From Sipunculus nudus (Eukaryota > Annelida > Sipuncula > Golfingiida > Sipunculidae): DNA of 64,000 bases. The DNA is taken from the NCBI GenBank assembly GCA_026874595.1, contig CM049307.1:74686643-74750642 (forward strand). The letters are read 5' to 3'. The translations under genes were made by a program, and so were the position numbers. The notes beneath the pieces are model-generated. The model worked only from the letters and a program-made list of their open reading frames with translations, was not told the DNA's origin and did not search any database. Within the stretch, counting starts at the first letter, position 1, and each line of letters begins with the position of its first letter. Of this stretch, positions 1-64,000 are shown piece after piece.

Positions 1-271
1 TTATGGTAGGATTTTGGTAATTTAACAATATTTTCAAATCAAAGGTAATAAAATGAAATTATGTGAACTTATCACAGGTATGTGTTATACATGATTGACA
101 GTTACTATTTTAAAAGCCCATGTACATCTCTACATTTTTAGTAATTAATCAAAACTGCACGAGTTCTCTTTCTTATGAAATACTACAAAGCAAGCACATT
201 TCATCAGTGGAATCATTTTATTATTTTTTTTTTCATATATTTTCTCTCATAAATCATAAATCTGAAGTCTC

Positions 272-522
272 AGAGTAAATACATCCTACTGGCCATGTAT
301 TTCAAAGACAGTTTCATATGACTATAAACCACACCAAAGGTGAGAAACATAACTCTGAGGAGCACTGGGATCCTTTCCTCAAAAAACCCTTTGCCTACTG
401 TGCCTGCTGGGCTCAAAGCTGAAAATGCAATACCCATGAGACCGGAAAAAAATACCACCCCATGACAGACAGTCCTCTGTGGCTTGGCAAAAGCATGATT
501 TTTGCTTGGCATTTGCCTCTGC
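272..522 (-). CDS. Unassigned exon-like segment, hydrophobic C-terminus
   Basis: From an AG acceptor near 522 the - strand stays open to a TGA near 270-272, encoding about 83 residues beginning RQMPSKNHAFAKPQ. Two hydrophobic stretches are visible, GVVFFSGLMGIAFSALSPAG and a second around LLRVMFLTFGVVY, with a basic loop between them. A possible polyadenylation signal (AATAAA on this strand, near 218-223) follows. It could be the last exon of a small membrane protein, but I do not recognise it and saw no upstream exon. The neighbouring 590-760 stretch is a dispersed repeat, so transposon origin is also possible. Confidence 0.3.
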
Positions 523-589
523 CAGGAGTGTGTGTTTGTTACAACATAACTCATGGAATCATGAATGGATTAACATGAAATTTTCAGAG

Positions 590-770
590 CAATTCAGGTT
601 GGGCCAATGAAGAATAGATTAGATTTTCATGTAGATCTGGCACATGACTCGGATCCAGGAAGATCAAAGAATAGTCACAAACCTACAGTCACTTGTGTAC
701 AAATAAACCTGGAAATATGGACCAAATTAGTCAATGCCAAGGCTTGCATTCATTAGAATACAAATTTCCA
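590..770 (+). repeat. Dispersed repeat, copy 1
   Basis: About 170 bp resemble 8335-8500: both share ggcacatga, the stretch aaatgaacctgg/aaataaacctgg and atatggaccaa, in the same order. The family is unknown. Direction is relative only. Confidence 0.5.
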
Positions 771-3128
771 GTCTTTTATAGACAGCAACTCATCAAGTGT
801 CTAAAATCATACACAACTTGTTGAGAGTCTTTCACATGACAAGTCAGGCATATAGACAGACAAATCAACTAAAAGACAGACAGAGAGACAGACTTGGATT
901 TAAAGACAGATTCAGTCTAAGTTTAGACTTGCAAGATCTTAACTCAAAATATGGGGGAAAAACAGTTGAGTCCACAAGAACATTAGGGAGGTGAGATGTC
1001 CCTTTTACAATGTACTTTGTGCTACAACCCACTATTCCATAACCGTAACTTGTGTGTGTGATGTCTCTGTTAGCTCATCCTGTTGTTATATATGCTATTT
1101 GAAATTGTCAATCATAATGAAATAACTCAAACTTGCTATATATAAATATATTTCATCAAATCAAATCCAGGTCCATGTGCATCCAGACTTGTTGGCTGTG
1201 AATAATGCGTGAATGTATACAAAAAGATTTTATGGAATCTGTTAAATAAAAAATTTTTAAGTGTCGTTTAAAATAAAATACAGCAGTGAAACATCAGATA
1301 GTGAAGACACAAGCCCTGTGTGAGAAAATATAGACAAATATTGAATCATTAAACCATGTGACATCATAAATAACTTTAAAGCCTGGATAAACTGCTACTT
1401 ATGGGTTATTTCAATCTCCATAAACAGCAAGACAGAGAGCTAAATAAAGTCACAAAATTCATTATCATGAGATCATTTATGGTCAATTTCTTTCTCTTAT
1501 AATCCACAGTGCAATGCCCTCAGCAATACAGTGCTCTCCCTGCAAAAAATCATTTATGCTGTGGTATTACTTATAAATTTACTAATATCACTACTCAAGT
1601 AACTAATTCATTCACACATACAAGACACCCTGGATAGTGTAAAAAGAATAAAGTGATAGGGTAGTGATTATATTTATATGGTTCAGTTACTGTAGACATG
1701 TTAATAATGACATTAGTACTGTGGGCTATAAAAAGCAAATCATGCACACTTGAGCATTGTACCATGTGCTGTAAATTAAATTAAGCATTGGCAAATGCAT
1801 AAATGCATTTGATCTTAATGCCCCAACTGTTATTAACATAAACCATAATTATATAACACACAAAATATTTATAAGGTGTTTTGTTAGTAATACAAGTCAA
1901 GTATCAAGACTGAATTAATGAGCTAATAATATGGTGGATACTAGTTGTTTAAAAAGGAAAATAACAGGCAAAGTAATAAGCTTATTTATAAGTAAATATA
2001 CAAGGAGTAAAATAATATATACTTTTTTTCATACATATGTAACACATTATACAACTATGACACCAGTTCTACTAGAAATACAAATTTAAATATCACTACC
2101 TTACCTATATCCCTGGCCCGGGTATTATATACCTCTTTTATCTTTAACTGTAAGTAGTATTTAAGTAGAGGACACTTAAGCTGTGACTACAGTAGCCCAA
2201 TAGGTCACACATACTTAACTGACATATGTGAGTGAACTATGGTTGTAGTACAGTTATCCAACAAAAACTTTTCTGTGTTTACCAACATACAAATTCTGCA
2301 GTTTTAATTATCAATGTAAAAAGAAAAAATATATATATATTTTTATCATATTTATATTTTTATTTATAATTGTATTTTATTAAATTTTTAGCTTTATTTA
2401 TCTGAAAACCTTAAAAATCAAAACACATTTTTAATAGGAATATATATTCAAATAGCAGTCTAACACCACTTATAAATCTATATTTAAGCACTGGACCATT
2501 ATATAAATCATTATCAATTCAATTTACATGAAACCTCTCCTAACAATGCATGGTTGCTCAAGCATGAGACTGAAACTGAGCTTAAGCTTTTAACTCACCA
2601 TGTGTTTCCATAGCGATGACAATATCATATTTCTTCAAAGCTCATGTGGATTCACATGGTCTTCATGTATATTGATTCAAAAATGGAAATTTTATCTTTT
2701 GGAAAATGCACATCACTCAAATTCAGGGTTGTAATGATGTTGTTACAAATGTTACCATGCAGAGTAACAATAGTTTTTCATGGTTTCTGTTCAACTGAAC
2801 CTACTGACTGCAATAAGATTATTTATCAGATTGTTAAAATGTATGGAATTATATGAACTGGTTCCCCTTTTCAACTGTGATATTTAACATAAATAGTTTG
2901 AAACACAGCCTGTAACACATTTCATTTTTAATACTGACCAATTAGCTAAAACAGCTGATTTTATATCCTATCAAGGTGCATCAATGAGTATTATTAGTTT
3001 TTCACTCTGCATCCCAGGTTATTCTGGTCTGTACAGATATTCTTTCTAAGCCTATAGCACACTAACTCAGTTAGAGAACATACAACATACAAGTCTATTT
3101 CTATATTGAAATTTGGATCAAGGAGGGA
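771..3128. other. AT-rich non-coding stretch
   Basis: No gene, RNA or clear mobile element recognised. Many short AT runs; open frames are short and unconvincing. Confidence 0.6.
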
Positions 3129-3196
3129 ACAAGTGACCCATGGGTCATGACGCTCAGCTGACTGGGAAGACATTTGCAAAAGGAAATTTTATCATC

Positions 3197-4239
3197 TACA
3201 GTCAAGCCCACTTTGTATCATATCGGTTAATACAAAATCCCGTTTATTGTCACATAAATATGAAATCCCAAACCATTTCCTATATGAACAATGGTAAATC
3301 TGACCGTTTAATATCATTGAATATTGTAATAATCCCGTTTATTGTCATGCTTGGAACCCTTGGCAGTGATACCATTTCGCAGTTAATATCACATCAAAGG
3401 CCGACATGGCAATCAAAGAGACCAAGAGCGTGTAATCGGTCAGGCATGTCTAACGATCGCATCTCCCACCTGTGTGCGGTAGGCAAGTGCAGTGATGTAT
3501 GCAGGTCACTCCCCGTCACTTAGCTAATTAACGTCTTAAGATACCAAGGTAATTCAGATCACTGCGTTTCATCGTACGCGATGTTTGCGATCACATATCA
3601 AACATAATAAACTCCTGGCCTTTGAAAGGCCGCGGTTTACACCTCAGTGACGTTTCGCCGAGATGATATGAAGCAAGAGCTCTAAACGAGGGGATACAAG
3701 GTCCAAAACCTCAATCGTGGCGAAACTTCAGAAAGTTGACAATGACATGACGATGCCCGCTCCCTGGTCGGTCCTATCATAAAGACGATAATGGAAGTTT
3801 AAGTCATTAATAAGATATCCGGAAAATAAGGCACAATACTCGGGGAAAGAATTATCTAGTACAATAGTTTGCCTACGCATAACATTATAACTGTGCTGCA
3901 TATTTCCAGATATTTGACCTCATGACCCAGACGCTACGTCTCTTTCTGTTTGCAAGTCGGATTTTGTGTCAGTTATTACGGCATGCGGCACAAAACTTAC
4001 AGGAAATAAATTGTTAGGTGCCCAGAACCGTCATTTGATGTGCCGTTGTGCAACAGAAGTATTCGTAAACGTTTCTGTATTCTGTTTTATTGAAGATTTA
4101 TTTAATATCATTTGAGACATAACGCTTCTTCTAAGACTCGAAAGGACATCAATGTTGAAGCCCGCATAATGTCACATCCCGGTTATTATCATAATTTATG
4201 CATGCTAAACCGACATGACAATAAGCGGGCTTGACTGTA
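3197..4239. mobile_element. TIR element (pogo/Tc1-like, non-autonomous) with TA target site
   Basis: The left end CAGTCAAGCCCACTTTGT at 3199 pairs with the right end GGCTTGACTG ending at 4237, and subterminal AATCCCG/CGGTTTA tracts recur inside. TA flanks both ends (3197-3198, 4238-4239). The 1039-bp interior shows no transposase. It is nested in family A copy A1. Confidence 0.75.
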
Positions 4240-4344
4240 AATGGTAGTATATAACCACTGAACTGATTAACCAACAGGCTGAGATTGTGTCTGTATTAAT
4301 ATATCTCAAGAATAGAGAAAAAATGTGTAAACTTAAAAAAAAAT

Positions 4345-6640
4345 ACAGGTGGCTCCACCAGTCTGCAGAAACTAATAAAAACACTTAATGGTCAATACCC
4401 ATGCAAAGAAGCATGGTGGTCTCTGGATTAGTTGTTCAGATACTTCAGCCTTTGTATCAGATTTTCCATTATTCTGAGGGATACTTTGGAGTCCTATAGC
4501 TTGAAGGATATGGGTAACAGAGACCTAATTTCAGGTTTCCACAGACACTTTTCATGGGCCTACTTGCATGACAAGAATGAAGATTCTAGGTCCAGTTGTT
4601 ACAATTTGGACCCTGTTGACAGATAACCACATCTTTAAAGGTCTCAAAAATAGAGAAAATAATTCTTAAAAATTTGAAAAAAAATAGAGGTGGCGCACCC
4701 AGTCTGCTGAAACTGATGGAACACGTCATGATCAATATGTATGCCAAAAATCATGAGCATCAGTGTTGTAGTTATTTGTTGGAGTTTTTGTATCTAATTT
4801 TTCATTATTCTGGGGGGTACTTTGGAGCCATACAGCTTAATGGACATGGGTAACAGAGACCTTATTTCAGGTTTCCATGGAGATTTTCCATGGGTCTCCC
4901 TGTGTGTAAAGAATGAAGATTCTAGGTCCAGTTGTTATGATTTGTGCCCTATGAACAGATGTTCATATCTTTAAAGGTCTCAAAAATAGAGAAAAAAATT
5001 TAAAAAAAGCCCGAACAAATACATGTGGTGCCACCAGGCTGCAGAAACTGATGAAATACTCCATGACCAATATCCATACAAACAATTATGGTGATCTCTG
5101 CATTAGTTGTTCAGATACTTCAGCTTTTGTATCAATTTTCCATTATTCTGAGCTGCACTTTTGAGTGCCATAGCTCAAAGGATATGGGTAACAGAGACCT
5201 AATTTCAGGTTTCCATGGAGAATTTTCATGGGTCTCCCTGTGTGTCAAGAATGACGATTCTAGGTCCAGTCGTTACAATTTGAACCCTGTTGACAAAATA
5301 ACTACATCCTTAAAGGTCTCAAAAATTGAGAAAAAAATTGTAAAAATTTGAAAAATACAGGTGGTGCCACCAGTCTGCAGAAACTAATGAAACATCTCAT
5401 GATCAATATGTATGCCAAAAATCATGACCATCAGTGATGTAGTTAATGAGATATTGAAGTTTTTTTGTGAAATTTTTGACTATTCTGGGGGGTACTTTGG
5501 GGCCCCATAGCTCAAAGGATATGGGTAACAGAGACCTAATTTCTGGTTTCCATGGAGACTTTTCATAGGTCTTTCAGAAGGTCAAGAATGAAGATTCTAG
5601 GTATAGTCCTTACGATTTGTGCCCTGTTAACAGATGTTCACATTTTTAAAGGTCTCAAATATAGAGAAAACAATTCTTAAAAAAAAAAAATAGAGGTGGC
5701 GCACCCAGGCTGCAGAAACTGATGACACACTCCATGATCAATATCCATGCAAACAATTATGGTGATCTCTGCATTCGTTGTTCAGATACTTCAGCTTTTG
5801 CATCAAATTTTCCATTAATCTGAGCTGTACTTTGGGAGTGCCACAGCTCAAAGGATATGGGTAACAGAGACCTAATTTCATGTTTCCATGGAGACTTTAC
5901 ATGGATCTCCCTGTGTGTCAAGAATGAAGATTCTAGGTCAAGTCATTACAATTTGAACCCTGTTAACAGATGTCTACATTTTTAAAGGTCTCAAAAATAG
6001 AGAAAAAAATTCGTAAAAAATCGAAAAATACAGATGGCGCCACCAGTCTGCAGAAACTGATGAAACATCTCATGATTAATATGTATGCCAAAAATCATGA
6101 CCATCAGTGATGTAGTTAATGAGATATTGAAGTTTTTGTATGAAATTTTTCACTATTCTGGGGGGTGCTTTGGGGCCCCATAGCTCGAAGGATATGGGTA
6201 ACAGAGACCTAATTTCTGGTTTCCATGGAGACTTTTCATAGTTCTCTCAGAATATCAAGAATGAAGATTCTCGGTCCAGTCTTTACGATTTGTGCCCTGT
6301 TAACATATGTCCACATTTTTAAAGGTCTCAAAAATAGAGACAAAAATTCATTAAAAAATTGAAAAATACAGGTGGCGCCACCAGTCTGCAGGAACTGATG
6401 AAACATCTCATGATTAATATGTATGCCAAAAATCATGACCATCAGTGATGTAGTTAATGAGATATTGAAGTTTTTGTATGAAATTTTTTACTATTCTGGG
6501 GGGGTACTTTGGGGCCCTATAGCTCGAAGGATATGGGTAACAAAGACCTAATTCCAGGTATTCAAGGAGATTTTTCATGGACCTCTCTGGATGTAAAGTA
6601 AGAAGATTCCAGGTCCTGCAGTTACGATTTGTGCCCTGCT
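4345..6640 (+). repeat. Seven-unit ~338-bp tandem array with alternating unit types
   Basis: The anchor 'agtctgcagaaact' recurs near 4359, 4700, 5036, 5371, 5706, 6044 and 6382 (spacing 335-341 bp). Units 1, 3 and 5 share 'attagttgttcagatact' (or close); units 2, 4, 6 and 7 share 'catcagtgatgtagtt' (or close). So the array is largely built of ~675-bp dimers, with a final B-B step. Short open frames in it recur with the repeat and are not genes. Confidence 0.9.
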
Positions 6641-6642
6641 AA

Positions 6643-6675
6643 CGGCCGGACGGCCGGACGGACAGACGGAAGGAC
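6643..6675 (+). repeat. ACGG-type tetranucleotide microsatellite
   Basis: Imperfect (GGAC/GGCC) steps lie just inside the 5' end of A1. The same position in A2 to A5 carries ACGG or its complement CCGT. Confidence 0.85.
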
Positions 6676-6731
6676 GACGGACAAAGACCCATTGCTATAG
6701 CCCAGCATGACTGAAAGTCAGCTGAGCTAAA

Positions 6732-8565
6732 AATGCTCTTATGTTCCCAAGAAGTGCAAAAACATCAATGGGAATTACATTTACATTTTATTTTTTCCTT
6801 TTTTTTCACTAAATCTCTTATATGGCTGATTTTCCATAACCCATCTTAGGTCAGATTAACAGTTAGAGGACACAGATTTGCAACTGATATTTATTTTTGA
6901 CCTTGACCTTATTTTTAAGGTGGTAACTGGGGGAAAACCTCCTAAGAGCACTCTTCAATTGCAGACCTCTGGTTTGTGCTATATTTGTCTCCCCTCCAAT
7001 TTATACCATGCTAACAAATGTTACTACTGAACCGAATGCATTCTTTTATTATATTATTTGCACACTGCACTGACTGTTGTATTTTGAAACACAAAACATA
7101 TTGTACAACTGTCTGATTTATACAAATAAATATTATTATTATTATTATTACTACTTGTTGAAGTGCAGACATCTTTGTGCTGAAGTCCTTGGCAGGGAGT
7201 CTGATTAAACAGCCCTAACCATTTTATCACTATAAGCTCCATTAAACAAGCTTAGACCACCAGACAACCTTCCTTCCTGTCAACTTCCTGTTCTCTTTGT
7301 TCTGCTTTGGTTATGTAACCCGCCTGACCCCACCTGGAGTACCTCTAGAAGAGAACCACACCATGAGTGCCCCAGGTCAACACAGTGTATGACAGGTCAC
7401 ATCTGACATACAGTACTCACTGTTCTAATGTTCTAATGTTACTGTGGTGTCTGGACACAGTGTCACATAACAAAAGGTCATATGGTGTATACACAGAAAG
7501 GTGACATTATGTATTTTGACACTTGTTTTGACTGGACATGTGGCTATATGAAACTGATAGATTTTCTTATACCAGTACTGACTTCACTGTCATATGTGAA
7601 AGGTTGATTTTTCATGATTCCCCCACCCCCTTTTTTCCATGCTTCTTTTCATTTTGTGATATAACCACCCAAGAACTATAATCAGAGTATAATGGTATTT
7701 GAATTATATTATGGACAGGTCAAAGGACAATTTTTATACCGATGGTGTAAGCCTAAAGTATTATGTGTTTCCCTTGGTTTGTTGGTTGGTTTGTCTGTCA
7801 CCAACTTTACCCAAAAAGTAATCAGCAGATTTTGGTTTCTCAGCAGAGGAAGGTTAACTTAGGGTAACACCCAATGAACAACGTATTTAACTTGGATGAT
7901 TATCATGTTTTTTTTATAAAAACTTTCCGTCTTTCGTGATGGCTAATCATTTGTCCCAGATTCAAGCTGCCCATAGATAGGAATTAGTGTCAGTGCTTGC
8001 TCTGCCACTACTTAGATAACCTGTGTTACTGAAGTTTGGCACTGTCCGCCCATGAATGTTTGATTCAGGCAGAGGTTTCTTACGCTCCAAAACAAACAAT
8101 TGCTTGCGGTTTCATTTTTTTAATATGCATGCAAATTTTATAAAAACTGAGGAGGGTACAAGAGAACACTGAAATAGCAGAAATTCTTTCTCATTATTGA
8201 CAGATAATATAAAAGATCTTTCATTACAGATAATATTAATGCTTTGCCTTTTGATGCCACATGCTCGGACAAATTCAATGAGATATCAATGAAGCTACGG
8301 CAGGAACAACTGTTTGCTGGGAAATCTTATATTGGATTTGGCACATGATCCAGAGTCAGGAATGTTATCATGGAAAACTGAAATATATATACATGTTCAG
8401 TCACATATCATAAAAATGAACCTGGGAATATGGACCAATTAAGTGAATGCAAACATGGGTTTGGCATCCCACATTAGCCTCCCCCCCCCCCCCCCCTACA
8501 TGGCGAAGGCTTGTATTCAACAGAAAGGAGATTTTAAGTTGTCGTGATAACTTCCCATTCATGTA
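6732..8565. other. Non-coding stretch with (ATT)n tail
   Basis: An (ATT)n run near 7130-7150 preceded by 'acaaataaat' looks like the 3' tail of a degraded non-LTR retrotransposon. A second copy of the 590-770 repeat lies at 8335-8500 and a run of 16 C at 8481-8496. No gene was seen. Confidence 0.5.
8335..8500 (+). repeat. Dispersed repeat, copy 2
   Basis: Resembles 590-760 in order and wording of several 10-14-bp blocks. It ends in a C16 homopolymer. Confidence 0.5.
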
Positions 8566-10473
8566 TACCGTATTTATTCGTGTACAGGACGACAAATTTT
8601 ATCCTAAAAATATTTGGCAAAGAAGGGGGGCCGTCTCATACAAGGGTACAAGTTTTTCAGCATCCTCAGGGCCGCCAAGGATAATTTACGGCAATCAGTA
8701 TTAATACGTCGGTCGAACTGGACGGCGTGATCATGTCCGCATGGTGGTAATGTTCACTCAAAAAAGAACACTACAGTGCTTTGTTTTCGTTTATATTTAT
8801 CATTTATACACAGATTTACATGCGCACATAGTTAAATAATTGATAAGAAAAGGTTTGCCCTTGTCGCATTGACACAGGAATTTCAACGGAATCAATATAT
8901 GAGAGCCCTTCTGACAGTAGAGCCAGTAATTTCCCGCGATCACGGACGGAATCGCGGAAATGACAGACCGAAACGGAATTCCCAATCCTGAAAATATATG
9001 TTTTAAAGTATATTTTGCCAAAAATATCTTGTCAATTCACTTTTAAACAGGTACACAGTGATATAATTGTCGATGCCGCTATCAGTGTGCGGGGCTTACC
9101 CATGTACTCAAGATCCGAGAGTACAGCGCTCGCACAAGGGATGCTGGGAACCTGCTTATGCCATCCAGTAGCAAGTAAAATGCATATTAATACAAGGATG
9201 ATTTTTTCATATGGTGCCGTATTTACCGCGTAAAATGTTCACGAGTCCAGTGAATGCGGACGCTGTCAGCTGGCTTGCACATTGACATACACGGAGGCTC
9301 GCACATGCCACTTCGATTACAAGACAACCAGTAGCTCTTTATAATCATAAATATGAAGCACCCTTACCTCAGGTGACACGAAATTCAATGTTTGTCAAGC
9401 TTGTTTTATTGGACTACTTCAAGAAATGAATGTATTATAACGGGTTAACAAAGTTCAAGAAAGGAACCGAGTTTCCGCGGGTTATAAATATGACAAATTT
9501 CCTCACAATCTTATAATGAAACCCAGAATCTGGTGCATATATCCTCTTGGGAAATGATCTGTTAAATAGTGACTGAATGGAAACCCTGATTTCTACAAGG
9601 TAGCATTGAACTTGCACAGTTAAATGTCGTAAAATAATGTAGTTCACGAAAGTCCTACTGGGTCATTACCTAATCACGTTTTTCCTTCCTGACTGGTACA
9701 ACAGAATAAATTCTAACCTGGCCGACGTCGTTTACGCAAACGTGATATATTTTGTGGGAAAATTATGGTAACTGTGACATGGTTGTGGACAGGCCAGGAA
9801 AATGTAATTTTCGATAGTTTAAGGTTAACACGGAATAATAAATGAGGAAGCTTAGTTTAGTAGAGCATTTTTGAAGCCTTGGTTTTGTGCGCTGTCACTT
9901 GTCTACCTTAAGCCACTTGTGGATGTGGACACTGATATGCAGTTGGTGTTTGTGGTGATCTCCTTCAAAATATGCAGAAGACTGACATTTCTTTGAAATA
10001 AAATTATCTTTTTCAAAGAGGAAGGTGTCAATGCCCTGTAATGCACACTCTCTTGACATGTTAATTCTTAGCGGGTGCCATCTCATTGATAATAATTTAT
10101 TACCCAAATTTTGGCCCTAAAATTGACCCTTAGAAGTGTCTTATAATATTAATTTGAATTGTTGCATAATCCTCATTCTTTGATATGTTTAATTAATTCC
10201 GTTTTGGTCTGCTCCATACCTTTCTATATTACTTTCCTGTATTTACTTGTAGCATCATAAAAAAAATATACCACTGACCATTTTAAGAATAAAAAATTAT
10301 AAAATCCCATTTCAATCATCAGTGTTAAAGTGATCATTATGCTAATAAAGTTATACTCAGTAGCTGGCAGCTCCAACTTAAGATGCTGAAAAATAATTTG
10401 AATCAAAATTTGAGGTTCAAAATTGGGGGTCGTCTTATACACGGGGTCGTCTTATACACGCATAAATACGGTA
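8566..10473. mobile_element. 1.9-kb non-autonomous TIR DNA element
   Basis: The left end TACCGTATTTATTCGTGTAC continues as AGGACGAC; the right end, read inverted, is TACCGTATTTATGCGTGTAT then AAGACGAC. The right terminus carries a doubled GTCGTCTTATACACG unit. The target site is probably TA or inside it. No transposase frame was found in the interior. An internal 'gccgtatttaccgcg' near 9213 resembles the ends and may mark nesting. The superfamily is not assigned. Confidence 0.75.
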
Positions 10474-11568
10474 CCAAAAATTTAAAATATCTGCAGGCAT
10501 TAAGTTCACCACAGTATTTAATACAACTGCTTCATGGTGTTAACATGATTAGTTTAACATTAACAGAAATTAGTAAATCCCTGTTAAAACATTGCAGTCC
10601 CATTCATCTGACTTGTCTCTTACTACTTCAAGGTGCGGAAGGAACCATAACTTAAGCCTATGAGTATTAGGAACCCCTGGACCATGTGTTACATCCATCT
10701 AAATGTGAGGTAACAAGTTAACCACACACGCTGGATCTGTAAAAGTATGCTTAATGTCATTCAAACTCACACAATCTGTAATGTCTTCAAAACCGCAGAG
10801 GGAAATGTCAAGCCTGATAAAAAGACTGCACAGATGAACTCCGAAAACATTAAGTCTCAGGCACCTAACTACTATATGGTTAAAGGGATTCTTTTGAAAT
10901 TATAATTGCATTATGTTGGGAACTAAAGATGTTAACTGGTTTCTCAGCCAGTTGATCAGGTGATCTCTTGAAGTATCAAAGAGATCTGAGTATCTCACTC
11001 CAAACAGAGCATGAACATCATCAGTGAGATTAAACTTTCTCACTCACACCAAGTCATGATCACCTTCAAAGAAATTAATGTCTCAAGATTTCACCATTTT
11101 TCCTTTGGGGCTGTGGCAGGGTTTGATCTGGCGACCTTCCATTGTTTAATGTGGCACTTTAACCACTACTCTAATCTGCCCCACCCAAATTAAAATCAAA
11201 CTAGGATCAATTCTGAATTGAATTGGAACTGAATTGGAATTGAAGGTAAAATTGTATGACTTGAAATTGTATTGGAAAAATAATCTTCATGAAATTTATT
11301 GGATTTGTATTGGAAATGAAGTCAACAGGTTCAGATGAATTGAACTGAACTGATGAATTGGGGAGTTAGGAACTGCTCACGGGAAGTGTTTATTTTTGGA
11401 ATTTTGAATAGTTCACAGTCCAGTATGGTGTAACAAATAAAAAGACAGACTAAGTGAAATAATAGCTGTAGCTGTATTTTTATGTGATTTTGAAATAATT
11501 TCTCATGCAGATTTCAATTTTCATCAATTATCTCGGACTGAATCTTGTGTAACTGAACAGTTACAAAT
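10474..11568. other. Non-coding stretch
   Basis: No gene recognised apart from the SINE at 11100-11175. A simple 'tgaattg' repetition occurs around 11205-11360. Confidence 0.5.
11095..11180 (-). mobile_element. tRNA-derived SINE head
   Basis: On the - strand: GGGGCAGATTAGAGTAGTGG then TTAAAGTGCCAC resembles a tRNA A box, and GGTCGCCAGATCAAACCC a degenerate B box. It is a Pol III SINE rather than a functional tRNA, since no cloverleaf can be folded. Confidence 0.6.
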
Positions 11569-13992
11569 ACAAGTGACCCATAGGTCATGACGCTCAGCTG
11601 CCAAGCATGACCTGTGACATCATGGACTGAGATTCACATCTTCCAGTCAAATTTTGAAGAACCAATTTGCCAATTTGTTGAAAATTTTCTATGACAACAG
11701 AAATATATATCACCTATGTCTGGTTAAAACACAGTGAATTGATGGTCTGAGGAAAATGCATAATTGTTAAGCTATCAGGAACTATTCCAACAGCTTGCTT
11801 GAAACCTGTCAGTCTCAAAAGGAACACCACAAGGGCAAATATCAGATCAAAATATATAGCAAAAATCAAGGAAATACATGTTAGAATTATTGAGAAACAG
11901 GTGCTTCTGTATGAATTTTTATTCAATACAAGCCAACTGTACTGCACTTTTATAAATGATGGTAATATTTATTCAGAAATATTTGACCCAATCCTTTACA
12001 AGATTACATAAATATACATCCAACTGCATTCACTTTAACTGTTCTTGAGATAATATGATCAAAAGGAATTGCCTGGTGGCCATATTGGACTTCTGACAAG
12101 TCTGAAATCAGACAACAAACATTCTCTAAATCGGACCAAACATTAAAGAAAAATTACTGAAACTGCCCTGAAGAAAGAATTTCTAAGGTGGCTAACTGGC
12201 AGACATAATGGATTTCTGACAAGTATGACATTTGATATCCCACATTCTCCAATAAGAGACCAAACTTGGGGCAAATTATCCAGTAATAAATGCCCAAAAT
12301 AATTCAAAAGGCATGTCCAGGCCCTCATATCAGATTTATAGATATGCAATTGTAAAAAGTGCAAGTCCAATATTTTTTATTATCACTCTGGTTTTCAATG
12401 GGGTCAGCATGGTAGGTAAACTGCCAAACCTGAAAGAAAAAGAAATGCAGAAAGCATGACTAAGAGTCTTGAAATAAAACAAAAAGCCATCCTAAATCAA
12501 GGTACACATCCACATATTATGAGAACAAACACTTGCTTTTATATGTGGTGATATATATTAAAATATTCAGATATCTAGGAAACTAAGTTTATTGCTAGGA
12601 TTCCATAAAATAAACTGCAAAATGTTCCCATCATCTTATAAATCAGTAGCTAAACCTTAATACTATACTCTCATAGTCTTAATGCCTGGCTGAAGCATTC
12701 TGACAACAGTGTTTTTGTTATGAAGTAACGAGGTACTTATCACTGAGCCTTATCACTTAATAGGCTGATACAAAAGGGAGTCATATGTCACCAGTGTCAC
12801 TCATAATTACAGCCACACAGGGAGATGTACCAGCTGGAGTGGGATGGTTATATATACAAGAAAAATAGAGATGGTCTATAAAATAAGTAATTGTGAACAT
12901 CCCTGACCTATGACCTTGGCCTTTTGCCCATATATCAACTGGATTCTTTCTAAATGATGGGTAACTACTGACCACTTAAATCTGGTGTAATTACTTGGCA
13001 ACCAATGGGTGAATAACTTTGACCTGCAACCTTTAACCTGCTGACCAGCTGACCCCAAAATCAATAAGTTATTTATTCAAGCAAAAAGACCCATAAATAT
13101 GAAGTTTGAGTCAAACTGAGTGATGCATAGATGTGGCATATGTGAAAGCCTGAAGGTTTAGGTTGAACAGTTACACTTGAAATATGCTCACAAGCATTTA
13201 GAACAATTAAAAATTTGACCTTGACCTTTGACTTTTTGACCTCAACATCAAAAGGCGTCTTCCCTTATTGGTAGGTAAGCCATATATGACAGATGGAAGG
13301 TACAGATTGAAAAGTTTGCCTGAAAATGACTCCACGCAAGAAGTGGGTGCTGTGAACTTGACCTTTGACCTCAAAATCAACAGGTCTTTTCCCCTGTTGG
13401 CAGAGAAGCGATATCAGTGCTGGAAGGTTTGAAATGAAAAGTCTTGCTTAAAATGTGTCCACTACCTTTTCAAAGAAGTGGATCCTGTGACCCTGACCTT
13501 TGACCTTGTGACCTCAAAATCTATAGGATTCTTCTCCAACTTAGTAGGTGAGCTATATGTGAAAGATCAAAGAATTGGGATGAAAGGGTTGGCTTAAAAT
13601 GCATCCACAGGCTTTTCAAAGAAGAGGCTCCTGTGACCTTGACCTTTGACCTTTTGACCTAAAAAAAATTATGGTTCTTCCCCTGTTGGTAGGTGAGCTG
13701 TATGTGAAAGATGGAAGGTTTGGGATGAAAATTTTGTCTCAAAGAGTTATTTCTGGGGGGTGCAAACACACCCCATAACTTCGAGAATATAGGTCGCAGT
13801 GACCTAATTTCAGGTTTGCAAGGAGATCTTTTTATAACCTCTAAGACTGCATAGGGTTCATGGCCCTAGCCCCTACGGTTACGATGTGTGCCCTGCTAAC
13901 GGACGGACGGCCGGCCAGACTGACAGACGGAAGGACGCCGGACAAAGACCCATCGCTATAGCCCAGCATGACTGAAAGTCAGCTGAGCTAAA
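11569..13992 (-). mobile_element. Family A Helentron-like element, copy A2
   Basis: The 3' end at the left has ACAAG and a one-base variant of the palindrome (GACCCATAGGTC), then GCTCAGCTG. The 5' end at the right is TTAGCTCAGCTGACTTTCAG on the - strand, next to an ACGG microsatellite (13900-13940). The last ~130 bp are nearly identical to A1. The core carries ~145-bp repeats with TGACCTTTGACC motifs shared with family B. Confidence 0.75.
13200..13740 (+). repeat. Tandem ~145-bp repeats with DR1-type nuclear-receptor motifs
   Basis: TGACCTTTGACC occurs exactly at 13359, 13494 and 13640, with a variant near 13215. Its complement, GGTCAAAGGTCA, is the consensus direct repeat with one spacer for RXR/HNF4/COUP-TF-type receptors (family knowledge). 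Binding is not shown. Confidence 0.75.
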
Positions 13993-14547
13993 AATCCTGT
14001 ACTCTGATGTTGTGCCCTTTTTTTAATTGTGAACTGAATTGAATTGAATGAACAAATTGGATTTTTTTTTTCAAACAATTGAAAAATTTGAACTGACCCC
14101 AGGTCTGATTCCTATGTTCAACAGTAACTGCTGGTGTGACCTTGTAACTCTTTTCAAGTGAACAAGCTGTGTGGTTTTTGTACTCATTTACAGTGGGCTA
14201 AGAGCTGAAGTCACCTGTTACTCAGACCTGCTGTCTCATTTCCAATTTCCTCCAATTCCCCTTTCTAGTCCACTTTCCACCCACACCCAAAGAACTCCTA
14301 ATTTCCACCTGGTCTGTAATTAACAAAATACTCCCACATACCAGGCATATTTTTTGGTGTACCTTGGCCTTTGTAATACCAGGTTCCTATGAAAATGGTA
14401 TACTGTGGTTGCCTTTTTTTTATTTGCGAGGGTTTTGTTTTTGTGATATTCCCTAATGTGTAATAAACCTGAATATGAATCCCTTGGGAATAAGATGTCC
14501 CATCAACTAAGATGAACAAAATGGCATGATGCTTCTGCACAAACAAA
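13993..14547. other. Non-coding spacer between A2 and B1
   Basis: Nothing recognised. Confidence 0.5.
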
Positions 14548-14699
14548 CTAGACATTTCTTGGCACCGCAGGTGCCAGAGTATCCCCAGACATAGTAGGCC
14601 CCCCCCCTTTAAGAACAGACCCCCATTTTTAGCAGCATATACTGACACTTGGCATATTTATTGTTTCTTCCATCTAACAATCCACAATCTTATTGAAGA

Positions 14700-15360
14700 T
14701 GTTGGTCCTGTGACCTTGATCTTTTTAAAGATGTCCTGTGACCTTGCCCTTTGACCTCATGACCCCAAAATCACTTTGGGTCTTGCTTTTCAAATGGGAC
14801 ATATGCAAGTCAAGTTTGAAATCTATACATCAATAAAGCAGGAATTATCATCCAGAAACTAATTTTTTTTTGACAGGTGGCTCCTGTGACCTTCACCTTT
14901 GACCTTGTGACCTCAAAATTGATAGTGTTCTTCCTCTCTTGGCAGGAGAACTATATGTGCAAGATGAAAGATCTGAGATGAAATGTTTGGCTGAAAATGC
15001 ATCCACATCTTTTTAAAAATGTGTCCTGTGACCTTGACCTTTGACCTCATGACCCCAAAATCAATTTTGGTCTTGCTTTTCCCATGGGACATATACAAGT
15101 CAAGTTTGAAAACCATACATCAATAAAAACAGGAATTATCATCCAGAAACTAATTTTTGGACAGATGGCTCCTGTGACCTTCACCTTTGACCTTGTGACC
15201 TCAAAATTGATAGGGGTTTTCCACTATTGGCAAGTGAGCTATATATTCAAGATGGAAGACCTGGGATGAAAGTTTGGCTTAAAATGCATCCACAGTATCT
15301 ATTAAGATGCCAGTCCAGTGACCTTGACCTTTGACCTCATGACCCTAGAACCTACAGGGT
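14700..15360 (+). repeat. Tandem ~145-bp repeats with DR1-type motifs (in B1)
   Basis: Five units are visible. TGACCTTTGACC is exact at 15035 and 15325; variants occur near 14745, 14888 and 15180. The units also share 'catgaccccaaaatcaa'. Confidence 0.8.
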
Positions 15361-15937
15361 TCTTACTTTAGTGGTGGGCCACACATAAGTCATGTTTGAA
15401 ATCCATATGGCTGTCAACACTGGAGATATCATAAGAGGTGTGTGATTTTCACCATATATGGCAATATTCAAGGTCAAGGCCACTATCATAGGAAAGGTCA
15501 TGACCCCAATTTAAATAAACATCATCTTATAACCCATACCTATGTATATGCATAATATAAAAGAAATCTGTCCATTAGTTTTTGACTTATAATGCTCACA
15601 GTACTGTAAGGTGGCAATTTTGGGGGTATTAAACGGCATGAAAACAAGTAAAGAATAATAGGTGGCGCCACCAGTTTTGGGAACATGACAACCCTATACA
15701 TGATCTTCCATCAAGTTGATTTTGGGATAAATCCATCCAAGATTTCTTGAGATATTAAAGAATTTGTGTGATTTTCCCCAAAATTGGACCTATTCAAGGT
15801 CAAGGACACTCTCCTAGTAAAGGTCATGACCTCATTTTAAATAGGCGTCGTCCTCTTACCCATATCTATACATATACCAAGTTTGGTAAAGTTCCGTGAA
15901 ATATTTTTTGGGTTATCGCGCCAACACAATTTATATG

Positions 15938-15955
15938 CGGCGGCGGCGGCGGCGG
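15938..15955 (+). repeat. (CGG)6 microsatellite
   Basis: Trinucleotide run just inside the 5' end of B1; family C has the complementary (GCC)n at the same place (29507-29522). Confidence 0.9.
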
Positions 15956-16234
15956 GACCGGTATGAAAACATAGTATCCCCCGACTTTGTCTGGGGATAC
16001 AATGATTACTTATCACTCCCCTGGAAACAACTTTTTCAGAAATCTATATATTCATGGTATCAAACTGGCCCATGCATACAAGCATTAATTATTGCAAAAA
16101 ACGAGGTATTCGCAGGGGATATATAACACAAATCATAAGTGAACATTGAATGAACTCGAAATGAATGAGGAAGTGAAGGTATCATCTTAAATTTACAATC
16201 AATACAAATACTGCTGTACTCAAAAGAGTACAAT

Positions 16235-16335
16235 AGATTCTGGTGCCATCGTGAAAATGAAACCCTTGCGAAACTTTCAATGTGAAGAAATTGCGAAATT
16301 TCAGCCTCGCGAATATAAAGGCGACCAAGGTATAT
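16235..16335 (+). repeat. Dispersed repeat shared with 59170-59275
   Basis: 'cgtgaaaatgaaaccct', 'gaaactttc' and 'aatataaaggc' recur in the same order on the opposite strand at 59170-59275. Family unknown. Confidence 0.6.
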
Positions 16336-16539
16336 AGGATTTCCTCTCTCTGTATACATGGTGTCTTGGATATACTGGTGGTAACAAATATAACAGTACT
16401 TATAATTAATTTAGTCAATAAGTGCTATAATCTGTATATGACAGAATTATTTAATGAATATTAATTTCTTTATTTGATATGTCAGCAAATCTTTAATATA
16501 AAGGCTAAATAAAAGTAACATATTATATGTAATATAAAT

Positions 16540-16720
16540 TGTGGAGCCTGGTGGCATAATGGGTAGTGCCCTGGGTCGACCGCAAGGTTGTGGATTCCCA
16601 TCCCTATATGACAGCCTTGCACGCCACATCTCTTAGCCAAAGTCTTTACCACAAGGGTGCGCCCTCTCCACCAAAGAGTAAATGGGTACCTGTTAGCATT
16701 GGCGGCAGGCTAAATGTAGA
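16540..16720 (+). mobile_element. tRNA-derived SINE
   Basis: 'ggagcctggtggcataatgg' resembles a tRNA-derived head with A box, and 'aaggttgtggattccca' a B box. The body has 'caccaaagagtaaatgggta', a motif I associate with widespread animal tRNA-SINEs. Not a functional tRNA. Confidence 0.7.
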
Positions 16721-16779
16721 ACAACTAGGGACCCATGGGTCTCTTTGCTTGGCTGAATTTGTCTATAAGGATATGTTCA

Positions 16780-17270
16780 TGAGCTTTTCAAAATATGGGT
16801 CCTGTAAAGTTTGAAGCCGACCTGTGTAACCCGAACAAGATTTATTATCTGGAAACTAATATGTGGACAGACGACCCTGTGACCATGACCTCTGACCTTG
16901 TGACCCCAAAGGCCACAAGTTTTTTCCGCAATTGGCAAGTTAGCAATTTCTGGAATATGGAAGGTTTGGAATGAAAAGTTTGGCTTAAAATACGTCCACA
17001 AACTTTTTTTAAGAACAAGGGTCCTGTGACCTTGACCTTTGACCTCATGACCCCAAAATCAAAAGTGTTCTTACATTATTGGTGGGTCCTACATAAGTCA
17101 AGATTGAAACCAATATGTCAATCTAAACTGGAGTTATCGTCGGGAAACAAATATGTGGACAGATGGTCCCCTTTGACCTTGACCTTTGACCTTGTGAACC
17201 CAAAATCAATCAGGTTCTTTCCTTTTTGGCAGGTTAGCTATATGTGCTGTGTGGTACTTGGCTGTAGCTC
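16780..17270 (+). mobile_element. Fragment of a family A/B tandem-repeat core
   Basis: Three repeats of the ~145-bp DR1 unit, with TGACCTTTGACC exact at 17033 and 17180. No element ends are seen apart from a GACCCATGGGTC palindrome near 16729, so it is a truncated family A/B relic. Confidence 0.6.
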
Positions 17271-20200
17271 CAAGGTTAGCTGAGAAAAGGTACAAGAATA
17301 AACCAGGCTGACCCATTAAGGCAAAATGAAAAGTCAGATGAGAGTCAGGTCAATGATATCAGACTATAAACCCCCTACCTTTACTTTTATATATGTGATT
17401 ATGTGCAAAAAAAAAATAATAGTATCAGTCTGGTAAATACATACAGACTTTAACTGATGTTCAACCTAGTGGAGCTTAATTATACATAAATTCCCCACGT
17501 TCCATCTACCCTTTATGAAGACTTCATGTAGTTTTTATGTTGGAGATGATACATGAAACAGAATAACTTTGCAGGGAGGGGAACGGTGCATTCTTTGAGT
17601 GCATGGAAGGGTGTGTTTGACTGACTGTACCATTTTTCTAACATGTGGTAATCATCAGTTACTCACAGCACAGTGTTTTACATATCACTGGGTATGATTA
17701 ACTGTACAGTGTAGATTATTTACATACTATCATACATCAAGACACCTCTGGTATGTATCAGTATAATCTCCATGTCTTGTGTTATAGTGTCAAGTACTAA
17801 GTCAGGCACTCTGATCATAAGCTTAATAAAAAATACACTAGTTTAACCAAACATTATTATGAAATGTCATAAATAAAAAGATAAGAGCTCCTTCTGTTCA
17901 CAACTAATTTTTCTTTATTTGCAAGTCACATCAATAATATACATCAATACTGTATATTTTTTTCTATTATTTGATCTTTTATATATTCTTTCTCCTTAAC
18001 TCATGTTTCTTTTTTTTTCCCTGTTATATCTTTACCTTTGTGTTATAGGGTTATGATCATACACTGAAATAAGTGTGTGTTTGTGTGTATGTGGGGGGAG
18101 GGGTTGCACAGTTATTATCTTTTAAAGAAAAAAACATTTAAAAAATGCACCACTCACATATATGCTTTATATCTATAAGTCTAATTTTCAATTTGTTAAA
18201 CTAGTTGAATGAAAATGCGGTTAGATGCCTGCTAAAAAACCAGCCTTCTGCAAACAGTGGTCAAAATGGCTGTTACAACAAGAGGAATATTGTGAAGTAA
18301 TTCTTTGTGTAATAACTGTTATCTTTCAAGTTTTGTGATGGCTATCATAGACTAGTAGAAATAGAGTTTGCAGCTGTACCTGTTGTACCTATAATGTATA
18401 TTGGAATATGTCCTTTGTTTCGGTGGAAACTATGTTGACAAGAAGCATGCAGCAGAAGCATACATAAAACAAGGGCTATACTTCTAATGTTGCATTGGGA
18501 TAAAGCCTATAGATGACATCTAGCAAGGGTGATCCATAAAAATATATCTATGAATACCATGAGTATTCACACAGACTTCTGGTCATCTAGCCTAATAAAC
18601 TTTCAGAAGATGTTCCCTTGGAATCTTTCCCTTTGTTTTTGCAAATAAAGCTATGACAATTAGCCTGCATCATTTATATATGCAATTAAATCATAATACT
18701 GAATTTACATCTTACACCTTATTTTCTGTCACTTTTTGTGAAATGTAGTCAAAGCAAGCAATGCACCCTGGCGAAGGGTGTGTTCTTAAGCTCAAAGCGA
18801 TATAAGACTTATGAACTAGAGCTTTCAAGTAACTCCAAGTGCATTACACAAATACAGCCTTTGGCACAATACAGAAAGTTTGAACTTGGTAAGATATCAC
18901 CCATTTTGACAACTTAAGCTATCATAAACAATACAATGATGAAGAGTGAGTAAGCAGAGTAACTACTGACTGATTATGACGCTTAAGTCTTTTCATCTGG
19001 TCATGTGCCTATATATACTTCTCATGTACACATTGATGTATAAATAGATCTGCTTGGGCCTGCACTATATATCCTTTGATTGATCTGGCCTCAGTGAGTT
19101 CAGCTGGGGCCATGCACTAAAAGCAGTGGCACAGAGTGGGCAATATGTCAATATCACCAGTCTATGGTCAAGGGAACCTGGACTTCCAACCCTGGCCACC
19201 TCACAGCTCCCCAATCAATAGAAGTGCAGAGGTCACACCAGGTCACTGAGGAGGCAAAGAGACCTTATTATCAGGCTTAACCTGCCTAACAATAACTGTT
19301 AATAACGCATTTAAATATACCACACTAATTTCAACTAATCCGGCCCCTACAATACTATGAACTTATTCCCAGTGTTTCTTGCCTTGCTGACTGCACTGGC
19401 TTTCATCATGTGGTTTCTGTGTGGAGGCCTCTTACCCCCACGGGCCACAGATTCCTGCTGCTTCCACAGATACTCAATGCTGCTACTTATTTACTAACCA
19501 ATAGTACTACACTGTTATCACTAGTGCTCTAACCCCAAGGATTTCTAGTTAACTGTATCACAGGCTATCTAATTCTGATAATAAATTAGACAAAACATAA
19601 ATATAAATCATCCCAATCAGGAAAGTGCATGACTTGCTTTTATATAAATAACAAGAACTGTAAAATCATGATGCATGAATTTTGTTTTCCCTTATTTATA
19701 TCTGCCAATGTCAGGCATCGAAGAACAGATGTCAAACCAGTGTTACACAAACTATAATCTTTTTGAAGTTTTTGATACTTTAAGACTTTTGCACCAGTCA
19801 CCAAAAAAAGTAATTGAGGGGTCCATTCATATGGGCAAACAAGGAGGTTGAAGTGTAATGGAGCAAGGTGAGGGCAAGGTCCAAGTAACAGAGGGCTATA
19901 TAACATATATAAAGACACAATGGGGCACAACAGATATCTTGCATAAATACAAAAAGAGTACTTGTCAATTTCCATATGAATTAAAAAAATTCAGGATGCA
20001 ATAGCTATTTAAATGTTTAACATTACAAAGTAGCCTAATGAACTAAGCACCCACATCTAGATGGCATCTATTTCAAGATACCTCAATTGACCACTCCATG
20101 ACCTGACTTTGTTGAGTGACCACTTGTGGTCGGCCAGTCAAAGCCCCTGTCAACCCAGGTCAAACACTTTAGGATGCAATGAAGCAAAACGCCCAACAGC

Positions 20201-20945
20201 TGGTCAGTCTCAAAACTCTCCACAATTCATAGTAACCTAAAACGAGTTCTCTCCTCCTCTTTCATTCTTCTATATCATCTTTTTTCTCTTTTAAAGAGTG
20301 TCGAATAAAACTTGCATCCTTATCATTTTAATTTTGGAAATGAACCACTGTATTTCTTGTATAACCACTTCAGTGCCATAACTCGTCTCAAGACTCTCCA
20401 ACTTACAGTATGCCAAAACAAGATGTTTCCTCCTTCATTTTTTCTCTCTATCACTTTTTCTCTAAGTAGTATCTAATGAAACTCATCCATATCATTTAAA
20501 TCATGGAAATGAACCATTGTATTACTTGTATAACCACTCGGGTCTCATAAATAGTCTATTATAAATTAATTATCTTCACTGTACAATGTACGTCAAATAT
20601 ATATCAAAAGCCCTGTGATATAAACTAACAATGCAATATTATGGTAAGCAAACATCCATCATCACACAACCTAAGCTAACACGGTATCACCTTTTATATT
20701 AACGTATGCTACAGGTGTCTTGACTTGAAGACATGAGGAAAATAGATGATGAGGTTCCAACTGTCAGAAAATGCAATTAAAAACTGGTGGTCCTAAATCT
20801 AACCTTAGCCAGATATAAGTGTTCTGACAGTTTTAACCTTCATATGTAATTTTGAAGATTGAGTTCAATCCTGCTTTCCATATTTTATATAGCAAGTGTT
20901 AAAGTATGGAAAACCAGGGTGGTTGATAATGAAGCCCCACTGTCT
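17271..20945. other. AT-rich non-coding stretch
   Basis: No gene, RNA gene or complete mobile element recognised. Two adjacent stretches (about 20220-20360 and 20385-20540) look like an old ~165-bp duplication ('gaaccactgtatttcttgtataaccact'). Confidence 0.5.
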
Positions 20946-20953
20946 AAAACTTG

Positions 20954-21122
20954 GGTAAAAGTGCATTATAGCGGGTTTTTCCAATAAGCCTTATTTCACA
21001 ACCTCTCATCCAGATTTGTGACATCATGCGAATGTTTATTTTTATAAAATTCATTCGAACATCTGGATGAGAGGTTGTGAAATAAGGCTTATTAGAAAAA
21101 CCCGCTAAAATGCACTTTTACC
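20954..21122. mobile_element. Palindromic MITE with ~60-bp terminal inverted repeats
   Basis: The left arm begins GGTAAAAGTGCATTATAGCG and the right arm ends with its near-perfect complement. Arms 20954-21013 and 21063-21122 differ at only a few bases, and the loop also pairs partly (GCGAATG / CATTCGA). A flanking 'tctaaaa' on both sides may be the target duplication. Confidence 0.85.
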
Positions 21123-22662
21123 TCTAAAAGTATGAAAAACAAATATTATTTCCTGAATTCCATTAGTCAAAAGTGATTCTACAAAAGAATATCAGTTTCA
21201 TCTTGGTGATAAACTTCTTGAAACACAAATAATCTTGCTGTTACGTGTATCTTCTTTTTATCAATGCATAATCTACTCTTCCAAGATTTCATAAGAGAGC
21301 CTCCATTATCATAAGATTACTTGCATCCTTAATCAAGAAAGGCAGTGCCACCTATTGGCCACAGCAAGCAAAAGAACATGTAACTGAAACGCTCCTTTTA
21401 ATTGTTAGGATCCCTTTTAGTTTCCCATACCTACACACATTCAAATATATTTTATGCAAACACAGCATCAGTGAAGTCTTGCTGAATGCTCTGGCTTGTA
21501 AATAAATAAATGCCAGATCAGATAACACGGGTCTTTCAGAGTCTGATCAACACACAATGTTAAGTGGAGTAGGTGCTCCGAAATATCTATGGGCCACTAA
21601 AAACTAGAATAGCAGCAAACACTCCTTTGATAAGACAGAAAAATCCCACCATGTTTTGGATAATGGCATTTATAGAGCTAGCACTTGGTTATATCTTCCA
21701 AAGAGACACAACGTAATAGGGACTCACGGTATGAAAAGCTGCAGTTACAATGTCCATGTAGGGGTCTTGATGTCCATGATTACTGGGGTTTATCTGATGT
21801 TTATTGTAAGCAGATGAGGCAGCTGCTTCCGAACAAAACAAAGATGGCACAAGGTATCATTGATAGATCTTCAATGTTCACACACACCAAGGTACATGGA
21901 AACAACTGCACAGATGGAACGTCTCCAAAAATGCACAGAAAAACTCTGTATTTTAATATCAGTTGTTACATAATAATATATATTTTATACAAAATTGTGG
22001 AAATTTAATCAGATTTGGTTTTAAAATCACATAACCTTTAATTCTGAATACCAAAAATGATTAATGAAAATAATTTTTTTTGCTGATAGCTGTCACAATC
22101 TGGTTCATAAACTGAACTTGATGAAGTATCAATTAAAACAGAAAATATAATAAATGTGTAAAGAACATTAAAATTATATCATGGAACTCAACGATTACTC
22201 ACTTTTGCCATAAAAAAACCCAAAGAAAACATATCACATCCAGTACAAGATGAAAAAGTATAATCATGCCGAGATGCATGCTTCAGAGATGGTGGCCAAA
22301 TTAATGACCACAAATTTCCCACTTTAAATTTAATTATATCACACATTTTAACATTAAATTTATAATGAAAAAAAGCAATATACCCCAAGCATAATTTGAG
22401 AATAAGGAACCTACTACAACTACTTTTCTCTACATTAACCTGAACCGTTTAGTTGGCTCAACTAAAATTTGATTCTTTCATTTCATTTTTAGGAATCTAT
22501 GAAATTTACTTGTTTAAAAATGGTTAAAAGCCTTGTAAACATCTTTGGCCCTTAGGACTAACTTTAATAAGAAAACAGTGACTAAATTAATGATAATTTC
22601 TATTAGGTATAATAAATGTAAAGGTGAAGTTTCACCCAGAAGCATTTACATACACTTGCTAA
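21123..22662. other. AT-rich non-coding stretch
   Basis: No gene recognised. Open frames at 21685 (+) and 22188 (-) have no recognisable domain or exon pair. Confidence 0.5.
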
Positions 22663-23065
22663 TAGGGGTGAAAGGAGTACTCGAGTACTCGAGTCCGGGT
22701 AATACTTACCGAGTACTCGAGTCCAACATTTGGACTCGAGTACTCTTGTATGTACATGCATATATGTATATTACTTCAAATTTTAGGACAGTCTGTAGGA
22801 TTATTTATCCATTGTCGTAGCCTGGCGTAGGGCTCTAAACATATGCTAGTCAAATTAATCGAGGTCTTGTTATGACATGATATATCTATTCCCTCGTTGA
22901 GATAAAGTTAAGCCGTCACTAAGTCAAATTTATGCATATTTTGCATCGGTAAACAGATGTCCATTTTATCTTCACAGCGTTGCCATGGTAACGAGTACTC
23001 GAGTCCAAGTCGGGTAATGCCTATCGGTTAGTCGAGACCAAAATTTTGTACCCGTTTCAGCCCTA
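22663..23065. mobile_element. hAT-type MITE with 8-bp target duplication
   Basis: 403 bp, starting TAGGGGTGAAA and ending TTTCAGCCCTA (terminal inverted repeats with one mismatch). Perfect 8-bp direct repeats CTTGCTAA flank it at 22655-22662 and 23066-23073. Repeated GAGTACTCGAGTCC tracts lie inside each end. The 8-bp duplication and TAGGG termini are typical of hAT. No transposase. Confidence 0.9.
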
Positions 23066-24065
23066 CTTGCTAACATTGTGCCCAGTATGTGACATGACTG
23101 CCTTAAAACAACTGTACCCAACTGTTTGATTCACTAAAACAGACAGCTCAGGTTTCAGGATCAGGGTAACTTGAGTAATAAGGTAAACCTGCTCTGGCTG
23201 TGGAAATCTACCCTATCACCCTCCGTTCTTATCTAGATTAATTGCAGAGTAAACATAAAGGCCTACAAGTACTCATTACTGTGTAATTAGAGCCCTTGTC
23301 TTGACCTGATTTTGGATGACACTGCACACAGAGCTACATTCATTAATTATTTATGGACGATTATCACTGCATAAATTACTCATATTAAATTTACTGTAAA
23401 TAATGTATATATATTTAAGGATAGGCCCCTCTCTCAAAGTCCCTATTATGCATGCTGACATTAGCAATGTTACGTAACCTATATAGAGGAACCAGTAAAA
23501 ATAGTGCAAGAAACAGAAGAAATTATGAAGAAGAATGTTAGAGTTTGATTGATGCAACTGCACTATTTTAATTACCAGTACATCTGAAGTTACTAATTAA
23601 AGCTCTATCTTCTTACAATAAATAAATATTAGGATGAGGAAACAAATTTTGATCTTCTAAATACACTGCTGTTTTATCAAAGGGAATAAAAGTTTTGTTA
23701 ACAACAATGGTGGTTAATCTGGTTTAGAGTTTTTTTCTGGTTATTACCTCAGGTTTCCAACACCAGTGACAAATACTTTCAAACCATACCAATGGTACCA
23801 TGTATATCCATTGTTGCAGACTGAACCCTTGGCTATCTTATAAACTTCATTGGCAACTGCAGTACCATAGTAGTGTAATTTCTACCCCTGTCATTCCTTA
23901 TAAGTATATATATATTATTATATATGGTTTTAATTCATATTCCTAATTGCCTCTACAAGTTTACAAATCATACTGTGTAATTCTATAAGAAAGCAAGACT
24001 GTATATAACAATTTATGAAAACACCAATAATACAGAACAAAATATTGAGAATCAAAACTGCAATA

Positions 24066-24068
<3 letters not shown>

Positions 24069-24128
<60 letters not shown>
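24069..24128. repeat. (AT)n microsatellite, about 60 bp
   Basis: Uninterrupted AT dinucleotides. The YIYIYI open frame here is an artefact of it. Confidence 0.95.
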
Positions 24129-24132
<4 letters not shown>

Positions 24133-24868
24133 ACCTGATTATTACTAGTTGAAACATGTGGAACAAAAATACTTGGCCACTTGTTTTAAGTAGCTTTGGG
24201 GAAACATCACAAAACATCCTCTCAGCTTACAGTTACAGCCATACATCAAATACTGATAACAATAGATTAAAAATCCCTGCCTGACTATTATATATAGTGA
24301 CTAATGACTTAATTGTATATCTCAGGAGTATTTTCATACAAATATATGTGAGGTTCCATGCAAGTGTTACTTAAAAGGCTTGCTGCTGAAATCAAACAAC
24401 TGATATGAAGCTGCCACCTGGTGGCTTAAGCAAATCTTTCAATGTTGGCATGTAATTTAAAATTTTTGTGTGTCCATGAAACATATGTATTTATTGTATA
24501 ATTTGATATATTATAATATTCCAAAGATCTATATATATACTCAACAGTAGCCTCCAACGACGGCGCAACAGGTTTAAGAATTCAGTCACAAAAAAAAGAT
24601 GTTGAGAAGTCCATTCTTATAGGTTAACTTAATAGATGATTATTAATCTATTGATAATGGATGCCTAGTTCTGGGCTTTTAATTATTTAAATTAATATTA
24701 CTTGAAGTTGAGTCCTGTTTTGTGCCATTTCACTGATTACACTGATTTTGATCAATCGGATCAAAGTATATTGATCATATTATGGTTTCATCCAATATTA
24801 GACCCATAATATAAAATTTCATTTAATAATGATACGCTGAATCTCTTTGCTGCTCTACATAATAAATC

Positions 24869-25052
24869 CAGTGAAACCTCGCTGTGTCGAACTCATGTAA
24901 GTCGAATACCCCGCTTACATCAAAGTTACAGACTCGATATTCCGGACAAATCTAGGTAAACTATAACCAAATAAAACCCACTTGTGTCAAACCTTGGATG
25001 TGTCGAAGTTTTCTGAGGGTCCCTTCAACTTTGACACAACAAGGTTTCACTG
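24869..25052. mobile_element. 184-bp pogo/Tigger-like MITE
   Basis: The left end CAGTGAAACCTCGCTGTGTC pairs with the inverted right end CAGTGAAACCTTGTTGTGTC. The interior holds further 'gtcgaa' tracts. A TA follows the right end; the left flank is mutated. The terminal wording CAGTGAAACCTC is common in Tigger/pogo elements. Confidence 0.8.
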
Positions 25053-25498
25053 TATATCAGTTGTGGTTTCCACAGCAAATCACATGAAAGTTCAGTATGG
25101 GCTTGAAAAAATTTTTGTCCATTTAAAATAATGAAGATGGAAATTTGATAAACAGAAAAGCTTAAACAGGTTGGTTCCATAATAAACATAATGGGCCACA
25201 ACTGATACAAATTACAATACTCAATAGTTTTTCTCTGTGTGTAAAATGGTTTCAACACGACAACAGTATCACTATGCACTATCAACTATCATACTTCAAT
25301 TTTCACAGGTGGGCCTTATAATGGGCACATCCCCTTGTTTCAGACCAATTTTAGGTAATTTTATCAACCAAAACGCATATACTTTGTTATCTTGGTGGAA
25401 AAATTATAACTGGTGATTCTGAAAACCCAAAATTCAACAGCCTCAGTACAAAGTGACAATGACATGTCAGTGTCAGCTGGGTTGACAGTTGGTCTTAC

Positions 25499-25676
25499 CT
25501 TTTGCTTTCAAAGGCCCGGAACCAGGAACTCCATTGGGTTTTCTCCAACCTCTCCAATTATTACAAAGACTCTCTGGTTCACTGATCCAAGAACACAGGG
25601 AATCTTCTTCAAATCTGTCGCTGTCTTCGAAGGATAACCGATCCGCGTCAGCCTCCCAATCAAACATAAAATCCAT
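25499..25676 (-). CDS. ZSWIM8: ZSWIM8-like protein, first coding exon (partial gene)
   Basis: First 59 residues plus one base, then a gtaagac donor. It starts MDFMFDWEADADRL and contains SFEDSDRFEEDSLCSWISEP followed by ESLCNNWRGWRK. This block closely matches the N-terminus I know for vertebrate ZSWIM8 (C. elegans EBAX-1, Drosophila Dorado), the substrate receptor of a Cullin-RING E3 ligase that acts in target-directed microRNA degradation and protein quality control. The region contains the BC-box/Cul2-type part; the SWIM zinc finger lies in later exons, which I did not find, so only the N-terminus is present. The chosen ATG has A at -3 and G at +4 and aligns with the family start; an in-frame ATG further upstream (25733) would add 19 residues. 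The gene is divergent from RPS14. Assignment rests on recalled similarity. Confidence 0.85.
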
Positions 25677-26400
25677 TCTTGACAGACCCTGGGCTGATCT
25701 CATACGCCTGTCGAGTCGGGGCCTCGGGACCAAGCGATTTTCGCGACCCGATTTCCACGAGCTTATTCCAGTATGAGATCTATGTGAGCTATGTTGCCAT
25801 CTTTACTATTTGAAAATAAATGTGCAAAACAAAACGGAGCCGAGCGAGCCGAAAATCTGTAGTTTCTGAATAAAATTTTGACGATGTACAGATCTGGTCA
25901 AACCTGCCTACATAACAAAAACACGGGCTCGGTCATCTCCGGGAATAACCGGGATTGGTCGTCCTCTCGTCGAATCTCGTTCAACCGGCCTTGACCTCTA
26001 CATTGTCCACCATAACACAAGCAGGTTCGTGATAATCGAACAGAAAGTTAAATCTGCCACCATCTCCTCCAAAACAAATAATATTACTATTTGACGAAAG
26101 CCTAAAGACACAAGAAATTATGAACTATTGTATGGACCTTGTATTTAATGCCACAACTCAAGAAAGGCTTCGATGTGAGGCTTTAAAGTAGAGGGTTGCC
26201 CAGTATATTTTAGTTTCACGCCTGCGTCAAAATGCTTAGGGATTTTTCCTCGTGTCATAGCAAGTCGGCTGTCACATATTCAAAGCATGACGGAGGAGCT
26301 GATGTACGGTTACTGCCATTTTCATCCTGAAAGCACCGGGTAACGACAAACTTAAAACGCACCTGTGATAAATTGAAAATGAAATCTTGTGACATGGTAG
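25677..26400. promoter_or_regulatory. Divergent CpG-bearing promoter region between ZSWIM8-like and RPS14
   Basis: This is one of the few stretches with clearly raised CpG content (for example around 25700-25760, 25835-25850 and 25920-25995) in an AT- and TpG-rich window. It lies between the start codon of the - strand ZSWIM8-like gene and the expected non-coding first exon of RPS14. A shared bidirectional promoter is inferred. No TATA box or terminal-oligopyrimidine start could be fixed. Confidence 0.5.
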
Positions 26401-27956
26401 CCAAGTAAATTAATAATATAATACTACTATTACTAGTAAAGACTTAGGTAGTATGGGCTATGAACAGATCACTCATTCAGATATATAATGTATTATTTTG
26501 GAACAAAACCAATTTCCCAAGAAATTGTCCATTGTAAACCTCCCACAACTAAGACTCTCCCCAATCTTTCCATTAGTAGGCATTACTGTCCGCTCCATAA
26601 AGCCTTAAGTTGCAATAAAGACACCAAAAGGCGAAACAAATGCTTGTTAAAGTTGTTGCGTGGCAGATAGCAGCCAGATAGAGGACAGGCACATCCTGCT
26701 TACCTTTCAAGAATAGGTGAAAGTTTGGATGCCAGGATGGGTCTTTTGAAAATAAATAAACAGGCTACCCACAAGTGCACAACTGGCCTGGTTCACCTGT
26801 CTGGCAATGTTGATGTCTGCCATAAACAGCGCATGTCAGTGACACTGATTGGCTGATGACCACATTTTAAGGGAATCCTCGTAAACAATTGTGAAGTAAA
26901 TTCTTGACTGACATCATGCAGTCAAATAAATAGTGGTTTACAAAAATGAAAACTGGCCTGTCCCCACTGGTAAACGAAGCTTACCTTCTGATCGACCATT
27001 CAGAGGCACCCTTTAAGAGCTATTTAGGTATGTTCTTATGGTTCTTGACTGGCAAAAGTGATGGAGAAGGCCAGCCTTGGTGACTTGTTTCCAGATAAAA
27101 CAGTAGGGCCATAATAGATATATATACACCATACACCACCCAGGCAACAGTAGCAGTGGCCATGGGTGACCATGCCCACAAGAACTGCTATAAAAACAAA
27201 ACATCTGATGGGGCCTTTTGTGTAGGTCTCTTATATTGCACTTTTACCCTTATATCCTGTACCAAGGCTGTCCAGCAATTCTGAGTTGGTGCATGGGAAT
27301 CCTGGTCAAACAGTGTAGAAACATTGAGAAGACACTGTACACACTTTGCAATGTGACAGTTTTCTTTGCAACTGACATTTAAAGAATAAAGACTAGCAGA
27401 GGAAGATAAGGGACTCTTGAGACAGTCCGTTTTAAAGCATGTTGCCGAGAAATGATAGTCTTGTAATAATAGACATTCCTGTGACAGGTATTGTGGTGTA
27501 CACAAACACTGTACACCCTGCAAAATTGAAATCTGTCTGTATTTGGCCCAGTTATCTCCCTTCCCCTTTTGTGAATTGTGAATCAAGCATATTTTGGTTC
27601 CCATGGTGTCTGTGCTTCATGTCATGACTTATGTGGCAGCTAAGTATACTTTAAAGTGGTTGTGGTATGAAATAACCATCACAAATTTTGCAGGTTTAAT
27701 TAAGCAATTGTGTTATGCACTTAAAATTTTTCAGACCAGCAAGCTCGGATAGGAATTTGCTGTTTTGGAAAAAAAAATAAAAATTCACAAAACACAAATT
27801 TGACTGTTCAGAGACAATAAATAACAGAAAAGAATTATTTAACAGATTATTTTGACTGATGTTTGTTGTGTACCAAAAATTTGGTAATGTATACACAGAA
27901 TTTATAATACTTGTATTGGGATGAGTGATCAGTGTGTTTTACTTACTTTTGCAGGC
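26401..27956 (+). other. Probable RPS14 intron 1 and 5' UTR region
   Basis: There is no recognisable coding sequence. A 138-codon open frame on the - strand (27188-27604) resembles nothing I know and has no exon-like borders. The RPS14 5' UTR exon should lie at or just before the start of this stretch. Confidence 0.5.
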
Positions 27957-37599
<9,643 letters not shown>

Positions 37600-37627
37600 A
37601 TTTCTGTTATATTCATCTGTATGGCTG

Positions 37628-37633
37628 AATAAA
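37628..37633 (+). promoter_or_regulatory. RPS14: RPS14 polyadenylation signal AATAAA
   Basis: A canonical AATAAA lies 29 bp after the stop codon, giving the very short 3' UTR typical of ribosomal protein genes. The cleavage site is probably within the next 15-30 bp. Confidence 0.85.
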
Positions 37634-37639
37634 AATGCC

Positions 37640-40397
37640 TGCCAAGTAAACATGACTTAGTCTTCTATATAACCAGTGTAGAAGTGGCATTGTCAGGAAT
37701 GACTGCTGAGTGGACATCTATTGTTAATGCTAGGTTTTCCTTTATAAAAACCCTACGACACCCTACTTCTGGCAAGGAAGGTTCAATTCTAAAGTTTTAA
37801 AATGACTAGTTGGTTTTCCAGTTGGAATTGATTTTACAAGTAATTAGCAAAAGATTTATACTCAACCCCCCACCCCATTCTCATTCACACCAACTTAAAT
37901 TTTGAGTTACTTGGAAGTCCATGAATTTGCCTGCATTTCCACAACTCTTAAAATCTGCCATAGAACCTTGTCAGGAGAATTTATCAAATTTACCTCAATT
38001 ACTTTACACTTCATATTCTCTACATCACATATAAATGCTCTTCACTGAATTGTATATGTTCAGTATAAATTATTAATATAAACCTAAGCTTACTTGAAGT
38101 CTTCTATGGGTGACAAATTTCATTTAAATTTAAAAGCCATTTGTGTGTTTATTAGATTAGTCCAATACACCAGTATTAATCTGTATATCTGAAGGGTATT
38201 TTTGGTGTATCAGATGCAGTATTATGATAAAGTGGATGCCCCATTTGAGGTTAAAAACAAAGAGCTCTGATGTCACAGTCAAGTTTATTCAGATTTGAAC
38301 ATGAAAATGGTATCAAAATATTCTTAGCATGAAATGAACCTTTTTAAACAGATTTGGCGATTCATTAATATAAACCATATGAAGTAAACAAATTGTACTT
38401 TATCACATGCAGAGGAAATGCCTTCCAGGAGATGTCATCCCGTTTAGGCAGACAGCCCTGTTTTACAGGTCATAATCTCCAGTCTTGAGATACACAAAGT
38501 AAGATGAAACAAATGTGAAGGATTATTGGAAGTAACCACATAATAGGGATCAGTTTACATCAGATTTAGGGTATAATGTATTTTATGCAAGCAGCCTGGT
38601 GTAAATGTCTGCTGTGCTAATTTTTACCCCCATCACAACTGGTTTGGCAAGGATTTTGTAGCAAACTCGCCAGCCAATATATATATACACTGTACATTCA
38701 GTGTAGTTCTCAAGAAGAATAAGTACCTACAGGTTTGTCCAGTACCCTATCACATGCTTATGAATGGCCTCGGTGATTCTCATATGACCCCCAGTCCTCT
38801 GCAAGAAGCTGGAGTCATTTAATTCAAAATGGAAGATTCTAAAGACCATTCGCAGTTTAGTTTCCCTGTAGACATTATATGTTACTTGGTGTTGTGGGAA
38901 ATGTAAACTTTACAGATACGGACAAGAGACCTGTTGGTCTTATACTGACAGTTGGAAATATTGCATGATATGGGACAATAATGAAACAAAAGATACTGAA
39001 AAAGAACAAAAATCAGCATTGATATAAAATAGATCATTATTATGTCCATAGCCCTGCATCAAGTGTACCCCACTGAAGAAACAGATTTCTGCCACTCTTC
39101 TGAGGGCTTAGAATAAAAAAAGTAAGATTCAGTAATCATAATAAAAGAACTAAGTCTAGACATTTTCTGACTTTGCAAAGGATAAGTGAACACAGGGCTC
39201 TAAAGTTCACTGGGTACCATATTGTGATTGACAGGTTGAGTCATGAAATAAAACTGAAAATACTATGTCAGATGGAGTCTCAACACAGGTGAGGCCATCT
39301 ATAGCTTGCATCTGCTTACAATTAAGTTACAACCATTCCTGAGATATTTGCTGTCAGTATTACAGTATTTATGTGTTCACATGAAATCTTAAAAAGTTTA
39401 TTTGACAGAATTTTAAAAATAAGCAATCTGTATCCTTACACGATCAGTTTTGATTGCTCTGCAGAACTGATTTTGATAATATGACAGCAAGTGTCAACTA
39501 TTTCTGGCATATTAAGGAAATGTGGAAAAATCTTCAGATCGCAGAAAGTAGGTGAACGTGATGTCACATGCAGCTCAAAATGACCAAGCAGCCAACTTAT
39601 CAAAAATCCTCTTCCTCAAAGGATTGTTGACTTATAAGTATGACATGAAAGGCAAAATTTTAATTCTTTATGACTTCTCTTAGCAAAAAAGTAAAAAGAC
39701 CCTTTCAGCCTGCATAAAAACTAGGTCAGCATTGGCAATGCCACCAAAAGCTTGTTGTATATTAATCAAATTAAAATTATCAATATTTCTTCAAAGTTAA
39801 ATGATGGCTGCTGCAGCAGCTGTTGAGGTATTTGGTAAGACAGCAGATGCTGCACCATGGCAGTCCCATCAAGTCACATGATATGTCTCCAAAATTTGGT
39901 TATGATGGGTGGAGGGAATTGTTAGTTACTTATTTTTTAACAAATTTTGCATGTACCAGGCATGTGCACATGAAATCCTAAATATTTACAGTCAAATTTT
40001 AGAAAGACATGAAAACATTTTGAATATGATTCATAATCATTTTATTTCCCCTTGCTCTGTGGCAATGGTGCCAATTATTTGAAAGCCTCGGTGGTCATAT
40101 GCACCCCCATATCTGGAGGATAGATCACTTTGGATCACAGATTGTAGTTGAATGCAGGTGGCACCACCTGCTTATAATAATCAAATAACAGTAATGTGAT
40201 AAATACATCTGGTCATTTGGTCAGCTGTAGGATCCCTAAAAAATCTGATGAGACTTGGAAATAATCATGAAATTTCAAGATTCAATTTGTGAGGAGCTTA
40301 TTTGAAAAAAAAGTAACTTAATTCATCCTCATTTGGTCTTTCTTCCCATAGGATAAAGTTATCATGATATGAAAGCTAAGTGTTAACAGTTTCTAAA
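37640..40397. other. Non-coding stretch 3' of RPS14
   Basis: AT-rich with no recognised gene. A short 'aggtggcaccacct' palindrome near 40157 suggests a decayed relative of the tandem-repeat elements. Confidence 0.5.
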
Positions 40398-41485
40398 CTA
40401 GATATTTCTTGGCACCGCAGGTGCCATGGTATCCCCAGACAATCCCCCTTCCCCCCTTTAAGAATAGGCCCCCCATCTTCAGCTGCATTTACTGACACTT
40501 TGGAAGCGACTATGGTTTCTTCTATCTATCAACTTGAGAAACAATATTTTTCACAAAATATGTGGGCCAATACTGTGAATCACTCTTGAGAAAGAGCATT
40601 ATTTTAGGAAAAGGGAAAGTAGATGGCGCCACCTGTCTGGTTTATGAGAAAATTTTTCCAAGATGGATAGACATGCCAAATTAAAGAACTATACTTTGAA
40701 TTACTCCAGAGATATGAGCAAATTTCACCTAAAGCACATGTACAGATGGATGCCACGCCAAAACAATTGCAGATGGTGCCACCAGTCTTGAGTACAAGAT
40801 TGGGGAGTCCAAGATCTATAGTAAAAAGCACAATTTCAGGCCAAAAGGGCAATTAACACCTCAGAAAAGAGCATTAATTTATTTGACAAAAACAGGAAGG
40901 TAGGTGGCACCACCTGTCTGGTTACAAAAAAAAAAACTTTCCAAGGTGGATGGACATGCCAAATTTCAGACTAATACCTTGCACCACTCTGGAGATATGA
41001 CCAATTTCCACTGAAAGCAAACATGGAATGGACGCCACACACTTGGGATTACAGATAGTGCCACCAGTCTTGAATACAAGGTATCCAAGATCATTAGACA
41101 TGTACAATTTCAGCCCAATCTGTTTATTAGTTTTAGACTTATAATACTCAGTACTGTCAAGTGGCAATGATGTGTAATTAAAAGGCCTGAAAACAAGAAA
41201 AGGACAGAAGGTGGCACCACACTATCCAAGATCTTTGGTCAAGTTTTATTTTTGGATCAATCCATGCAAGATTTATTAAGATATTTAAGAATTTGTGTGT
41301 TTTTCCCAAAAAATGGACCTATTCAAGGTCAAGGTCACTCTCCCAATAAAGCCCATTTTAAAAAGGCTTCGTCCCCTCATCTATATCTATGCACATCAAG
41401 TTTGGTAAAGAAACTCAGCAAAAATGTTCACTAAAGCTGCTGCATGCAGGGTGAAAATCATGTTAGTCCCACGATAAATGTCTGT
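40398..41485 (-). mobile_element. Family B Helitron-like element, copy B2 (decayed 5' end)
   Basis: The 3' end at the left is nearly identical to B1: CTAG, then the hairpin GGCACC-GCA-GGTGCC on the + strand. The interior has ~300-bp units with GGTGGC(A/G)CCACC. The 5' end near 41440-41485 keeps a mutated 'gcagggtgaaaatcatgtta' in place of the CGG run and ATAGTATCC. The right border is approximate. Confidence 0.65.
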
Positions 41486-41515
41486 AAATTGTTGTGATGT
41501 TTCAGCACTGGTTTT

Positions 41516-44500
41516 TTAGCTCAGCTGACTATAAGTCATCTGAGCTATAGTCGTGGTCCATTGTCCGTCGTCCGTCTGTCTGTCCGTCCGTAGATGTGGC
41601 ACGTTTCGAAACCGTAAGACCTAGGAATCCAAAATTTGGCATAATGTTAGATGTCCCCAAGATCTCCTACCAAGCAGAAAACTGGGTCTTTGCGACTTCG
41701 TTCCTTTGAGAAATTAAGGAAAAACCTCAATTTTTTATTAAAAACCTATTTTTACACTTCACGACTGCCTAATATCAAAACCACTTATTTGATTGTCCTT
41801 ATATGTACCATAAATAATCCTCTATATAGTTCCTATGTACATGTCAGAAATAAGGTCTGTATTATATAATTTAAAAAAGTTATGGGCCCAAACATAATGC
41901 ATTTTGTAAATAAACAGGAAAGAAATTTGATCACTTAACACAAAACTTGTTAAAGATAAGCACTTTTTTTCCAGTAATATAACTTTTATTATTCAAAATT
42001 AAATTGTATACCCAAAATTAGAACAAAATCTTTTAAATTTTTAAAAATATTAGCAAAAATAAATAATTGGTACTGGTACCTTAAATTTTGCCCAACTTTG
42101 ACCATGACACGTTTTTTTTCCTGTAACTGCTGTTGATTTCATTTTCAAAGCATGTTTTTGTTAGCATTTCAACTGTTAACATCAAAAATTTGAAACCAGT
42201 TGATCAAAAACTGTAGATTTTATTCAAGTTTCCAAGCACTACGTCACATATTGTTTACATCAAGCTAGTGTTATGCAGTTTGCTAGAGCTCAGCTCCCCA
42301 GCTTCAGCTCTTAGTTCCTTAAATTTGGCATACAGTTAGATGTCTCCGAAATTCCCTACAATGCCAAGAATTTGGTCACTAGGACTTAATTCCTTCAAGA
42401 TATTAATGAAAACTTCATTTTTCCCTTAAAAACCCATTGTCACACTTCAGGACTGCCTAATATTAAAACCACTGATCTGACTTTGATCATATATAATTTA
42501 CATATTTTTTCTATACATTCGCTATGCACATGCCAGAAATGATGTCAGTATTGTGTAATTGTTTTAAGTTATGGGCCCAAACATAATGGACTTTGAAAAA
42601 AATCAGGAAAAATATTTACTCGTGTTACATGAAAATTATTGAAAATAGAGAGTTTTTTTCAAGTATATAACTTTGTTTAATCAAGATTCAATTGTATACC
42701 AAAAATTAGATCTGTATTTTGTAAATTTATAAGTTATTAGCATAAACATAAAATCAGTACCTTTAATTTTACCCAACTTTGACCAAGGCATGTTTTTTTC
42801 CTGTGGGTACTGTTGATTTAATTTTCACAGCATGTTAACATAAGTATTTTATTTGTTTAAATCTGAAATTTGAAAATAAAAGGTTGAAAATTAGGCTAGT
42901 TATTGAATTTTGTCTTGAGGTTCTGTTGTAGTCACTTGCTTTGTTCCAGATGCAGGTAGGCCACTCCGGGTCACTAGAAGTCAGCTATGCCAGGGTTTCT
43001 GATCTGTTACAGTCACTGGGGGAGATCCCCTGATGTGACAGGTGTACAATTGTTCTCATATCACACCCTCTCCCCCCCAATGAATATATAAATATACATT
43101 TGTATACATGATGTGGTGTTATATGACAAGATTGAGATTTATGATGATGCAATTTAGAATTATGAATCAACATTTATATTCAGAAATATGTTATATTGGA
43201 AATGTATACAAATTGAACTTAAAATAAAAAAATGAGGATCTAATAGAAACATGTGTTCATTATTTTCGAGCCTCAGCAGAATTGGAGATCAGGCTTTGTT
43301 TGCCCTGAATGTATATGCAAAAGTGTTGTTAATCCCACCCCCCCCCCCCCCACCCCCCCACCCCGGATGTTATTGATCCTTTTCACCTCACTGTCACCTT
43401 TGCACTGGGACATTAGTTATTATTGTAAATATGTACAATTTTTTTAATTTGAAAAATAATTGGATTAGAAAAAATTAAGATTTAATTTAAACATATTGCC
43501 TCAGGAGAATGGAACAAAAGTGATCAGCTCTGTCTGTCCATATCTCTCGATTATCATTAAATATATATATTAATTATGAAATTTTTCCTTTAAGCACTGT
43601 TGAAGTAACTTTTATATGCTGTATGTGTATGGATTTAAGCTATTAAAGTCTGAAATTTGAAAGCAACTTATGTATTCAGATGTGTAATATTGCAGATGAA
43701 AAACTTTAAAATATTAAAATATATTATCAGCTTTGTTTGTCTAACAGTCTGTCTGTCCTTTTTTAAATATTATGTAATTGTGAATGTACTATTTAATCCT
43801 GTAAGTATTGTTGAATTAAGTAGAAATCCTATATGTATATACTCTATATTAATACAGAGATGTTGTAACGCCCATCATTCCAGCCCTCCCCCCCCCCACC
43901 CCCACCACCAAGTCCTTGCATCTCGGGACTGGGGACATCAGTTATATTTCAACTGTATACATTTTATAAAATAAAAAATACATATATTTAATAATATATA
44001 TTATGTAAAATAGATCCAATTGAGCAAATGTATAACTACTGAACTGTCAACAATTTGTCAAAAAGCAAGCCAGTGATCATGGTAATAATATACATCTTAT
44101 GTTCACAAACTGCTCACATGCTTCAATTTTGACATTAGAGAATGCATGGTTTGGTCACAAAATATTATTTGCCACAATTTCCTCTTAGACTTGATCTCCA
44201 TTTGATATTAGTTTTTATTTTTACCTTCAAAGTCAACTTCAGCTGAGCACAGTGACCCATAATTATAGCACAATGTCTTGAATGTTTACATCAAGTCATT
44301 GGTTAACAGTGTTCTAGGCTGTTACATAACACCTTCACTCCTTGCCTACTGCTTCTGTGAGTGTCTGGGTCAGGCTGGGTCAGGCAGTAATTACCAGAGA
44401 GCCTTTCTCCTCTCTCTCTTTCCCTTTCCCTCTTTCTCTGGCAGTGTAGCTCTCTTTCTCTCTCTCTTTCTCTCTCTCACCCCTGTGCCTCCCTTCCTCC

Positions 44501-45934
44501 CTCCACCCCATTCTGTCGACAGGTACTATAAACCTGATTTATTAGATATATATGTTGATGCAATTAAGAAATGTGAATCAACTGAAATATTCACATATAT
44601 ATGTTATACTCTAAATGCATAGTTACATTTTTGAACCTGGAAAAAAAATTATTTTATAAAAAAAGGAATTTATGTAAAACTTGTTCATAATTTCCTGGCT
44701 CAGAAGAATGGGAATTAAAATGATTTGCTTTGTTTCTCTAGCTTTCTGCCTGTTTTAAATATTTAATAATATTGAATAAACTTTTTTTCCCTGTAAGCAC
44801 TGATTAATTAAATTTCATATCCTGTACCTATATGCAAGGGTATTGTAACTCCCACCATCCCCTTCCCCCACCCCACTAAGTCCTTGCTCCTTGGCACTGT
44901 GAACAATAGTTCTATTGCTATAGCATAAAATTTAATAATTTGAAGAAAATATATACAGAGAGACAGAGGTATTGTAACTCCCATCACAACCCACCCCCCC
45001 CCCCCCCCATCAAGTCCTTCCGCTGGTGGAGTGGGGACTTTATAGCAACTGTATACATATCATAAAATAGAAAAAAAAGTTTATTAAAATAATTGGATCT
45101 CATTAGACAAATGTGTTGGTCAGATCTTAAAATATTATTTGCAACAATTTCTTCCATAATATCAACCAACCATGGCCTAGATTACCTCTTTCTCTCAGAC
45201 TTTATCTACATTTCATAATATTTTAGATTTTAACCTTCCAGGTGTTTAAGTACTGTTGAATGCTCCATCCCTCTCTCTCTATCTCCTTTTTTCTCTACAT
45301 CCAACCCTCCTTGCTGCCCACACTGTTTCCTTCTCCGAACCCCATCCCAATGTCAGCCTCAGTAAACGAGAACAAGATGAATCAGATATATTCATATTTT
45401 TATATATTGTATAACTATTTGTTACCTATGTACATGCCAGAAATTATGTCAATATTGTGTAATATGCAGACATGGTGGGCATATATATAATGTACCTTGT
45501 CAAGACCTAAGAGATATCATGTCATACAGTCACAATTCATAAATCCCCTCTTCAGCATAGTTAATCCTAACATTATATCTGTCAAATTAATCTTGCGGAC
45601 TTCCATACACTATAGATCCTTCAACAAATAGCCTTATCATCATTCTACCACTGCTTGGTGTACTGTCATTGCATTCATATTTGCTCAAATATATCCCTAT
45701 TTTCAACAGCTTCCAAATAAATAAAAAATAAACCACTATATTTACTCCATATTAATCCACCAGTCAGGTTATTTCATACATCATTTACTCACATATTACA
45801 TTATATTCCTTTATAATAGCCTAACATGTCCAAAATATTCATAAGGTTTGTCGACAAAATATAGTATCACAATGGTGATACATTTATAGTCCAATCATGA
45901 TCAGCTGAGCGCCGTGACCCATGGGTCCCTTGTT
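41516..45934 (+). mobile_element. Family A Helentron-like element, copy A4
   Basis: The 5' end is TTAGCTCAGCTGACTATAAG with a CCGT/CTGT microsatellite (41562-41592). The 3' end has TCAGCTGAGCGCCGTGACCC and ATGGGTCCCTTGT. Two ~690-bp core units begin near 41648 and 42338. The right half has several partly repeated blocks, each with a poly-C tract (43338, 43887, 44870, 44995). It holds the empty site for the C1 insertion. No conserved protein frame. Confidence 0.83.
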
Positions 45935-46273
45935 TTAGATATTTGGCAACAGATTTGCACTGTATGCAAACATGTGAAATAGTTATATCAACAAACTGTA
46001 AAGTAAAACTGAATATGTAAATTCCTAAATTTATGAAAATTTGTAATAGGTTTAATTTATACAGCTGAGAAAACATCAATTTTGAAAACAATTTAATTTA
46101 TAATCAGTTAGTTCCCCTTGCTATGCAAGACATCATTGCTGCCCCTGATGTGCAACCCAGTGTCCACATTTTCTCACTTATTTGTGGAAAAGTGAAAAAG
46201 ACACCGAGTTGTTTAACACAGTTGGTGCCACCTGCAGGTGATAATCATATATCTGTTATGTGATAAATATGTA

Positions 46274-48362
46274 ACAAGGGACCCATGGGTCACGGCGCTC
46301 AGCTGAATGTGACAGATGTAATTGTATCAACATTGTTGTATTTAGGTCTGTAAGATTTCATTTTGACAGATGTAATTTTTTGTATTTATTATGTAGTTGA
46401 GCAGAATAGTAATATCGAAGTATCAGTTTTTCAAATATGTACAAGAATGTGTGTCTAAAATATTTCATTGGGAATGACCAGATGTTGTAATTTGCAGAGG
46501 AAGGAAGTGGAGATTTGCAAGTTTAAAATACACATTTAATAAATAAATAAATTATGGAAAAGTAGAAAACTGATATGTTTTGGGAAGCAGTTGTTGCTGA
46601 TGGGAGAGGAAACAGAATGTCTCAAAAACTATCTATTGATAAGAAATGGTACATTAAGCTAAAATAAGTTGCCATATTTGATCTGAATTGAAGAATAGGG
46701 GATTGTTGCCAATAATATCTTGTGATCTGACCATGTGTTCTCTAATGTTGAAACTGAAGCATTTAAACAGTTAGCAAAGACAAAATCTGATATTTCCATG
46801 GTCATTGGTTGGTTCTCTGACTGTCAATATTGAAATCGCCCATGATCACTATAGGCAGGTAGAAGTCAACTTGAGGGACTAAAACTTGGAGTTCAGAGAA
46901 GAAGTTACTGATGGGACATGCGGGTGACCTATAGAGGAAAACAATCCGAGTCTGACTGTGAATATAGAGAAGAGATGACTCAAAATCTGGTGTTGTGTGG
47001 TGGTGAAGGGTTACATGGGGACTCAGTTGTTCATGTATATAAATGGCTAAACTATGAGGTGGTCTTTTGTTGTTGTTCCTCTGAAAGCTATTTGACCATT
47101 TCTGATAAGTTTGTAATGAGGACAGAGAGATAAAAAAACAAAGCAAATCACTTTAATTCCCATTCTACTGAGGCAGAAAAATAATGAACGAATGTTTGCA
47201 TTATATCATTCTTTTAATACATCAATTTTTTGTTAAGGGAAATTTTGCACAAATTTTATAAATTTTACTATACATTTACAGTATGTATCAGTTATATTTG
47301 AAACTTTAAGATGATTAACAATTCTAAAATAGATCAACATTTATAGTTAATCTGCTCAGGCAACATCACATTATATACACAGATGTATTTATTTTTTCTT
47401 AAAATATATTTTTGAAATTTGCAAAATAATTAACATCTGAAAATAACACTTGATTCAGGAAAAGTTGTGTACATTTGATCCGAAACAACAATGCAATTAA
47501 AGAATGTAAATAATGCAACATATCTGGTTGGGCAGGAGGGGGGGGGTCAGGGTTGCCATGTGATTCTACATTTGTGACAGCCGTGTTGCATCACTAAAAA
47601 GTTAACCAAGGCAAGGGACCAGACATGGCTGGTCTGGAAGTTCAAAATGGAAATACATTAGAGCCTCAGAAAAACTTCAATAACTAGAACAATTTTAAAG
47701 CTTTTTCTTTCAAATTTCAGAATTTTACAGATTAAATATATATATACTAACTGTGAAAAGTATTCAAAGTTCAAATGTTTTTACAAGAAAGAAACATGCC
47801 ATGGTCAAACTTGGGCAAAATTTAAGGTACCAAATTTATATTTTTTGCTAATATTTAAAAAATTTAACAGATTTTGATCTAATTTTTGGTATACAATTTA
47901 ATTTTGATTAACTAAAGTTGTATTACTGAAAAAAAAGTCCCTAGGTTTAACATTTTTTGTCTTGAGAGACCATTGTGTTTGGGCCCATAACTTTTTTAAA
48001 TTATATAAAACAGACTTAATTTCTGGCATGTACATAGGAACTATATAGAGGAATATTTATGGTAAATATGAAGAAAACCAGATGAGTGGTATTGATATTA
48101 GGCAGCCCTGAAGTGTGAAAATAGATTTCTAATAAAAAATTGAGGTTTTTCCTTAATATCTCGAAGGAACGAAGTCCTATTGACCCAATTTTTGGCATAG
48201 TAGGAGATTTTAGGGACCTCTAACTGTATGCCGAATTTCAGATTTGTAGGTCCAATGGTGTTGGAACGTGCCAGTCTAATGGACGGACATCCGGGCGGAC
48301 GGACGGAAGACAGACAATAAACCACGATTATAGCTCAGATGACTTATAGTCAGCTGAGCTTA
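46274..48362 (-). mobile_element. Family A Helentron-like element, copy A5
   Basis: The 3' end at the left is ACAAGGGACCCATGGGTCAC then GGCGCTCAGCTGA. The 5' end at the right, read on the - strand, is TTAAGCTCAGCTGACTATAA followed by a CCGT microsatellite. One ~690-bp core unit lies near 47860-48260. It differs from A3 and A4 in keeping an endonuclease fragment near its 3' end. Its 3' end faces that of A4 340 bp away. Confidence 0.83.
46690..47146 (-). pseudogene. Broken endonuclease (EEP fold) fragment of a Helentron or non-LTR element
   Basis: The - strand frame from 47146 contains SLAIYIHEQL, an FLYRSP block and IVIMGDFNID, the order seen in apurinic-type endonuclease (EEP) domains of Helentrons and CR1-like retrotransposons. 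GDFN holds a catalytic Asp and metal-binding Asn. The frame stops at 46802. About 25 codons on, in another frame, TWSDHKILLATIP supplies the final catalytic SDH, so a frameshift or stop separates the two. It is in the same orientation as A5 and close to its 3' end, where Helentron endonucleases sit. Not functional. Confidence 0.7.
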
Positions 48363-48398
48363 AAAAAAGTGGCAACTTTCATTGCAGGGTCCAAAGAA

Positions 48399-48414
48399 GG
48401 GGGGGGGGGGGGGG
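48399..48414 (+). repeat. Poly-G tract, 16 bp
   Basis: Homopolymer just outside the 5' end of A5. Confidence 0.9.
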
Positions 48415-49123
48415 ACCAATAGACTCAGTTAATCAGGATGTCTGACATATGGATGTGGAGTATTTTATCAGTCTACTTAATCTCCTACAGCTAGGGACTG
48501 TAGTCTTCCTGTAAGCTTGTGTGTAGGCAGAAAAAGCAAAAGTATAGCCAAACAAAAGTTTTATCAATATTTATTGAAAATATATGGAAATCACTAGTAC
48601 TGCAGTCCCATCAAGACTGAATTTTCAACCTTATATTTGGGAAAAACCTTTTTTTCAACTTTTTTGGGGGGAAAAAATTAAAAAATATCAGAAATTAGTA
48701 CAATTATTTGTAATCACAGAAAGATGCTTCTTTCCCTCTAGAGCAACTTAAAACAGGGCATTCATGCCACTGGAATAAAAGTATCCACAACAAATGACAA
48801 TGGAAAAATAGAAATGGAAGGATTTAAATGAAACATTCACATTTTACGATGAACAAATACTCTACATGTATATTAATCATAGTCCTTGAACAGCTGTTAA
48901 AATATAATGCACAGCAGGCACAATTATTTTAACCCTTCATCTACCATTTATGATGACTTATGGGACGTGACAGTATATGGACTTCCTAGATTTTTGCATG
49001 ATACACAAATCCATAATGTTACATGTTTCACTGAGTCCAACAGTGACCTCACTGAGTTTGTACAGGCAACATAATTTTTCCATTCATATACATGACAAGT
49101 AGAAACAGTATAAAATAAATGCT
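48415..49123 (-). other. POLR2I: POLR2I 3' UTR and downstream region
   Basis: No coding signal. It contains the only near AATAAA on the - strand (48575-48570). Confidence 0.5.
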
Positions 49124-49186
49124 TCACTCCGTCCAGCGATGAGTACAGTCTGGTCGTGTACACACATAGTACAGCCTCATTCCCTC
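49124..49186 (-). CDS. POLR2I: POLR2I coding exon 5
   Basis: Last exon: [20 protein letters not shown] then TGA. It gives the last Cys pair and the conserved HRW. The nearest AATAAA on this strand is at 48575-48570, about 550 bp downstream; a closer non-canonical signal may be used instead. Confidence 0.95.
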   Translation of the reverse strand, partial: EGMRLYYVCTRPDCTHRWTE

Positions 49187-52100
49187 CTGCAATCAAAATA
49201 AAACATTCATAGTTAATGCGTGAACATCATACATTGTGTAATCCAGTGAAAGTCTTTTTTCACCTTAAATGTACAATAATTGACTAATTAATTGACTAAT
49301 TAACTCTTACTTTGGTTTATCCTTTCAATGGGCCACCATTGTACATATACAGAGCCTACACAGGGGAACCCCCCTGCCCTACTCTGTAAGAGTTCAGCCT
49401 TTGCATTGCAAGTGCATGGGATTCATGTTGAAAGCAGAGACTGATTTTGAAATAGGTGGATTTCCCATGCTTGTACACAAGATAAGACACATTTATGGGT
49501 GTGACCAAAAGGACATCAGCATTCAATGGCCTGATGTAATTCCCAAATAGTTTTCTATGATAAGTAGGAATCATAGCAAAGTGAAAGTGATAGTGTCTAT
49601 GACCGATTTCCATATAATTATATGATGAACATATTACATTCATGTCAGTTAAGAAAAAAAAAATATGTTCGCAGTGATTACAGTAATCTCTATTCGAAAT
49701 GTTCCTGTAACGAGATATTGGATGGGAAGGAACTGATGTTATCTCACCATATAATGTCAAAACCAAGTAAACATCTGTTCATTTCTCAAATTTTCTGCGA
49801 GATTTATGTGACAATAACTGAACAAAACTCATATAAAGCCACTGATATAAGAAGTATAAAATCAAATAAATGATGCAAATAAAATCATTTGGTCTACAAT
49901 GGTTCTTCATTTGGATATATTTTTATAATCCTTACATCAAGAAGTTTGATATAATATTTTATTCAGTGGGTGTTTTCAATAACCATAAACATTCATATGC
50001 ACAAACACTTCTACATGATATTATCTTCCATGATTAAATGAAGAATTATAAAATGTTGATTACCATATTAAAATTTGTATTTTATAAAATGTTGATTAAT
50101 CCTACCTCTGCCTTTGATGAATGAGACTGGAAGAAAACAGACTCTCTGTGGCCACATTTTGGACAAGGGTGGTCTTCTGTGCGGGGCAGTGTGGGGTCTG
50201 CTACAACGTCACCAATAATCTGTGTCAACTCACTGAAATATACAGGATGCAACTCTGTTAGAAACACCACAAACAGAAGAACTTAATGAACAACACTTTG
50301 TTCCCTATAGCTTGGACAGTATAATCTTGGTACATTACAATTATAAGCTTGTTGTGCATGTTGAGTGTAGCCATCTGATTTCACACTGACCAGGCGGTTG
50401 GGTAAACATATTAGCATGTGGGTTTGTTGTGTAGGATGTATTACATCCAGAACAAAGACTGGGCACTGATGTGATTAACTGGTGCAAGGTGTTACAACAC
50501 AGGCAAAATTTAGAAATGACTTAAATCTAGCAACACATGTTGTTTTATTCCTCCCTGAAAATTTGGGGCTGACAGTGTCAGAAATACTAAGTTTTTGATA
50601 AGATGTAAAATTTTAGTCACAGGGGTTTTCCCTCTATGGTGAGAGTATGGGACTCTGATAATCAAAGTGGTTGCATTTTTGAGCTGGTCATCTAAGAGCA
50701 AAAGAACTGGGACTGTGATCAAGTGGTGGTGATTTTGGGGTGGTCTTTAAACCAAGGTGGCCTTTAGTCAAGGTTTTACTGTATATTATTATCAGGACTG
50801 CTTTACAATTCCAAATCTGATGTACATGTGTTTAGAATATTCACATATGACTAAATAAAGAAAGAATTCCTTACTCAATGTCATGCTGGATTTTGTTGAC
50901 ATATACACAGCGGTTGTCTGCCTCTTGTTGATAATCACAGTTTCGGCACTGAAATAAATAAAAATAAATACAAGTAAAGTTGGTTTATAACTGCATCCTG
51001 ACATTAGCCTTTCCGAATGTTTATTATGTAACCATAAAACCATGTACTTTAATGAAATACCTAAATCAAGATATTACCAGACTTTACAGTATTCCTTAAT
51101 AATTAATTAGAAATAATTAATCAGAATTCATTATTTATAATATTAATTATTTACAAACTAAAATATGTTGACTACATGTATCTGCCAAAATCAGAGTGGA
51201 ACGGGTGAAGTGAGGCATGGATTGAGTAGCAACGGGAAAAGAGTGAAGTGTTGCATATTAGCATGGATGTCTGCAGCCGAAATGTGTATGTAGGTTGCAC
51301 CACCTACCACAAAATCCAGAAAGCTGTCCAAGTTGTATACATATGCAAAATAAGTCAATTGAACCACTACAAGTATATGAGTGATTTTAGCCCGTGGCAC
51401 ACAAACAGAGGGACACTGTGCAAAAATGGTTGCAGATGGTGCCACCAGTTTTGCGTATGATAAAGAGCTATGTGAGATCTATACACATGCAAAACTTTGG
51501 TCCAATTGGTTGCACGGTTCCCGAGATATGAGCTTGGATGTCTGCAGCGTAAACTAGAATGTAGGTGGCACCACCTGTCATAAAATCAAGAGAGCTGTCC
51601 AGGATGTATAAACCTGCAAAATTTTTGGCAGATATGTCAAACCACTGCCGAGATATGAGTGTTTTATCCCATGGCAGACAAACAGATGGACACTGTGCAA
51701 ATATGGTTGCAGGTGGCGCCACCATTTTTTGTGTATGTTTTAAAGCTATCCAAGGGCTACATTTATACCAAATTTTTTTCCTGATCGGTCAAACGTTCCT
51801 GAGTTATGTGGGTTTATGTGTGAATCAGATGCACAAATAGACGCTGGGCAGAGAGGAAAGGTCAGAGGTCAACAGCAATTAGTTAGGCACCAGTTCACAT
51901 GTGACCCGATAATTGGTGTAAGTTTCAGAAAAATCTGTCCAGTAGTCTCAGAGGAGTTCTCCGGAAACAAACTTCGTTTTGACGGATACAATAAATATTT
52001 TGCTTATTCACATAACTTTACAATGATAAATGTAAATAGGAATAGAGCTGGTTAATGTTGCAATGGTTTATGTTTAATTGTTTTAATCAGAAGGTTTAAA

Positions 52101-55100
52101 CTGAAAACATAATTGACAACAAGGATAGGCCTTTCAATAACTGTGTGCCAATGTTAAAGAGACTAATTAATTTGATGGGGGTCAAAAGACTGGCACGGAG
52201 AGTGCCTTGTGTCATTGCCATGGTAGTTTGTGCAAATGGTGTTCCACTGTAGTTGCAGGCATATGTATATATATGGAAAATTTAAATTTGGAATAATTAT
52301 ACAGTTAAATTACAGTTCTAGATATACCTGTCCATCTCTGACCCAGTGCTAACAAAAAGAATTTTGTGAATGCTTTTGTGATTTATAAATGTATTATATC
52401 TCTCTAAGGACAAAACTTAACTTTTCCATGAATGAATGTCACAAAAACAACTCAATTAATAATTAAAGAATTTTATTAAATCTTCTTAAGGATAGTTGCT
52501 TTTCCATTAAAGAATGCCAGATATACAGCTTAATTATTCATTGACGAAATTTATTATATCTTTTTAATGACAGTTACTTTTCTAAAAATGAATGTCACAA
52601 ATACAATTTAATTATTCATATAAGAGATTTATTAAATATCTTTAAGGATATTTAATTTTCCATGAATGAATGTTCTAAATACAACTTTAAAAGAAATAGT
52701 GAAGATATCTCTGCAGTCTGTGTAAGGAAAGCATGGTACAGTCCGTTCCAGTGCCCCTGTCCACCTGTTTTTTCACAATTATTCATTTGCGAATCAAAGA
52801 AAGCCAACACTTTTTGACCTGAGGGGAGAAAGAGGAAAAAGCGTAATTAACTATTATGGAAATAATAGCCTACCTCTATTAGGCTTATATCATTTTCCTG
52901 TAAACAATTTTAAACCATTTTTTGAGTAACTAGTCTATTCTGTAGCGACATCTTGCCACTAATCTGTGAAATGGGCATTTCAGGAAATAGTGATTACGTC
53001 ATAATAGACGTGACGTACTAACTAGGCACCGACATTCACGGGACCAATAGTCAAGAGCTGCATACCCCTGTTTACAGCGAGACTTGTATTCTCCACATGC
53101 ACATGCTTCACTGTTACGTCACATTACTTTATATCCATATCCAAGGAGGATGGACAATGGCCACTTATCAGGGACGCCATGAACCACGGATATATATGAA
53201 ACATGTCAACTAGGCTGTAAAGTAAATAATATTTTTTTTGTGAGTAGGAAAGGTACCAAAAATTTCACTTTTGCCTCTTTATGCCATCGGTGCAAATTTT
53301 GTTTGGCAAGTCTGTCTTATGTAGAGATAATCGCGAAAAATCAGGTGGACAGGGGGTACTGAACGGACTAAAGTCAAGTGTATACTTACTGCATACAGCA
53401 GAACTCTGTTTTCTTTGTCTTCTTTTGGATACAACATGTTGTTACTGTAAAACACAAAATATTGTTATATGTGAGAGGTATACATGTCTAATTAAATGTA
53501 GTGCTGGAGGATAAAATTATTTCCTAGAATATGTGTGAGTTTGGGGGGGGAGGGTATATTTAATGCCAAGTCAATCGAAATGTTAAAATTATAAGGTTTG
53601 TTTTATTCTGTCCCCACTTAAAGAGTTTCAGCACCAACAGATGATCCAAAGACAAATTATGCCTTTAGAGAGATGTTCAAGAAGACAGAACAACTTCATG
53701 AATGTGTTACACCGGTCTGGTTGGTGATCTGTTCTTATTTTGATGTAGATCGGAATATGGCTTCATAAAAGTAGCCTTAAAGTCGTAACAGGTTGATGAA
53801 GTGGAAACAAAATGGGAGCCTATTATAACATTTTAAAATTTTATTTAACAAGATGTTGTCAAGCCACCCACTAATACTGATCAAATGTGCTGTTATGGTA
53901 TACTGAATTAGCCATAACAATGGGACAGAATCCTTTGAATAGGAAGCTGTTTTTGTGGTGACCCAGATTACCTCCAGATTTGACCCAAAAATCAAACAGA
54001 ATCTTCCCCTAGTGACAGGTTAGCAATATCTTAAAGATGGAAGGTTTGCGATGAAAAGTTTGGCTTCAAATGCATACATATTCCTTTTAAAGAAATGTCC
54101 TGTGACCTTGACCTTTGCCCGTTTGACCCCAAAATCAACATGGTTCTTACTTTAGTGGTCAGCCATTTATAAGTTAAGTTTGAAACCAAAATATCAAACT
54201 TAACTGGAGTTATCATCTGGAAACTAATTTGTGTGGATGGACGGATTGACAGACAGACATACAAACAGACAGACAGACAGGGTGATTAGTATAGGGCATC
54301 GACTTGTGATCAATAAACACACCAGGTTTTGGGACACCAGATGTAATGACAGCTGAGAAACTGACATGATTGTTGTCATTTTATAGTAAGTAAATAGAAA
54401 AATATTTGTTAAAATAGGAAAAAATACAGGACGCGCCACCACATTTCAGGAACTGACAAAACTAGTCATGGTCAATATTCAAGGCAAGATTTATGACAAT
54501 GGCATGTGATCCCCTCATGGGTGACATGTGAACACCTCATGGGCACCATGTGATCACCTCATGGGTGTCATGCCCCTCAGGGCTGCATGTGGAGCCAATC
54601 TATTTATAGCTTTGGCAGACTGCCAACGGTATCAGATTTGGCAACAGGTCAAGAGTTCACTCAGTGCAGGCAGGTACAGATCAAAAGTTCACCCAGTCTA
54701 GCCAGGTGCAGGTCATGAGTTCACTCAGTGCAGTAGCCTGGGCCAGCAAATTTTTCACAGTTCACTTGTATACTTGTTGTATACAATAATTAAAATATGT
54801 TAGGTATAAATATGCCCAATTTCAGGTTGATATATCAAATTCTTCTATAGAAATAAGCAGGCACAAAAGTCACACACTGTGCAAATGTCATTGTAGGTGG
54901 TGACACTTGTCTTGTGAACGAGAAACCCATCAAAGACACATAGTCAGGTCAAAATATTAGGCCAAAACATTAAACTTACCTTAAGTCTGATGCATGGGGC
55001 TGACCACGCTTAGGTGAGAAAGGCAGTTGCCCCAAGTGAACTGTGAAAAATTTGCTGGCCCAGGCTACTGCACTGAGTGAACTCATGACCTGCACCTGGC

Positions 55101-58100
55101 TAGACTGGGTGAACTTTTGATCTGTACCTGGCTGCACTGAGTGAACTCTTGACCTGTTGCCAAATCTGATACCGTTGGCAGTCTGCCAAAGCTATAAATA
55201 GATTGGCTCCACATGCAGCCCTGAGGGGCATGACACCCATGAGGTGATCACATGGTGCCCATGAGGTGTTCACATGTCACCCATGAGGGGATCACATGCC
55301 TTGTGCTTGGCTGCACTGACTGAACTCTTGACCTATATCTGGCTGCACTGAATATACTCTCTTGATCTATTGCCAAATCTGAAACAGTTGGCAGTTTCTT
55401 AACCTATTTAAATATACAGACACAATCTTGGCCTGTTGGCAAATCTGTTTACACATACTGAAAGACTTTGGCTAAAATGCTTTTTTCAAGCTGAAATATT
55501 CATAAACTTTTTATCAAAATATCTAGAATAATAAAAGATTCAGTTCTTTCATTGTTAAAGGTCCAATAATTCTGCCAAAAATCATTCAAGTAAACTTGAA
55601 CAAAGGCCACCTATGAATAATTTTTGTGCCATGTAACAGAAGTTATAATTGAAACAATAATTTTGTAGAAGAACAGTTTTGCAGTCCTCAGTTTGAGTTA
55701 GACATAATAATGGCCATAAGACCAACTTAAGTTTTTCTGATATAATTGAAAGAACCATGTCCTAGAATAATTCTTTTGAAAAACTGAACAATTCAACTTG
55801 ACAGTTTCATCATAAACATTTTAAGCTGAAAGAGGCTAAAATTATGAGGTTTTTGCCCATAAAAACAGATCAATGTAGGTGGCACATCAAAATCTGCAAC
55901 TTCAAATATGAGTCATGTGACCAACATTTGCACAATACTTAGTTATGCTAGCTTCTGTCATTTCTGAGATAACTATGTCAGTATGCTTACTTGGACAAAT
56001 GACTGTTCAAATTCATTTACCTCCACTAAAATTCATCAAATGCAAACCATTTGAACAAACTAGAGAGTGCTTGCCTCTGGGATCATTTCTGTAAAATATT
56101 GAACAATCTGGCTGGACCTTTTACAAGAAGACTTTTAAAGGTTTTTCAGCTTTTCCCCTATAAAATCTAAGTAAATGCAGACAGCAAAAAAATAATCTGA
56201 ATCCCACAACATTTGATATTTGACAGGTAATTACATAAAATCTGGGGATGGTAGCTCCTTCTATTCCTGAGAAATTATGGGTTGATATACAGATGACCAA
56301 TGACCCCGTACAAAAAAAGTCAATGCAGGTGGCACCACCAAAACCTGAATTTCATATATGACTCATGTGACCAACACTGGCATAACATTTGGTGATGATA
56401 GCTCTGGCCGTTTCTGAGATTGTCATTTTAGTATTCTTTTTTGGAGAGATGACTAGGTTCAACTTCCTGTAATTCGGCCAAAATTCACCAAACTTGAACC
56501 ATTTGAACAAACTTGAGAGAGATGGTAAAAAAGATTATTTCTGTGAAATATTGAACAAATTGGCTAGACCATTTTGGAGGAGAAGATTTTTTAAGTTTTT
56601 TTAGCTTTTTCTCTATAAAATCTAAGAAAATGCAGATTTTTTTTCAGATGGCTAATTTTTTGCATTAAATTTCATGATGCTAGCTGCAGTTGTTTTCAAA
56701 ACAGTATGGGTTAACGTATATCTGTGATTGTAAACATTGCCTGGCATGAGGAATATCTAAAATCATAAATCTACATTTTTTAAAAGTTTTTAAAAAACAT
56801 TCTTGTCAATATTAACCAAAGATAACCTGAATCTAAATGTCTGGAGGCATGATGTAATAGGTGCTGATAAACTGGTTCCAGGCTAGATGTATCTGCTTCA
56901 CACAGCTAACATATATGGTAAAATGACTCAATTCAATCTTTATTATTCAGCAAAAATTCATTCTTTGGAATGATAAAAGACAATTATTATAAGAAATATT
57001 CAGGGGATTATTCTTGTAAAACATTAAACAAATTGGCCTTAGTGGCGTCAGTCAAAAAACATTTTGCAGGTTTATAACTCATATAGGAAAATAAAGCAAA
57101 ATGGCTAAGTTAAGCTTCCCATAACTCAGCCAAAAATCACTGAACCAAAACCATTTGAACAAACTTGAATTATCAACATCTAAGGATAATTAATATGTGA
57201 GATTTATGAATTTGACCCAGTGGTTTTTGAGAAGATCTTTGTAGCCACTGAGCTTAAATGGGCTGTTATGGCATATGACTAAATTCAGCTTCCCATAACT
57301 CAGCCAAAAGTCACTGAACTGAGACCATTTGAACAAACTTCAGAAAGCACTACCCTAGGATCATTCTTGTGCGATATTAAACAATTTGGCCAAATGGTTT
57401 CAGAGAAGAAATTTTTTGTAGCTGTCAGTATGATACGGGCACTGATGACCCCCGTTCAAAAAAGGCTTATGCAGGTGGCGCCACCAACACCTCAATTTCA
57501 GACATGACTCATGTGACCAAAATTGGCATAAAATTTGGTGATGACAGCTCCAGCAGTTTCTAAGATTGTAATTTTAGTATGCTTTTTTGGACAGATGACT
57601 AAGTTCAACTAGCTGTAACTCGGCCAAAAATCACCGAACTTAAACCATCCAAACAAACTTGAGAGAGATTTTTCCAGGGATCATTTCTGTGAAATACTGG
57701 ACAATTTGGCTGAACAGTTTCGGAGAAGGAGATTTTTAAAGCTTTTTTTAGCTTTTTCCCTATAAAATCTAAGAAAATGCAGTTAGCCAAAAAATAAGCA
57801 AAATCCGATAGAGTTTTTTAGATGACTAATTTTTTGCAGAAAATTTCTTGATGCTAACTCTTGCCCTTTTCAAGATAATATGGGTTAACTTACAGACCCC
57901 GGACGACGGACGACACCACACCATCGCATAAGCTCACAGGTTCGCTAAAAATTATATGTGATAATTTAGCGAGGAACACATATGTTGGTGCTCAAACATG
58001 GTTTGTAGCACACTGTACAGAATTATGTTGGTGAGCATCACTCCTACATGGTTGAGGATGTCCGGGTGTAATTATTTGGTTGTTTAAGCATTGAAGGGTC

Positions 58101-58312
58101 CTTAACAACAGCGTTATTGAGCTGTTCGTTCATCCACACCTGACGTTCCCGCAGAAAAGAAACCAAGAGCAGGGAAAGGGTACAGAAATTGTATCAGTCG
58201 CCCGTTTGCCACTCAACTGTAAACATTGCAGATTGTGTGTAGTTCAGGTACCATATTTTATTGAACTATTTGCAACTGGAACTTGTATAAAATCGAATAA
58301 AGCAAACTAAAA

Positions 58313-58386
<74 letters not shown>

Positions 58387-61300
58387 ACTTTAGTACACCG
58401 CTTGGAGATCGGAAACTTAAAACTATTTAATCCAGGCAATAAACAAGGTAGAGATAGAATTCTCGGTATTGTAAATACGAGTGAAGAGTCATACTGGCAC
58501 CGGGTATATGTAGAAGGTGTGGTGAGGGTAATGTTGTGGTGTTTGTTGTTTTGTTGTGCTGGTTTGGGGTATTGTTTGGTGGATGTAATAATTATTAGGA
58601 ACATGCTTTAATTTATTATTTGAGGAATATGTATAAATTTGAGGAATATGTATAACCTATGCTCTTCTGGATTATGTAAATTTAATATACACATGCACAC
58701 ACATACATTTGCACAAGTCTGTTAAATGTTGCCAAATGATTAATAGAATAAAATATTTTCTGTTATTTTTGTCTTGATGTTCTTTGCTTAATTAAGGTCA
58801 CATACAGTTCATGGATGGGTCAATAGAACCTACAATCTCCAGATCAGGGGTCAGTTGCAATAATGTGACTTACCGGTAGGTCATGCTAGTGACTTGAGCC
58901 CAGGGCCATATGTTTGTCACTATGGTAATCATTATGCCATCACAATTGTTACAATAATATAAAGGCCTGCTTAAGTCTAGTAAAATGAAATTGCATCAAA
59001 ACTACACACTACTGAGCCATAAAGACAAGATACAAACTTAGGTGGTTTGGATTTATGTATAGCTATGAGAAAAACCCATGTTTTGGGTACCTGTCGCTAA
59101 ATAGAATGCAACTCTCATTTAAATTTAAATTTGAAGACAAAAACTGGCATTGATTTATAAATTATTATCAGTTGAATACTGTGCTTGCCTTTATATCTGT
59201 GAGGCAGAAATTTTACAATGTCTTCAGTTCGAAAGTTTCAAGAGGGTTTCATTTTCGCGATCGCACGGGAACCTATAATAACTTTGTACAGCAGTATTTT
59301 TATTTATTATAATTTTTAATAAAAATTAATAAATCCCAAAATACCTCATTCATTTCTTTTACAGTCATTATATTATGCTCTGTGTCACAGTCAATATATG
59401 CAAATCATTATTGCATGTTTTACAATAATCAATGCTTGTTTGCATTATCCAAACCTAATATATTCACAGATTTGTGCAGATACATCACATCCTATTATTC
59501 ATCTAGGTCAGTGTGGCATCTAATTCCTAGTGATTTCATATTTGCAGTTATTTCTTATTCACAAATACGACAAAATGAAAAACCCTTGTAAAAAAAAAGA
59601 AAAAATGTAAATGAGTGCAAGTGTCCAGCTTAATTGCGCCACATGGGAGCAGCATCACAGCTGGCATAAATGGCTGTCATGTCCACCAGTGAACCGACTG
59701 CAACACAAAACACTCTTGTTCAACTTTATTTCACATTATTATGATACAATATTACATAGGCATATTCATCATATGATTGGTGTTACTTTTTGGCTTCAAA
59801 TTTGAAGTGAAGTGAGTGTTTCATTAAAGGTATACCCAAAACACCAGTGTTTTAGGCAGCCCCCACCTCACATTAAATGTTGCTGTTCAAATACAAAATA
59901 GTTCCCCGTTTATGCCAGAGATGGCGATCAGTCATAGCTATAAATAAATAAAAATCTCCCCCACTGGTATCTCGTCTTCATGGCTTAGTTAGTAGCTTGT
60001 GAGACACCTAATCTAGATATAGTTCATTCGATTGTACATTCTTGTAGGACTCCTAATCTAGAGATTGTACATTTGATTCCAGACTCAGTTGAACTCTATT
60101 ATTTACAAGTAGTTCATATCAGAATAGTTGAAGTGAATGTAGGGACATGTAGGAACAAGGAGGAGGTAAAAATGAGAAAGTGAGATGAGATGGTTTAGTT
60201 ATGTTTCCATGTTTCAGAATGTAGACCCAATTCTTAACACACTCCCATCACCCTTTGTTTGGAAACAACAACTTGTAAATGCGACACCTGTTTTGACCAA
60301 GCAGACACGTAGGCCCAATTCTGACCAAGTACCATAACCTGTACCTGTACATCCTAGTTTCCTGTAGGTGCAAAATTGTACTCCTATAGACCAGGGTAGC
60401 ATTTCAGCCACAGCTGCACTATGATATAAAGGAGTAAATATGCAGTTTGGGAGATCTGCTGAAAAGCTGCTCCCCAGGATTTGCCACGGGTGCCACCCTT
60501 CAGTGTTTAACCTCCCCAGGCTGGGGCGTTAGTCCTGTAGGCCTGCATGTGGTTTCTATTGAGAAATATGCTATAAATCTTTTAAATTGCCAAAAAACCA
60601 AAACAGGGGGCCTGCCAATCAGCGATTGCAACCAGTCATGCTGCAGGGGCAACTCCCTGACCCATCTGTGAAAAGGGACTCTGACTGGCTGGAGGGCCTG
60701 GCTGGCTTTTTTTCAGGGGATAGGCGAGTTTTTTTTTGCACTAAGACAACAACAGCATGTGATGTTGGCCTGTGTCTAGGCGGTGAAAATTATTCCCTGC
60801 CTCTGTCCCCTTGGTATGTGCCTGCCAGCCAACAGGGGCACTACAGTGGGAATTTCAGTGATATATAGGAGGGAGTTTACAATTCAGGCTGCTGTTTGAG
60901 ACAGTGAAAGGACTATTGGTGTCTATGTCTACGTGGTTATGGTGTTCTTAACCCGTTTGTATGTCTGCTGTGTGCATTTGTGGGTCCGTCTTGTGGCTAA
61001 CCTGTAGTGAGTGAGAGAGTCAATTAATATCACACATAACATGCAATTGTGGAGCTCTTTACCAGGTCTCGAACCAGCAACCATGTGTTAACAAGTCCTA
61101 CGCACTGCCATCTGCCCCATGCAAGACGAGTTGGGAAAGAGAGTTCAAGTGAGGATATTTATATCTACTATTGTGTGGAATTCAGTAGGAACTAAATGAC
61201 CTAATATGATGTTTGTTTGTGCGAGTGAGAATTGGTTGTAGTTGTTAAAATGATGGTTAATTTTTGTTAAGCCTTTGCGACCTCCTAGCACTTGCAAAAG

Positions 61301-62737
61301 CTTAAAAAAATTAACCCTCAGCCGTTTGGTAACTGCCTGCTTCTATAGCGTACTCCGTCTCGCGCTTCGCATGGAGAAGTTGGATTTACTGATATTGTGC
61401 ATACTGTGTTGTACATGCACGATATTGTGTGTATAGCCTCAGCCAAAGACATCTGCACAAGTTTGTCTGTCCCTTGTTTTTGAAAGTTGTGGCCCCTGAC
61501 ATGTATATTGTGGCCGTGTAATGGTGAAATTGTAGACAGAAAAACTCTTATAAGTGCTAAATATGCACATCAAAATACATCAGATCGTATCTTTGGTATA
61601 AAATGAGTCTTTCTGGCAACATTACCACATTCTATTTCAATGACACATTATCCCATATTATCCTTGCAAGCCTGCCATGATTTAAACATACCAAACTGTA
61701 GGAACTTGTTGCGAGGGGTTTGGTAACTGCCTGCTTCTATAGTGTACTCCGTCTCGCGCTATGCATGGAGAAGGTGGATTTACTGGTATTGTGGGAAGCG
61801 GATCTCCGGGCAATATGGTGGTCTCTGGATGATCTCAAGGTGAGGTTTCCTTGGATAACTCAATTAATACTTTGTGCACTTGCAAGTTAAGTATTATAAT
61901 TGATGCGGATGTCATCAAGAAGTGTATGGGGAAGGTTTAATACGAATTGCTGCCTTATTAAGATATTGCGATCTTTGGCGGGAGATCTCTGGGTTTTAGG
62001 TACTCTAGTGGCAGAACTATAGAAACCAGGCTGCAGCCTACCGCAGGTACCTTATGCACAATGGGTGTTGCATAATAAATTGTTTCCTGACACAGGCCCC
62101 GATATATATAATTTTCCTGAGAATTCCCGTATTTAATTTTGCTCATAACTGGAGTCTATAATATTAGAAGAGGAGGGGTCCGGGGAACCTAGGTTCCCCG
62201 CCTGAACGGGAATGAGGGGGCGGAGCTTCCACCTTAAGCTTAATTCTCCTGTTCAAATAGTAAATGGTTCCCCCTTTTTCAGATAGATGGGGCTTCAATC
62301 ACGGATATAAATGAACAAAACTCGCCCCTGCTGGTATCTCGTCTTCACGGCTCACTTAGTAGTGTGTAGGGCTCCTAGTCTAGAGATCGTAGGTTCGATT
62401 TCCGATTCAGGTGACTTCTGATGTTTAGTAGTTGTTTATGTTAGAAGAGTTGATATGAGTGTAGGGACATCTACAGGGAAAAGTAAGAGTTAAAATAGGG
62501 ATTGAGAGGAGACAGTTTTATTTATATTTTCATGTTCCTCAATACAAGCGTAGCCCGCGTTTTATAGTGGCTCACACCCCGTCTTGCATCTTAGTCTTAG
62601 GACGAGCCTGTCTGTCCCGTGCCTGTCTGTGGCTGTGCCGTGGATAATACTTACCATTCTTGACAAAACTTTATGCCAACAAAGCCAGGGCCGACACCAT
62701 GTTGTTCTGAACTGAGATCTTGTTCGTCGATATCCAT
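49124..62737 (-). CDS. POLR2I: RNA polymerase II subunit RPB9, complete five-exon coding sequence
   Basis: Small zinc-ribbon subunit of nuclear RNA polymerase II, on the jaw/lobe, involved in start-site choice, transcript cleavage and fidelity. Coding exons on the - strand are 62737-62655, 53444-53390, 50948-50875, 50232-50106 and 49186-49124: 402 nt, 133 residues plus stop (human protein 125). The N-terminal zinc ribbon has CQEC (exons 1-2) and CRNC (exon 3). The linker contains [31 protein letters not shown] and [10 protein letters not shown]. The C-terminal ribbon has CPKC and the C-x4-C pair in [11 protein letters not shown], with the conserved [12 protein letters not shown] and [10 protein letters not shown]. 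Every junction is GT-AG and in phase. The first 15 residues before [10 protein letters not shown] are not conserved with human. The gene spans 13.6 kb because of transposon-filled introns. It converges on RPS14 across the 38-48 kb transposon cluster. Confidence 0.97.
49187..50105 (-). other. POLR2I: POLR2I intron 4
   Basis: No gene in it. A 136-codon - strand open frame (49356-49766) has no recognisable domain. Confidence 0.7.
50106..50232 (-). CDS. POLR2I: POLR2I coding exon 4
   Basis: A 127-nt exon encoding [20 protein letters not shown], then [15 protein letters not shown] and SHSSKAE. It carries the first Cys pair of the C-terminal zinc ribbon. The acceptor is atatttcag and the donor gtagga. 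Confidence 0.97.
50233..50874 (-). other. POLR2I: POLR2I intron 3
   Basis: The right part (about 50560-50785) looks like one end of a pogo-like element: on the - strand it starts TACAGTAAAACCTTG followed by 'gccacc' and 'gaccacc' tracts. The other end was not found. Confidence 0.6.
50875..50948 (-). CDS. POLR2I: POLR2I coding exon 3
   Basis: A 74-nt exon encoding [19 protein letters not shown] then IQHDI plus two bases of Asp. It carries the second Cys pair of the first zinc ribbon. The acceptor is tatttcag and the donor gtaagg. Confidence 0.96.
51158..51991 (-). mobile_element. Family C Helitron-like element, copy C2 (in POLR2I intron 2)
   Basis: On the - strand it starts TTGTATCCGTCAAAACG at 51991 and ends ...TAGTCAACATATTTTAG at 51158, flanked by A and T. 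It matches C1 over the 'ccggagaact' block, one and a half 280-bp units and the 'cacccgttccactctgattt' block, but lacks the GCC run and has a decayed 3' hairpin (TTAG in place of CTAG). Confidence 0.75.
52415..52690 (+). repeat. ~80-bp minisatellite in POLR2I intron 2
   Basis: About 3.5 imperfect units: 'tccatgaatgaatgtcacaaa' or close recurs near 52425, 52503, 52583 and 52660, with 'gattTATTaaat...cttaaggata' between. Confidence 0.8.
52739..53369. mobile_element. TIR element next to POLR2I exon 2
   Basis: The left end CAGTCCGTTCCAGTGCCCCT continues GTCCACCTG; the right end, inverted, is AGTCCGTTCAGTACCCCCTG then TCCACCTG. It is 631 bp. TA lies before the left end and TA overlaps the right end. 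No transposase frame. It stops about 20 bp from the exon 2 edge; the gtaagt donor is intact. Confidence 0.75.
53390..53444 (-). CDS. POLR2I: POLR2I coding exon 2
   Basis: A 55-nt exon; T completes the Cys codon, then [18 protein letters not shown]. The acceptor is ttttacag and the donor gtaagt. A TIR element ends about 20 bp beyond the donor. Confidence 0.96.
53445..54500 (-). other. POLR2I: POLR2I intron 1, exon-proximal part
   Basis: It holds a decayed DR1-type repeat unit (53985-54230) and a GACA microsatellite (54240-54282), together a family A/B relic. Otherwise featureless. Confidence 0.6.
54501..55300. repeat. 268-bp near-perfect inverted repeat with 264-bp spacer
   Basis: Arms 54501-54768 and 55033-55300 are complementary over their full length with one mismatch seen (gcaggcagg versus gcagccagg). 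Each arm holds 'catgtgatcacctcatggg'-type and 'gagttcactcagtgcag'-type short repeats. Diverged copies of the same short repeats continue to the right of the right arm (55300-55400). The whole unit lies in POLR2I intron 1. Confidence 0.96.
55400..57960 (+). mobile_element. Family D decayed repeat element with hairpin end
   Basis: Units headed by a 'ggtggc(g/a)ccacca' block recur at about 55877, 56329 and 57474 and share 'catgactcatgtgacca', 'tttggtgatga' and 'aaccatttgaacaaactt'. The right end has a ggacgacggacgac microsatellite (57899-57915), then the hairpin TTCGCTAAA / TTTAGCGA at 57943-57975. The left border was not found. The layout parallels families A-C, but ends and target are unproven. 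Confidence 0.55.
58315..58383. repeat. (AT)n microsatellite, about 69 bp
   Basis: Uninterrupted AT dinucleotides in POLR2I intron 1. Confidence 0.95.
59170..59275 (-). repeat. Dispersed repeat shared with 16235-16335
   Basis: On the - strand 'cgcgaaaatgaaaccct', 'gaaactttc' and 'atataaaggc' match the copy at 16235 in order. Confidence 0.6.
59870..60235 (+). mobile_element. tRNA-derived SINE, copy 1
   Basis: It shares with 62245-62545 the blocks 'ctggtatctcgtcttca', 'ctcctaatctagagat', 'gtagggacat' and a 'tttccatgttt' tail. The head is tRNA-like (A box near 59982; B box 'catttgattcc', degenerate). Confidence 0.7.
61035..61130 (-). mobile_element. tRNA-derived SINE head
   Basis: On the - strand 'ggggcagatggcagtgcgta' (A box) and 'tggttcgagacctgg' (good B box) are ~35 bp apart. 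No full cloverleaf. Confidence 0.6.
61324..61398 (+). repeat. Direct repeat unit 1 (75 bp)
   Basis: 'gtttggtaactgcctgcttc' and 'tactccgtctcgcgct' recur at 61718-61792 with about five changes. CpG-bearing, unlike the surroundings. Confidence 0.85.
61718..61792 (+). repeat. Direct repeat unit 2 (75 bp)
   Basis: Second copy of the 61324 unit, 394 bp away, same orientation. Confidence 0.85.
62245..62550 (+). mobile_element. tRNA-derived SINE, copy 2
   Basis: 'cttcacggctcacttagtag' forms an A-box head and 'gtaggttcgatttcc' at 62390 a good B box. The body matches 59870-60235. It lies 100 bp downstream of POLR2I exon 1. Confidence 0.75.
62655..62737 (-). CDS. POLR2I: POLR2I coding exon 1
   Basis: Encodes the N-terminal 27 residues, starting [10 protein letters not shown] and running through [12 protein letters not shown], plus TG of a cysteine completed by exon 2. 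The donor is gtaagt. The ATG context is ATCATC-ATG-G. Confidence 0.95.
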
Positions 62738-64000
62738 GATGATGGGGAAAACAGGTAAAATACTTCTTATGTCGTCACAACAGTGCCAGTCGAGTCGCAC
62801 AGTGCACCTAATTTCGCTCACGCAGCACTTATTAGTGTCACGGAAATTGTATAACCTTTTATATTTTCCCGTGTATTATTATTACACAAAACTGTAAATT
62901 CGAACTACACTCATAATAAACTTCCACATCACATTGGTTTTCAATTTCCATTAACTTATTAATTTTGTTTTTATAACAGAATAATTCAGTAATCCAAACA
63001 GGCCTGTTGAACAACTTAGGCTACATTAAGAAAATTTATCGCTTTATGGACCATGGGAACAAAATGTGGTGCGAGCGGGGGATATATTTAGTTAAGATGC
63101 AAAAGCACAGATTAGCGCTCAATATTACAAATGATCAGGTCCTCATTAACGAAAAAAGAGACACACATAAGAGGGTGGTGAATGCAAAGAATTTTTTTTT
63201 ATTTTTTGTTCAATCCATAACATTGAATATATATTTTAAACCAACTTGAAATGTAAAGTTTGTTAGGTCTGTTTTTGATTGACAGATAGAGATTTTATGG
63301 ATTTTAACCAGTTAGGCAAAAAAATTAATAATAAAAAGTATGGTTCTCAGGCACCGCACGCATCAATTTTAACCCCCGCATCAAAAATTTTGATTTTAAT
63401 TTTTATCTTTCAAGAAGTTAAATAATATAATATATGTTGTGCTTTTACCTGTTTAGCACGAAAAAAAAATGTTTGTTTTTCATGCTTTTCCATGGTCATA
63501 TGACATTTTTATCGAAACATACAAAAAAGGTAAAAAATATAAAAATACCACCCGCCCGCACTGATTTCTGAAAAGTGCCTGAGAACCATATATACTTTAT
63601 TTTCCCTTATATTAATAGGTAGTTTACACTAGTAATAAGAGTTAATATAAGTATAGGCCTAAATTTTGTCTGATTGTTCTTATAAGAAATGTTAAAATAC
63701 CAAGAATATATTCATACAAGGGAGAGCTTTCCGTAAGGAAATACGATTCACAATGATATCTGCCTGGCGGTGTAATTGGAGCGTCAGGACTAATGGTCGT
63801 TGATGATGATGATGAATGTAATACATGCACCTCCCAAGCTGAAACAATCACGCGTGTCACCAGTGGTGCGGTCACTAGGACAGGCATCCAACACACAGGG
63901 TCAGCAGTACTCAACACAAGTGCTGCGTAGACCATTGACTTGTATGCGCTCCGCCCGCTAGATAAATGAAGGCAGAGGCCTGTGGCTCTGTATATACAAC
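62738..64000. other. POLR2I upstream flank
   Basis: The first ~120 bp carry several CpGs and are the likely POLR2I promoter; no TATA box was found. A 97-codon - strand frame at 63642-63935 begins in a CpG-bearing stretch and is unrecognised. The rest is AT-rich with no gene seen. Confidence 0.45.

Follow-up and report, generated by a model that had tools for sequence, protein, structure and literature searches.

The first coding intron of POLR2I in Sipunculus nudus harbors a long and almost perfect inverted repeat, which is best explained, with a probability of about 80%, by a single local template-switch mutation that would have taken place within a 3'-truncated copy of a HINE-like mobile element. 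Sequence comparison strongly supports a recent and local origin of the left arm of this repeat, as a reverse copy of the right arm that replaced resident sequence. The inverted copy most likely results from an ordinary DNA-copying accident, rather than representing a dedicated gene or signal. All positions given below refer to the window, i.e. the whole stretch of 64,000 nucleotides analysed, while the genome searches were performed on 1.43 Gb in 153 contigs.

POLR2I is encoded on the minus strand by five coding exons separated by GT-AG introns: exon 1 (62655-62737), which is followed by the donor GTAAGT, exon 2 (53390-53444), exon 3 (50875-50948), exon 4 (50106-50232), and exon 5, which includes the stop codon (49124-49186). 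Once spliced, these five exons form a single frame that encodes a protein of 133 amino acids. This protein matches Pfam RPB9 (2.3e-16), as well as the TFIIS zinc ribbon, and it matches the solved RPB9 chains at 4e-71. These matches bear out the location proposed in the initial annotation, in which the repeat was placed within a POLR2I intron: it is found in the first coding intron (62654-53445), which precedes exon 2, at ~1 kb from that exon. Genome searches with the Pfam TFIIS and RPB9 zinc-ribbon models returned no match in the window, presumably because the introns split the zinc-ribbon domains.

The two arms of the repeat, located at 54501-54768 (left, minus orientation) and 55033-55300 (right, plus orientation), are 268 nt long each. 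They are separated by a spacer of 264 nt (54769-55032, plus orientation), which would form the loop of the hairpin. Complementarity extends over 267 of the 268 arm positions, the sole mismatch being 54670/55131, and pairing breaks off sharply at the outer ends of the arms as well as at the inner ones. The earlier description of a near-perfect 268-bp inverted repeat, with a single mismatch and a 264-bp spacer, is therefore recovered with the same arms. The window contains 44 inverted pairs with a length of 60 nt or more. Among the 25 longest pairs listed, the 54501/55300 pair is the closest and the most perfect, the arms of the other 24 being at least 5 kb apart with a complementarity of 75-90%. 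Folding of the minus-strand RNA, which is the transcribed one, yields -632 kcal/mol, as compared to a mean of -249 ± 9 for 20 shuffles; the plus strand, including short flanks, yields -648 versus -262 for shuffles. As these folding energies are far below those of the shuffles, a chance origin of the arm pair is no serious option, and the RNA of the repeat is predicted to form a long intramolecular duplex on the transcribed strand. The asymmetry of the diverged short repeats, noticed at first only on the right-hand side of the right arm, is also retrieved: in the stretch searched (53500-56500), two families, D2 and D4, are found there, while none is listed on the left-hand side of the left arm.

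Based on their sequence relatives, the arms and their surroundings represent one damaged member of a high-copy, HINE-like family of mobile elements (non-autonomous Helentrons). When the left arm was used to search the genome, 1,945 first-look candidates were obtained, and scores were computed for the best 40 of them; leaving aside the window's own two arms and a short fragment, these included 38 arm matches of nearly full length, at 96-97%. Sixteen of the 38 listed arm copies, all of them belonging to the best 40 of the 1,945 candidates, were fetched with their flanks and form the comparison set. The host copy extends from 53981 to ~57951 on the minus strand, with an end motif at 57935. Its 3' end, the palindrome-bearing one, which would lie on the left in the window, is missing, and no motif of this other end of the element is found in the window, even when three mismatches are allowed. 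Positions 54779-57952 display 94% identity over 3.2 kb to two long loci, L025 and L026, and positions 53981-54499 display 86-91% identity to four of the five long loci. The initial annotation made no mention of a high-copy mobile element making up this whole stretch.

The long loci illustrate the organization of the element. The alignment between L025 and L026, two loci of 9.9 kb, extends over 4.8 kb with 92% identity. Subterminal inverted repeats (GCGAACCTGTG / CACAGGTTCGC) are found at both ends in three of the five long loci: L025 (with one mismatch at one end), L026, and L027. L028, which possesses the left-end motif and, 5.6 kb off, a right-end-like motif with one mismatch, is left out of this count; L024 exhibits neither end motif at up to one mismatch. 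The 3'-end palindrome AACAAGGCCTACAGGCCT is present in four of the five long loci (L025, L026, L028, and, with one mismatch, L027), and it folds weakly as DNA, 29 of 200 shuffles being equally good. An AAGGCCT palindrome is located beyond one of the subterminal inverted repeats in L025 and L026. Subterminal inverted repeats, a terminal palindrome, internal short tandem repeats, and a high copy number are all shared with HINEs, or non-autonomous Helentrons, as these are described in PMC7492417 and PMC4067079. The differences reside in the size, ~4.8 kb in L025 and L026, and in the window copy itself, which is devoid of the 3' end and harbors a private inverted copy. To note, Helitron_like_N is abundant in the genome, with at least 143 matches (150 of 195 candidates scored).

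The 16 fetched copies of the element reveal the arrangement that preceded the inverted repeat. Spacer, right arm, and right flank follow each other in this order, collinear with the window, in 16/16 copies, and an arm in the opposite orientation is found in none of the 16. The right arm occupies the same place in each of them, with an identity of 96.6-97.7%, while the spacer, 87-95% identical over the 16 copies, is ordinary element sequence except for its first 10 bases, which belong to the return joint. No self-inverted match at E ≤ 1e-5 exists within 2.4 kb in 15 of the 16 copies, the one in L018 being just 67 nt long at 81%; this locus also possesses additional incomplete copies of the arm, oriented in the same way. 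Paired arms intrinsic to the mobile element, as in a fold-back element or a MITE with long arms, would agree with arms made of element sequence with sharp ends, but the presence of one arm in 16/16 fetched copies leads to the rejection of this reading, the probability of which is close to nil. The left flank aligns in 14 of the 16 copies (all but L007 and L011), and in these 14 it reaches 54499 and then continues as other element sequence. Because the left flanks of the relatives run on where the window has the left arm, the latter stands in place of resident sequence. Between the joints, this resident stretch is 439, 432, and 298 bp long in L008, L013, and L019, respectively, the three copies in which both joints are readable. 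The ancestral state is here read from paralogous element copies instead of from the orthologous locus of a related species or of another individual.

The outer joint (54496-54501, plus strand) is formed by the resident ACAA, an extra T, and the beginning of the reverse copy. Most relatives display TCATGACAA directly followed by ACCATGCATT. The window displays TTATGACAA, then the T, then GGCATGTGATC, and on the donor strand GGCATGTGATC is preceded by GCACAA. The homology at this joint consists of ACAA, which the donor possesses just before the copied segment, and is followed by the one extra T, a base that has no explanation in the template-switch reading. At the return joint (54765-54784, plus strand), a common CTTG is followed by a quasi-palindrome (6+5+6) with its 5-nt loop in inverted orientation: in the window, the sequence is CACTTGTATAC-TTGTT-GTATAC, while L008 reads AGTCTTGTATAC-AACAA-GTATAC and L013 and L019 have GACAA as their loop. 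The CTTG is shared with the donor end, CACTTG. The match to the spacer starts at position 11 in four copies (L006, L008, L013, and L019), three of which carry the palindrome, L006 being without it, and at position 18-50 in the other 12. The TTGTT loop is present in the window alone among 100 listed of the 198 palindrome sites. Folded as single-stranded DNA, the palindrome reaches -3.5 kcal/mol in its family form (equalled by 12 of 200 shuffles) and -5.1 kcal/mol in its window form (1 of 200), energies that make this hairpin a modest one. A G-to-A change beside the palindrome was dropped as a trace of hairpin copying, since both letters are common in the family. Assuming equal base frequencies, the chance of sharing at least four bases at a random joint is ~1.6%.

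Searches for the joints, covering the genome outside N stretches, indicate that, without mismatch, each derived form is private to this locus. The derived outer joint has one exact match and one match with two mismatches on C1 (reversed-pattern control: 1), and the derived return joint has one match at up to three mismatches (control: 0). At up to three mismatches, the ancestral outer joint is found at 3,366 sites and the ancestral return joint at 426, with a control of 1 in each case. An amplified two-arm subfamily was also considered and is not supported, as a single mismatch-free match exists for each derived joint.

The direction and the source of the copy can be read from the substitutions. 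In a gap-free alignment to the 16 copies, both window arms share seven bases that depart from the family majority, five of which are found in none of the 16. The presence of these five private substitutions in both arms indicates that the sequence was copied from the right arm of this same element copy (or of a sister or allelic copy), once the latter had already accumulated its private changes. At 55131/54670, the right arm agrees with 16/16 copies and the left arm differs; the change therefore lies in the left arm, as would be expected if this arm is the new reverse-complement copy and the right arm the donor. With five substitutions before the event and one after it, the event would date from the final 9% of the time over which this copy has evolved independently. 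The 95% range of this value is 0.2-47%, and it is so wide that the claim is limited to “recent”. The proposal that the left arm is probably a recent inverted copy, made at first from the window alone, gains strength from the single-arm relatives, the shared private substitutions, and the change restricted to the left arm. The accompanying suggestion of gene conversion between the arms is superfluous, as recency accounts for their likeness. An older arm pair homogenized by conversion would be compatible with the near-identity of the arms, yet it is highly improbable: the derived joints are each unique without mismatch, and a count of five private substitutions with just one later difference is what plain recency would produce.

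A segment replaced by a nearby reverse complement with collinear flanks, the hallmark of a template switch, is observed on the right side in 16/16 copies and at the left joint in 14/16. The joints fit a four-point pattern of order 1-4-3-2, with the CTTG homology at the return joint, where the loop of the small palindrome is inverted, and ACAA followed by one unpaired base at the outer joint. According to the proposed scheme, the polymerase would stall near the small palindrome and leave its template, and the new end would anneal, by a few homologous bases, to the nearby opposite strand or to its own nascent strand. A reverse copy of 268 nt would then be synthesized before the return to the original template, with the loss of ~300-440 bp of resident sequence, as estimated from the three measurable copies. 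If synthesis proceeded leftward, the donor would already be on the nascent strand, and a fold-back of the 3' end near the GTATAC...GTATAC palindrome would suffice; rightward synthesis would involve a switch between strands.

Several of these features have precedents. The orders 1-4-3-2 and 3-2-1-4 are reported to make up most of the events in great apes and to give single inverted repeats (Walker et al. 2021, PMC7954356). According to the rule given in the same source, point 2 before point 1, the order 3-2-1-4 can arise inside one nascent strand. Those short-range template switches resemble the present case in that a resident stretch is replaced by a nearby reverse complement, with one inverted repeat and two switch points. 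They differ from it in that the scan described there was limited to ~100 nt around each cluster, versus 268 nt here, and in that the ancestral state is here provided by paralogous element copies. Hairpin-creating template switches (PMC8794818) also generate a perfect stem in one step, and loop inversion at a hairpin, as seen here at the small palindrome, is among the products described; the stems in that account are short rRNA stems, the largest of 59 bp (which failed quality control), versus a 267-bp stem in an intronic repeat here. Joint homology interrupted by one base is described as common in MMBIR-type insertions, which in that study were copied from within 100 bp (PMC8421209). The event would belong to a known type of mutation, its length of 268 nt being unusually long against the template-switch passages of these published accounts.

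The same local inverted copy may also have been produced by break repair (SDSA, polymerase-theta end joining, or break-induced replication) instead of at a replication fork. A single uninterrupted tract of 268 nt is long for theta-type insertions, which counts against such an origin. The loss of resident sequence together with a templated insertion and short joint homology fits break repair equally well (PMC8421209), and nothing in the sequence separates it cleanly from fork switching; it is considered a close alternative, though an unlikely one. Quite unlikely, too, is an assembly or library artefact, in which a chimeric molecule or collapsed reads would have made the second arm. Such an origin is favored by the locus being a high-copy repeat and by amplification chimeras being often inverted. 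It is at odds with the existence of two joints, one out and one back, with the replacement of resident sequence, with the base difference between the arms, and with flanks that are ordinary element sequence.

The POLR2I pre-mRNA is predicted to carry a 267-bp hairpin, which splicing would remove and which ADAR may edit, and the hairpin is a physically plausible substrate of ADAR or Dicer. In the genome, exons of the ADAR-type deaminase account for 11 matches, and the Dicer dimer for one (E 1.6e-5). Repeat-derived dsRNA is described as the primary editing target in most of the animals profiled (PMC9989829); with ADAR-type exons present in the genome, this suggests that the hairpin may be edited if transcribed. 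The same observations, along with the very stable fold predicted on the transcribed strand, would speak for the inverted repeat being a working part, retained as a source of siRNAs or as a means of ADAR control over POLR2I. However, it is a private and recent copy within a truncated element, recency accounts for its high pairing, and nothing observed at the locus points to selection: a selected role of this kind is very unlikely, and the inverted copy is probably neutral.

A parallel may be drawn with Mu killer of maize (PMC3440606), likewise a partial inverted duplication of a transposon that can be transcribed from a neighboring gene and can give a hairpin RNA. As described there, Mu killer silences its own family in trans, which sets it apart from the predicted hairpin of POLR2I. 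That the locus could be, soon after its birth, an animal counterpart, a constitutively transcribed hairpin whose dsRNA or siRNAs would act in trans on thousands of HINE copies, is an analogy to which only a very slim probability is given.

Read as a template switch, the inverted repeat of POLR2I would represent a base-resolved event of several hundred bases, in which the donor, both joints, and the type of sequence replaced can all be identified thanks to the large number of relatives of the element. It would show how a long, near-perfect RNA hairpin can arise within a gene in one step, and it suggests that high-copy repeats offer a ready means of finding such events genome-wide.

Inside the HINE-like (non-autonomous Helentron) element, diverged direct repeats are found throughout the flank to the right of the right arm of the inverted repeat (window 55862-57950); one pair is 143 nt long, with a spacing of 450 bp. 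The POLR2I intron that holds the inverted repeat also contains an AT dinucleotide run of 34.5 units without interruption (58315-58383).

Elsewhere in the window, the segments 29575-30970 and 51255-51968 harbor repeat units related to each other, with a step of ~280 bp at one place and an inverted partner ~21 kb away. An open frame on the minus strand (46802-47152) exhibits, close to its end, the sequence MGDFNID, a motif known from the endonuclease of non-LTR retrotransposons.

At 4304-6643, staggered matches reveal an array similar to itself with a step of ~337 bp, and arrays resembling it adjoin the HINE copies in three long loci elsewhere in the genome (L024, L025, and L027). In another of the long loci, L028, the palindrome-end motif of the HINE 3' end, the end missing from the window copy, occurs twice within 1891-3190 (coordinates on the reverse complement of the locus), ~1.3 kb apart; these paired motifs perhaps represent two ends, nested or joined.
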